From contig JALMGJ010000003.1 of the NCBI GenBank assembly GCA_023362775.1, positions 75,749,355 to 75,813,354 on the forward strand: a stretch of DNA of 64,000 nucleotides, written 5' to 3'. Origin of the DNA: Charina bottae. Taxonomy: Eukaryota > Chordata > Lepidosauria > Squamata > Charinaidae. The position numbers and the translations under genes were made by a program. The notes below the pieces were generated by a model that was given only the letters and a program-made list of their open reading frames with translations, was not told where the DNA came from and searched no databases. This document shows, piece by piece, positions 1 to 64,000 of the stretch (positions are counted from its first letter, which is position 1; each line of letters opens with the position of its first letter).

Positions 1-93
1 GTTATCACCAGTCCCCAACCTCAGAGGGAGAACCCAATCTGTACTACAGTCCCTGGAGCACTGTCGCAAGAGCAATAGGATTACACTCTAAGG

Positions 94-190
94 CAGTGTT
101 TCTCAAGCTTGGCAACTTTAAGACGAGTGGACTTCAACTCTGGGAGTTGAAGTCCACATGTCTTAAAGTTGCCAAGGTTGAGAAACACTG
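94..190. mobile_element. hAT-type palindromic MITE (97 bp)
   Basis: The element is an almost perfect foldback. It starts CAGTGTTTCTCAA and ends TTGAGAAACACTG, and the arms continue inward through a GGCAACTTTAAGA / TCTTAAAGTTGCC block to a tiny loop. An exact 8-bp duplication CTCTAAGG lies at 86-93 and 191-198. The 8-bp TSD and CAG...CTG ends are typical of non-autonomous hAT transposons. It has no coding capacity and would need a transposase supplied from elsewhere. Confidence 0.9.
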
Positions 191-198
191 CTCTAAGG

Positions 199-752
199 GT
201 ATTAACCAGTCCGGAGTATTTGCCAAATGAAATTTCTGCTATGTTCCTTTCTCAACGAAGTTCACAACTTCTTCTTAATTTAATTTCAGAGAAACTTGAA
301 ATCCTGCCACTTTTATTCTGGTCTGTCCTTTGGTCATCTCTAACATGGATCAAGAGAATTAGAGAATTTCATCCAGGGAATGTAACAGGTTTCCAAATAA
401 TTCCACCCCCCTCCCCAGCTGCTGATTTCTGTGCAAAGAAGAAAGGAAAAGCCCTGCAGATGGCACTGTCTGGTCCCTTTTTTCCCTGCCTGATCTGTCC
501 CCAAGCCATATTGTTCCAAGCAATGGAGAAGGCAAAAAGAGACTAGATAATCATGTCTTTCAAATGTCTGCATTAAACCTGACAGAATAGTTATTTTTAA
601 ATTGAGGACAGTTTGCTGATCTCAGAGTAAACAGAGCTATTTTGACTATTAAAAGAGTAGATGAATTACAACACATATGAAGGCAATATCACACACACAA
701 GGCACTGATTAAATGTTCAAGTCATGAGGTTTGCATAGCCAGAGTTTTAAGA
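199..752. other. No recognised feature
   Basis: AT-rich sequence. The open frames here have no recognisable domain and I see no repeat family. Confidence 0.5.
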
Positions 753-936
753 TGCCAATAGAAGAGAATATATGTAGCTCAGGGTTGAACTGTGGGAGTC
801 CTTGGTGCTCTCTGAGCTTGGTTGCTTGCTTGCTTGCAGACGTTTCATTACCCAGCTAGGTAACATCATCAGGCACATCAGGTAATGAAACGTCTGCAAG
901 CAAACAACCAAGCTCAGAGAGCACCAAGGACTCCAC
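753..936 (-). mobile_element. Penelope-like foldback, family 1, copy A
   Basis: The left arm (minus orientation) and a shorter right arm are inverted copies that share GGTAATGAAACGTCTGCAAGC and the following region down to GGACTCC. The outer left part (about 756-792) is the single-copy extension, with no partner on the right. A near-perfect 10-bp TSD flanks it: AGTTTTAAGA at 743-752 and AGTTTTGAGA at 937-946. The junction between the arms (about 873-880) has cut off the 5' side of the hammerhead. Assignment to Penelope-like elements is inferred from this layout. Confidence 0.7.
827..872 (-). ncRNA. Hammerhead ribozyme motif (copy A, 5' stem I lost)
   Basis: Read on the minus strand: CTGATGA (872-866), a stem II hairpin TTACC / GGTAA around a TAGCTG loop, GAAAC, then GTC followed by TGCAAGC. 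All core residues are present and stem III is only two pairs (A-U, C-G). The strand 5' of CTGATGA runs straight into the inverted arm, so stem I cannot form as in the copy near 60.46 kb. Confidence 0.65.
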
Positions 937-2234
937 AGTTTTGAGAGGGAAAGTGGGAGTGAACTCCACATATTCAGATTAGGCTGCATCTGGTGCTGTG
1001 CTTCTGTTAGATTGTACCCAGGATTGCTCCTGACATTGCTGAGAAAAAGAAACAAATCAATGGTTAATCCTTTTTTTTTCAAATTAAAAAAAATGTCTCG
1101 AGATTTTGGAAGGGAAAAGTGTATGAAAATGCATGATGTTTTTAACCTTACTGGGATACCTTTAGAAGTGTGCCAAAGTGGACTTACTCATTCACAAACT
1201 GACTTCTTGGTGGTGGCCACAAATAAAATATACACTAAAAGGCAATTTGGTAAGAATATTTCCTGCCGTTCTCAGTACTTCTCCAAAGTAAGTTCTCTAT
1301 CACTCTAGTCTACCTTTGCCTTTGGGGGGTGGCGGTGGGGACCCCCCAAAAGAAACATTGGACTGCAATCAAATGTTATTTTACTTTAATTTCTAACCAT
1401 GCTTGAGTGGCTTCTATAGCCCAGGGGTTTTCTTAGCAATTAAGATCATACTAGAGGCTAGAGTTTTTCTTTGCAACATGTTGGCTTCCCACTTATTTAT
1501 TTTTTTAAATAGAAGATGTTTTCAAAAAGAAGTCAGGTGGGGAAGAAACTGTTAGGCATCAATCGAAAGGTGCTTGAGCCTACAGGTGCTTGTCTGCAGC
1601 TTGTTGTAAACCCTAAGTAATACCCCTGAAATCATGACTTTCTCGCAGTGAATTTCATATTCAGGTTTGCCGTTAATCATTGCCATTATTTATTAAAGTT
1701 TATTGCCAGTTTATTTCTCACTGTATAATAAAGAGATTTTATGTCATTTTGGCAAACACTAAGACCACCAGCTTTCTGAGAGAATCTCAGACCTCTCAGA
1801 TACATGCTGACAGGTTTGGTTATTAATTACAAAGCTTTCAGAATAATTCTGAAAACCATCTCTCCTATGCCGGCCTATTAGATCATTAAGATTATTAAGG
1901 GAGAATTTTTACAAATCATCACATGACAGTGAACCACAGGCTTTTTCCATCTTTCTCTTCACCATACATGAACCCCTAGTGTGCTCTGTTTCCAGTATTG
2001 GTTAAAAATGTATCTCTTTCCCCAGATTTTCTTCTCTACGTAAAGGGTGAATGTCTTTTTAATTTAAAAGCATTATTATTGTGTTCTATATTGTTTTATA
2101 TTTTTATTTTGTAGGAATTATTTTAGTGATAAGTAGTTTAAGAAATATGTTTAAATAGTAAAATAGCACAAATGGTGAAGTACTTTAATAAGGGAGTAAC
2201 ATCCTCCCCTTAACCAGCCCAAGTTGGCTGCAGT
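937..2234. other. No recognised gene
   Basis: AT-rich unique-looking sequence. A short perfect hairpin (TTTGGGGGGT / ACCCCCCAAA) sits at about 1321-1349. The open frame at 1012-1308 has no recognisable domain. Confidence 0.5.
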
Positions 2235-2242
2235 GATCTAGA

Positions 2243-2321
2243 CTAGTGTTTCTCAGTCTCAGCAACTTTAAGATGTGTGGACATCAACTCCCAGAATTCC
2301 CCAGCCAGCATGCCAAACATT
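2243..2321 (+). mobile_element. Degraded hAT MITE, same family as 94-190
   Basis: It begins CTAGTGTTTCTCAG and continues GCAACTTTAAGATGTGTGGAC, matching one arm of the element at 94-190, then CCCAGAATTCCCCAGCC. The other arm is largely missing. GATCTAGA flanks both sides (2235-2242 and 2322-2329), consistent with an 8-bp hAT duplication. Confidence 0.7.
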
Positions 2322-2537
2322 GATCTAGATTGATGTGGTTTTAAAATACCTCAGAGAGAGTTCCACATAATGAATAAATTAAATCCATATATTAATTTAT
2401 ATAAGGACATATATACATAGACACATACACAATATGATGGCTAAGGGGAGACATGGATTAAATACACAAGTCATGAAGTTTGCATGATCATCTCCAAGAA
2501 TGGGCATAATCTGTGTACTGGTTGTAACTCTGCAAAA

Positions 2538-2780
2538 GAGCCAGTTTGGTCTAGTGGCTAAGGCTCCAGGCTAGAAACCAGGAGACTGAGAGTTCTAGTC
2601 CTGCCTTAGGCCTGAAAGCCGGCTGGGTGATTTTGGGCCAGTCACTCTCTCTCAGACCAACTCACCTCACAGGGTTGTTGTTGCGGGGAAAATAGGAGGA
2701 GAAAGGAGTATTAGGTATGTTCGCCGCCTTGAATTATTTATAAAAATAATAATGGCGGGATAACAAATTAAAAAAAAAAC
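2538..2780 (+). repeat. tRNA-derived SINE (squamate family 1)
   Basis: The 5' head contains a pol III A-box-like TGGTCTAGTGGCTAAGG and B-box-like AGTTCTAGTCC. The body carries AAAGCCGGCTGGGTGA and GGGCCAGTCACTCTCTCTC, then TCACCTCACAGGGTTG, ending in an A-rich tail. The same unit recurs at 6289, 22409, 23302, 24376, 27010 and 47544. It is non-coding and would need LINE enzymes to move. Confidence 0.85.
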
Positions 2781-2888
2781 CACTTCTGGCTATCTCTGTT
2801 ATCTGAGCATCTATATTTAGGGCTAAGACAGGAGCTTACCCAAACTGTAAATATAAATAATTTGCTGGAATGTAATCCTATTTAATCT

Positions 2889-2917
2889 ATTACTATTACT
2901 ATTACTATTACTATTAC
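2889..2917. repeat. Microsatellite (TATTAC)n
   Basis: About five tandem units of TATTAC. Confidence 0.9.
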
Positions 2918-2993
2918 ATAGACAGCAAACTTGTCTATATAGCTATTTATCATGAATAGCATTCTTTGGATTTTTTGGTCATCTCTGCTGTTA

Positions 2994-3323
2994 AAGGTAA
3001 AGGTCCCCCCCCTGCACATTTGTGCAGTCGTATCCAACTCTAGGGGCCGGTGCTCATCTCCGTTTGTTAGCCGAAGAGCCAGCGTTGTCCGAAGACCTTC
3101 CACGGTCATGTGGCTGCATGACGCACGCGGAACGCTGTTACCTACCCACCAAAGTGGTACCTATTCATCTACTTGAATTTGCATGCTTTCGAATTGCTAG
3201 GTTGGCACGAGCTGGAGCTAGTGCGGGAGCTCACTCTGCACGCAGGGCTAGGGATTCGAACCTCCGAACTTGCAATCTTCCTATCGACAAGCCTGGCGTC
3301 TTACCCGCTGAGCCACCACGCCC
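2994..3323 (-). repeat. tRNA-derived SINE (family 2, BovB-like tail)
   Basis: Read on the minus strand it starts GGGGCGTGGTGGCTCAGCGG (A-box region), has a B box GGTTCGAATCC, and ends with GAGTTGGATACGACTG and a C-rich/ACCTTTACC tail. A perfect 14-bp TSD, CATCTCTGCTGTTA, flanks it (2980-2993 and 3324-3337). The tail resembles the BovB 3' end in this window (GAGTCGGAAACGACTG), as expected for a SINE mobilised by BovB. A second copy is at 30707-31051. Confidence 0.9.
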
Positions 3324-3337
3324 CATCTCTGCTGTTA

Positions 3338-5897
3338 GCATTGTGCAAATAGGCCCAACATCTTATTCAAAAGCATGACCATGATCTTACTACTGCTGTG
3401 TTGTTTTCATTAAATAGAATAATATTAAAGAAGGTGGACAACTGAGTTTTCCCACAGTGACCTAATTTGCCTTTCCTTTTAATTGTCCTTCTGCATTCTA
3501 TTTCTGATTGTACCCAGCAAGCGCCATCTTTGTGCTCCTATCGCATCTTTATACCGTTGTTCAAGTTTAGGAATGTAGCCGATATTTCAGCTCATCAGTT
3601 ACAGCAATAAACAAAGCAGCAGCACCAAGGAGGCAGATATAATTTGTAGGCTGAGAAGAGATGTAATAACAAAGTTTATTACAGCAATTACCATATCTGC
3701 TCTCCTAAGCATGCTTTCACAGTTAGAGCAAGAAAGTGTTTATTTCAAGAGCATAGATTTTTAGAACATACAGAGGAAAAAACTAAAGTCAACCAATTTA
3801 GCTGGTTCCAAAGCAAGCACCAGGCAGATAAGGGAATTAATCAGCGAGGAGGCCAATCAATAGGCAAGCATTTCAGTGAAAGATGCAAACGTGATAAGCA
3901 TCTATAATTTATAATGTAACCTTGTAAGACACCTTGTTACAACAAAACTCTTTGTGCTCCGTGTCCTTACAACTTTATAACCCCAAAATATCCATCCGAT
4001 GGCTGTAAGAGATTTACTGATCTGATCGTAAGATGGCCTGCTGCACCTGTATTACGAAATGCTAGGATGTATAGAATATATTCAGCAAGAGAATATGAGT
4101 ATAACAATAAACGGAGTTTCTGGGATTTATCTCAGCTAAGCTTTCTGCCACGTGCAGTGATTGATTTGACAAAGTAACTGTAATACCCACCAAGACACAG
4201 ATGGATTCACTTTGTATATGCATAGTCTTAGGAAGCTCACACATAATTCATGAAGTATAGTTTGTTTAGCACAATTTTTTTTCCAGTTTCTATAAAACTC
4301 CAATGATTTTTAAGGGCATATTATACTTTGGACCTTTGTGGAACTCTTCAAATACTGTATATTATGCAATGCAGAACTAGTTAATTTGTTGAAGTGTTAC
4401 TGGAGTCATCCAAACCTTTTGAAAAATCTTGGAAGTGGGTACTGCATAAATAGAAGTAGCATTTATGGAGAGATTCAAACTTCTGGATCCTCAGTGGAGT
4501 GAATTCAAATAATCAAGAGTTCCAGATATCACTTATATACCACTTACGTTACAATGACTTTACCTTGAGGCTCTATTGTATAGGATTCTAATAAACATTT
4601 GTTACATCTATTGCAAAATGTATCAAAATCTCCAATTACAAGAATCTTGAAAAATGTTTGGGGAAGAATCGTGCATTACAGTTATATTTCTCTCTCTTTA
4701 TGAAGTGCACTTGATTATTACCCATATACATTTGTGAATGTATCTTATATATAAAAACCTTAGCAGATAAAATCAGAATTCCATTAAATAAACATGCTAT
4801 TGTTAGCTGGTTTTCTTTATTGTTACAGTTGTATTCACAATGGCATTCATTTATCATAACACTTTATCCTTTTTTGTAAAGCTGCTTTTTAAAGAAAGTA
4901 TAAATATTTTATATTAAGAAAACATGGCTACCACTACTACACCTGAAAACATATTCCAAAACTACAAATGGTCTATACTAAAAATTCTCATACTTATTTC
5001 TCTGAAAGGATATTTAATAACATGTGAATAATCTATATAGGATGTTCTATCATCCATTCATACATAATCTTGTATTCTTAGAAATATAATATACAATTTA
5101 TATGCATGGTTTAAAGCTAAATTGACCTGATAATCCATTGTAGAAAAAGTTATTTATTGATATCATGCAAATATGTAAAAATTGCTGGTTTCTATGGCTA
5201 ATGAGACTAGAAGATTCCTGAGGAACATTCCCACTTCTCAATCCATGATGGAATCTAGAGAGTGAAAAGGAAGAAGAAGAAAAATGGAACTTTATCAGGG
5301 GCATATTGGTATCTCCCAGCCTTCTGATCCAAGTGAGGCTGTTGGTTAGTTTTTTATTGATAAGAGCTAGAAATTCAGATTAGATTAAGCAAGATGGGAT
5401 GTCAGGAATGTTTTGAATAATGAGTGCATTTGCCAACTGTTTTCATGTGCCACTGCATCTGAGATTTTTCTTATGAAACCAAATCTGGAGTTTAGGAGAT
5501 ATTTAAAACATCTGCCATGAGCGAAACTGCAATAAAAGGCTTTTTGTTTTCAAGACAGGTTCAGGATTTGCAAGATCTTGACATCTATCAGATGAGGCTG
5601 TGTCAGAACTCCTTTCTCCCTGATATAGAAATGTGCCCTGACATAAGCCAATTGCTCCTTTCTTGCTAGTTACTATAGTTTGGTCCCAGTGGTTCCAAAA
5701 TTTGTAAAAAGAAAAAAAAAAGCATAGCAGGACTGAGCAGGTGAAAATAAAAGGCAGTTACTATTGATTGATTGAGGCAGCTGATATTGATACAGAGCCA
5801 AAGCTAATCCACATTGATTATGACAGAAAACAAAGGTTCCTAAACAGACTTTTCCAGCTGAATTGCTAGCAAAAATACCGAAGTGTATGCCAAATTG
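3338..5897. other. No recognised feature
   Basis: AT-rich unique-looking DNA. No reading frame has a recognisable domain. The 3645-3971 block has TG...CA ends and minus-strand AATAAA-like sequence but no flanking duplication, so I do not call it an LTR. Confidence 0.4.
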
Positions 5898-5905
5898 CTC
5901 TAATC

Positions 5906-6195
5906 CAGAGCTTTCCAAACTGTGTGTCGGGACACGTTAGTGTGTTGGCTGCAGTGTCTGGGTGTGTCGCGGCTGCTGCTGCCTCCGAGCCCTGCCAGGA
6001 TTCCACGCAGGGCCTAGTGCCTTCCTTGTGCCTTGCTGCCTCCAAACCTGCTGTGATTCCGTGCAGGTCCTAGTGCCTGCCTTGTGCCCTGTTGTAAGAG
6101 TATGTCGCAAAATGATGCCCTGCTGTAAGAGTGTGTCGCGAAATGATGCATGTCTAAAAAGTGTGTCACCAACATGAAAAGTTTGGAAAGCTCTG
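5906..6195. mobile_element. hAT-type non-autonomous element (290 bp)
   Basis: Terminal inverted repeats CAGAGCTTTCCAAACT and AGTTTGGAAAGCTCTG (16 bp) are flanked by an exact 8-bp duplication CTCTAATC (5898-5905 and 6196-6203). The interior has internal duplications around CCTAGTGCCT and GTGTGTCG and is richer in CpG than its surroundings. The open frames inside are incidental. It is related to the element at 19409-19717 by its termini. Confidence 0.9.
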
Positions 6196-6288
6196 CTCTA
6201 ATCTGTCTTCCTTCTTTTCTCTTCCTGATGCCCCACATGTGTTTATTTTGCCCTGTTTTTGCCATCTTTCTACAGTATCTCTATATTT

Positions 6289-6537
6289 ATATTATTATTT
6301 ATTTATTTTCTATCCTGCCTTTATTATTTTTATAAATAACTCAAGGCGGCCAACATAGATAATACGCCTTCCTCCTCCTATTTTCCCCACAACAACAACC
6401 CTGTGAGGTGAGTTGGTCTGAGAGAGAGTGACTGGCCCAAGGTCACCCAGCCGGCTTTCAGGCCTAAGGCGGGACTAGAACTCTCAGTCTCCTGGTTTCT
6501 AGCCCACTGTCTTAACCACTAGACCAAACTGACTCTC
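6289..6537 (-). repeat. tRNA-derived SINE (family 1)
   Basis: The minus-strand copy is full length. Its B-box complement is GGGACTAGAACTCTC, its body GGTCACCCAGCCGGCTTTC, and its A-box complement TTAACCACTAGACCAAACTG. It ends in AT-rich tail sequence at the left. Confidence 0.85.
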
Positions 6538-7071
6538 TAGAGATAGATACTCATTTATTACCTTTCCTAATACCTAGGATATTGTTTTACATCAAGGAGA
6601 TACCCACTGTGAAATGTTCCAAGAATTCTAACACATATTGGGTGGGTCAATTTCTCAATGTAATCAATTAATCTGAAAGCATTTGTATCTGCTCTACAAC
6701 AGAGTGAATAGCAACACATGTGTGCTGCAAAGACACAACTTTAAATGTAGCAATTATTGTCATCCTGAAAAGTTATTCTTAAATTGTAATAGCAGAGAAT
6801 ATTGGCCATTATAATTATCCCCTGATCTCACAAATGCTGGCAGGCACACTTCTGTGAAAGTTATTGATGAAAACTAGACACAAAATATGTATTTGTTTGT
6901 GAAAAGGAATGGACTTAAAGTTGTGCTTAGTAACATTTACCTTTTGTGTATTATCTTCAACCCTAAATACATACAATATCACTGTTATCTACAAAGCTGT
7001 CAATATCATTGTTCCCCCAAGAAGGATGTTCTTAGACCTAGAGGTATAGCAGAGATAAGTTGCCTATGTCT
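6538..7071. other. No recognised feature
   Basis: AT-rich sequence without recognisable coding or repeat structure. Confidence 0.4.
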
Positions 7072-7150
7072 ATTTGTTTGTTTGTTTGTTTGTTTGTTTG
7101 TTCAATTTATCCCCCGCCCATCTCCCATGCAAGGGACTCTGGGCAGGTTA
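7072..7150 (-). repeat. L2/CR1-type LINE 3' tail
   Basis: A (TTTG)n run is followed by CCCGCCCATCTCCCATG and GGGACTCTGGGCAGG. This is the reverse complement of the LINE tail seen in full at 46.9-47.1 kb. It is severely 5' truncated. Confidence 0.75.
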
Positions 7151-7286
7151 CAACAAGTCTACCTACTGAACAGATTCTCAGCAGGGAGGCAGGAGAAAGA
7201 GCTTGCTTTCACGTGGTTGGCCAAAGAAGCATTTCAACGTGTGTCTCATTTCTTTCCCTGAGAACGACTGCCTTGTCATGCATGCT

Positions 7287-7312
7287 CTGTGTGTGTGTGT
7301 GTGTCTGTGTAT
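7287..7312. repeat. Microsatellite (GT)n
   Basis: Short dinucleotide run, lightly interrupted. Confidence 0.85.
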
Positions 7313-7563
7313 GTATATGCATCCAGATATCTCAAACCCTCTGGTTTGACTCAGGCCCACTTCTAGGTTATATTTATTTATTTCTGGGGACATAGCAGAT
7401 CTTGAAATCAACATGAAATGGTAAGGTCTAACCACTAGCATAATTAATTCAGGTGAAACGTAAGACTATATCTATATGTAAATAACTAGAAAATTTACCA
7501 ATAGTTAATAGATTAAATTATTAGTAATGTCTCTATCTAAGTGTATCATTTAGTTACCCATAT

Positions 7564-7650
7564 ATTTGACCATAACCGCCCAGAGTCCCCTTTGGGGGAG
7601 ATGGTGCGGTATAGAAATTGAAAAATAAAAAAATAAAAAATAAATATTTG
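7564..7650 (+). repeat. L2/CR1-type LINE 3' tail
   Basis: ACCGCCCAGAGTCCCC followed by TTTGGGGGAGATGG and an A-rich tail, as at 47.05 kb. Confidence 0.75.
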
Positions 7651-9523
7651 ATTGTGCAAACTAACTGCATATACATTCAATAAATAGATTTAGGTGATCA
7701 ATAATCTCATAAACCACAGGTGTAAAAACATTACAGCATATAATTTTGCATACTGCATACAGTATATAACGTCTATTGGCTTCTATGGTATTGCAAGATT
7801 TGGCCCTGTCTTATTTTCTATTAAGAAAAAAGCTGATAATGTAATTTTAATAAATGTATTAGTGAAAACTTATAATTTTCAGGTTTGAATGTTCAGGTAA
7901 ATATCAGCCAATCTTTCTTTGACAGCTAGAATTTTTAAAGGTTTCATAAAGTTACTGATCACCCAGGCACTTTGTTTTAAACAATGTTGTGTGTCAGTAC
8001 AATTAAACATGAGAAATATTTAAGTTATTCATTTTTGTGTTTTGAGAGACAACAGCCTGAGTAGTCATAAAATTAAGAACATTTAAATTCCAGTCTAACC
8101 AATCTCTCCCCAAAATTGATAACTACTAACCCAGAAATAATTACTAAGCAGAAATAATTATTCTTACAGTAATATCATATCATCTTCATTGCAAAAAAAC
8201 TAAAACTAAAATCCCCAAATGCATCTGTGGTAATAACTTGGTTAAATAATCTTTTCTACCTTGGATAATCCTGGAATTCAGTAATTGTACAGCTTATAAT
8301 AAACTTGATATACTACATTAACTTTTAAATTACAAAGTTGGCATTACTGGAATTATTGGATTAATTTCACTCCTATTCACAGTTTTAAATTCCTGCATTA
8401 GTCATGCAAATAGAGTATTAAATATTGGGGAGGATGGTCATGTGTAATTTCATACAGTTTTCATCGTGTAATCTTCAAGAAGAGTTTGTAACAAGGAATT
8501 TGAGTGACTTCTCTTTCCTGGCTTAATTTCCATACTTTGTGCATGTCTTGTATACTTCCATCAAGCCACACAAACTTGTTCTTAAAGCAGTGCAATACAT
8601 TTTCTTGGCAAAAACAACTCTGTTAAAAAAAATTAAACAAAGCACAGTTCAGAGAAATCTCCATCACACATGTGTCTTTCTGTCTTGTAGCTAACTATTG
8701 TCATGCAAATTAAATATTTGATCACATTCTTACTCCAAGGCAGGCCTACGTTTATACAGTATATACAGATTCAATACTGTACTCATTGACCTTTCCCACA
8801 TACTTGCATTCACATATGATATTTCATTTTAAAAAAATGTTCCTTGGTGTTTTTAAAGTTAGGGTAGCATTACACATTTGCATCCCTCTAATGCATATGC
8901 TTAAACCATAAAATATCCATCTGGAACATGCAGACATTTTTTTTGTACTGGCAATGAAGGAATGCGATTTTTCAGAAGTAAAATGCACCTTGACAACTGT
9001 AGACAGAAGTTCAGTGGAAATCATGAAGGATAATGTAGCTATACATATGAAATGTAACATGTACCTAGTTTGGTCATACCTTCCAAATAAGACAGCACTT
9101 CAAGCTTCTTTTTGAAGGAAGAAGAAAAAATATTGACTTTACCTATAATATAGAGATGGGGTTTGCACACAATTTGTGGACATACATAGTAGGATTATGT
9201 TTGAGTGTTTTTTATGGAGGCTGAATCTTAAACTCATTACATTAGCTTTCCACAAACCAAACACTCTCCAGTTGTATTCCATAATTCCCAGTTGCTCTAG
9301 CAAGTGATCACTGGGATTTCAGGCTATAACTCTGAAGAGAACTATTACCACACTTCTTTTTAGAGTTATAGATTTGAGGTTGTGTAGCCATCTTCTATGG
9401 AGACAACATCCCTCAATTGAAAGATTAATAGCTCCCTTTTTAATTTTTATTTATCAAAACAAATGCCAATCCTTGATTGATACCATATCTACCCTATTGT
9501 TGGTCACTTTGTTTGAGACAAGT
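7651..9523. other. No recognised feature
   Basis: AT-rich unique-looking DNA. None of its open frames has a recognisable domain. Confidence 0.4.
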
Positions 9524-9531
9524 GTCTAGTA

Positions 9532-9828
9532 CAGCCTTTCTCAACTTTTTGACCCTGGAGGAACCTTTGAAATATTTTTCAGGCCTTGGGGAACCACTGC
9601 ACATATAGGCCAGAAGTTACAAAATTATTATATTTGTTTCATGTGTAGGCCTGTATATATGCATTAACAGTGTTCTTAAACTAAAAATAAAGAATGAAAC
9701 TTACTTCTTTAATGTGAAGTTGCCAGAATTTGAAATAATTTTTTAAATAAATCGTGATCTCCCAGGGAACCCCTAGTGACCTCTCGCGGAACCCTAGGGT
9801 TCCATGGAACCTTGGTTGAGAAACCCTG
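9532..9828. mobile_element. hAT-type non-autonomous element (297 bp)
   Basis: It starts CAGCCTTTCTCAACTTTTTG with a GGAGGAACC block inside, and ends GGTTCCATGGAACC...GGTTGAGAAACCCTG, giving imperfect terminal inverted repeats of about 30 bp. An exact 8-bp duplication GTCTAGTA is at 9524-9531 and 9829-9836. The interior is AT-rich and non-coding. Confidence 0.9.
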
Positions 9829-9988
9829 GTCTAGTAGGTTCTCCTAAAAAGAGAACAGGTCACTGTCATGTATTAGTTTGCTGCTCAAGTGTAAATTTAG
9901 ATACTTGGCAGAGATTAGACTGAAAACCTTAAGGGTTTATCAGTAACAAGAGAGACATACCCTAATCAGTCAAGCTACTCCTTGCTTG

Positions 9989-10235
9989 GGATGGGAAGGT
10001 TAATAGTTCCTCCTGGGGGTGGCTAGTGCCGTAGTGCCCTCCCTATCATTTGAGACCTTAGCCCTTGGATTTTATATTTATTTATATCTATTTATTCTAT
10101 TTATGCTGAGTATTGTACTTCATGTTTATATTTTTAACGTTGATTTTACTGTAAACCACCCAGAGTCCCCCAGTTGGGGGAGATGGGCGGTGATATAAAT
10201 TTGGATAATAAATAAAAAATAAATAATACTTCCAG
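9989..10235 (+). repeat. L2/CR1-type LINE 3' end
   Basis: It aligns by eye with 46897-47140: GGATGGGAAGG, GGGGGTGGCT and GTAGTGCCCTCCCT, then the GTAAACCACCCAGAGTCCCC tail and an AAAT-rich end. Only the last few C-terminal codons and the 3' UTR are retained. Confidence 0.8.
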
Positions 10236-10625
10236 GCCTGGAGTATTTTAGTGGTAACCTCTAATAAAGATATGCACAATTACATCCATCATACAGTTTC
10301 ATTATATATGAACTTTAGAACACTCCAAACTCTCTGAATTAGGCTTAGATCCCAACCTCTGTTACAGATTAGTTTATTTGAACCTACTGGAGTATGAAGC
10401 ACATCGACAGCTGCTATCTAAATTCCCTTGTCAACCAGCTGTTTACCAGAAATTGTGCCACATCACAAACACCTATGATGTAATTCTTCATGGTGATAAA
10501 TGTGCACAGTGCATAGGGTTGCATAAGTCAGAAGTTGCCTAACAAATGGAAGTGGCAAAATGCTATGTAATTTGCTATAAACTACCTTGAGTATGTTTAG
10601 ATAGATTTGTAGAGATCTAGTGCAG
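10236..10625. other. No recognised feature
   Basis: Unique-looking AT-rich DNA. Confidence 0.4.
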
Positions 10626-10769
10626 AGGATGAGATGGTTAGATAGCATCACTGATGTAATGAACATGAATTTGAGTAAACTCCGGGTGACCGTGGAGGAC
10701 AGGAAGGCCTGGCGTGCTATGGTCCATGAGGTCACGAAGAGTCAGACACGACTAAACGACTGAACAAAG
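10626..10769 (+). repeat. BovB (RTE) LINE 3' fragment, divergent subfamily
   Basis: It ends with GGCCTGGCGTGCTATGGTCC and GAAGAGTCAGACACGACT, then ACGACTGAAC. The order matches the last codons and 3' end of the full-length BovB at 14751-17968, but the wording differs throughout, so it belongs to a separate, probably older, BovB lineage. It is heavily 5' truncated. Confidence 0.75.
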
Positions 10770-12133
10770 TACTTCATTGTGTCCATCCACACAATGAATG
10801 TAATAGCCAAGTGGGCAGTGTCATCTCTTTTTCCCCAAGATCTTGTAGTCATGATAGCCTTTACTATATTTCAAAGCAGGTATTTTCAAGCACAATTTAA
10901 CATCCTTTTTTTAAGGGGTTCAACTAATTTTCTTTCTTTTTTTTAAAAAAAAAAGTTAATATGCTGGTGAATAGACTGCCTCCTTGCTTCTCAGTAAGCA
11001 CATTTACATTACTGACTTTTCCAGTCAGTTTCCTATCCTGGCTAGAAAGATGCTTGCTTGTTTTTCTACTCAATTTTTAATGCCTTGTAATTTTTCAAGT
11101 CAGTTTCTCAACTGGAGAAGAACCTGCAGAAATCTCATTTCTTTATACCCTTTCTCCCAGCATTATAAGGCATTCTTGTAATTCATTATTTCCTTAAAGG
11201 AAAAGAGAATACAGTGCAGTAGTTGAAATAGATAAGCTTTATCTAAGTTTTGCCTCCTTGCTCCTTTTTTTTTTAAATAGAAATAGGGAACTATTTCCAA
11301 GTGTCCCAGCAAAATGAAATATCAGATTATATTTATGATTGATTACCAGTACGTGGTTTGCAACTGTATAGCTCCAACCTAAATATATACTCAAATACAT
11401 ACAGCTCTCTTCAGTGGGATTTCTACCTGCTTTGTACACTTGAAGAAGTCTTAAGAAAAGCTCCTTACTTTACTGGCAGAAAATGGCTCTGCAACAAAAA
11501 ACGCATGACAAGCAATGGAGAAAACAGGACCATGCCATACATGTTGTCCCACTCCCCACAGACAACTGTTCCCACAGTGCCTTAACTGCATGTTTCCTCA
11601 TCCATTTCTGCTAAAAAAAATGGACTGCTGTTCTACTCTTTTCTTCCTTACTTTACAAAAATACTTTTTTCTTTTTTTGCTTCCCCTTCATCCAAACTGT
11701 TGTTCTGTGGTTTAAGACAAATGTTTTATCTAATACAAAAGAAGCATTTTTTAAAAAGAAATATGAACCAAAACCTACAATTAACTATTCATCTGCTGAG
11801 GTTCAGTCTATTTATAGTTTCACACATAAGAGGAGTTGGGTAGTATTTTAATGCTAATGAAAACTACCACCTTTTCTTTTTTGTTTGTATTCAGTGACTG
11901 AAATGGGCTGAGTGCGTTTGGATCATGAGAAGAACATCTACCAGATTGTATATATCAAAATGTTTGTCAAAAGCGTCATTAAAATAACCCAGTACAAACA
12001 TATGAATGCTCTGCTGTATTGTCAAGCAAACCTAAAATGGATTTGCTTATAACCTGATGCAGGCCTTTGTTCTTAAGCAAACTTCAAATATGCTTGATTA
12101 TTTTGGAGAAGGTAGACTAGATGGCCTAAATGA
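10770..12133. other. No recognised feature
   Basis: AT-rich sequence with short homopolymer runs. No gene seen. Confidence 0.4.
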
Positions 12134-12141
12134 CCCATTCC

Positions 12142-12633
12142 TAGACTGACCATATTTCCTTGAGACAAAAATGGGACAAGAGGAACGGGCGGGGGCGGAA
12201 CAGCTGGTTGGGGGGCCCGGCGGGGGTCACCTCTGCCTGTCGGTGTGCGGGGGGGGGCGGGCCAGGCGGCACGGTGGGCGGGGGCGGAGCGGCTGGTTGG
12301 GAGGGCCCGGGGGGGTCACCTCCGCCTGTCAGCATGCGGGAGGGGCGGGGCGGGCAGCGCGATGGGCAGGGGTGGAGCAGCTGTTTGGAGGGAACCTGGA
12401 AGGGGAATCACCTCCGCCTGTCACGGTGCTGGGCCCGCCTCTCCAACCTCCTTTGCCGTGTGCTGGTGAGCGGGGGCGATTCCTCCTCCGGGTTCCCTCC
12501 GGTCAGCTGCTCCACCTCCACCTGTTCCTGAAAAACAGGACAAAACCGACATTTATGTTAAAATGACGGGACGGTTGAGAAAAGGGAAAAAAACGGGACT
12601 GTCCCATTCAAAACCGGACGTATGGTCAGCCTA
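12142..12633. mobile_element. hAT-type element with G-rich core (492 bp)
   Basis: Ends TAGACTGACCATAT and ATGGTCAGCCTA are inverted repeats. An exact 8-bp duplication CCCATTCC lies at 12134-12141 and 12634-12641. Subterminal blocks (ATTTCCTTGAGACAAAAA on the left; GGGACTGTCCCATTCAAAA on the right) are shared with 41508-41902. The centre holds about three imperfect repeats of a GGCGGGGC / GGGGTCACCTCCGCCTGTC unit. Long open frames here come from G/C-rich sequence and are not genes. Confidence 0.9.
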
Positions 12634-12641
12634 CCCATTCC

Positions 12642-13257
12642 ATCTTTATGATTCTAAATGCATGCAATATTCTACTCTTGGTTTGAGCCAAGCTAAGAAT
12701 ATGGCCTGATTCTGTCAAAGGCAGTTCTCTTACAAAATGGCTAAGCAAATCTATACAGTAGCTTTCCCTAACCTACTTCCCTCCACATGTCTTCAGAGTC
12801 CCAGCCAGAATGGGAGTTGTGTTCCAACACTTACAAAGCATTCCAGTTTGGAGATGGCTGCTGTCTCTCAGTAAATTATTTGAATTTTTTTAAAGTCATG
12901 AAAACCCACAGTCTCTAAGGGTCAGTGTGATTCAAACTAGGAAACTGTAGAACTGTCATTTTGCCTAGCCAGATTTCGGATCTCCAGTAATGTTCCTGTG
13001 CATTGAGTCATTTCTCCTCCACCTCCAAAGTCTGTTGGGAAGAAAAACAAGGAGAGAAAAATAAATGTAATAAAGCAGATTAATGTCTTTCACATTCTTT
13101 TCTTCCCATTCCTGATGCTGATAAAAAAAAAGGCTATCATTCATAGCAAGTTCATCTCTTCCTGTCAGTGTACCTTCCTAAGTTAATCCATCAATCTCCA
13201 TGGGGGAGCTGAAAGAGGGAGGGCAGCTTTTCTGTTGAGAACATGAGCCCCAATTAC

Positions 13258-13258
<1 letters not shown>
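12642..13258. other. No recognised feature
   Basis: Unique-looking sequence ending at the CA repeat. Confidence 0.4.

Positions 13259-13308
<50 letters not shown>
13259..13308. repeat. Microsatellite (CA)n
   Basis: About 24 uninterrupted CA units, long enough to be polymorphic. Confidence 0.95.
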
Positions 13309-13312
<4 letters not shown>

Positions 13313-13920
13313 CATGTTGTAGGATACATATTACTTCTTTGGCTTCTTATCATTTCATTGACATTTCCAAATCTATAAGGTGATACTGTTTAAAAAATGA
13401 TACAGCTACGCTAATGGTTGCTCTGCCTATCCAACCAACTGACACAAGAGAGCCCAATGGATGAACAAGGGGATTTTCTGGAAAAGGAAAGCCATGAAAG
13501 AATGCCTCAAAGATAAGGGTAATAACATCATACCAAGTTACTGTAGCAACCATGCTCTTCCAATTCAAGTTTAAGTGTATACAGAAGAGAAATGCCTTCT
13601 CCTCTCAAACAGCGGTTTCTTGCTCAGCACTGGACTCTTCGTGTTTCCTCTTCATCTTGCAGAAGCCATGGAGACCACAGAAGCAAGCAAAGGTGAACTG
13701 GGGCATCCCCTAGGAGAGGCAAGGGACAGGAGCATCCAAAGGAAATCTATACCGAGTAAGATGAAAAAAGAGAGAAAGGGTTGGGATGTTTTCCGCTCTA
13801 TCAAACAAGGCATCTCTTGCTGTAATTTTAGACAATGTTTCTGGTCGCTAGTGAGATAAGAAACTACAAACATTCTGTCTTAAATGGATCTTTCTTTCTG
13901 CACCTAAAATCTTTGCATCT
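13309..13920. other. No recognised feature
   Basis: Open frames at 13575-13859 and on the opposite strand have no recognisable domain. Confidence 0.35.
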
Positions 13921-13921
13921 A

Positions 13922-14005
13922 GAGTGGGTCCTCAGTTCACGGGCAGAACACATGTTTTACATGCAGCGAATCCCAGATTCATTCCCTGCAATTTCCAGTT
14001 ATATT
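13922..14005 (+). repeat. Degraded tRNA-related SINE (family 3)
   Basis: TCAGTTCACGGGCAGA, ACATGTTTTACATGCAG and CCCAGATTCATTCCCTGC resemble a decayed A-box/B-box head. Related remnants are at 28811-28890 and, on the minus strand, at 39295-39460. Confidence 0.5.
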
Positions 14006-14426
14006 GATTAGGTAAGATGTGATTTGAAAATAGCTATTGCTTTAATATAATTTATTCCTTATATAAATATAAAGGATCTTATATCCTTGCACTATTTTTT
14101 AAAAAAGTTATTAATTACATTTTAGGGTAATAATTGTTATAAGAATCATCGCTAAATCTGTTTTTGGGGTTCAATTGGCTGTTGAACTCCTTTCTTTGAA
14201 TTTTAAAGGACCAAAAAATAGGATGGGAAAAGCTATTTCGTCCCCAGAGAAGAAAAAAACAAACTAATAATGACAAAAGTATGTTCTCTAAAAATATGGC
14301 CAAATTCCAAATTTGGTTGCATTTAAATAATCCACCAGATCATGAGTGAGAGACAAAGAGGTTCAACATCAAGCTTTGTTCCACATGGGATGATATGTGA
14401 AGGCATCTCAGAAGCTAGGCTACTGG

Positions 14427-14739
14427 GACTTCCAGTGGGAACATGGCGGTCTGAACAGCTGTGCTCGCGAGCAGAACTGACAACACAATTTTCGGGCTCA
14501 GGCAGGTTTTTCCTGAAGCCCAGGAGCATTTCTCTGGAGAGAGGAAAACACTCGGAATCACCCCACTACAAGGTTGCTTGTAGCCAGAAAATCACGAACA
14601 GCGTTCGCAATCGACTGGTAAGAGCAGCCGGGAGGCTGGGATGTCACCATTTCCAAGCCGCGCTGTAGCCTTAAAGGGACATTAAGACTGGCCACCCCAT
14701 TTCTAAATCACCCAATTTATTTTTCTTTTAAGTTTATGT
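14427..14739 (+). promoter_or_regulatory. L1 5' UTR, first part
   Basis: The segment opens the L1 and is moderately CpG-containing (CTGTGCTCGCGAGCAG, GTTCGCAATCGACTGG), as in L1 internal promoters. It continues at 17980-18337 after the BovB insertion. The open frame running through it is not the L1 protein. Confidence 0.6.
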
Positions 14740-14931
14740 ATCCTAAGAGACTCCAGCAAAGGAGATCGTTACCTTGTCGTGGTGCTGGAGCTTGAGCACC
14801 TCAGTGAAACCATGAGCTAAACCGTGAAGGGACACCCAAGACGGGAAGGTCGTGGCAGAGAGGTCAGACTAAATACGATCCCTGGGGAAGGTAATGGCAA
14901 CCCACCCCAGTATTCTTGCCATGAAAACTAA

Positions 14932-15589
14932 ATGGATCAGTACAACCAAAGATATGTCGGTATACCATCGGAAGATGGGACTCCCAGGTCGGAAGATGGT
15001 CAAAATGCTACTGGGGAGGAACAGAGGATACGTTCAACTAGCCCCAGATGTGATGACGCAGCTAGCTCAAAGCCGAAAGGACGGCTAGCGGCCGACGGTG
15101 CTGGTGGTGAACGACGAATCCGATGTTCTAAAGATCAACACACCATAGGAACCTGGAATGTAAGATCTATGAGCCAGGGCAAATTGGATGTGGTTATTGG
15201 TGAGATGTCAAGATTAAATATAGACATTTTAGGTGTCAGTGAACTGAAATGGACTGGAATGGGCCACTTCACATCAGATGACCACCAGATCTACTACTGT
15301 GGACAAGAGGACCACAGAAGAAATGGAGTAGCCTTCATAATTAATAATAAAGTGGCTAAAGCAGTGCTTGGATACAATCCAAAAAACGATAGAATGATCT
15401 CAATTCGAATTCAGGGTAAGCCATTTAACATCACAGTGATCCAAATATACTCGCCAACCACAGATGCTGAAGAAGCAGAAGTAGATCAGTTCTATGAGGA
15501 TCTGCAGCACCTACTAGATAATACACCAAAAAGAGATGTTATTTTCATTACAGGAGACTGGAATGCTAAGTCAGACGACACCTGGAATT
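14932..15589 (+). pseudogene. BovB ORF, APE endonuclease part (frameshifted)
   Basis: This encodes the N-terminal apurinic-type endonuclease that nicks target DNA for reverse transcription. Visible motifs are GTWNVRSM (about residue 73), the catalytic-Glu region VSELKW (about 101), QIYSPTTDAEE (about 170) and GDWNAKS (about 208). Just after GDWNAKSDD the frame is lost: the next expected residues, PGITGK, are read in the +1 frame near 15576. That means a 1-base insertion or 2-base deletion around 15565-15580. The open frame runs on to 15621 but its last residues are out of register. The ATG at 14932 is the first in frame; a second short frame from 14894 may be the vestigial upstream ORF of RTE elements. 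Confidence 0.85.
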
Positions 15590-17962
15590 ACAGGCAAGCA
15601 TGGTCTGGGAGAACAAAATGAAGCAGGACATAGGCTGATAGAATTTTGCCAAGACAACTCACTGTGCATAACAAACACTCTCTTCCAACAACCTAAAAGT
15701 CGACTTTATACATGGACTTCACCAGATGGTCGACACCGAAATCAGATTGACTACATCCTTTGCAGCCAAAGGTGGCGGACATCTATACAGTCGGTAAAAA
15801 CAAGACCTGGAGCTGACTGTAGTTCAGATCACGAACTTCTTATTGCAAAATTTAGAATCAGACTAAAGAGAATAGGGAAGACCCACAGATCAGTTAGATA
15901 TGAGCTCACTAATATTCCTAAGGAATATGCAGTGGAGGTGAAGAATAGATTTAAGGGACTAGATTTAGTAGATAGGGTCCCGGAAGAACTATGGACAGAA
16001 GTTCGCAACATTGTTCAGGACGCGGCAACAAAAAACGTCCCAAAGAAAAAGAAAAAGAAAACCAAGAAGGCAAGATGGCTGTCTGCTGAAACACTGGAAG
16101 TAGCCCAAGAAAGAAGGAAAGCAAAAGGCAACAGTGATAGGGGGAGATATGCCCAATTAAATGCAAAATTCCAGAGGTTAGCCAGAAGAGATAAAGAATT
16201 ATTTTTAAACAAGCAATGTGCGGAAGTGGAAGAAGACAATAGAATAGGAAGGACAAGAGACCTCTTCCAGAAAATTAGAAACATCGGAGGTAAATTCCAG
16301 GCAAAAATGGGTATGATCAAAAACAAAGATGGTAAGGACCTAACAGAAGCAGAAGAGATCAAGAAAAGGTGGCAAGAATATACGGAAGATCTGTATAGGA
16401 AGGATAATAATATTGGAGATAGTTTTGACGGTGTGGTCAGTGAGTTAGAGCCAGACATCCTGAAGAGTGAGGTTGAATGGGCCTTAAGAAGCATTGCTAA
16501 TAACAAGGCAGCAGGAGACGACGGTATCCCAGCTGAACTGTTTAAAATCTTGCAAGATGATGCTGTCAAGGTGATGCATGCCATATGCCAGCAAATTTGG
16601 AAAACACAAGAATGGCCATCAGATTGGAAAAAATCAACTTATATCCCCATACCAAAAAAGGGAAGCACTAAAGAATGTTCAAACTATCGAACAGTGGCAC
16701 TTATTTCACATGCCAGTAAGGTAATGCTCAAGATCTTGCAAGGTAGACTCCAGCAATTCATGGAGCAAGAATTGCCAGATGTACAAGCTGGGTTTAGAAA
16801 AGGCAGAGGAACTAGAGACCAAATTGCCAATATCCGCTGGATAATGGAGAAAGCCAGGGAATTTCAGAAAAACATCTATTTCTGTTTTATTGACTATTCT
16901 AAAGCCTTTGACTGTGTGGATCATAACAAATTGTGGCAAGTTCTTGGTGGTATGGGGATACCAAGTCATCTTGTCTGCCTCCTGAGGAATCTGTATAACG
17001 ACCAAGTAGCAACGGTAAGAACAGAGCATGGAACAACGGACTGGTTTAAGATTGGGAAAGGAGTACGGCAGGGCTGTATACTCTCACCCTACCTATTCAA
17101 CCTGTACGCAGAACACATCATGCGACATGCTGGGCTTGAGGAATCCAAGGCTGGAGTTAAAATTGCTGGAAGAAACATTAACAATCTCAGATATGCAGAT
17201 GATACCACTTTGATGGCTGAAAGCGAGGAGGAATTGAGGAGCCTTATGACGAAGGTGAAAGAAGAAAGTGCAAAAGCTGGGTTGCAGTTAAACCTCAAAA
17301 AAACCAAGATTATGGCAACGAGCTTGATTGATGACTGGCAAATAGAGGGAGAAAAAGTGGAGGCAGTGACAGACTTTGTATTTCTAGGCGCAAAGATTAC
17401 TGCAGACGCTGACTGCAGCCAGGAAATCAGAAGACGTCTACTTCTTGGGAGGAGAGCAATGGCAAATCTTGATAAAATAGTTAAGAGCAGAGACATCACA
17501 CTGACAACAAAGGTCCGCATAGTTAAAGCAATGGTATTCCCTGTAGTAACCTATGGCTGTGAGAGCTGGACCATAAGGAAGGCTGAGCGAAGGAAGATAG
17601 ATGCTTTTGAACTGTGGTGTTGGAGGAAAATTCTGAGAGTGCCTTGGACTGCAAGAAGATCAAACCAGTCCATCCTCCAGGAAATAAAGCCAGACTGCTC
17701 ACTTGAGGGAATGATATTAAAGGCAAAACTCAAGTACTTGGGCCACATAATGAGAAGACAGGATACCTTGGAGAAGAAGCTGATGCAAGGGAAAGTGGAA
17801 GGCAAAAGGAAGAGGGGCCGACCAAGGGCAAGATGGATGGATGATATGCTGGAGGTGACAGACTCAACCATTGGGGAGCTGGGGATGGTGACGGCCGACA
17901 GAAAGCTCTGGCGTGGACTGGTCCATGAAGTCACGAAGAGTCGGAAACGACTGAACGAATAA
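15576..17962 (+). pseudogene. BovB ORF, endonuclease end and reverse transcriptase
   Basis: The open frame spans 15536-17962 (808 codons); homology begins at PGITGK. It completes the endonuclease (RNQIDYIL, then SDHELLIAKF near codon 96, containing the catalytic Asp-His). A basic linker (PKKKKKKTKK) follows, then the RT with IPIPKKGS, AGFRKGRGTRDQ, FIDYSKAFDCVDH (about 451), GVRQGCILSPYLFNLY and the catalytic LRYADDTTLM (Asp-Asp near 552). The C-terminal domain has YGCESWTIRKAERRK, FELWCWRKILRVPW and the end VTKSRKRLNE. No stop interrupts the RT. Without repair of the upstream shift the endonuclease and RT cannot be made as one protein. Confidence 0.92.
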
Positions 17963-17979
17963 ACAACAATCCTAAGAGA

Positions 17980-18337
17980 GGCTTTCTACAGCAAGGAGAA
18001 ACATGTTCTCTTGGTGCTTATCGTTATTTTTGTGATTAATTTCTTTTTTAAAAATTCCTTTTAACTTTTGGATTTTGCTTCCCATCCAAATATTAAGGAA
18101 GGTTGAGAGTACATAATAGTCTCCCTGCTATTATTTTTGTACTAAAATTGAAGATTTTAGCATTTTCCTACACGTTGAATCTGCTGTTTTGAACTTTCAG
18201 CTTTCTGTTGCTACTTTCCCTGGGGAACAGCCTGTTATCATACTTTGACTTCTGTAAACACGTTTTGGAATTTTTCTATTATCTCCCACTTTCGCTGGTT
18301 AAGTACCTAGGGGGCGCCATAGTCTACTGCATGAGAC
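17980..18337 (+). promoter_or_regulatory. L1 5' UTR, second part
   Basis: Continuation of the 5' UTR after the BovB TSD, up to the ATG at 18338. It includes CTAGGGGGCGCCATAG and CTGCATGAGACATGGAGG just before the start codon. Confidence 0.55.
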
Positions 18338-18736
18338 ATGGAGGATTTCAAGCAGACTTTCTTGGATTTTCATCGTGACTTTAAACAGATCCTTTTTGAT
18401 TCCTGTCAAATTCTTATGCAAGACATTCAGGACATTGTGGAAAATATGACGTCTAAAATGTGTCATCTGGTTGGGGATGTCGTGGAAGAAATTGAAGAGC
18501 TTAACAACGATAGAAATGTTTCTTCTAATAGTGAGATTGAGGCTTTTGTTGAAATGCTGAATGAAGATCGGATAATCGAATTGAAGAAATTAAATGGACA
18601 GATCGAATTGCAAGCCGTAAGTGAAATTGAATTGTTGATGGAATGTTATGGAAAAGAAGGGGTTATTATGTATGGGAGGCTTTTTGTTGAGAAGTTAGAG
18701 TTTTTAAGGGGGCAGTTGGGCTGTCTGATTTCTTGA
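18338..18736 (+). pseudogene. L1 ORF1 N-terminal remnant
   Basis: A 132-codon frame sits directly after the L1 5' UTR. It is acidic and predicted helical (runs such as EEIEELNNDR, IEAFVEMLNEDR), as expected for the N-terminal coiled-coil region of an L1 ORF1 chaperone. The RNA-recognition and C-terminal domains are absent: the frame ends and the sequence passes into AT-rich L1 debris. Assignment is mainly positional. Confidence 0.5.
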
Positions 18737-19119
18737 TGAAAAAAGCTCTGTGTGTATTGTGGGAATATGTAAATGCTCTGGTTTATTTTGAAGTGAGGTA
18801 AGGGCTTAAGAATATTTATCTGGATTGCTTCTAGGGCTGGTTTGACTTCATTCATCTTTAACGATTTGGATTAAGATTAACAAGGTATAATAATAAATGC
18901 TTGGTTTTAGGATTAATATGATTAAGATTATTATAATTGTTGTATTATTAATTATAATGGCAGGCAATTTATATGCTTTTTTACTTTGATTTTTATTATA
19001 GTAGATAGAAATGTATAGAATAGTAGTAGGAAGGAAATAATTAAATAAATGTTACCTTTGGGGGGGAAGTTGATTAGGAGGTGTATATATAAATAAACTA
19101 AAGTTTGTTGGAAATGTTG
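18737..19119 (+). other. L1 interior, non-coding remnant
   Basis: AT-rich sequence between the ORF1 remnant and the ORF2 end, with no readable ORF2 domains. The main L1 deletion lies somewhere in here. Confidence 0.4.
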
Positions 19120-19844
19120 ACAGGGTGAAGTAACCTTTTATCACCTCTGGTGGACTTGTGAGAAGGCTAAAAAGTTCTGGGATCAAATATGTATTACTAT
19201 TCAAAAGATTCTTAAAGTTAATATACAAAAAAAGAACTATTTCTTCTGGGCTTGATTGAGAAGGAGTTAGAGAAGCAACATGGAGTTTTGCTATTATACA
19301 TGATTACAGCTGCAAGACTTTTATATGCACAATGATGGAAAGATCCACAGATACCTACGGTTGAGGATTGGATTGTTAAATTAATGGATTTGGCTCAAAT
19401 GGCTAAACCATAGCTTTCCAAACTGTGTGTCGTGACACTTTACTGTGTTGCGACACAACCCGGAAGTGGACGTGTGCGGTGGCGGCGCGGGGGCACGCAC
19501 GGCAGCGGTGTGCACTGCGGCGGCAGTGACGACGGCAGCGGCGCGTCATCAGCGCTTCCATGTTTTAGCGGAAAACACGAGGCCGCCGCTGCCATGCGCG
19601 CCACCGTGTGCCCCCCCGCGCCGCCGCCGTGCACACCTCCGCCGCTGTGCGCGCCCCCGCACCACCACCACTGCCGCCGTTGGTGTATCACCAACGACAG
19701 CAGTTTGGAAAGCACTGGGCTAAACTAACAACAGTAATAAGAGAACACTCTACTTCTGGATTTATATCTATTTGGCAACCACTTTTGGAGTACTTGCTTG
19801 TGTTAGAAAAAAATGAAATTTTGTTCTTGGGTTTTAGTGATTAA
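19120..19844 (+). pseudogene. L1 ORF2 C-terminal end, split by a hAT insertion
   Basis: Reading frames give HLWWTCEKAKKFWDQ (from about 19155), which is the C-terminal L1 ORF2 region with its Cys. After shifts come EDWIVKLMDLAQMAK, and past the hAT insertion LTTVIRE and FISIWQPLLEYL, ending at FLGFSD and a stop at 19842. The insertion at 19409-19717 splits the codons after QMAK. Taking out the insertion and one TSD leaves the two halves adjacent in one frame. A frameshift and in-frame stops occur in the first half. Confidence 0.8.
19409..19717. mobile_element. hAT-type element with CpG-rich core (309 bp)
   Basis: Ends CATAGCTTTCCAAACTGTG and CAGTTTGGAAAGCACTG are inverted repeats related to the 5906-6195 element. 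An exact 8-bp TSD GGCTAAAC is at 19401-19408 and 19718-19725. The interior is packed with CpG and itself folds (GGCGGCGG...CCGCCGCC). The open frames on both strands are compositional artefacts. Retention of so many CpGs suggests a young copy or one shielded from deamination. Confidence 0.9.
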
Positions 19845-20093
19845 ATTGTTTGTTTTAATAGAAATAATGCTACTATGGTTTAATTAATGGTAAAAGATTA
19901 TATTTGTAAATTTATCTATAGCTGTATTGGAGAAAGTCAGAAGTCACTTTCTGTTTCTATTTTCTGTCTACTGACACTTTTATAGTTTTTTCTTTTTTCT
20001 TTAGTTCTATTCTCTATCTTTTCTATCTTTTCTATTTTTGTATTTTAACTATACTTTGAAAAACAATAAAGTTCTTTATAAAAAAAGGAGGGG
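19845..20093 (+). other. L1 3' UTR, first tail
   Basis: Contains AAAGTCAGAAGTCACTTTC, a T-rich tract, then CAATAAAGTTCTTTATAAAAAAA with a canonical AATAAA signal. A (GT)n/(AT)n run follows. Confidence 0.65.

Positions 20094-20097
<4 letters not shown>

Positions 20098-20140
<43 letters not shown>
20098..20140. repeat. Microsatellite (GT)n(AT)n
   Basis: Compound dinucleotide repeat between the two L1 tails. Confidence 0.9.
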
Positions 20141-20379
20141 CTTCTTTTTCTTTTAATATAAGGGAATGGAATAATGTGATTTTGGTTTAATATAGAGTAA
20201 GGGATTGATTATGGAAAATTTGTTGTATATCCTTGCTGTTAAAAGTCGGAAGTCACCTCTTCTTAATTTTTTAAAAAAATTATCTTTGTGTTTTTCACTC
20301 TTTTCTTTTTGTAGTTTTTTTCTGTTTTGCAGTTTTTATCTTTGTCTTACTGTAAATCTAATAAAATTCTTATAAAAAA
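20141..20379 (+). other. Second L1 3' UTR-like tail
   Basis: AAAAGTCGGAAGTCACC and CTAATAAAATTCTTATAAAAAAA repeat the pattern of the first tail. The L1 TSD lies after this second tail, so both tails travelled in one insertion. Confidence 0.65.
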
Positions 20380-20396
20380 AGAAGCTAGGCTACTGG

Positions 20397-20890
20397 CAGG
20401 CAAGTTATGCTTTTGCTGCATAACGCTTGACCTTTCATCAAAGCACTGGCTGCCTATAAGCTTCCAGGGTCAATTCAGAGTTTTGGTTATAACCTACAGA
20501 GCACCATGTGGTGCAGCACTAGACCATTTGAGGGACCATCTCCCTCAAAAGGATTCTTCCTGTCCTATGAGGTCACCAAGTCACGTGCTCTTTAGGGGTC
20601 CACCCACCATGAGGTAAAGGGGCCCTGGACCTGGAGGCAGGCTTTCTCCATGGGAGCCTAATGCTACCGAAGCCTTGCCCGCAGAGGTATACCTGACCCC
20701 TCGTTGCTGGCCTGGTGGAAAGCCATCAAAACCATTTTATTTAGGCAGGGTTTTGGAGGGGAGTGGTGGCTTGGGCCGACATTTGGTTTTTTTTAGTTTG
20801 CTGTTGGCGGTTTTGTAATGTTTTTATTTACTGTGTGCTGTAAATAATAACAAAGGTATGAAATTAGGGTGGTATATGAATATCTAAAAT

Positions 20891-20920
<30 letters not shown>
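20397..20920 (+). pseudogene. L2/CR1-type LINE, 5'-truncated RT C-terminus and tail
   Basis: Translation gives HWLPISFQGQFRVLVITYRA followed by HLRDHLP, the conserved C-terminal region of L2/CR1-superfamily ORF2 (compare HWVPVCFRVQFKVLVIT at 46.6 kb). Stops and frameshifts follow. It ends in an (AAAT)n run. The L1 landed near the 5' limit of this copy, just upstream of the EARLLAGK codons. It is a different family from 45905-47145. Confidence 0.8.
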
Positions 20921-20921
<1 letters not shown>

Positions 20922-22368
20922 TCAATAAAATGTTTCCCCACTTTGAGACTCACTGCCAGAAATACACTGAACTGATACATACTTTGATCTCATAAAAACC
21001 AGGTTTCTGTATCTCTGAAATGTGGGAAGCTGCTGTTACTGCCCTCAGCTGGTGCTCAGACCTGAGAAGCCATCTCCCTCTTTTTGATTTATTCCCCCCA
21101 AATCAACCAGCAACACATATTTCAAAAATACAATATTCTTGTAAAAATGTAGCTTTTTTAAAAACACTTTTTGACAAAATACAGTTCATTATACTCTGTA
21201 TTTCACACTAGGAATTAAAAGCTACGCTATTTAGTCCCATCTCTGTCATGCCGTGTCACCAATTACAGTTCAGTGACTCATATATTATCTTCTTGTAGGG
21301 TTGCTGCTATAAAAGCCTTCACATACTGTATTTCTGGCTGTCTTTTTTTTTATTAGAAATTTTTAAGGTAATAAAATATACAAAACAAACAAGAACAACA
21401 ATAGAAAATAAGAAATAAAGAAACAAGAAAGATTTTTTTAAAAAAAGAAAAGAAAAAACATACAGTTGTGCCTTCTGCCCTTCTTTCTATGGAGTAATTG
21501 TCATCTTAAACATTTCCACAGCCTCTTTGTCTCATTTTTAAAACATATTTCTGGCTCTCAACATAACCTCTGTACAGGTAAGTATTCACTTCCCTTATAT
21601 AAGCCTGGCTAGCTAAGATCACACATTATGCTCACCCATGCCTTGTTTAATCATGATTTGTTGGCTGGGTTTGTACAATAAAATATGCTATAAATCACAT
21701 TTTACAAGCCACACTTGACATATTTACTCAACACACTAAGCCATAATGTAATTTGTTGTATTTCGCCTTAGAGTTCTACACCTGAGTCTCACAGTGAACA
21801 CCAAGTACATTTCATTATTAGTATTGAAAACATAAAAATAACAATCAATGTGCTGGTGGCTGGTGGGACATTCCAGGATCTTCTCCCAATGACCCAGTAA
21901 AGACTCAGAACAACCTATAGTTTTTATTACCTTTGAAATATCAGAGGATTAAACATGAGCAAAAAAGCTTAGTGCATTAGCATCTCTATTAACTGATTGG
22001 TGGGGGGAGAGACTCTCACTACCTCCCAGACTTTCCCCCTTCAATTAAGCAGTCATTTGGAAAGAAACCTTTAATAAGCTATCTCCTATATTGGATAAAT
22101 TCTGATTAAGAGATTGTGGAAGATAATTGGCTAATGATAATAATACTCATGTCATACACCATGCTTTTGAACCTTCATTATGACTATTTTCTCCATAACA
22201 CAGTGATCATCTTTATTTTGCAGACAGCCAAGCAATTTTGGCTATGATGTTCTGAATACAGAATCCTGCATCATAATGTGACTGCTTGCACAATATTGCC
22301 CAAACCTTAGTCTCAATTACTGCAAGCGGAGTGAGTACAGCCAGCACCTATCCAGGAGCTAGCAACAG
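20921..22368. other. No recognised gene
   Basis: AT-rich, with an A-rich stretch at 21340-21470. At about 21663-21770, GGCTGGGTTTGTACA and ACTAAGCCATAATG resemble the 35.6-35.8 kb block and may be an old MITE. Confidence 0.35.
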
Positions 22369-22408
22369 TATGTATGTATGTATGTATGTATGTATGTATG
22401 TATGTATG
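22369..22408. repeat. Microsatellite (TATG)n
   Basis: Ten tandem TATG units abutting a SINE. Confidence 0.9.
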
Positions 22409-22592
22409 CCCATTCAATCATTTCTGATCCTTGGCGACTGCCTGGTGGTTTGCCATTGCCTTCTTCCTAGGGCTGAGAGAGAGTGACTGGCCCAAGGTCA
22501 CCCAGCCGGCTTTCATGCCTAAGGCGGGACTAGAACTCACAGTCTCCTGGTTTCTAGCCCAGCACCTTAACCACTAGACCAAACTGGCTCTT
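22409..22592 (-). repeat. Composite SINE: 5S-SINE-like module joined to tRNA SINE head
   Basis: Right part: the minus-strand tRNA-SINE head (GGGACTAGAACTCACAG, TTAACCACTAGACC). Left part: CCTTGGCGACTGCCTGGTGG and TTTGCCATTGCCTTCTTCC, which resembles the body of the 5S-derived SINE at 39661-39905. The junction follows CTTCTTCC. Confidence 0.7.
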
Positions 22593-23301
22593 AGCAATAG
22601 TATATAAAAACCCCTTAAGGATCTGAAAGATAGTACATTGTGCTGAATATTAGTATTAAGGGACTTTGTAGTCAATTATCCATTGTGATGAATAATAATG
22701 CAATATTTTACTTAAAATGTTTTCATATGACTTTCAAAGCCAAAGCCTTTTATGAAGGTTTATGAAGTAGAAAGCAGAAAACAATAAATGACAGAATTAC
22801 CAGTAGTCTTTGATCAGATCCAGCAAGGCAATTCTCATGTTTATACATAGTGAATCAGCTATAATGAGACTCAGAATTTATAATTGTATGCTACTTTTAT
22901 AAATTCTGTCCTTCCCTGAGCCCAAATTTTAGAAATTTTTGAATGAGCTGCTCAATAACCTCAAGACCTGCTGGAGTAAGTGTATCTGAGCACTTTTCAC
23001 ACAACACAAGCAGAGCTGTTGAAACCCTTCATTTCTATTTAACTGAACCAAAGGTCTGAAGAGAATATACCTACTCTAGACACTTGATAAGGGACCCTTC
23101 CTCATACAAAGGAAAGAAGCTCCATTAAAAAGAGCGCACAAAAGCACAAACTGTGCAGGCGCCTGGGTCACATATGCACTATCCTCAGCTCCAGTGTCCT
23201 GACATAGCCTACCCTATCACTCCACTCCTAATTTTCATGTATTGAGTGGTCAGGTTTCCTAAACACATGGAACTCAACTCATGGATTTTGGAGCTTATAT
23301 G
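22593..23301. other. No recognised feature
   Basis: Unique-looking AT-rich sequence. Confidence 0.4.
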
Positions 23302-23490
23302 TGTGAGAGCTAGCATGGTGTAGTGGTTAAGGTGCTAGACGAGTAGTGGGGAGACTTGGGTTCTAAATTTATTTATTTATGTATTTATTAGAAAAAATTA
23401 TATGGCCGCCCAACTCGCACATGGTGACTCCGGGCAGCATACAAGATGCCTAATCCTCCCTTAGGCATGGAAGCTGGCTGGGTAACTTTG
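23302..23490 (+). repeat. tRNA-derived SINE (family 1), interrupted
   Basis: The head GTGTAGTGGTTAAGGTGC and a B-box start GGGTTCTAA are present. After an 87-bp interruption the SINE resumes with TCCTCCCTTAGGCATGG and GCTGGCTGGGTAACTTTGGG. Confidence 0.75.
23366..23452 (-). repeat. L2/CR1 LINE tail inserted in the SINE B box
   Basis: ATTTATTT repeats followed by GGCCGCCCAACTCGCAC and GACTCCGGGCAGC, a minus-strand LINE tail. CTAA occurs at both edges (23363-23366 and 23450-23453), possibly a minimal duplication. Confidence 0.55.
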
Positions 23491-24375
23491 GGCCTAGACT
23501 GGAAAGTGAAAAACATCTATCTACCAACCAGTACACACAGAAACGTTACGATCTTTAACCAGTGAAAAGGTCTTCATCCCACAGTGGATTGATTTGGGCT
23601 GGTAATAATACTATAGCCTTATATGTTGTAAATGAATTCCTAAATAGGGCAAAACAGGTTTTTTCCCTCTGTATAACTTCAAAGCAAATGAATGTGTAGA
23701 AATAAGCAGTGACAGTAAGTTCAGTCAATATGATTCTCCCAGTTCCCATTCATTGAGATGGTCCGAGGTTAGCCAAGATTCACCTTCTTTAAAGCTGCCC
23801 ATTATCAGATGAGTTGGGGATTTCTCCCTTTCTGGCACTTAAAAAGGCAGTAAACCACACCTTTTAAACCAGCTTTTAACTGTATATTAGTTACATTCTG
23901 ATTTTAATATCTTTGGCTTATCACTGTATTTTTTACTGTAAACCACCAGGAGACTTCAGTAGTTGGCAGCAGTTAAATGCTCCTCTCTTGGTATCAACCT
24001 TCAATGAATGTGAAAAGACCTATTATCCAAGCTGAACATCTGTTACCATTTGAAAACAACTTTGCATTGATGATGGGGCAGCCTTACCAAGAAGCAATGC
24101 GGTGGGGAGGATTTCCAGCTGTCCGTTCAAGCAAGTCCCAATGGCAATGTTAGGACTGCAAAACTCCAGATGACCACTAGATAGGAGCAAAGAAGGTTTT
24201 CTCTGTCTCTTTGCTGCTATCCCATAGTTTAGCTTAGATATGGTAGCCCTAGACAATGCATGCCTGTATGATCTCCAATTTATTTTTATGTTATTATTTG
24301 TTTGATTTAATATACAGAAAAAAAGATACAAGAAAAGGAAAAGCAGAAACAGAAACATAAAGAAAAAAGGAGAAA
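23491..24375. other. Mostly unrecognised, with an L2/CR1 tail remnant
   Basis: At 23880-23975, TTTTTACTGTAAACCACCAGGAGAC is a decayed plus-strand LINE tail. The rest shows no coding signal. Confidence 0.4.
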
Positions 24376-24616
24376 CATTATTTATTTGTTTATTTTCTAT
24401 CCCGCCTTATTTTTATAAATAACTCAAGGTGGCGAACATACCTAATACTCCTCCCTCCTCCTATTTTCACCACCACCACAACAACCCTGTGAGGTGAGTT
24501 GGGCCGAGAGAGAGACTTGGCCAAGGTCACCCAGCCAGCTTTCATGCCTAAGGTGGGACTAGAACTCACAGTCTCCTGGTTTCTAGCCTGGTGCCTTAAC
24601 CACTAGACAAAACTGC
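24376..24616 (-). repeat. tRNA-derived SINE (family 1)
   Basis: Full-length minus-strand copy: tail at left (ATTTATTTGTTTATTT), body GGTCACCCAGCCAGCTTTC, B-box complement GGGACTAGAACTCAC, A-box complement TTAACCACTAGACAAAAC. Confidence 0.85.
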
Positions 24617-24665
24617 CATAATAATAATAATAATAATAATAATGATGATGATGATGATGATGATG
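24617..24665. repeat. Microsatellite (AAT)n(GAT)n
   Basis: Compound trinucleotide repeat directly abutting the SINE head. Confidence 0.9.
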
Positions 24666-25489
24666 CCCAGACCTGATGAGCACACTCTGTGATGCCCCTT
24701 TGGGGCAAGTGTGCTGTACTGCAACATCTGTTTGAAGGGACAGAAAAGAGGCTCCAGGCAGAGTGGCAGCAGGGGGTGGAAAACAGAATTGCCCTGTGGT
24801 CTGTCCTGACCTCCTAAGCTGGCCTGATGCTCTGGGGTGCTGTAGAAGATCTCGTGCTGCCTGTCACCAATATTTAAGGAACGATCGGCAACCAAACTGG
24901 GCAGCCGGGAAGGGAGCGCTCTCTTCTTTGCTCCAGGCAGCCCAGAGTCTCTAGCTGGTCTCCAGAGAAACGTGAGCCTCAAGTCCAGCCTTACCAAGGT
25001 GTAACACAAGGCAACATGAACAGCAGCAAGTTCAGAGTGGCACCGTTGCTCAGCAATCTCTCTCCTTAATGAGCTTTAGTTTGTGGGTTTTTTTTTTTTA
25101 AAATAAATAAATAAAATCTAGAGCCAGAACTGGTTGTTAGGGTCACAGAGCATTTAGCAAGGCCTAATAACTCTTTGGCTTGCACAAAGGTTGCGAAGCA
25201 AAACCAAACATGCCAAGTCCAAATGGCTTGACTGCACCCCTGCCGAAAACTACCCCCACCTAAGTGAAGCATCCGATAACTGTGAATTACCTCAGCCAGA
25301 TTAAAAAAAAAAAGAGGCAGCAAAAGCCAAAATCCTGTTTGAGATGGTTGCTTTTCAATAGCTCGGCTAGCACTCAGGGCATGATTAAGCCCTCCAAGGT
25401 TACGGGGAATATTTGCCTGACCTTCCAGCTTCAAACACAACCGCTCAACATTAATTAAAGAGCACCTCAGCACCTCAGATCAGCCCGTT
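24666..25489. other. Single-copy-looking sequence, no gene called
   Basis: More GC-balanced than its surroundings. AACATTAATTAAAGAGC (about 25447) is a homeodomain-type AT core. No frame has a recognisable domain. Confidence 0.3.
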
Positions 25490-25930
25490 CCACACGGCAA
25501 TGACAATTGCATCCCTCCCATCCAGTAACCTGGGAACCAGCTGACACTACTTTTATCCTCTCTGCTTCAGCCTGACCTTGCCTTTGCTGCGAAGGAGCCT
25601 GCCTTCAGCACAAAGCAGCCCCAGTACAGATAAGCCCGGCCCTTTTAATTCATGGCTGCAGCTGTGGCCTCTCCCCCCCCCCCCCCAACTTCCCCCTTCA
25701 GCTTCATTTGACAGATTCCTCTGTATACCTGTCTGCCTGGCTCCTGCTTTAAATAAAGTCCGGATGCTTCCTTTGAAATGCACAGAACAATAGCGAGAGG
25801 CTGTTTAATGAGTCTTCCTGTCTGCAAGGTTTGTGAAACAGGCCGTCATCATCTTACTGCATCTCTCTGCCGCTTGCTTTTATTCTGTGCCTATAAAGAG
25901 GTTTTCCGGAGGTAACAGTTGGGAGAGAGC
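25490..25930. promoter_or_regulatory. Candidate conserved non-coding block
   Basis: Complex, repeat-free sequence with balanced composition, containing AGATAAGCCCGG, CTTTAAATAAAGTCCGG and CTATAAAGAGG. It stands out from the repeat-rich surroundings and has no credible exon. A C-homopolymer sits at 25672-25687. The call is an impression only: conservation cannot be seen from one sequence. Confidence 0.25.
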
Positions 25931-26021
25931 AAAGTTCAGCCAAATGAAGCTCTTGGAAGGCTGGTCCAGCAGCCACAAGGTGAGCTCATTCCTCACCTTG
26001 AAAGGGTGAGGGGCATCTTTA

Positions 26022-26163
26022 GAGAGGTGTCAAAAAATTCAAGATGGTGGCTGTGACCGTGTCATCAAAACCCCACCCTGCTTTAGGTGCAAAGCATGTA
26101 AAAAGGTAATGGGGCTTTGATGACACGGTCATGGCCACCATCTTAACTGTTTTGACACCCCTC
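26022..26163. mobile_element. Foldback MITE with TA flanks (142 bp)
   Basis: GAGAGGTGTCAAAA at the left and TTTTGACACCCCTC at the right are inverted repeats, extending inward through AAGATGGTGGC / GCCACCATCTT and GACCGTGTCATCAAA / TTTGATGACACGGTC to a 30-bp centre. TA is present at both edges (26020-26021, 26164-26165), consistent with Tc1/mariner-type insertion. It is non-coding. Confidence 0.75.
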
Positions 26164-26172
26164 TAAGGGTGC

Positions 26173-26219
26173 CACCATCCATCCATCCATCCATCCATCC
26201 ATCCATCCATCCATCCATC
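26173..26219. repeat. Microsatellite (CATC)n
   Basis: About 11 tandem units. Confidence 0.95.
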
Positions 26220-27009
26220 TTTACTGAGACCAAAGTATTTAAGAAAAAAAATAGAGGAAGGAAAATGAATATTGAATATTAGCAATAAGAAACTCACCAT
26301 CGATACAGAGGGTTTTTTCTCCATTTTTGGAGTTTTGCATATGATTAATCATAACATTTCTATCCCATTTTTTTTCTTCAAGAAAAAAAATTCCAATCAA
26401 GCCTCAGCTGAAAAAGTCAAAATGTGCACAAGTATTTTGCATGTGAAAACACCCCTTTTTTCCTCCCTTCTTGGAGTTAGCAAAGAATCCAGGAATTCCT
26501 ATTAACCACAGTGTCTGAACTAGGAAACCATAATTGCTCACTTTGAAACATTCAGGGTATTTTATTTCAAATCATCCTGTTTAGATGAAGGAGACCATGA
26601 CTGGTGAAGGAGTTCTTGAAGTAACTGCATACAAAGAGGTGGTATATAATTTATTGATTGAAAATATGATTATCCAAACTGGCTCAATCACTGTCACATA
26701 TTTGTTTTCTTGTGCTGTCTTTGCAACTCTCATGGCTACCTGGTATAAGAAGAACAAGAGAGTAATAAAAACACACACATCCCAATGTTTTCATTTGCAA
26801 TAACACTCAAAGTATCTCATAGTGATATTACACCAGATTCTCATCAATTTTTTTACTGACTCTGGTCTGGCTTTCTTTATTTAACAATCTGGTGACCTTT
26901 GTGGTGCAATTTGCTCATATCTTGCTCCTTCAATATGTATCAGTTGAAAAATATTTCTACCACATGACACTGAAATCACAACTCACTAGAGGAGAATAAT
27001 GTATCACTG
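26220..27009. other. No recognised feature
   Basis: AT-rich. The open frame at 26585-26803 has a hydrophobic stretch but no family I recognise and no repeat or exon context. Confidence 0.35.
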
Positions 27010-27420
27010 GTACAGCAGGTGCTGGGTTAGAAAGCAGGGGACTGTGAGTCCCACCTGAGGCCTGAAAGCCGGCTGGGTGACCTTGGGCCAGTCACTCTCT
27101 CTCTCAGCCCTAGGAAGGAGCCAATGGCAAACCAGGAGACTGAGAATTCTAGTCCCGCCTTAGGCATGAAAGCCGGCTGGGTGACCTTGGGCCAGTCACT
27201 CTCTCTCTCAGCCCTAGGAAGGAGCCAATGGGAAACCAGGAGACTGAGAGTTCTAGTCCCACTTTAGGCATGAAAGCCGGCTGGGTGACCTTGGGCCAGT
27301 CCCTCTCTCTCAGTCCAACTCACCTCACAGGGTGGTTGTTGTGGGGAAAATAGGAGGAGGAAGGAGTATTAGGTAGTGTATGTTTGCTGCCTTGACCATA
27401 AAAAAAAGGCAGGATAAGAA
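27010..27420 (+). repeat. tRNA-derived SINE with three tandem body modules
   Basis: The module (B-box region, GAAAGCCGGCTGGGTGACC, GGGCCAGTCACTCTC) occurs three times at about 100-bp spacing, starting near 27040, 27130 and 27235. Copies are joined by CAGCCCTAGGAAGGAGCC and AATGGCAAACCAGGAGACTG. A single normal 3' end follows (CTCACCTCACAGGGTGG...GGCAGGATAAG). Confidence 0.85.
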
Positions 27421-27907
27421 GAGGAGGAGACTTCCACAAGGTTCGTTAGTACTAGTATACTTTGCTGAGAATTTTAGGAAGATTTCATTTCAAAATTTAA
27501 TGAGATTTCAAATAAAGTCTTTAGGATAGATGCTCAACCTGTGGTTAGATCTGGAAGAAAACACATACACAGCCTCTGTTCTCTGATTGTAAGATGAGTG
27601 CCATGTTAGTCTATGGGGGAAAACATTCAGGAGTCTGGTAGCAGCTTTTCCAACTAGCAAATTTAATTAAAAGACATAAGCTTTCAAGCAGGAGGTGGAT
27701 GGGTGGATGGGTGGGTGGATGGGTGATAATTTCCATTTTCTAAAAAACAAGGATAGGATCCAAAATGCATATACACACATTCTCAGAGCCTCACAACCAT
27801 TGAAAAATGTGTGGGAGTTAAATGGCCATTTGTAGGGCTGAACACACAGCTATACTGATGATTCAGGCACATCCATAAAATGTTTTGGATTCTGATTCGT
27901 TTGGGTT
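27421..27907. other. No recognised gene
   Basis: AT-rich, with a short (GGATGGGT)n run at about 27700-27726. Confidence 0.4.
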
Positions 27908-27991
27908 GTTGTTTTGTTTTGTTTTGTTTTGTTTTGTTTTGTTTTGTTTTGTTTTGTTTTGTTTTGTTTTGTTTTGTTTTGTTTTGTTTTT
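27908..27991. repeat. Microsatellite (TTTTG)n
   Basis: About 16 near-perfect pentanucleotide units. The antisense frame of Lys-Gln-Asn repeats is an artefact. Confidence 0.95.
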
Positions 27992-28810
27992 AGCAAACAC
28001 AAAGTGGTAACTTTTACTATCCAAACATAATTTCCACATCATAGTTGGGCACACTATAATCTCTTAGCATAGTGAAGGGCTGCACTGGTTTCTGATGGTC
28101 CACAGAGCAGAACGGAAACCTCTGGGTGGAGACTGTAGGGAAGCAGATTACAGCTAAATATAAACCTCCTAACAGCAAGAGCAGACTCTCCTTCACTGGA
28201 AGGTTTGGAGCAAACATGGACTTACAAACTGCTAAGATTACTGTGCATTACTGTAATGTAGAATCGGAGTTGAGCAGGAGGCTGGGTTGGATGCCCTTTT
28301 TAATGCATCTAGCTTGATACCGGCAGTTATACAATGTATTAATAGAACTATTCCACGGATATCCCTAGTATCAATTTACACATTTTTTGTTACAAATTGT
28401 TGTGGCTATATAACCACAATGATTGATGAGTCCAGAGCCTTGCTTTTGTTTGCCTTTCTTGATTCATGTGCTGTAGCCTCTTTAAGTAAACTTTAAGGAA
28501 TAACTTATTTAATATAAGGCTTTGCGAGGACTTTTGATATAGATGAGCACATATTCATTCCTAGGAGCTTGCAACTATGTGTATGTATATATGTATGCAT
28601 GAGCCTCTGCTTAAATTGAGGATGTTGTATAATCCGAGTTTTGCTCTTCTCTTCATTTTCTTCTTAAATACAGGAAGGCCACTCAGATGTTCAGAGGAAG
28701 GTTGAAGAATAACTACTAGTAAGTAAATCAACAAAATATGTTTTGTTTACTGGTCAGCTACTGATGCTTGTATATAATAAGTAGTTTTTACAATGGGATG
28801 GATAAAGGAA
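27992..28810. other. No recognised feature
   Basis: Unique-looking sequence between the pentanucleotide repeat and the copia element. CTGCACTGGTTTCTGATGG (about 28081) could be an old LINE fragment. Confidence 0.35.
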
Positions 28811-28890
28811 GAGTTGTGGTACAGTAGCATCATATATGCTTTGCTTGCAGAAGTTCCCAGGTTCGGATCTGCACACTTCCGGATAAAGAG
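28811..28890 (+). repeat. Degraded tRNA-related SINE (family 3)
   Basis: GGTACAGTAGCATCATATATGC and CCCAGGTTCGGATCTG look like a decayed A-box/B-box head. Confidence 0.45.
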
Positions 28891-28901
28891 ACAGAAGACT
28901 C

Positions 28902-29283
28902 TGTTGGTGTATTATTCTTTGAGGAGTAAGTCACAGCAATAAAACCTTGTTAGTTAAGCACCTGCAAACTTTAAAAGGTCAGGCAGCACGTGATCCAGGT
29001 TGAAGAGTATAAAAGAACCTGCCTGCTCCTGCCCTGCCCCGCTTCTGCTTTCTTTGCCTGCTCGCTTCTACTCCAGCTTGCTTCCTACTACTTCTTATCT
29101 TTTCTGGTGTGTGGATTTGTAACACTTCCAGGGATCTGGAAGAGAACTGTAAGTATTAGCTGTTTGTATGAGTAACTAATACAACTGCAACTGATTTACT
29201 ACAATGACTAGTGTCATTTATTGGTCTCTAATGCCAAGCACTTTCTGAAACTCTGCATATGCAAGAAAACACACACACCAACA
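28902..29283 (+). repeat. Copia 5' LTR
   Basis: 382 bp, beginning TGTTGGTGTATTATTC and ending AACACACACACCAACA. It is a direct repeat of 34649-35030. It contains a TATA box at about 29006 and would drive the element's transcript. Confidence 0.95.
29006..29015 (+). promoter_or_regulatory. TATA box in copia 5' LTR
   Basis: AGTATAAAAG, preserved identically in the 3' LTR at about 34752. Confidence 0.7.
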
Positions 29284-29297
29284 GGTTATGGGCCCAG
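29284..29297 (+). promoter_or_regulatory. Primer-binding site for initiator tRNA-Met (anticodon arm)
   Basis: GGTTATGGGCCCAG immediately follows the 5' LTR. It is the exact complement of the anticodon-arm sequence CTGGGCCCATAACC of eukaryotic initiator tRNA-Met. Drosophila copia is known to prime from this internal tRNA site using a half-tRNA, so the same mode is inferred here. Confidence 0.85.
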
Positions 29298-29437
29298 GAA
29301 GCACAGAGAGACCAGCTCAGCAGCTTGCTTGCATCTGACAACAAGTAAACAAGGCAAGTGGTGTTTTTTGTCTGGGGCTTCTAGCAGCTATCTGTTTGCA
29401 GAAAATATAAGCTGAGGTGATAGTGAAGAAAGGAGCC

Positions 29438-29805
29438 ATGGCTACTTATCAGTTCTCAGGAATGCCGCTCGAACGTTTATCAGAAACTAACTACATAAAC
29501 TGGAGTTTAAAAATGGAAATGTTCCTTCGGAGGGAAGATTTATGGACTCCGATAGGTGAACCAACTCCAGTGAATCCCAGCAATGCATGGCTCAGACAAG
29601 ATGAACGTGCCAGAGCGTCCATTATTTTGGGAGTTGAAGACAATCAGCTAGTGAATGTGCGTGGCTTGCAGTCTGAAAAACAAGTTTGGGAGGTACTGAG
29701 AGATTTGTATGTAAAAGCAACAGCAGGAAGTAAGGTCTCCCTGACTAGAAAACTTTATAAAGCTTTTTTGTCAGAAAAGGGCAGTCTGCCTGAACATTTA
29801 CACTC
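29438..29805 (+). pseudogene. Copia gag, first part
   Basis: The ATG at 29438 (context GAGCCATGG) starts a copia-type Gag: NYINWSLKMEMFLRRED, WLRQDERARASIILGV and KQVWEVLRDLYV are the conserved N-terminal capsid-like motifs. The frame is interrupted after LPEHLHS by the LTR insertion at 29806 and continues at 30392. The same frame upstream to 29417 lacks a good start. Confidence 0.85.
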
Positions 29806-30387
29806 TGTTGGGGTTTGTATAATACCCAGAATTTACAGCTAGATTAATTAGACAGGTGAGAGGCATTAAGTTCTGCAAGTCATTCTATCAGCAGCTATTG
29901 TTGAAGAATGATGAAAGAAGTGACTCATACCACAGCTGATATAGTTTAAGCTGGGTGTGGTAGATAATGAATTTGACCTATAATGTGATTGGTCAATTTA
30001 AGTATATAAGCAGAGGAGCTCTGGTGTTCATTCTTCTCTCGTTACTATTTTCATTATCATCTGTATCTGTTGGATGTTATTGGACTGTGTATTGACTGCA
30101 TATGTATATAGAGTAAATAGACTATTTTATCTAATCTCTTGTGAGTGTCTGCTTACTCAATAGAACGTATTACTCTGAGGTCTAGAAGGAACATTGGCAG
30201 CCCCAGCGCTGTATACTCTGACAGGTTACGGACCCAGCAGTGGAACGTGTCCAGTTGGGACTCTAACAGGTCACTGGCACAGCTGTGTGGACGTTGCAGC
30301 CTATACAGGAGTCGTGTGGCTATCTGGGACGTATTACTCTGAGGTCTGGAAGGAACATTGGCAGCCCCAGCGCTGTATACTCTGACA
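29806..30387 (+). mobile_element. Collapsed second copia-like LTR element inside gag
   Basis: A 418-bp LTR (29806-30223; TGTTGGGGTTTG...CTCTGACA) is followed by a primer-site-like sequence, about 90 bp of leader, and then the last 59 bp of the LTR again (30329-30387; one mismatch to 30165-30223). The whole internal region and most of the second LTR are deleted. A 4-bp duplication ACTC flanks it (29802-29805 and 30388-30391). Insertion plus duplication is 586 bp, which accounts exactly for the shift of the host gag frame. A TATA-like TATATAAG lies at about 30003. Confidence 0.88.
30224..30237 (+). promoter_or_regulatory. Primer-binding site of the nested LTR element
   Basis: GGTTACGGACCCAG follows the nested LTR directly. 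It matches the initiator tRNA-Met anticodon-arm complement (GGTTATGGGCCCAG) at 12 of 14 positions, suggesting the same priming mode with some decay. Confidence 0.7.
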
Positions 30388-30391
30388 ACTC

Positions 30392-30706
30392 CATACAGCA
30401 GCTGTTTGTAGAATTGCAAGAGAGAGGTATGGAGTTTGCACCTCTAACAAAAGCATACATTATTTTATCTTCACTGAATGAAATGTGGGAAATGTTAATT
30501 TGCACCCTGGAAGCAATGCTGGAGGCTACTCTTTTGTATGTTTCTGGATGGCTGCTTGCTGAGTGGGAGAAGCGACAGGAATGGCACTCGTCTCCACCCA
30601 TTTCTTCTGATAAGGTACAGCATCAAAATGCGAGGGAAGGGAAGGGCAATCAGGCTGAGGCAACAGCTCTAGCCAGCCGCCAAAGTTTTAATTGTGGCTC
30701 AGCTGG
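30392..30706 (+). pseudogene. Copia gag, second part with damaged zinc knuckle
   Basis: The frame resumes with QQLFVELQERGMEF, AYIILSSLNEMWEM and LLAEWEKRQEW, a typical copia Gag middle. It leads into FNCGSAG, the start of a CX2CX4HX4C nucleocapsid knuckle. The first Cys appears replaced by Ser (QSFNCG). The SINE at 30707 cuts the knuckle immediately after this point. Confidence 0.8.
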
Positions 30707-31051
30707 TAAAAGGTAAAGGTAAATGTTCCCCCTGCACATTTGTGCAGTCGTGTCCGACTCTAGGGGCCGGTGCTCATTTCCGTTTGTTAGCTGAAGAGCC
30801 AGCGTTGTCCAAAGACACTTCCATGGTCATGTGGCCGCATGACACGCACGGAACGCTGTTACCTACCCACTGAAGTGGTACCTATTAATCTACTTGCATT
30901 TGCATGCTTTCAAATTGCTAGGTTGGCAAGAGCTGGGGTGAGTGCGGGAGCTCACTCCGTCACGTGGGGCTAGGGATTTGAACCTCCAAACTTGCAATCT
31001 TCTGATCGACAAGCCTGGCGTCTTACCCACTGAGCCACCACGCCCCATCCA
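30707..31051 (-). repeat. tRNA-derived SINE (family 2) in copia zinc knuckle
   Basis: Same family as 2994-3323. It has an exact 10-bp TSD GCTCAGCTGG (30697-30706 and 31052-31061). Read on the minus strand it has a tRNA-like head GGGGCGTGGTGGCTCAGTGG and a BovB-like tail GAGTCGGACACGACTG. Insertion plus TSD is 355 bp, matching the frame change of gag-pol across it. Confidence 0.92.
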
Positions 31052-31061
31052 GCTCAGCTGG

Positions 31062-32338
31062 ACATTTACAGAAAAACTGTAATTTATTGCCCAAAGATTG
31101 AAAGACAGGAAAAAAGAACAAAGAGGCAATGCGAAAGAAGGCTCTGCAAACAACCCATATTGCACAGGTTCATGAAAAATATGATTCTGATTTCTGGGTG
31201 TTAGATTCTGGTGCTAATTGCCATTTATCAAATTGTAAAAGTTCTTTTGTTTCACTGTATAAAACTAATAGACAAAGTGTTTCTATGGCTGATGGGTCTA
31301 CAATAGAAATCATGGGTCAAGTTGACATGTATCTACCTTGTTTGGGAGAAATTGTTAAAGGTGTGCTGTTTGTTCCTAAATTACAAACAAACCTTTTATC
31401 TGTAGCCCAATTAGTAGCAGCTGGATATGTCATATCATTTAAGAAAGATAGTTGTGACATATGTAAGAATGGTAAGCTGTGTGCAAATTGTGTACAAAGA
31501 GATTCATTGTACATAGTACAGAACGCTAAAGGCCAAGCTACAAAAGCTGTAATTGGCAATATTCCAATTCATGATCAGTGCATACACTTAATACATAGGA
31601 GATTTGGTCATGCAAATTTCAGATACATAGCACAAATGCCACAGATATGTGCTGACCTGAAGTTGAAACCTTGTGATAAATATCTGGACTGTGTAGTTTG
31701 CAAAGAATGCAAAACACAGAAGCCTTCTGTGAGTAAACACAGAGACAGAGTTACAACTAGACCTCTTGAAATTGTTCATTCTGACATTATTGGTCCTTTT
31801 GCTCCACGTTTGGGACAAGCAAGATTCATAATGACCATAATTGATGATTTTTCAGGATATACATTTATCTATCTGTTGAAACATAAAGATGAGGCATTTG
31901 ATAAATTTAAAAGTTTCGTAACATGGGCAAACAGAAAATTTCCAAAGCCTGGGTCTGCCCTACAACGTGATTGTGGAGGGGAATTTCTTTCTAATGCTTT
32001 TAGAAAATTCCTAACAGAGAAGGGGATAGAACAAATTCTTTCTAACCCTTACACTCCTCAGCAAAATGGAGTTGCTGAAAGGAAAGGTAGAATGCTTCAA
32101 GAAGCTATGATGTGCTTGCTTAAAGATGCAAAATTACTTTTTAAGTTTTGGGGTGAAGCAGTATCAACTGCCTGTTATGTTCAGAATAGACTGTTTAATT
32201 GTGTGACTGAGGATACTCCATTTCATTTGTTTTATGGTATGAAACCAAAAGTGAACCATCTCAGAGTTTTTGGCAGTGCTGCATGGGTTCATGTGCCAAA
32301 ACAACAGAGGAAAAAAGGAGGTTCCAAAACAAAGAAAG
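31062..32338 (+). pseudogene. Copia pol: knuckle end, protease and integrase
   Basis: It opens with HLQKNC, completing the zinc knuckle, then hits a TGA at 31099. The long open part starts at about 31129. The protease active site is VLDSGANCHLS (about residue 25 of that frame). The pre-integrase HHCC zinc finger is HRRFGH and CVVCKECK. The integrase DDE residues lie in VHSDIIGPF (about 218), QRDCGGEF (about 280) and NGVAERKG (about 316), followed by VFGSAAWVHVP. It ends where the foldback inserted, in the conserved KKAIFVG motif. Role: polyprotein cleavage and insertion of cDNA. Confidence 0.93.
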
Positions 32339-32387
32339 CAATTTTTGTTGGCTGTAGCTTGAATCATGTCAACTGGATTTCTATTTT

Positions 32388-32436
32388 CTCAGTGGAAACG
32401 TTTCGCTCCTTATCCAAGGAGCTTCTTCAGTCTGAG
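32388..32436 (-). ncRNA. Hammerhead ribozyme motif (copy B, left arm)
   Basis: Minus strand: CTCAG-A, CTGAAGA, stem II GCTCCTT-GGAT-AAGGAGC (7 bp), GAAAC, GTT, then CTGAG closing stem I. All invariant core positions are present. Confidence 0.72.
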
Positions 32437-32596
32437 CAAAGTTAGTAAGGGAATCCTAAATATGTTTCTAGGTAGCTGTGTGACCTTACACCTGGGGCTA
32501 GGTCATGGTTATGACCTTACACTGGTCATACCTAGCTCCAGGTGTAAGGTCACACAGCTACCTAGAAACATATTTAGGATTCCCTTACTAACTTTG

Positions 32597-32645
32597 CTCA
32601 GACTGAAGAAGCTCCTTGGATAAGGAGCGAAACGTTTCCACTGAG
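32597..32645 (+). ncRNA. Hammerhead ribozyme motif (copy B, right arm)
   Basis: CTCAG (32597-32601) pairs with CTGAG (32641-32645) as outer stem I. CTGAAGA is at 32603-32609. Stem II is GCTCCTT / AAGGAGC with a GGAT loop. GAAAC is at 32629-32633, and GTT at 32634-32636 gives a two-pair stem III and a predicted cleavage after 32636. GUU is a permitted but usually slower cleavage triplet. Confidence 0.75.
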
Positions 32646-32729
32646 AAAATAGAAATCCAGTTGACATGATTCAAGCTACAGACAATTCCACCTGGATGAC
32701 TGAGAAACTTCATAGACAATTTTTGTTGG

Positions 32730-33543
32730 GTATGAACAAAGCCAAAGAAGATACAGGTTCATGTTAGGCGATAAATTAATAATTAGCAAAAGTGCTTCAT
32801 TTGCAGAACAAAACTGGGGAAAAATAAATTCCAGTTCACAAGTTAATTTGAAACCAGAGCAAAGGCAAGAACCTGCTGATAACATTTTGAAAGATTTCTC
32901 GCCAAATGAGTTCATTAAACAAGAGGAGCAAGCTGTAAATCTGTCTGAGACAGATGCTACTCAGGAAAGTGAGGAAAGACAGAATATTAACCCTGTTAGC
33001 CCTGTAATATGTCACAGATCGCAGAGGAGTAATAAAGGAATTCCTCCTCAACATTTTGAGGTGGATATGGTTAAAGCTTTCCACGTTTACTCTGAACCAG
33101 AGTCTTTACAGCAGATAAATGATATGCCACCTGAGATTGCAAAATGCTGGTATGATGCAATGCAACAGGAATTAGATTCCTTGAAAGAAAATAAAACTTG
33201 GAAATTAGTTAATCTACCTCCCAATAAACATTGTCTGGGTTGTAGATGGGTCTTTAAACTAAAAAAGGATGCTAGTGGGAAAATTCAAAAATACAAAGCA
33301 AGGTTAGTTGCTAAAGGATTTTCTCAAAGAAAACAATTAGACTTTGACAAAACTTTTACACCTGTTATAAAGGGTGAATCAATCAGATTGTTGTTGAAAG
33401 TTGCTGCACTAACAGGGATGTCAGTTTATCATTATGATATTCAAACTGCATTTTTGTATGGTGAATTAGACCAGAAATTGTACATGCAACAACCACCTGG
33501 TTTTGAACAAGGTAAAAATTTAGTGTGTGAACTACAAAAATAA
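32730..33543 (+). pseudogene. Copia pol: integrase end and reverse transcriptase N-terminal half
   Basis: It continues the integrase C-terminal motif directly after the TSD, then a variable linker and the RT: WYDAMQQELDSLKENKTW, GCRWVFKLKKDASGKI, YKARLVAKGFSQR, and the first catalytic Asp in YHYDIQTAFLYGEL, up to PPGFEQG. A TAA at 33541-33543 interrupts just before IYGLKQ, where other copia elements read through. Confidence 0.92.
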
Positions 33544-33589
33544 ATTTATGGTTTGAAACAAGCAGCTCACTGCTGGAACCTAAAATTAG

Positions 33590-34639
33590 ATGAAACACTG
33601 CAGTTTTGGTTTTGAAAAAGGAAAAGCAGAGCCATGTGTTTATGTTAAGAAAGACAAACAAAGTTTTATGTATTTGTGTCTGTATGTTGATGATTTATTG
33701 CTACTTACATCATCAGATAAACAAAGACATGATTTTGAAACATACATGAAGAACAATTTTATGTTAAAGAATCTTGGCATTGTGACAAATTACTTAGGCT
33801 TGGAAATATACAGAGAAAAAGATGGTAGTTTTCTGGTAAGCCAAAGTAATAAGATCAAGAGACTCCTAGAGGAGTTTAACATGCTGGAATGTAAATCTGT
33901 CTTAACCCCTATGCTTCCTGAATTCCAGAAGGAGGTGGGAGAACTTGAGTTATCTGAGACAGATGGGTTTAGATCTGCGATTGGAAGTTTATTGTACATT
34001 GCAAATCATTCTCACCCAGATATTTCTAATGCTGTTTCAATTTTAAGCAGACAGGTAGAAAAACCCACGTCTACTGGGAAAGCAGCATTGAAAATACTGT
34101 TTAGGTATTTGCAAGGCACAAAGGATTACTGTCTGAGGCTTTCTGCTTCTGGGACAGGAGAATTAAAAGCATATGCAGATTCAGACTGGGGAGCAGACCT
34201 CAATGATCGTAAGTCAACTTCTGGAGCTATAATACAGTATGCTGGCTCAACAATTGCCTGGCATTCTAAGAAACAGACACTTGTTGCTCTTTCTACAGCA
34301 GAAGCAGAATTTTATAGCCTAGCACAAATCTGTAACGAGATTGTATGGTTTAAACAACTGTTAAAAGACATAGGCATGGAATTGCACCAGCCTGTAACTG
34401 TTTTTGAACATAATCAGGCTTGTATTCATATGGCTCAGTCTGAGGTTTGTAGGAACAGAACTAAGCATATTGACATACGATACCATCATGTCAAGGATTT
34501 AATAGCCAAAGGTGAAATTATGTTAAAGTATTGTGACTCAAAAGACATGATTGCTGATTTTCTAACAAAGCCCCTTGCTGCAGTAAAACACAAGGAGTTA
34601 ACTGAAAAAATTGGTTTGCGACTTACACTTCTAGCATAA
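33590..34639 (+). pseudogene. Copia pol: reverse transcriptase C-terminal half and RNase H
   Basis: The frame is +1 relative to the previous part, so a small indel lies near 33575-33600. RT catalytic motif LCLYVDDLLLL is at about residue 30-38. RT ends near SYLNY-type NYLGLEIY, then GSLLYIANHSHPDIS. RNase H motifs are AYADSDWGAD, TAEAEFYSL and DMIADFLTKPL, giving the Asp-Glu-Asp set. It stops normally at 34639, ten bases before the 3' LTR, with AACAGGAG as a weak polypurine tract. Confidence 0.92.
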
Positions 34640-34648
34640 TAACAGGAG

Positions 34649-35030
34649 TGTTGGTGTATTACTCTTTGAGGAGTAAGTCACAGCAATAAAACCTTGTTAG
34701 TTAAGCACCTGCAAACTTTAAAAGGTCAGGCAGCACGTGGTCCAGGTTGAAGAGTATAAAAGAACCTGCCTGCTCCTGCCCTGCCCCGCTTCTGCTTTCT
34801 ACGCCTGCTTGCTTCTACTCCTGCTTGCTTCCTACTACTTCTTATCTTTTCTGGTGTGTGGATTTGTAACACTTCCAGGGATCTGGAAGAGAACTGTAAA
34901 TATTAGCTGTTTGTATGAGTAACTAATATAACTGCAACTGATTTATTACAATGACTAGTGTCATTTATTGGTCTCTAATGCCAAGCACTTTCTGAAACTC
35001 TGCATATGCAAGAAAACACACACACCAACA
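34649..35030 (+). repeat. Copia 3' LTR
   Basis: 382 bp, about nine substitutions from the 5' LTR, same TG...CA ends and TATA motif. The open frame through it is not a gene. Confidence 0.95.
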
Positions 35031-38000
35031 TACTCCTATGTGAAATCCTGGCAAGCCACAAAGATAAGTCAGTGGAGTCAATAATGAGCTAGATGGACAG
35101 TAACCTTGTGGGTAAAATGCAACTTCTTGTGTTGGTCCTAAAACAGGACCTTCTGCTCTGATTCTGTTTCCTTCCTGCCAGTTAGTAGTTTAACCTTTTC
35201 TAACCTGGTATCTTCCAGATGTATTGGATGGCAAGTCTCTAATTCAAACATCACTTCAAATTCTGGCTATACACTGGCATAGCAGGAAGTAAGAGACTGA
35301 AGTAGGCTGCAGTAATCTTATGCAAAATCAGTCGATAAATATTAAGTGGGATACAGATATTTAAATCCTTGGTAGAGAAGTAGAGGAACACGTAGTCGGT
35401 ATTCTATTAAGAAGGCTTCCCATTCTGTACTTGTCTTGCCATTATGCCCGTGATTCATTTCACATTCTACATTTATTACCATGTTTCAGTCTGAAACTTT
35501 ATTTATTTTACAATATCGAGAAACTACCCCAATCATACAGATTCTATCATTGGGTTTTTATATCTCATATTTTACTACTGAATGTCAGAATTCCATATAT
35601 ATTTACTAAGAGAGATTGGCTGGGTTCATACATTGCGCATTGTTCATATATAATGTGGTTTTATGTTTGCTGCTTAATATGTTGTATGAACCCAGGCATT
35701 ATGGTTTGTAGTACAGTATTTTTTTGACAACCATAGTGATTTACTCAACAAACTGTAGCTGAGAAAATAATAGCTTAGTGTGATTTGCTGTATGAGCCAG
35801 ACTACGGAGAGATATTCTTTTCCAGGTGATATTTCTAAATGAGGTGCACTAGGTGAATACCTAAACAAGAACCTTTTAAGTGATGGGTTCCTGCTTATCA
35901 TACCTAAATACATTTAAGTAAATAGGCATGAGGGAAAAAGCTTTTTTGTTTGCCTTTGGTCTTGGGTATCTTTTTCAAGTCACAATGATGTCAAAATGAT
36001 GACATGTGCATTGTGATGTCATTGTGCAAAAGATGCAATTGTGTAATTTGCATCATGATGTCCATCACAAGTATATAAATTCCGTTATTTGTGCAACGAT
36101 GTCTTGATGCATATGTTGTTTTCCTGCTGTCTCCCCCACAAACACCTCATCCTCTCTCTTAATTTTAAAACTTTGTTGTTAGTGCCCTCATTTTTTAAAT
36201 GATTTATACTCTCACTTTAATAATTTTAATTGTTCTTACTGTAAGCCAGCCAGATAACTCTGTTATTAGATGGTATATATAAATATGATAATCTGCCTTT
36301 AATCTGGGTGCCAATTCTAGGTGACAGCTTGTAATTTGAAACACAGTTCTAGCATTGCCAAACATGTATTTATTATAAACATATCTGTCTTCTTTTTCTA
36401 TGAACATATGCACCCAAAGTTTAATAATCAAAGCAACATAGTCAAAACATAAAAACTGAGGAGTTTGAGTGGGAGGATGCTATTCTCCTGCTTGTTGGTT
36501 TCCCAGAGACATATGGTTGGCCACTACAGGAACAAAATGCTGTGGTGGGCGGGCCTATGGTTTGATCCCTTAGGATTGGTTCTTAAAGTAAAGAATAAAG
36601 AACAAAAGTGTACAACATTAATACAGAAGGGAGTTGAGTTACCTAAAGTTATACTGGTATAAAACTGTCTTTCTTCTGTAATTAATGATGGACAAGGAAA
36701 ACCTTGGTTCAAACCCTCATTGGGCTATGAATCTCAACCCATTAATGGTAAAGAAAATTTCAACAGTAAAATATATTAGGGAGGTTGGATAACATTTGCC
36801 AGGGATAAAGTGATTTAGAACTGAACAAGGGATTGTACTCAGGGACCTAAATGCCCCCTTTGACCTCTCTTCATCTATCTCACTGATAACTCAGGGGAAA
36901 AATGAGAGAGGAAAGCCATGTACACCTACCTGAGCTCTGGGAAGAAGCTGGATATGAATGAGATAGGATGGGATAGATACAGTGAAGGGACCAGGTTAAT
37001 TTTTCAAGCCAATGGCTGTAGGACATTTAAGGCATTTAAATTCAAAAGAAATATGTACTTAGAACTGAGCCTGGATGCACAATGATAATCAGTATAGTTG
37101 CTACAAGGTCATAATGATAGCTTCTAATCTTCTGCTTATTGCCAAAATTGTGTGATCACATTTTGAATGAGTTGATGCTTCTCAACTGTTTTCAAGGATA
37201 GCTCCATTGAGAGTACATTGTGTTACCATTGAGAGGGGAATGGTAGCAGAGACAAGGCACTTTGTATATTGCAGTATTAGATTCCATGGGAAAAGGAATG
37301 GGGGAGGGGGGAGTTGAGAATTCAAAAGCACCAGAAGCCATTTGTTTGCCTGGAGACTTGGGTGGTCTGAGTGACAGGAGTCCCAATTCCATTAGGGAGT
37401 TATTAGTGTATTTAGGAAAGCTTGTAGCATGGAGCCTTTAAAAACTGACCCTCCACTTTCCATTCAGGAGCAAGATAAATGAACTAGAGCTAGGGAATGA
37501 CAGAGGCCCTACTTGATTTGCAAAATCCAAGCATGTTTCATGGCCCTGCTTTGCCCTTTCTATTCAAGGAAGAGGATCCTTTGAATAGGACCCTCTGCAG
37601 CCAAGAAAACACAGTGAATATTAAAAATGTAAAGCCAAAGAATTCTCTGTAGTCATTTGCTTAACCTCAGGCTGTGTTTGTCACTGTCAGAGTGATGAAT
37701 TGGGAGCTGTCTGAAATCAGCATGCTCACTTTAATAATGTCACTTTTCCTGAGCCCTAATAAATGTCTTTCTGAACCAGCTGGACAGGCCAATTCCTTAG
37801 ACCAACAATTACCGATTTCACCAGGTTTTTGCTCTTCCTAACAGTTAGGCCCCTGCTACTGAAATTGGAAATCTTTACCCTTTTCACACATCCACTCAGC
37901 AATGAGGAAAGGAAGGGATCCAATTTGTTAAAACCCTTTGTGAGAAACTGGGGCAAAAAGCAACACACTAAGCCAGGGACAAAGGATGGGCAGTTTTTGC

Positions 38001-39294
38001 ATTCTTATTTTGACTTCTGTCACAATGGTTGGGGATATGGAGTGTGCAGCTAAACTATAACTGAGATGGTCGTGGACTACATGCAGCATCATGGCTGAAA
38101 ACTAATGACATCTTTTCCCACCATTTTGAACAAGAAACAGGTGAAAACTGTACTGGACATCCTAAAATTACATAAAAATCACCACCAAAAAACCCCCCTT
38201 CAAATTCCCACTGAAAATCAGCCCTGCCCACATGTGTAAGGTGGCCCTCAGGCCCCTCCCTCAATGTTAAGCACAGCCATGGCCACCAAGAGACTTACCC
38301 CTACCACTTAGTAGGACCCATGAATGCAGGATGCTTATCAAACATTTGCAAAAGTACTTTTTCTGTCTGGTGGGTGAATTCTTTTCCTGGAATATGGCTT
38401 TTATAGCCATTATCTTTCTGCAAACACTTGACATAATCATTCTAACCTAAGTTATCCTGTTCTAAAAAATGGGTAATGATCATACAGGCAAAACATAGTC
38501 ATCACACATTTAAGCATTTTGTTGCTGCTGTCATCAAAAATCTTGATCTTGGGATTATATTGATCCCTCTAACAGTTGTGACACAAGGTTGAGACTGGCT
38601 AGTCTTTCCATCAGATCAGGTGAAGTCCATCCTGTTGGGATTATCAGGAGTCAACTCGGCATTGTCTCATAAGCATAATAGGGGGTCTTTCTAGTAAACA
38701 CATCTCTACTGTGCTTGTGGGATGTTACCTGAGTCACCTGATTTCCTCTTCCTCCTCCTTCTTGGTTTGGGGGATTAACATTCTCCATTTTTACTCTTTG
38801 GGCACACCTGCAATCAGGAGGGCTGCAGGGATGCAGCTCTCATCCATTCCATCTCACTTGCACGCAGATCTACTATGAATCTACTTGTATCCAGATCTAC
38901 TGAATAAATGTAAGCTATCTCTATTTTTCTTCATCTAACTAATGTGTGAAGACTGAATTTATTTCTGAACGCAATTAATCTTAAAGTGCAAGTTCCCTGC
39001 TGGTTCACGCTTCTACTCTGCAAGATTGTTGTTAGCTGCTTGGAGTTCTTTTATTAACCTTCAAGACTCCATCACATCCCTCACTGAAATGATTGCATTT
39101 TGTATTTCACCACAAGGACACCACACATTTCATCCCTGTACAATGTACAAGTACATCCATATGTCTGGATGCCATTTAACATAACACAGAACTTTTAATA
39201 TGTTTACCTGATCATAAGACAAAGAAAATTATGATATGGTCTTGCTGCATTAGAATGTATTCAATAAAGACAGAGATATAAGAAAAGTCTTACA
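35031..39294. other. Mostly unrecognised sequence
   Basis: No credible gene in 4.2 kb. GGCTGGGTTCATACA (35618) and TGTATGAACCCAGG (35683) form an inverted repeat that may be an old MITE. A decayed L2/CR1 tail lies at about 36225-36290. The 37620-37775 block is complex and repeat-free and may be conserved. Confidence 0.35.
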
Positions 39295-39460
39295 GCGAAT
39301 CAGACCATTGGTCTACCTAGCTCAGTGTTGTCTGCACTGACTGGTAGCAACAATCCAGGATTTCAGACTGGAGATTTTTCCATTACTTGGAGATACAAAA
39401 ACTGAACCTGGAGTCTTCAGTATGCAAAGCATTTGTCTATCACTGACATACAGCCCTTTC
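39295..39460 (-). repeat. tRNA-related SINE (family 3)
   Basis: Contains GAATCAGACCATTGGTCTACC, TAGCTCAGTGTTGTCTGCAC and a minus-strand head (AGGGCTGTATGTCAGTGATAG, CAGGTTCAG). Moderately diverged. Confidence 0.6.
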
Positions 39461-39660
39461 TAAGAATTAAGATGATGTCTATTATCAAGAAAGGTGTGTA
39501 ATGACTAGTTTCTGGAGAAGGTACTGCAGAGGTAAGGTACACCTGTACTCCCACAGCTAACAGTTCATGATAAATAGTCCATCAACTTAGGGTGACTTGA
39601 TGAAAAGGAAACAAGTTGCAAAGGTGTAACTTGTATATATAGTTAACTATACGCTTCTCT

Positions 39661-39905
39661 TCTAGTCAGGAGTGGCAAGGTAAAGTTTCCTTCAGATCAA
39701 ACTTGACTCCTGGCGATGTCATAGACACGTCCATTTAGATTTCTTGGCAAAAATCCCAAAGTGGCTTTACCACTGCCTTCTTCCAGGATGTTTGACTTCT
39801 CGGTCTAGCCTACAGTCCTGGTCTCCCATTCAAGTACTAACTGGGTCTGATACCATTTACCTTTTTAAGCTCAGTCAAGATGGGTTAGGTGCTGCCACGT
39901 AGTCG
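39661..39905 (-). repeat. 5S rRNA-derived SINE
   Basis: The right part reads AGCCTACAGTCCTGGTCTCC, CATTCAAGTACTAACTGGG and GTTAGGTGCTGCCACGTAG, matching the reverse complement of 5S rRNA in order with many substitutions. The left body GACTCCTGGCGATGTCATAG and TTACCACTGCCTTCTTCC is the SINE-specific part. It is not a functional 5S gene. Confidence 0.7.
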
Positions 39906-40539
39906 GGCAGTGGCAACAAGAAGCAAAGGCAGGGGAGGGTAAATAGCCATGGGCTGCTGCCAGGTAGAAATGGAGAATGGTGTGGCAAAATCCGTTCTTA
40001 GAGCAGAAGTGGGATTTCTATTTAACTTTGCTGAATATGTTAAGTTGTCATGCCAGTGTTCTTTTAGCTTGCTGAAAATATTTAGGGAACCTTGCAGCTG
40101 GAGTGGGAATCTCTGAGGCTTTAGCATCTGGCTGATAGGTCATGGCTGTCCAGCCCTGAGTTAGAGGACAGAATTATGTGGTATCAAAACCAGCATGGAA
40201 ATAGTTGGCAAGTAGGGTACCACACTTGATCTAGGTTTGAATTTGTATTCCATGACCAATTAAGACCTATTTTCACTCAATCTAATTTTACTCCGCAGGA
40301 TTGTATTGAGGATAATATGAGATCATCACAACATATGCTACTGCTTTGAGCACCTCCAAATAAAGATGAAATGCTAATGTGAGGCAGATAGAAAGAGATA
40401 CTTCAACTTTTGTTTTATCCCTATTTTTAACTTCTATTTTACTTCTTACCTCTGAATTTCTTTTAACAACAATCCCCTCACTCAATACATTCAAACCCAG
40501 ACATAAAGTATTCAACTTCTGCTTTTTAAAAAACCCTAA
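39906..40539. other. No recognised feature
   Basis: Unique-looking sequence without coding signal. Confidence 0.4.
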
Positions 40540-40930
40540 AAGGAAATAAAGTCAATTAGTAAAGGGAAGCATTGTCTCTTTAATGGGAAATAATGATGCA
40601 TATTCAGCTGGAATTTCAGGCTGCAGTGTTTGCAGAGAACCACTAATTAAAACATTGCTTCTGTAAAGTATGCTGATCCCATTGATTCTAACCCTCTCTC
40701 TCCACCTCAGCCTTCATATACACTGTTAATTTGCTGCTAGGAAAGCAAAGTCGCAAGGGTCCTCATTATAAAAATTTCACTGGCTGCATCTAATGGTTGT
40801 AATTAATAGGTGCAATAAATTTCAAATGGCCAGCCAGGGTGTTCATTAGTTTCTGCCTGAGTCAGCACCAGTGGGGTAGCCTGTTACTTAATAAACCATT
40901 TTCTATCAGAAAGAAAGAGAGGTTTTCTAT
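40540..40930. promoter_or_regulatory. Candidate conserved non-coding block
   Basis: Repeat-free, with several homeodomain-type cores: CACTAATTAAAAC (40640), GTAATTAATAGG (40799) and TTCATTAGTTTC (40843). Also GGCTGCAGTG and TGAGTCAGCACC. No exon-like frame. This resembles vertebrate enhancer-type elements, but conservation cannot be assessed here. Confidence 0.25.
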
Positions 40931-41123
40931 GGTTCAACACCATCAGAGCTTTCTTGCCAAAAAGAGACAGAGACAAATAAATAATTTGTAATGAACACTC
41001 TAGCTTTATACACTCCTGTTTGCCAATTGTGTAAAAAAAATGGCGGGGCTCTCCAGATGAAGGCTAGCGCACAACCGATTCTGACAAGTTTGAAATAACC
41101 AGATTGCTTTTAACATCAGGATG

Positions 41124-41125
<2 letters not shown>
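40931..41125. other. No recognised feature
   Basis: Short unrecognised stretch. Confidence 0.4.

Positions 41126-41173
<48 letters not shown>
41126..41173. repeat. Microsatellite (TTA)n
   Basis: About 15 uninterrupted TTA units. Confidence 0.95.
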
Positions 41174-41499
41174 GATGTTAGCCCAAAGGAGGCGAACCTT
41201 GATGTGCCTCTCAGATCAGTTGGCTTCATACAACACATGATGCTAAGATGAGGCTGGCCAATATCTGGCTCAACGTGTTGTGCAGATTCTTCTACTGTGG
41301 ATTGACACAGTAAGTTATGAAAGCTTAGGCATTAGTATACTCCAGTAAACCATGGCTCATATTGTGCAAAAAAAAGTGTATAATTAATTTTTCAAACACA
41401 AGGCTACATCAGTGCTAACTTCAGTATTTGCATGGACACTCAGTAAGTAAGTAAACTCTGTTTTTCCAAACCTAAGTCTCTGAGCTTGTACAACAGTGA
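41174..41499. other. No recognised feature
   Basis: Contains GTTGGCTTCATACAACAC and CAGTAAACCATGGC, words also found in the 35.6 kb block; possibly one old repeat family. Confidence 0.35.
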
Positions 41500-41507
41500 A
41501 TCATAAA

Positions 41508-41902
41508 TAGGCTGACCATATTTCCTTGAGACAAAAACGGGACATTGGGATGGCAAAACGAGACGGGGTCTTATGTAATATTCCGTATTCATGAAAAAGA
41601 CAGGGGTCCCCGCCCCCCGGTTGGCATGATTGCCTCCCATCTGCAAATCCCGCCCCCCAGTCTGCACGATTGGCTCCCGCCTGCAAACCCCGCCCTCCTT
41701 TGCCGTGCACTGATAGGCGGGAGGGTTTCCTCTTCCTGGCTGCCTCCGATCGGCAGCTCCGGCTCGGATTCTCCTTCCGCACCATTCCCGCTGGGTTTAA
41801 AAAATGGGACAAAATTGAGATTTTTATCAAAACGACGGGACAGTTGAAAAATACTAAAAAAATGGGACTGTCCCATTCAAAACGGGACATATGGTCAGCC
41901 TA
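41508..41902. mobile_element. hAT-type element, same family as 12142-12633 (395 bp)
   Basis: Ends TAGGCTGACCATATTTCC and CATATGGTCAGCCTA. An exact 8-bp TSD ATCATAAA lies at 41500-41507 and 41903-41910. The right subterminal GGGACTGTCCCATTCAAAA is identical to the 12.6 kb copy. The cores differ: here C-rich repeats such as CGCCCCCCAG and GCCTGCAAACCCCGCC. Long frames inside are compositional. Confidence 0.9.
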
Positions 41903-41910
41903 ATCATAAA

Positions 41911-42917
41911 CCAATCCATGAGCTGGATTTGCACAATATGCAAGGCCAAAATATGGTTGGCTACTTTGTCATTCAGCATATCCTGCAAACTGAAAAGTAT
42001 TTCACTGTGGTGATTAAATGGAAAGGGAAACAGGACACTTGTACCTTTAACAGCAAAATAAAAAGCTGCACTAAACTGCAACAGAATGTTGTAATATGTT
42101 CCTATTTACCAATTCTTCCCAATCAGACATGCCTTCCTCCAGAATACTCCATTCCATTCCTACCAACCTGCACTGCAACATTCCATAGCCAAAAAAGAGT
42201 CTGAGTATTTGTGGGTCTATTTCCCTTCTTCTGACTGTTGTGTCTCAAGATTATAGAACCAAAGCAGCAGCATCCCCATTTATAGTCATCATCATAGCAG
42301 GTTGAAGAAAAAAGTGAAATTCACTGCCTTATTTTACTGATCACAGTTGCTTTAAGCTGTTTCTTCCAGTAGCTGGAACTGCAAGTTGGCTGGTGGGAGG
42401 GGAGATGGTTTTAAAGTCAAACTGGACAAGTTTACCAGAAGCCCATATATCCTGTTTGGTTGTTAGGCCCCTGTTTTTATATTAGTTATCTGGAAGGAAA
42501 ACATACATAGCCAAATAGTAGAACTCCTACAGCAAGTATTTTTCCAGGAAGAAGCTACTGTAGTGATGGGATGTTTCATCTCTTGCATGTCTTTCTTGCC
42601 ATGCTTTTATTAAAGCACTGGATTTTTACCAGAATTTTACAGGCAAACCTTGCTGACATCTATTGCATTCTGTACAATTAATAAAAATATTGAAGCTCTC
42701 TCTTCCATTTTGTATCTATAGATTTTCCCTTTAAAGTGGAATTTTGCTCAGCTCTTACAACTAAATATTCAACTGTCTTCCATTGCATACAATATGTTTG
42801 GAAAAGACTCTGAAGTTGTACCATGCTAAAGTTCAGAGTCATAACATTAAATATAGAAAGGTAACCTTGGTTTTATGAATTACAGAATTATTAACCTGTG
42901 AGATATATTATCTTAAC
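41911..42917. other. No recognised feature
   Basis: AT-rich unique-looking sequence up to the truncated BovB. Confidence 0.4.
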
Positions 42918-43725
42918 AGTGGCACTTATTTCACATGCCAGTAAGGCAATGCTCAAGATCTTGCAAGGTAGACTCCAGCAATTCATGGAGCGAGAATTGC
43001 CAGAAGTACAAGCTGGGTTTAGAAAAGGGAGAGGAACTAGAGACCAAATTGCCAATATCCACTGGATAATGGAGAAAGCCAGGGAGTTTCAGAAAAACAT
43101 CTATTTCTGTTGTATTGACTATTCTAAAGCCTTTGACTGTGTGGATCATAACAAATTGTGGCAAGTTCTTGGTGGTATGGGGATACCAAGTCATCTTGCC
43201 TGCCTCCTGAGGAATCTGTATAATGACCAAGTAGCAACGGTAAGAACAGACCACGGAACAACGGACTGGTTTAAGATTGGGAAAGGAGTACGGCAGGGTT
43301 GTATATTCTCACCCTTCCTATTCAACCTGTACGCAGAACACATCATGCGACGTGCTGGGCTTGATGAATCCAAGGATGGAGTTAAAATCACTGGAAGAAA
43401 CATTAACAATCTCAGATATGCAGATGATACCACTTTGATGGCTGAAAGCGAGGAGGAGCTGAGGAGCCTTATGACAAAGGTGAAAGAAGAAAGTACAAAA
43501 GCTGGGTTGCAGTTAAACCTCCAAAAAACCAAGATTATGGCAACCAGCTTGATTGATAACTGGCAAATAGAGGGAGAAAACATGGAGGCAGTGACAGACT
43601 TTGTATTTCTAGGTGCAAAGATTACTGCAGACGCTGACTGCAGCCAGGAAATCAGAAGACGTCTACTTCTTGGGCGGAGAGCAATGACAATGATAAAACA
43701 GTTAAGAGCAGAGACATCACACTGA
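42918..43725 (+). pseudogene. BovB RT fragment, first frame
   Basis: Contains VALISHASKAMLKILQ, AGFRKGRGTRDQ, CIDYSKAFDCVDH, GVRQGCIFSPFLFNLY and the catalytic LRYADDTTLMAE. The frame is lost near 43690, where a 4-base deletion relative to the full-length copy (ATGACAATGATAAAAC versus ATGGCAAATCTTGATAAAAT) shifts it. The ATG at 42898 lies outside the element. Confidence 0.9.
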
Positions 43726-44183
43726 CAACAAAGATCCGCATAGTTAAAGCAATGGTACTCCCCGTAGTAACCTATGGCTGCGAGAGCTGGACCATAAGGA
43801 AGGCTGAGCGAAGGAAGATAGATGCTTTTGAACTGTGGTGTTGGAGGAAAATTCTGAGAGTGCCTTGGACTGCAAGAAGATCAAACCAGTCCATACTCCA
43901 GGAAATAAAGCCAGACTGCTCACTTGAGGGAATGATATTAAAGGCAAAACTGAAGTACTTTGGCCACATAATGAGAAGACAGGATACCCTGGAGAAGTTG
44001 CTGATGCTAGGGAAAGTGGAAGGCAAAAGGAAGAGGGGCCGACCAAGGGCAAGATGGATGGATGATATTCTGGAGGTGACAGACTCGACCATGGGGGAGC
44101 TGGGGATGGTGACGGCCGACAGGAAGCTCTGGCGTGGGCTGGTCCATGAAATCACAAAGAGTTGGAAGCGACTGAACGAATAA
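43726..44183 (+). pseudogene. BovB C-terminal fragment, second frame
   Basis: Reads VTYGCESWTIRKAERRK, FELWCWRKILRVPWTARRS, FGHIMRRQDTLEK and the terminal ITKSWKRLNE in the frame that follows the 43690 deletion. Confidence 0.9.
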
Positions 44184-44186
44184 ACA

Positions 44187-45234
44187 ACAACAACTTTATA
44201 GAGATAGAGAAGTTATGAGACATGGTCTCCTCCAGACCACTTTCAGATATGATACTTATATCAGTTTCTGTTTACATCAGTCTCTCTCATGCAACCTACA
44301 GTATATTGTGAAAGCTCTTTCACTTTCTCTTCTGCATTCTATCTTTCATTAATAATTTGCTTTGCATAAATTGCAATTAGCACAAAGGGGGCTCAAATGT
44401 TCTCCCTCAAACTATCACGCCTAAGGATATTTTCAGTGCCTCAATGGATTAGTTACTTGAAGCTAGATGTCTCCTGGCAAACCTTTGTTCAACCCTTAAA
44501 GAATCATGGCTTGCACTAATGTCAAGATTAATATTACAGTACTTAGATGCATCATGCTACTGATATTCTGTAAAATATCCATAACAAATGCAGTGAATAC
44601 ATACAAAGATATATCCATATAACAATGGAGGACATCTGCTTGTTAGAAGAGGTTCTTGGTCTAAAACAGCCGAACTGATAAAGATTGCAATCCTCTTACT
44701 AAACATTATGGAATTTACTTCTAAATGATCAAGTATAGACTTCTGCGGTAAAAGAACCTGGCTTTCATTTGATTGCCAAGAACAGAGGGAGATAAATGAA
44801 TGAGACTGCGCAAGAAGACTAAACGAGGGATCAAATTACAGGAGGTAGAAAGCCCAGAATCTAAAGAGATTGAATTGGCTAGAATTTAACAGAGTCAGAG
44901 GTGGGACCGTGGATTCCATTCAGGGCCCCATATTGTTCTCCCTATGAAACACTACAGTACTAATTTATCCAGCATTCTGTTAGTGCCCTACAAGTTGAGC
45001 ATTCTCTTACAGCATTTTTCTTGCAGTCACATGACTTGCAGAAACACAGCTGGCTGAGCGTTTCTTTTACTATCTGTTTTGCTAAAAAAACAAATCAATA
45101 GCATAATGAACGGAAAGGGACAAGAATCTAGTGTATATCTCAAAAACATACTGATGTTTTATAAACAAGCTAATTAATGGGAACACCTTTAGTTATCCTT
45201 AGTGTGAAATATTCATGCAGCCTTCTTGTCAACA
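44187..45234. other. No recognised feature
   Basis: AT-rich unique-looking sequence. Confidence 0.4.
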
Positions 45235-45362
45235 GAGATTGCTGTTCAGCTTCCTAGTCTAGCCAACAGCCCCAGTATGTCCTATTGGTTCCCCATCAAA
45301 GGATTAACCAGGTCCAATCATGTCTAGTTTCTGAGTACAGACTAAGCCGGCCTTAGTGTGTC
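45235..45362 (-). repeat. 5S rRNA-derived SINE fragment
   Basis: AGCCAACAGCCCCAGTATG, GATTAACCAGGTCCAATC and TAGTTTCTGAGTACAGAC follow the reverse complement of 5S rRNA in order, with scattered substitutions. Only the 5S-like part is clear. Confidence 0.65.
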
Positions 45363-45904
45363 TGGAATATAAATAAAGGATGTTGAATGATCAATATTTA
45401 ATTAAATAAAGAGACAAATTGTCCCTGTTTATTAGGTTACATGAGGAACCATTACAATTACGTGGAATTAAAAATATGCCATCCAGACTTTCTACCATCT
45501 ATGTGATCTAAAGATGGAATTGTCTCTGTAAGGCGGAAAAGCATTTTAGTCCTCTAGCCACTAATTAAATCTACTCAATTTGGCTTCTATTGCCTCAGTA
45601 TTCAGCCCCTACTACAATGTATATTTTGATTTACTCATAGAAAGATTACCAGATTATTTCTTCTATTTTCTGTTTTATGAGACATCTTCGGGTCCTGCTT
45701 AGAGAACATTCAGCTGCTAGAATTTGTATCTGTGAAGAGGGGATCCTCAGGTTCATTCTTTATTTACTGCTGATATTTTTTAGTATTAAATATTAATAGC
45801 TGGGAATTCTTATCCTGATGGTATGAAAACCTTTACCTGCTAATTTGTGCTGCTGTTATAGACACCAGAGCAGAAAGGGGTGAATTTTTCCTTGTAACTT
45901 TAAT
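45363..45904. other. No recognised feature
   Basis: AT-rich sequence preceding the LINE. Confidence 0.4.
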
Positions 45905-47145
45905 CTCAGCAACCTTGGTGATAGGGGAGGAGAGATCCGACCCTCAACCCCTCTTGTGTGGGGTGCCTCAGGGTTCGGTTCTCTCTCCTCTCCTATTCAA
46001 CATCTACATGAAACCACTGGGTGAGATCATCCGTCACCATGGGATGAGGTATCATAAATATGCTGATGATACTCAATTATATATCTCCATCCCGGGTGTG
46101 GTAAGTGATGAGGTGTCTGCCCTGTCTCAATGCCTGGGGGCTGTGGGGGTCTGGATGGGGAACAACAGGCTTCAGATTAACCCTGGCAAGACGGAATGGC
46201 TGTGGGTTGATGGCCCCTTTGCATCCAGGAAGTTGTCATCTTTAGTTCTGGATGGGGTGGCACTGCCCCATTCAGATCCAGTGCAGAATCTGGGGGTCCT
46301 CCTGGACTCACGACTCCTGCTCGATGAGCAGGTGGCAGTCGTGGCCAGAAGGGCCTTCGCGCAACTTCAGGTTGTGCGCCAGCTATGCCCTTTCCTGGAT
46401 CGAGAGGCCCTCCGAACAGTCACTCATGCCCTTGTCATCTCCCATGTAGACTATTGCAATGCGCTCTACATGGGGCTACCCTTGAAGAGTATCCGGAAGC
46501 TTCAGCTGGTCCAGAATGCAGCCGCGCGGGCAGTTATTGGTGCCTCAAGATTGGCACATGTGACACCACTGCTGCGTGAGTTGCACTGGGTACCAGTTTG
46601 CTTCCGGGTCCAATTCAAGGTGTTGGTTATCACCCTTAAAGTCCTACATGGCATGGGGCCAGGCTACCTGAGGGACTGTCTCATCTCCGTAACATCGACC
46701 CGTCCCACCCGGTCATGCAGAGAGGGCATGCTACAGACTCCGTCGGCAAGGGAATTTGACGGGGTCCAGGAGGCGGGCCTTCTCTGCAGTGGCACCCGCC
46801 CTTTGGAACATTCTGCCCCCAGAGGTGAGGCAGGTCCCTTCGCTCCTGGCCTTCCGGAAGAATTTAAAGACCTGGCTCTGCCACCTTGCCTTGGATGGGA
46901 AGGGCAATAGTCCTTCCTGGGGGTGGCTGGTGTTGTAGTGCCCTCCCTATTGAATGAGATCTTATCGTCACTTGGATTTTATATTTATTTATTCTCTATT
47001 TATATTGGTCGTTGATTGTAATTTTACGTTTTTATGTTTTTAATTGTTGATTTTATTGTAAACCACCCAGAGTCCCCCTTTTGGGGGAGATGGGCAGTGA
47101 TAGAAATGTGAATAAACAAACAAACAAACAAACAAACAAACAAAC
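45905..47145 (+). mobile_element. L2/CR1-superfamily LINE, 5'-truncated
   Basis: It contains the second half of the RT, the C-terminal domain, the 3' UTR with ACCACCCAGAGTCCCCC and GGGGGAGATGGGC, and a terminal (AAAC)n run (47113-47143). Tails of the same family are at 7072, 7564, 9989 and 55725. It is GC-richer than its surroundings, as is usual for this family in AT-rich DNA. Confidence 0.9.
45915..46938 (+). pseudogene. L2/CR1 LINE ORF2 fragment with one frameshift
   Basis: The first frame (to 46910) has RT motifs GVPQGSVLSPLLFNIY (about residues 16-31) and the catalytic YADDTQLYIS (about 49), LQINPGKTEWL, then VDYCNALYMGLP, KLQLVQNAAARAVIG and LRELHWVPVCFRVQFKVL. Homology then passes near 46750 to another frame with RRRAFSAVAPALWNILP and LLAFRKNLKTWL, ending at 46938. 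The first half of ORF2 including the endonuclease is absent. Confidence 0.9.
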
Positions 47146-47543
47146 CTTCTATATAACTTTAGAGAGCACAATCTAGGACCTTGAGGCCACATGCAGCTAC
47201 CCAAAGCCATGGAACCCCCAGCTCTTTCAGAAGTGGTCACATTTTAGGGTGCGCATTTTAAACAAATAGCAGGAGAACATCATTAAATACACAGACAGTA
47301 GGGCCATACAGGTCTTTGGATTTAGTTTGGAAGAGTGTATAGGGGTGTGAATACAGCTCATCAGCAGATGTAGCTGCTCTAATGAGTCACACACTGGGGC
47401 TGCTCTTTCAAATCACATCCAAAGCATTGCACAGCACAAATGGACACTAATTATATTAACTATATATTTTATATTAATAAAATTCAAAATTAACTGACAT
47501 TGCATTTTTATTCTGGCCTACTGCCCATTTTTTGTTCTGATAT
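47146..47543. other. No recognised feature
   Basis: Unrecognised AT-rich sequence. Confidence 0.4.
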
Positions 47544-47790
47544 CTTGGTTAAGGTGCTGGGCTAGAAACCAGGAGACTGAGAGTTCTAGTCCCGCCTTTG
47601 GCATGAAAGCCGGCTGGGTGACCTTGGGCCAGTCACTCTCTCTCAGCCCAACTCACCTCACAGGGTTGTTGTGGGGAAAAGAGGAGGAGGAAGGAGTATT
47701 AGGTATGTTCGTCACCTTGAGTTATTCATAAAAATAATAAAGGTGGGATAAAATAAATAAATAAACAAACAAACAAATAAATAAGAGTGA
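47544..47790 (+). repeat. tRNA-derived SINE (family 1), head slightly truncated
   Basis: Starts at GGTTAAGGTGCTGGG, then B box AGTTCTAGTCCCGCC, body GAAAGCCGGCTGGGTGACC, and an (AAAT)/(AAAC) tail at 47752-47782. Confidence 0.85.
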
Positions 47791-50091
47791 AACACTCCAG
47801 CAAGCCATTCAAAAATAAAAAAGGGCTCACCTAAAAAGTTTACATACTCCTGTTGTGACCTGAGAATTCCACCCCATCCCCAGCACTATTCTCCTTTAAT
47901 TAGCCTGCAAGTCCCACTTACCTACATAGTAATCTGGAGTCTTAAAACTACACGGCAAGCTCAATACTGTATATTCCTATATACAACCATATTCTTCTTC
48001 TCCTCTCTCTCAATATTTTTTTTTGTAAATCTGTAGCCTACAAAGGAATTCTACATAATTCCAAAGCTTGTTCGGTGAGCTTTGTGAACACTGGTTGATC
48101 CTCCGAGGTATTACACAGCTGTCCCTATGGTTCCTTTTCTTTAACAAATAAAATAAATCAGCACACCGCACCAGTGGCTCTTTCAGATGTACTCAGAAAT
48201 CAGAGAGAAGCAAATCTGAGCAGGTACCATATAGGAAGGACCAGTGTTTGAGAAGAAAGGTTCCTCAATCCTTATTAGCAATGCTGACCATTTAAAAAGC
48301 CTGGCCTTCAAAGGCTCCTGGGCCCCCAGTGCAGCTGCCCTGATCATTAAGGGATACAATTGGTGGTAAGATGGAACAGTGAAAACAGGACTGCACATTC
48401 CATAGGGGTTTTGTTCCAATTCAGACTGGGCTAAAGGCAAACAGGATTTTGCTCATTACTTTCCCAGCAGAAGAAAACATTTTGGTTTGCAATAAAGAAG
48501 CTGGTTAAATGGGTTCTTTATCCCCCTCCATCCCGGTTCCTATTATTGCTAGTTAATTATGCACTGGCCATCCAAGTCCCACTCATTCACCACTACAAGC
48601 AGTACAATCAGAAAAGCAGGTGTGTGGTATGACCTTTGCAGTTGGCAATGGCTCTCAGAAAGACAGCGTCTGCCGAAGGAGCTCCGACGGCCTTTCTAGG
48701 GCACTCTTGTTAGAAGGAAATCTCAGATATCCTACACAGAAGTATGATGACTATTAACTTGTTATGGCATGAAGCAGCTAAACATTATGGCTCTCGTGGC
48801 TGTGTTCATTCAACAAATATAGTAACATACCAGACAATAAGTTGAGTAGGTTATGAATATGTTAACCATGGATAAGTATGTTGTGTAGACAGAGCCATGG
48901 TGATGTTTTCTGTGCAGTGCAGAGATAAACATTATCACCTGCTTACTCCTGGATTTCAAAGGCACAGCTACAAAAACTGATAGGTAATCTTATACTATGC
49001 CAACTTTCCCAGGTTTTGCACATTATACTCCCAAATAAATATCTCACCTAATATGGCCACTTCAAAACCTATGAAGAAGAGCCTGTAATTGCTGGCTAGC
49101 TGTTCTCTCCACGCTTCGTTAGCTATTGTACCAGCTCTTTTAAGGCATTCCATTTTGCTTAAAACATTTATTATGAGAGTCTACTAGATAAGGGAGGGTT
49201 TGGAACCTATATTTGAAAGGCAGTGCTTTTTTCTTTCTTTCTTTCTTTGGAAACATCTCACATGCATTAAGCTGCACCTTGCACCTTTTAAGTAGTCTTC
49301 CTTTCATCTCTGAATGGAGAGAAGCAGCTCAGAAAAAGGAAAGAAATGATCTCTAGTCTTCTGTACATTCTCTTGCTGCGTGGTCTGTCATATTCATCCA
49401 AAATAAATGTGGATGGTTTCTTTTTAAGAGAAGAAGGAAAAGTTCAGGAATCTGTATTTCACATAGCTCTGCTGGAGGTGCCCAAGAGAGTGGATTATTC
49501 CTTTGTGTAACCCATGGCTTTTAGCCCTACATGAATTATGAAAACCAATCACATAGGAATAAAAAGCCATAGACCACAGCAGAGGACTTAAGAAGGATAA
49601 GCTGAAAGTCTCTAGAAAATAGAAAAGGAATGGAAATAAAGCTTCCAAACTGGGGCCACCTTGACCAGATCTCCAATGTGCCACAGAGGTTTCCCTGGAA
49701 ATTTTCTCTCGGCTGGTCATGTCCTTAGTAATTCATCCACTTTGATTGTTTCCAGCACAGCCTGGGCTCATCTCTAATGAAATTTGCTTCGCCTGTTTGT
49801 GCTCAGCCTGGGAAATAAGCTTTTAGTGGCCCCATCCTGTTTCCTACAGGAAGGCAGGTCTTAGAACGAAGACTGATAAATGCCATACAGTTCACAATTC
49901 TGTTACTTTGCACTGATTGTCTGAGCAAATGGAGTCATATACTGCATAATCCACAGGCCATGCAAAAGCATCTAGTCCTTCTTGGCTTAAATTAAAGGAC
50001 TCAGCATAACAGGCTGGCAGCAAGACATTGGGCAAAATGTAATTTTGAGAACTTCCAAAAATAAAGATGCATTTCCTGCTCTCCTGAAAAC
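47791..50091. other. No recognised gene
   Basis: Contains a short (CTTT)n at 49229-49250. No frame carries a recognisable domain. Confidence 0.4.
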
Positions 50092-50175
50092 CATCTGAGA
50101 CTTGTCTATGAAGGTTCTCAGTCATCCAGGTGGAACTGTCTGTAGCTTGAATCATGTCAACTGGATTTCTATTTT

Positions 50176-50225
50176 CTCAGTGGAAACGTTTCGCTCCTTA
50201 TCCAAGAAGCTTCTTCAGTCTGAGC
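50176..50225 (-). ncRNA. Hammerhead ribozyme motif (copy C, left arm)
   Basis: Minus strand CTGAAGA, stem II GCTTCTT-GGAT-AAGGAGC (one C-to-T change kept as a G-U pair), GAAAC, GTT, with CTCAG/CTGAG stem I. Confidence 0.68.
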
Positions 50226-50402
50226 AAAGTTTGTAAGGGAATCCTTAAATATGTTTCTAGGGTAGCTGTGGGACCTTGCACCTGGGGCTAGGTCATGGTT
50301 ATATTGAGATGTTTATTTCTAAGTCCCTTTATCATCCGAAGGAGGATCGTTAAGATTACCTTGCAACAACAGCAATATTTAAGGATTCCCTTACTAACTT
50401 TG

Positions 50403-50451
50403 CTCAGACTGAAGAAGCTCCTTGGATAAGGAGCGAAACGTTTCCACTGAG
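50403..50451 (+). ncRNA. Hammerhead ribozyme motif (copy C, right arm)
   Basis: CTCAG (50403-50407), CTGAAGA, GCTCCTT-GGAT-AAGGAGC, GAAAC, GTT and CTGAG (50447-50451): the same as copy B's right arm. Confidence 0.75.
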
Positions 50452-50501
50452 AAAATAGAAATCCAGTTGACATGATTCAAGCTACAGACATCTGAGACTT
50501 G

Positions 50502-53500
50502 ACCAAGATTATGCTGTGCAAACTTCCAGGGCAGAACCCTGAAATCCTATTTCCTTGTCAGATTCTAGTTGGAATCCACTGCAGTCAGCCCTGTTAAAAA
50601 GTTTTATTTCAAAGCACAATGTGTACTACAGATTTAAAAGTTTCTGTCTGAAGCATCTGCAGATAGAAAAGTACATCATTTATTGAACACAACAATTTCA
50701 GAACTCGTAAACATTGCTTGAAAACTCTCGTCACAAAATGAAAACACATGATCAAGAAGCTGAAAAAGCTATATACGGAGAATCTGGAAAAGCCAAATAC
50801 TGAAATACTGCATGACAAATTGCCAAAAGCCAGGCAGGTAGCGCTACAGGTATTAGGTGCTAGGACCCAATTCAATTTGAAAATTTACAAGGTCCCAATT
50901 GATCTACATTTGCACTACATGGTGAGGCAAACATGACCTAGGGCATTTTCAAACATGTAGCGATCACGCCCCAAGGAATAGATTTTCTTTTGCCCAATGC
51001 TCTGGCCATGCATACTGAGGCATAGCTGAAAGCACTCGTCTGGCAATTTCCTGCACGAAGCTGAAAGATAATTGCCATTTGCCAAAGAGAAGCCATTTGA
51101 TTCTCTTTCCATAGTGTATTATTTTCCAGTCCTTCCTGAGAAGCATGGATTTGAAACATCCCTTGGCACTGTGCATCATGCCCATTTAAAAAGTTTTGAA
51201 TACCACACATACACAATTAAGAACTGTTTCCACAAATACGTTACGGTACCTTTTCTTCTGATGTGTGTCATCTGTGAATGTAAGGCAAGACAGAAAGGAG
51301 AAAAAAAAAACTTAACTGTACATTTCTGGTCAATGTAGGTTTTCATTCCGTTCACAAATGCACGAAATGTGAGACCTGATTAAAGCGTCACTCATGAAAA
51401 TAGTCTGAAATGAATGAATGCTGGCATGCAGAGCTCTAAAAGGTGTGCAAAACAAAACTTTTTTTGTAGCTCCCATACAAAAGGGATAAAGAGAGTTGTA
51501 TTGAGTGTACAGTTTTCAGGTGGATGGTCTCTCTTCTCAGCTGCCTTTTCAAAGCAGCTTCTCAGTGCTTAAGGAGGGGGAGCTACAAAAAGAAATAAGG
51601 GCTTTTGGAATAAGGAAAATGCTTTAATTAGAGAAGAACAAAATCTCCCCAGTGCTCCTTCCTACAGATGGGAACACTTCCTGCTCTTTAATGAATGTGT
51701 CTGCACCTTGTGCTCAAGATGGAATTTGTGGACTAAATCTGCAGAGCGCCAGTGAAAATCAATGAATTTACATCAGTTTGCCCAGCTGAAGAGTTGGCTC
51801 TGCGCCTTTCCTTTTCTCTCTCGGCAAACATTGCTCTGACTCATGCTTGCTCAACAACAGTGTTTATTTACTAACTTATCAAGACAGGAGGAGGACAGAT
51901 GATATAGGAGGCATCTCCCCCATATTCAACACTTTTTGGAAGAGCTTTTTGAAAATTCTGTATTAAAAGAACCCCAGAAACATTTGTTTTTCATGCAGTG
52001 AAAGCAGCATCCTGGAATATGGAAGCAGAGGCTTGACTTGGGCCTATATGACTACCAGCCTAACGTGTGCTTTCTAGAAATCTAAGTCATTATCCCCTTC
52101 CAAAAGAAAAGGAATTTATATCTTGAAAAGCACAGAATCCAAATTAGACATCTGCATGTCTAATAACTGGATTTTTTCCTCCTTCCCCACTGAGCAGTTA
52201 CCACTAGCAAGCCTGTGGGAAGAAAGGAAGTTTGCTTTTGAGCAGTATTTATTGTATGTTTGTTCATATATATTATTTATATAGTTTATCAACCACGTTG
52301 GGAGGGTTGTCATCTTGAAAGGCAGGCATAAATAATTGTAATAAATAAATAAATAAATAAATAAATACATGTTCAATTAGGAAGAGGTACAATAAACAAT
52401 CTGCAAAATCTAACCAAGTTCATATGAACCATTCTATCATCCACACAAACCCAGAGATACAGAAGAGCCCAGTGGTCAGAGATAATGAGAGCTATCATCC
52501 AATAACTTCTGAAGAGCCATGTGTCCCCAGTCCCTTCAACAGATGAATTTACAGAGATTTGCAGCCATAAAGCTCGGTCATACATGAACTTTGGTCAGTC
52601 ACCATCTCTGTCTATTGTGCTGTAATGATGAGTTTGCACAGTATGCTTAAGTTGGACAGTGAATCATTCCAATTTCTGGGTTCATACAATATTTTGAATC
52701 ATAAACTAAATTGGCAGAAATTGTTGCTAAACTTTCCCCTCTAAAAGCCCTAACCAATGTTAAAACTAACCAAGCTTTGCACATTGCTAGAGCTTTAATT
52801 TATCAGAGTAAGTGTCCTGTGCAACTGCCTTCAGCTCCTACACGGAAGTGTGCTAATGAATAAATGAACATACAGAGTTTTTAGAGTATTTCACTAGCTT
52901 GGGCTATAGTGCAAAAAATTGCTTAATATTCCATGAGTATTGCAGGACAAAACATTTTTTTTGTTTTAAAACTTTGATCAGTTGTTTGCTTGCATTAGCA
53001 GATGATATTGTTTGGTTGTGCTTACCATTAGAAGCATTGTTAGGGATGCTCCCTGTGTTTCAGCATGAGCTCTCATGGTCATACATTCCTTGTGGATATT
53101 ATATTCTTAAAAGCCTCTGAAGAGTCAGTTACGCATTGTGCATCCATAAATTTTCAAAATATTCCTCTCCTCATAATTCTGAGAGTGCTGTGTTCTAGGG
53201 CTGCACTCAGATTCAACATGAAACCCAAATCTCAGTAGAATGGGATTATTCAGGATGGCTTTGAACTCCCTCAAAAGAAAACCAGGGTATGCCTCCTCTT
53301 CTGTGCAAAACTTTCCACAGAACGCTAGTGCTGAGCTGATACATAGTTTGGGGACTCATCAGGCTAGAAAGGGCAGGGCACCTTACAATATACATAAAGG
53401 GGTGGGTGGGTGGAGGTTTCTTTTGGTTCTTGCTCATTTAGTAGCTTGGTGGAAAACAAGACCATTAGATTAACAGATTGATAGATTTGTCCTCAAATCA

Positions 53501-54872
53501 GAATGGCCCTTGTAATGAATTGGGCCAATTGTAGCCTTTGGGCTATGGCAAATTGTGGAGGGTGGACAGAAAGATTTGTGTACATTCATTGCCATTGCAG
53601 TTAGGAGTCAGCCAGACATCATGTTTCATGATGACATTGTGCAAATGATGCAAAATTATATACAGTAATCCGACATTTGCAGGATGTCATGACATACATG
53701 CCATTACATTCTCCTTTTTCCCACACCCACCATAAAGATACCCATGCTTGCAGCCATGCTTCGCTATCATCCAAGATCTCTAGTGCAGATGTATGTGTGT
53801 GTGTTGTTGTTTTTGCAAACAACCACCTGATTTTATTTTTTCATCATTTTCATTCTCACAGTCGATTAATTGATTCTTCTTCAGTTGAGTTTGTTTATCC
53901 AATTTTCATTTCTTCTCTTTTGATTCCATTCCTTTTTTGCTTCCTTTCCTAATCTTCTGTTTTGTTTAAATATAATAGGGTTTGTGTGTTGTTTTTAACT
54001 TTAGGTTTCCTCCCTTGTTCATTTATCCCTCCTGCAAATAATTCATTACTTATTATGACCTTCTTTTTTAAACTGTGTAAATAATTAAAAGTATTGTCAT
54101 GTGTATGCTTCTATCTTCTTGCCTTTTGTCCTTGGAAGCGGTATTCCCCTCATCCCCTAGAAACTGAGTGAGCAGTTTCTATGGGCAAAAGTCCATGTGA
54201 CTTGAAACCCACTCCGGATTGATGTCTATAAATGTAGCATGCTTCATCCCATTATAATAGCCTAGCTTCCTTGTAAGTTTTATTCTGTTCTGGTGGAAAG
54301 CAAAACGTTTCAGGCCATTAATTACCAGATTATAAAGGAGTATAAAGATGAAAATCCTTGCGCTGGTTTCTATGAGCATGAGAGGGTTTCATCCCCACAT
54401 AATTATCTAATTTTCTGCCAAATTTGTCCCATTATGCTGCAAGTTATTTTGATAAGTCAGAAAAATGTTTTGTAAGTAGTCCATAGCAATCCTCTTCCAT
54501 TCTGTTGCCAAGAAAACAACATGGGGATGTTTATACAGTCACCAGAAATCAAGCTTAATTCAAAGGAGTCTTGATAAAAACCAAACATGTTTATGTTGTG
54601 TGTTACATGTTTTCATTGTTCCTCCACTAGATGATGGAAAGGCAGAGTTCCATTAGCATAAATAATGCTCCAGTATTGAATAAGTTGTGACAAACTACAG
54701 TCCCCAAAGCAACATAAAGACAGGTTGAGCTATTTTCCAAGCCAAGGATTCAGCCACAAAGCGGGATTAAAAACCCCAACATTACATACTTCCTTCCTTT
54801 TTGTTGCAACTATTGTCTGTGTTTACAAAGATCTGAAAGGTACATATTTTGCTGTTTTTCCATGGGTAATGT
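50502..54872. other. No recognised gene; possible conserved blocks
   Basis: Complex, repeat-free stretches at about 50590-50760, 51040-51240 and 51600-51830 look single-copy (for example GAAAGATAATTGCCATTTGCC and CCTTTAATGAATG-type AT cores). An (AAAT)n run is at 52338-52366. Open frames have no recognisable domain. Confidence 0.3.
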
Positions 54873-55085
54873 CGCAGAGTAAGGCTTAAGGTGTTGAGGA
54901 GGAAGAGCCAGGTACAAATTCCCAGGTGATCACAAAACTCACTGTGGGACTTTGGGGAAGTGCCTGTCCTTCAGTTCAACCTGCCTCACAGGGTTTTTGT
55001 TAAAATTAGGGAGACTTTGCTGCACTCCATCTTGACCTCTCCAAGAAAAGGTGGAATATAAATTCAGTAAATAAGTAAAATACCT
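54873..55085 (+). repeat. Possible old tRNA-derived SINE
   Basis: AAATTCCCAGGTGATC, CACTGTGGGACTTTGGGG and AACCTGCCTCACAGGG follow the order of family 1 with heavy divergence, ending in GTGGAATATAAATTCAG. Confidence 0.45.
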
Positions 55086-55629
55086 GGTATTAGGATGGCT
55101 ACTTCCATATGGCTAAAAAATTGAGCTATGCTGTATTTATGTGACGTAAACATTTTTATATACACTATACAGCATATAAGGGTATGCTTCTAAAACATAA
55201 AAATATATTGTGCTTTACAGAGAACAGAAGTCCTCCATTTGAAAGATTGTCCAAGAAAAATATCTGAAGGCTTCTTTGTTTTGGAAGGCTGTCCACTTTA
55301 AACGAAGGGACAGTTGGAGACTTTGAAATTGCTCACAATATATGATGAGATACAGTATACCATGCTTTTATGTAATATGATTATTTCTAAATTTGCATCT
55401 CTGTCTAAATTATGATACGCAAGCTTGTCATTTCTTTATTAACATTATTTGCTGATGCTTTTCTTTTTTTGATGGAGACACATACGCTTAATACAAGAAG
55501 ACCTTCTTCAACGAGAACTTCCTCGTTAATAATGCAGTTACAGTAGGTAGCTCAAGACTTTGGAAGTTAAAGTACTTCTTTTACTTCTGAATGCAGTATA
55601 TAATTTTTTTATATGCTTTTATTTTTTAT

Positions 55630-55683
55630 ATTGTATTCTTTTAGCTTTGCCAATCGAAGAGAATTGTATTCTTTTAGTTTTGC
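55630..55683. repeat. 21-bp direct repeat flanking a 12-bp Penelope-like end
   Basis: ATTGTATTCTTTTAGCTTTGC (55630-55650) and its one-mismatch copy (55663-55683) enclose CAATCGAAGAGA (55651-55662). Those 12 bases equal the outermost end of the family 1 foldback at 60148. It is either an extremely truncated insertion with its TSD or a local tandem duplication. Confidence 0.45.
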
Positions 55684-55724
55684 TTTTAACAGTTGTAAGC
55701 TGCCCAGAGTAATGTATTTGAGAT
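55684..55724 (+). repeat. Old LINE tail remnant
   Basis: AACAGTTGTAAGCTGCCCAG resembles a decayed CR1/L2 tail. Confidence 0.4.
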
Positions 55725-55850
55725 TTTATTTTATTTATTATTTATCAAATTTCGTCACCGCCCATCTCCCCCAAAAGAGGGACTAGGCAGCTATCTACTG
55801 TATATACTGAAGGACAGTAATAAACAAATAAACAAATAAACAAATAATCC
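55725..55850 (-). repeat. L2/CR1-type LINE 3' tail
   Basis: TTATTTATCAAATTTC, CACCGCCCATCTCCCCC and AGAGGGACTAGGCAG: the minus-strand tail. An (AAAC/AAAT)-type run lies at its right edge. Confidence 0.65.
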
Positions 55851-56200
55851 ATTTACACTGCATTTGAGGCTTCTTACCCCCATCCTTCTGAGCAGAGCCT
55901 GAGAATTCTAGCCCAAACTCCTTCCTCAACAGTTCCACTATTGTAACCATGAAGTTAAAAAGGACATGTACTCATAACATTGCTGTTTTCTCCATTTTTC
56001 AAAGAAATGGTATATCACAAAACACCTAAGAATTGTATCAAGAACGGTGCAATATAAATCACAAGAGCTGCCATGTCTCTCCAGTGATAAAAACTTTATC
56101 CACGGTGGTCTTTAGTAGCATTCCATGTCCAGCTGCTGCCTAAGCAACCCTACAGTATTCTGAAACATGCAAGCTGTACTTATACATAGCAAAAATCTAG
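55851..56200. other. No recognised feature
   Basis: Unrecognised AT-rich stretch. Confidence 0.4.
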
Positions 56201-56933
56201 GGTTGTGTTTTTTAAACTTTCTGCAGTTGTGGACCATACTTAAACATTCAGAAAATGCCACAACTACCCCAATTAATCAAACATCCCTTCTCTGTAATTT
56301 TTCTTTAAGAACATAGGAGTTCATGTGGTGGTGGGGTTTTTTTTGGCAAATAATATTACTATAGTTGCATTTATATATACCTTCTCATCTCCTCCATTTA
56401 AAAAGGCCTTTTAATAATAAAAATTGTAAAAAAAAATAATCCAAACTTAAATATTCGTTTACCACCTGAATTATTTTATGCCCCCCATGCCATAATTGGA
56501 ATCACTCTTCATACAAACTTGCTACTCAAAAATCTTGTCCAAAAGAAGTCTACAGGACTAGGGGCAAGTGGCTTTCCAGCTGACCGAGATCCCTTTTTTA
56601 TATATCCATCATCATAGTTCCTATTCAGGTTTTTATTTTGGGGGTACCTGTGCAAGATCATAGTTCCACTTAGCATATAACTTGTGGACACTCCTGTTCA
56701 TTATTGTCAAGCTCCTGAATTTTAGTACTCATGCTGCTACTTGTATTACCTCCTTGTACACTTCAGTTTTCCACCACTGATCCTGTTTTGCAAATCAGCT
56801 GAGTGGCAGTGAACATGGATGAGGTGATAAGCAAGCTGTGGCCTGGCCATCTGACTGGCCGACTGACTGGCAGTGAAAGTAAGGTCAATTCTGGTCAACC
56901 TCTGGTTGGTGGACCAGAGTTTGAGAATCACTG
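56201..56933. mobile_element. Possible old hAT element
   Basis: GGTTGTGTTTTTTAAAC at the left and GTTTGAGAATCACTG (with one gap) at the right are weak inverted ends. ATCTAG lies next to both (56195-56200 and 56934-56939). Much diverged and non-coding. Confidence 0.4.
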
Positions 56934-59900
56934 ATCTAGACTTGTAGATAACTAAATAGCAAAAATAGACTTGTACATATCTCACTTTGGAATTCTTTGG
57001 TTAGTATTCAACACTCAAATGAAAGTACCACATTGGCTTAGAACATATATTATATCTTAGTCTTTCTTACCATTAACAGATTAGAAAAATACATCCAGAC
57101 ACAGAGTGCAACCTTATGTCTACCAAGATGCAAGTTTCACCAAGTTCAGAATGTCTCATTCCCAACGCTATATATGATTACAATCTTCAGCTACAATATA
57201 GGTTCATTATTTTAAAAAAGTCTTTCTTGAAATGATTTATGGAATGTTATAATATTTTATTCCAGGTGAATTAGTACAAAATAATTACAATCAGCTTTCT
57301 ATGCTCTACACAAAGAGAGAATATAGTCAGCAAGACACAAAAATATTACAAAGCAACTTGGAACATCAAGTAAGTGTGGCTTCATCAAATCAAGGTGCAG
57401 TTATCCTGAGTCATCTCAAGCATGCTCCCTCCAAGGTGAAGGTTAGAACCTCTTCTTTGCCTGCCATCACTATCAATTCATTCTTAGCCACACTATACCT
57501 ACAATGTAAAGTTCTTAATAAGAACTTTAAACAGATGGAAGCTAGGTTTAATTCCAAGACTCTAGGTCTACCCACCCAAGACAGATGACCTCACCTTCAG
57601 CAGGTAAACCTCCTGGCCTCAGAGGCTATGCCACAATGAGTGGCTTGAATGCAGGCCTTAAGAACAGCAGCAGCAGCAGCAGCGCAGCTGTACACACTGG
57701 CTTTGTCTTTCCCAAGCCTTCTATCAAAGAGCAAGGATTCTTTTGCTTGCCTGGTAAACACCAAAGGAATCCAGCTGGTGGCAAGCCCTGTGTATGATGC
57801 TGCTTCCCACTCTACCACTCCTAGCTTCAGAAATGTGAGCAGTATCTAACCAAACTTGGCTCATTTTTGAAGCCCCTGGCCCCTCCCTTTCCTGCCTTCC
57901 CCCTGCCCCTCCCTTCCAGTAGTAGCCAGGCAGCTACTGTTGTGTTTCCTACTTGAGCTGATTCTGCATCAAAGCCCTTGGTTGGAGCAGGGTAGTGGGG
58001 AGAGAAAGAGGCAGGAAGAGATCAGGTATTTCTCCATTCCTGACTCTGGAGGGCCTTAGTAACAAAAGCTGTATTTAACCAGATCCTGTGAAGCAGAAAC
58101 CCCTTGTATCTACTTCAGTGCCTTTGATCTAACTCCCCCAGTGGGATGTGTATTAGTCATGTCCCTCCTGCTAAGCTCTTGAAGCCAAGAACCTGGGGAG
58201 AAATCTCCTCCTCCCGTTTTGGAAAGTTTCCCCTAAGCTAAGACACAGCAGAAAGGGCTCACCCATCCCTGTCTGGTCACAGCTGCTTCCTTCTCTGCGC
58301 TTGAGCCTCTGATTGCACTTAGCTCCCCCTTGCCCCAGACCCAGCGCCTTCCCAGCCTTGATATTCTCAGGGATGAGATACAGACACTTATCCTTGCCTT
58401 TTATCAGTCGCCCAGCCATTGAAGTGACAGCATCAATATTCTGCTATGCCTTAGAGCCCTCTTCTATTATGAGCTTTTCCCCCCTCTTGCTGTGACTAAG
58501 CACCTTACAAAATCCATTCAGTCCTGGCTTAGCATCCTGAGAACATTGAAGTCAGTAGATGCTTTTCTTTTTTTCCAAGAGGGCTTTACTGGCAGCTGGA
58601 CAAGGGGCAAACAAAAGAAATATTTGACTGGATGCCTAGATCTTCTGGTACTGAATGTGCTTTTTAACTCCCGCCTTGTGCAGCTTCTCTGCTATGGTTT
58701 CCTTTATCTCAAGAAGCTAGGAGGGACATATTATATGCTGTGTGGATGAGCTCTCTGGACAACAGACGAGTAAAGAGTCTTAGGGCCCACTTGGCACATG
58801 GAGAACCAGCTACTAAAGCGATCAGAAATTTCTCCTACCAGCAATAAGTACCCTAGCAACTTTGATCTGCAGAGTGACCAAAGTGAGTCCATCTATAATC
58901 TAACATACACTTCTACTTTCTATTGATGGATCATAACTTTAAGGACATTTATCTTTTTGTAACGTCCTTTACAGGGTGCAGAACAAGAACTGAGAGTTAG
59001 AATAAAGTAGCTGTGGAAACATCACAGATGGATCAGAAACCAGAGCTCTTAAAAATTGTAATCTAAGATCTCAAGCCAGCTTTTACCATTTGACTACCTT
59101 GAACTCTATGGTCAGATCAAATAGTTGCAGCTTTGGGATGTTTAATAACAACTAAGCCTCCCTTCATCTCCCCATTACTGCTGCCAGAGCTTGATGTGCT
59201 AGGAATAGCCTCACTGATTTTTTAAATTTAGTTTTCACGATCTGATGCCCTCCAGATGTCTTGAAATTGCAAAGATTGTAATTCTCAAACAGCATGGTGA
59301 AAGAAGAAGGTGGACATAACTGGGAGACTAGAAGGTAACTTTCCAGCTATCTGTGCTCAGTCTGGAAATGAATTATGTTTGATCTTTCAATAGAGCAGGT
59401 AATTTCAATTGCATGTGCTCTATCTTTTCTTTTCCTCTTTAAACATGTGTGTGTACATACACACACCTATTTTTTTCAACACCTGAGTTCCCTTATACAG
59501 AAATCATGTTCTTGTATTTTCACAATGGTTCCCTCCACTCATAATTTGGCAACCCTTAATTTTCTCCAAACTCTATGTTTAAATGAGAATTGCTAAAATA
59601 ATAGACAAGTGCGTGTGCTCAGGTTGATATATTAAAAAAACTGAGCCCTTTTTTCTCCTCTTGCATAATATGAATGTCTGTCTCTGGTTTTATATATGTT
59701 AAAATATGCTTTTTGAACTTTAATAATTATTCCCCATTCTGAAGTCAGACACTGTTTTCCAGATTAGTGAAACACAGTGCACAAATCCACTTTATATACA
59801 CCAAGTAGTAGTCCTACAACATCCTCACTTCCTACCTAAGTGATTGAGACTGTAATACTTTAGTTGTTTTTATGTGTACCCTACCTTTCTATCCAATAGG

Positions 59901-60133
59901 ATGATAAATAGTAACAAACATCAGAAGTAAAACAAATAAAACATTTAAAACATAATTAAAATTCAGAAATATTTAAAAATGCATATTAAAGCACACTTAA
60001 GGGTAAACCCTATTGTTGGGATGGTGGCAGTTATAATCCAGCACATATGGAGGGCATCAGGTTGTGGAACATTGCTCCTAAAAATCTGCTCCCACTCACA
60101 GTAACCAATGCTGAGCTCAGTAAATCTGATATC
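56934..60133. other. No recognised gene
   Basis: Includes a (CAG)5 run at 57666-57681 and GC-balanced sequence at 57600-58750. Open frames at 57585-57849 and 58492-58749 have no family I recognise and no supporting exon signals. Confidence 0.35.
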
Positions 60134-60217
60134 CATATATAAGGTATCAATCGAAGAGAATATTTGTAGCTCAGGGTTGAACTGTGGAGTCCATGGTGCT
60201 CTCTGAGCCTTGTTGTT

Positions 60218-60267
60218 TTCTTGCAGACGTTTCATTGCCAGGCTAGGCAATATCTTCAGTGCGAAAA
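60218..60267 (-). ncRNA. Hammerhead ribozyme motif (copy D, left arm)
   Basis: Minus strand: TTTTCGCA, CTGAAGA, stem II TTGCC / GGCAA, GAAAC, GTC, TGCAAGAA. Stem I pairs at seven of eight positions (one C-A mismatch). Predicted cleavage is between 60226 and 60225. Confidence 0.78.
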
Positions 60268-60426
60268 GGGAGTGGAACTTGCTCTCTGTTTATATACCCT
60301 GGCTTGCCCTGCCTGTGTTGGTGGGGGTGTTGTACTCTCCTTGGTAGTACTTTGGGTAGTACAACCCAATCAAAGTACTACCAAGGAGAGTACAACACCC
60401 CCACCAACACAGGCAGGGCAAGCCAG

Positions 60427-60438
60427 GGTATATAAACA
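60427..60438 (+). promoter_or_regulatory. TATA-like box in foldback arm
   Basis: GGTATATAAACA, mirrored in the left arm. It lies 28 bp before the hammerhead in this orientation and is a plausible start signal for a pseudo-LTR transcript. Confidence 0.5.
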
Positions 60439-60457
60439 GAGAGCAAGTCCCACTCCC

Positions 60458-60507
60458 TTTTTGCACTGAAGATGTTGCCTAGCCTGGCAATGAAACGTCT
60501 GCAAGAA
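60458..60507 (+). ncRNA. Hammerhead ribozyme motif (copy D, right arm; best example)
   Basis: TTTTTGCA (60458-60465) pairs fully with TGCAAGAA (60500-60507) as an 8-bp stem I (one G-U). CTGAAGA is at 60466-60472. Stem II TTGCC / GGCAA closes a TAGCCT loop. GAAAC is at 60492-60496. GTC at 60497-60499 forms a two-pair stem III with the preceding AC, and cleavage is predicted after 60499. All invariant hammerhead residues are present. Such a short stem III usually works best as a dimer. Confidence 0.82.
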
Positions 60508-60554
60508 AACAACAAGGCTCAGAGAGTACCATGGACTCCACATATATAAGGTAT

Positions 60555-62180
60555 ATTCATAAGAGAACTTTTGCACAAATTTGACTTCTATTCCAACTGA
60601 ACCATGCTAAAAAATCACCATTTTTCAAACCTCACCACCTTACCAGAAATAAAACAGTTGTGCTAAACTTAATTAGGGCACTTTCAAAGTAGACATAATT
60701 AATAAATTACTCTTAAAATCCCTATGGACTTCCTTAGTTGGAACCTATCAAGCCCAGCCAGCAGAACTGATGATCAGAATAATTAAAGGTATAATCCCAG
60801 AGCATCTGCAGGACCATAGTTTCCCTACCTCTGCCATAAGGGACTGATGCTCCAATCCTATGGAGACTTACATGGGTATAAATCCCACTGATCTATGACT
60901 TACTTCCTAGTAATCCTGTACCGAATTGCTCTGTAAGTATTATGTCCTAGTGGGTGCTTAGAAGATACAATGAACGTGCTCAAGACTTCTTTTGCAGAAT
61001 AGAGTAGGAGAGGAGTAATAACATGAGACAGGAAATAACAGGTTATTTGATGAGGTCAAGAACAGCTGCTGCAATGTGTAGCCTTAGCAAGGCAAATCTA
61101 ACCTAAGGCACTGCTGTTCTTTAAAAAATGCAGTGTATGTATCTGGGTTATATCATCAATACCAAATTCTGTGAATAACTGGATCAAACTGCTTTTCGTG
61201 AAGAGCATAGATCAAAGTTAAGAACAAGCTTTCCCCATTCCACTGCCTGCCTGGATAGTTCTTCATGGTTCAGTAGGGTAAAACAGACTCTTAAATAAAC
61301 GTGAATGCTGACAGCACTTGTAGTGTAACCCCCAGATACTTTCTCAGAAGCAGGCCCCATTAAGTTCAGTGAGGCATACTCTCAAGTTGCAGCCACAACC
61401 CCCTGATTTTAATTCATACCGAAAACTGAAAGTAGCAATAACTAGGATATTTAACTGCAAATACCATACACTGAAACCTTCCCAAGGAATTTTCTTGCCT
61501 ACTGTTACCTCCAACCTTGCCTGGATTTACATGAAACCAATGAACCATTTGTTTTAAGTGTAGATTCATCACTTTAAAAAAAAGCATTATCCTTGAATTA
61601 CAGCACTACTTTTTAAAGATGCAAAGAGTGAAATAATTTTAGCAAGTTTTGTCACAACTAGGAAAGAAGGAAGGTCAGCTAAATTGTTGGTATTTGTGTA
61701 AAACTGCCCCTCTCCACCCCCTTCCCATAGGCATTAAAAAGAAATCATTTTCTCGGTTTCACCTACCTATACTAGACTGGCTGCAGAGTTGGAAAGAACA
61801 TTTGTCAGATTCACCAATCCCAGAATGCCCAACGATATTCATTTGTTTGTTTGTCCTAAAATGGTAACATTGACCAATCTTTCCATCCACTTCTACTGTA
61901 AGTCAAAGGAAGCCTGCTAAAATTGACAAAGCTTTTTAGTTTCATCAGGCTTCTCCAGACTTGCTGCTCAGAGGGAAGAAAATACTGAGGTAGTTTGAAA
62001 AGAGAAAGTGGGTAGTAAAGCAAGTCAAGTGTTAATAGATCTGTAGAATGCTGTTTTCAATTTTAAAGGGACATCTTCCCTTCACTGGGAATGATAGCTA
62101 ACACATAATTGCAAGTGGACTGACTAATATGCAATGGTCAGTGAACAAGGGTGGAATTAGCTTTTGTTAGTGGACTGGAC
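60555..62180. other. No recognised feature
   Basis: AT-rich unique-looking DNA. Confidence 0.4.
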
Positions 62181-62193
62181 CTGATTCAAACTA

Positions 62194-62297
62194 ATCGAAG
62201 AGAATATTTGTAGCTCAGGGTTGAACTGTGGAGTCCTTGGTGCTCTCTGAGCCTTGTTGTTTTCTTGCAGACGTTTCACTGCCAGGCTAGGCAACAT
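62194..62297 (-). mobile_element. Penelope-like element, family 1, copy E (single arm, 104 bp)
   Basis: Only the 3' end is present: the extension AATCGAAGAGAATATTTG, then the pseudo-LTR end back into stem II of the hammerhead (GAAACGTC intact; the CTGAAGA core missing). A 13-bp TSD with one mismatch flanks it (CTGATTCAAACTA 62181-62193; CTGATTCAGACTA 62298-62310). The lack of a second arm shows that the inverted arm is not obligatory for insertion. Confidence 0.85.
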
Positions 62298-62310
62298 CTG
62301 ATTCAGACTA

Positions 62311-63710
62311 CCATACTTGAGCAGCAACAATCCAGATGACTACTAGATGGCATCAAACAGATACAGACATCTCTGGTGGTAGCCCTAGACAATGGATACT
62401 TCCGCACAGTATTTTAAATTTGGAAAGGGTGGAACACTGGAGAAGAAACCAACTTATGAAACACGCATAGGGGGGTTGTATAATGAGATATTTATCCAAG
62501 ACACATCTACTTCCCCTTCTCTCAACTCATATGGCCCTTTCCACAAAAGCAACATGCAGCTCTCGGCCACAAAACAAAAGTTCCACCCCCTAGCTTGAAG
62601 CAGAACCAAAACAAGAAGAGAAGACCAGATCTTTAGAATATGATAACTCAAGATGGAACTCCACCTGACCCCATCACATAGTCCAGCTTCCATAAAGTTT
62701 AGTCTACCTTAGAATTTTGCATCTTTATTCTGCTGTTCCTGCCAATTTTGTCACACCTATCCAGGGGAAAAAATTACTTTAGGGAAGGAACAGTTGGTAA
62801 TAGGTGGCTGAAGCCTCCCATCATTACAGGAGGGGCTCTTCTCAGAACATTGTTCTACTCCAAGCCCCATGATCCCTGGCCAGCAAGTGTCATTAGTAAC
62901 TGAGGACCATCCATGTGGACTTTTATGTTGAAGAAAATGTTCATTACTACCTCCCCCTGCACTAAAGTAGACTGGGGAAAATGAAGGGGGAAACAGATAG
63001 ATATTAGGCTTTTGATGTGTTCAAGCGGAATGCTTAGAACACTTCAAGGCTTTCCTGCAAGCATTCAACTTGAACATTTAAAGAGCTTGATTCATTTTCA
63101 GGATAAATCAGAGAGCCTGTATATCCCTAATCAAAATAGCAGCACAAAAACTCAAGCAGATGTATTTGGCAGAAAATGAAATGAATGGCATTGGGAATGG
63201 TGGAAAAAAGTGTGTTGTCCAAATTAAAAAAAAATAAAATCCATGTCTGAAGAGCATGGATTTACTTCAGCTGTAGCATTTTTTTTTTCAAAACATGATT
63301 TCCATTCTTTCCTCCTAATATGTGTGTGTGAATTAAATAAAAGGAGCAGAAAGGCCTTTACGAATGTTCTGAATATCCACCCCAAAGTGCACTCAAAAGT
63401 CTTGCTGGGTCACCACAGGAGATTATAATTAAGTTAGTTCAGTTTTTGTTTGGCAACTGGGTAAGATTGTTCCAATAATGTAAAATAGCATGAAAATCAG
63501 GAGAACTGGCAACTCTGCATTTTTACAATTTGCTATTATTGTTATAATTTGCTATAATCTACTATTTTGATTGTTTCGAGTCTGGGATTGTGCTTTGCTA
63601 TCAGGATGAATTAAATATGTCACCTTTTATGGGATTCCCCCCTCCCACATTATTTTAGCTTTTAGAAAAGTATGTAGCATATCATTTATCTTGTTTTATA
63701 CATTGTAAAT
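62311..63710. other. No recognised feature
   Basis: Unique-looking AT-rich sequence. Confidence 0.4.
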
Positions 63711-64000
63711 TGTGGAGTCCTTGGTGCTCTCTGAGCCTTGTTGTTTTCTTGCAGACATTTCATTGCCAGGCTAGGCAACATCTTCAGTGCGAAAAGCGAG
63801 TGGGACTTGCTCTTTGTTTATATACCCTGGCTTGTCCTGCCTGTGTTGGTGGGGGTGTTGTACTCTCTTTAGTAGTACCTTGATTGGGCTGTTGTTTGCT
63901 GCTTGGTTGATTGACTGAGTTAATAGTTCCTTGATTAAGGTATATTGTGCTGCTTGATTGTTCCTCTGGTGCTAATCCTGGTGTTAATCTTTGCATATGT
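63711..64000 (-). mobile_element. Penelope-like element, family 1, copy F (cut by window edge)
   Basis: It begins at the fixed arm boundary TGTGGAGTCC without the extension. It follows copy D's left arm through the hammerhead, TATA-like box (TTTATATACCC) and CAGGCAGG region, then goes past copy D's centre into new sequence (from about 63890). A minus-strand frame of 70 codons is open from the window edge and may be leader sequence. The element continues beyond 64000. Confidence 0.8.
63745..63795 (-). ncRNA. Hammerhead ribozyme motif (copy F)
   Basis: Minus strand: CTGAAGA, stem II TTGCC / GGCAA, GAAAT instead of GAAAC, GTC, TGCAAGAA. The C-to-T change keeps a U-G pair in stem III, so the core residues proper are intact. 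Confidence 0.65.

Follow-up and report, generated by a model that had tools for sequence, protein, structure and literature searches.

The locus raises the question of what a hammerhead-like motif at positions 60458–60507 of a 64,000-nt stretch of the Charina bottae genome (hereafter the window) represents, and what it does inside the inverted insertion that carries it. Re-reading of the sequence confirmed the position and the invariant core bases that an earlier note, made from the sequence alone, had given: CUGANGA, GAA, U16.1 and H17 are all present, and the cut is predicted after C60499, in a GUC site read from the sequence (Table 1). The 8-bp stem I, hairpin stem II and loopless AC/GU described there also stood, but U60473 had gone unmentioned; this extra base after A9 and the G.U closing pair of stem II are the departures from the textbook core. 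Stem II did not directly follow A9 in the window, with one extra base in 7/7 instances in a scan that permitted 0 or 1 base at this place. AC/GU provides two pairs at most and no loop, hence no closed stem III in cis, so that the motif was kept apart from the canonical type I hammerheads. Its core, its stems and its location in a pseudo-LTR of a Penelope-like element (PLE) instead place it in the minimal type I class known from PLEs, as the earlier note had proposed; the motif is a real but ordinary copy of this kind.

Minimal PLE hammerheads in pseudo-LTRs were reportedly described by Cervera and De la Pena in 2014, and Lunse et al. are said, by the title of their 2017 paper, to have observed dimer cleavage of PLE hammerheads. 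The motif resembles such hammerheads in being of type I without a stem III loop and in lying in pseudo-LTRs. A viroid hammerhead with an extra nucleotide after A9 was reportedly described by De la Pena and Flores in 2001; the likeness is in the extra core base, and the comparison is with a plant viroid and by title only. In the available parts of the PLE literature, minimal hammerheads lacking helix III are reported (PMC6155905, PMC7761336) and their role is called unknown (PMC7761336).

Table 1. Coordinates of the hammerhead, its surroundings and related insertions in the window.
Feature	Position	Strand	Remarks
Minimal type I hammerhead	60458-60507	+	intact core, stems I and II, loopless AC/GU
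Hammerhead stem I	60458-60465/60500-60507	+	8 bp, unbroken
Hammerhead CUGAAGA, C3-A9	60466-60472	+	
UGA of core, stop of upstream PLE ORF in longer copies	60467-60469	+	
AUG beginning at A9, start of next PLE ORF, MLPSLAMKRLQENNKAQR...	60472-60474	+	arrangement as in PMC11167929
Extra base U60473, between A9 and stem II	60473	+	
Hammerhead stem II, 6-nt loop	60474-60479/60486-60491	+	
GAAACGUC, 3' core part of hammerhead	60492-60499	+	
TATATAAA, candidate TATA box of pseudo-LTR	60429-60436	+	21 nt 5' of stem I; putative function
Insertion A1, two inverted PLE pseudo-LTR fragments joined head to head	60148-60540	.	14-bp target duplication; arms 98% complementary
A1 tailed arm, antisense	60183-60354	-	own core: C3 at 60259, stem I C.A mismatch, AUG to AUA
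PLE tail, 35 nt, ORF +72 to +106	60148-60182	-	A1 left arm only
Insertion A2, diverged head-to-head pair	753-936	.	core 839-872 (-); weak 10-bp target duplication
Insertion A3, truncated single tailed copy	62194-62297	-	13-bp target duplication, 1 mismatch
Copy A4, untailed pseudo-LTR running off window	63708-64000	-	stem III AC/GU to AU/GU
Insertion B1, second PLE family, in copia-like pol gene	32352-32716	.	cores 32397-32430 (-), 32603-32636 (+)
Insertion B2, second PLE family	50105-50488	.	cores 50185-50218 (-), 50409-50442 (+)

The covariance-model search suggested in the earlier note, which had named a missing hit as grounds for refutation, returned no match: the Rfam hammerhead was absent from 60130–60600 at E ≤ 10, from the whole window at the gathering score and from 20 related loci at E ≤ 1. 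Among these 20, the loci that code for a reverse transcriptase (RT) or GIY-YIG domain (L002, L010, L050 and L057) also lacked a hammerhead match, and the Rfam test is therefore blind to this class. Long hairpins gave microRNA-precursor matches below the Rfam cut-offs. Viral contigs scanned for the motif and a PDB search with the 35-residue ORF start as query both yielded 0 matches. Separately, a mir-135 precursor was found at window positions 49499–49585 on the minus strand (79.3 bits, above the Rfam gathering score).

The motif is more frequent than expected by chance. A core followed by a stem II of at least 5 bp occurred 7 times in the window versus 0 times in 60 simulated windows, and when 10,813 order-2 Markov windows were scanned in a similar way, the core turned up 93 times, once with stem II. 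The seven instances are not independent, because only four insertions, belonging to two families, supply them: A1 at 60 kb and A2 at 0.8 kb for family A, and insertions at 32 kb and 50 kb for family B. Across the 1.8-Gb assembly (278 contigs), the pattern CTGANGA-N19-GAAACGTH matched exactly at 28,565 forward and 28,884 reverse places (57,449), versus 54 + 55 (109) for the same pattern read backwards; the genome contains tens of thousands of copies. Two sets of loci were analyzed, the first (L001–L030) fetched after scoring 40 of 993 first-look candidates, and the second (L031–L060) comprising the first 30 core-pattern places, all within the first 0.8 Mb of contig C1. Distinct instances in the second set were mostly of family B (24/29), the others of family A (5/29).

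Longer copies revealed the identity of the carrier. Family B locus L050 encodes RVT_1 (38.2 bits) and GIY-YIG (26.4 bits) in one frame, both above the Pfam cut-offs, and family A locus L010 encodes RVT_1 (E 3.5e-12, 46.9 bits); GIY-YIG matches in family A were below the 22.6-bit cut-off (L002, E 9e-4, 19.9 bits; L057, E 5e-4, 20.7 bits). The family A stretch at L003 contained no Pfam domain, and no RT or endonuclease ORF was seen in the window's own copies. Because of the RT and GIY-YIG domains in longer copies, the pseudo-LTRs, the tail and the short target duplications, the carrier is classified at the sequence level as a PLE.

Insertion A1 is flanked by a 14-bp target duplication, CATATATAAGGTAT (60134–60147 and 60541–60554). 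Its arms are 98% complementary, span 172 nt each in the predicted hairpin, and join pseudo-LTR to pseudo-LTR with their ORF-side ends outward, the left ending at ORF +106 and the right at +71. These arms, the duplication and the PLE tail bear out the earlier note's view of the hammerhead as lying in an inverted-repeat retroelement insertion. Since the ends match the PLE RT starts and tail (PMC11167929, PMC3846280), A1, a dead solo head-to-head pseudo-LTR insertion, is a standard PLE product. Long inverted arms with a target duplication would also be expected of a DNA foldback transposon or MITE; however, the outer ends of A1 do not form an inverted pair, one arm exceeding the other by 35 nt. 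These ends coincide with PLE RT starts, and RT and GIY-YIG occur in longer copies, which leaves that origin with a negligible probability. Non-LTR retrozymes, described in the available part of PMC7229834 as tandem units of ~170–400 nt with full type I hammerheads, were considered and rejected: the A1 arms are inverted head to head, with no tandem repeat of the motif.

Penelope insertions of Adineta vaga, as far as the accessible text of PMC3846280 describes them, likewise consist of inverted, head-to-head pseudo-LTRs with a TATA box, an optional 31-bp tail on one of them and short target duplications (8, 9 and 10 bp). The duplications here are longer, 12–18 bp and some with 1 mismatch (A2: 10 bp, weak), and in contrast to A. 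vaga many of the inserts are short solo pairs without an ORF. Two loci have composite structures. At L054 (1459–1835), pseudo-LTRs of families A and B lie directly side by side and point the same way, as would result from nested insertion or a mixed template, and L057 (1426–2328) is a single insertion of several inverted family A pieces with a 12-bp target duplication.

Comparison of copies was used to separate decay from conservation. The other A1 arm and copy A4 read UUUUCGCA, with a C.A mismatch in stem I, and the 60458 copy has U for the C of this CpG. Among family A genome instances picked with the 60458 copy as query, UUUUCGCA occurred in 17/35 and UUUUUGCA in 15/35; among those picked by the core pattern alone, UUUUCGCA occurred in 5/5. 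On the basis of these counts, the unbroken 8-bp stem I looks derived by CpG decay, with a subfamily as the alternative. The A1 arms and copy A4 differ within the motif by three changes: one CpG decay that makes or breaks one stem I pair, a second that turns the stem III C-G into U.G, and a change of the G.U closing pair of stem II to A-U, which keeps the pair. Covariation between arms was rejected, since two of the three changes are CpG decay and the remaining one preserves its pair.

The earlier note's claim of covariation-like support within the window thus failed for the arms and survived for stem II between the families. Family A and B queries found no mutual match at E 1e-3, and a gapless alignment of their 34-nt motifs revealed all invariant core bases in common. 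In an alignment of 8 sequences (6 distinct), stem II was fully paired in all 6 distinct window sequences and in 36/36 cells between families, with both sides changed in 3/6 pairs. Its covariation score of 0.756 was reached by 0/500 shuffles (mean 0.343), and the doubly changed cells and the percentage paired were also above all 500; weaker controls were the count of doubly changed pairs, reached by 117/500, and pair types, reached by 182/500. The stem I register paired in only 64.6% of cells and is interrupted in relatives, the pair at 60458 that completes the 8 bp being formed in 1/6 distinct window sequences. In insertion A2, stem II takes a third form, distinguished from A1 by a compensatory G-C to A-U change, and position 7 is a U.

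The core overlaps coding sequence in family A. At L002, L003, L010 and L022, the stop codon of the upstream ORF is precisely the UGA of CUGA, and the same C-terminal peptide, unchanged or as a variant, was recognized by eye in the UGA frame in 38/43 contexts, all found by a short pattern which requires CTGA. Bases shared by an ORF end and the next ORF start could be conserved for the protein, with the hammerhead likeness accidental. Family B, however, keeps the core although its ORF stops 97 nt before C3 (L049, L050) and the next AUG lies downstream, at position 64 with C3 as 1, and stem II covaries between the families. A core kept whether coding or not argues against coding as the cause, and we consider an accidental likeness very unlikely.

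Analysis of insertion ends revealed two clusters of ends per family. Among 50 measured family A pieces, a few of them counted twice, 34 ended at ORF +71 to +78, 15 at +105 or +106 and 1 elsewhere; family B ends clustered at positions 79–86 and 113–115 (C3 counted as 1). With the cut as position 34 from C3, these ends lie 42–50 (mode 43) and 76–78 nt downstream of the cut in family A, and 45–52 and 79–81 nt in family B. The start codon shifts from C3+6 in family A to C3+63 in family B; the spacing from cut to RT start varies less than the start codon position does.

Wherever a target duplication was found around a head-to-head insertion, one outer end carried the tail and the other lacked it (27/27; 11 of family A and 16 of family B). 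Twelve are from the first set, biased to untailed arms by its query (L001, which is A1, L002, L008, L014, L018, L019, L020, L025, L030, A2, B1 and B2), and 15 from the core-pattern set, which is unselected for the tail but local to one contig end (L031, L035/36, L038, L040, L042, L043, L044, L045, L046/47, L049/50, L052, L056, L057, L058 and L060). A2 was retained with its weak duplication (3/200 random sites equally good), and the duplication of L057 was found only with the outer tailed end. From the first set we dropped 16 single arms (L004–L007, L010–L013, L015–L017, L022–L024, L028 and L029), L026 (the same insertion as L025), L003, L021 and L027 (the second piece forms no head-to-head outer end), and L009, which has two untailed ends without a target duplication (44/200 random sites equally good). 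Those dropped from the second set were L033, L034, L037, L048, L051 and L054/L055, whose partner was not found, and L032, L039, L041, L053 and L059, which repeat counted pairs. The single arms A3 and A4 are outside the count. A strict one-to-one count of tailed and untailed ends was not found in the parts of the PLE literature searched. This one-tail rule constrains models of PLE priming on both strands.

The closest counterpart is the anole (Anolis carolinensis) Poseidon element PAc, for which the available text of PMC11167929 gives an ORF start at stem II, a cut at +26, an RT start at +111–118, and a tail of 30–40 bp that is the stretch between two RT starts; by arithmetic from these values, the distal RT start lies 85–92 nt past the cut. 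PAc thus resembles family A in having the core at the pseudo-LTR/ORF junction, the AUG at stem II, a cut shortly inside the ORF, and a tail between two RT starts, and differs in the position of the cut (+26 versus +28 in the 60458–60507 motif). An upstream stop codon within the core is not mentioned in the main-text account of PAc as available (PMC11167929). According to the same source, the strands show no apparent difference in where RT starts in vitro; the one-tail rule accommodates this only if either strand may take either start and the two starts of one insertion differ. Minimal hammerheads in PLE pseudo-LTRs, one of them from anole, and the optional tail on one inverted pseudo-LTR are, from the parts of the literature available, already known; less familiar are the stop/start core of family A, the similar cut-to-end spacing in both families and the 27/27 count. 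These three features merit following up.

Folding predictions bear on the activity of the copy itself. The whole A1 insertion is predicted to form a single long hairpin (−362 kcal/mol) in which the hammerhead does not fold. Each strand contains one sense hammerhead, the other arm being its complement, and in either A1 transcript the ribozyme comes only after this complement. Pairing with the antisense arm would make the A1 copy most likely inert, and no activity is expected at this locus according to the folding model. The earlier note's suggestion that the foldback supplies a dimer partner did not hold up, the partner arm being antisense and pairing with the ribozyme in one hairpin. A device of two ribozymes partnering each other would agree with a core in both arms, one per strand, but any one transcript carries the second core only as antisense, the long hairpin is incompatible with the hammerhead fold, and head-to-head arms are a generic PLE product in the available text of PMC3846280; such a device is thus highly improbable.

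The motif is very probably a hammerhead of the PLE pseudo-LTR/ORF junction, preserved in a dead solo insertion. In a live element, tandem copies would yield RNAs with the cut site ~42–52 and 76–81 nt upstream of the two RT start sites, two motifs of one transcript could base-pair through ACGU into a common stem III, or the element's protein would help the fold, and the folded motif would cut after GUC. Since AC/GU is loopless and ACGU self-complementary, dimer or protein-assisted folding followed by cleavage after GUC is most likely. Monomer folds tied, at −14.3 kcal/mol for a non-hammerhead structure versus −14.2 kcal/mol with hammerhead stems; the dimer energy model is nested and cannot represent a double hammerhead. 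For PAc, the accessible part of PMC11167929 states that the RNA is not cleaved without protein, that protein aids the hammerhead fold, and that no reads beginning or ending at the cut site were found.

With tens of thousands of footprints, an accumulation of ends at the cut and a single use of each RT start per insertion become questions that can be addressed by counting. At places matching the exact anchor of family B, 355 had a non-T base at H17 and 89 at the next base. Read individually, a sample of 40 of the first 44 H17 places listed (contigs C1 and C2; close-pair partners skipped; two share one left flank) contained 33 truncated and 7 substituted copies, the former including L118, with a sense flank and an odd joint; the next-base control (first 30 of 89) contained 13 truncated and 17 substituted copies. 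Scaled, this gives estimates of 293 truncations at the cut versus 39 at the next base. Joints with microhomology of at least 2 nt to the antisense arm accounted for 15/40 at the cut versus 0/30 in the control, and their removal leaves ~160 versus 39 (scaled, two positions compared), a remainder roughly estimated at no more than about 1% of family B arms. We regard the residual excess at the cut as an unproven hint that falls short of evidence for cleavage. Few arms end at the cut, which argues against cleaved RNA as the usual template; it may be used occasionally.

This rarity, roughly estimated as near 1% of family B, is also consistent with a fold kept mainly as a landmark by which the PLE protein positions RT, cleavage being incidental or off during insertion. 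The similar cut-to-end spacing in families A and B although the start codon moves, and the normal insertion of PAc ribozyme mutants reported in the available text of PMC11167929, point the same way. A landmark, however, would not require every catalytic base to persist, yet the core is invariant across two otherwise dissimilar families, and the residual excess of ends at the cut also speaks against it; we regard a landmark role as possible but somewhat doubtful.

For PLE RNA, a joint proposal appears to us evenly balanced between right and wrong. The hammerhead, RT start 1 (~42–52 nt past the cut) and RT start 2 (~76–81 nt) would form a module of fixed geometry, nearly constant between families while the ORF start moves, and each insertion would use both RT starts, one per target strand, so that a single event primed on both strands would leave an untailed and a tailed end as its two halves. 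The family A core would further join the stop of one unit to the start codon of the following unit; cleavage of a tandem RNA would then deprive the downstream unit of its start codon, so that it could be either translated or processed but not both.

Other repeats were noted in the window. ORFs named by eye as copia-like span 29417–34639 and are broken by PLE insertion B1 at 32352–32716. Two related LINE copies, RTE/BovB-like by eye, contain endonuclease and RT-like ORFs (14932–17962 and 42898–44183), and a short palindrome around 'tctcaagcttggcaactttaagac' at 90–195 appears MITE-like by eye.
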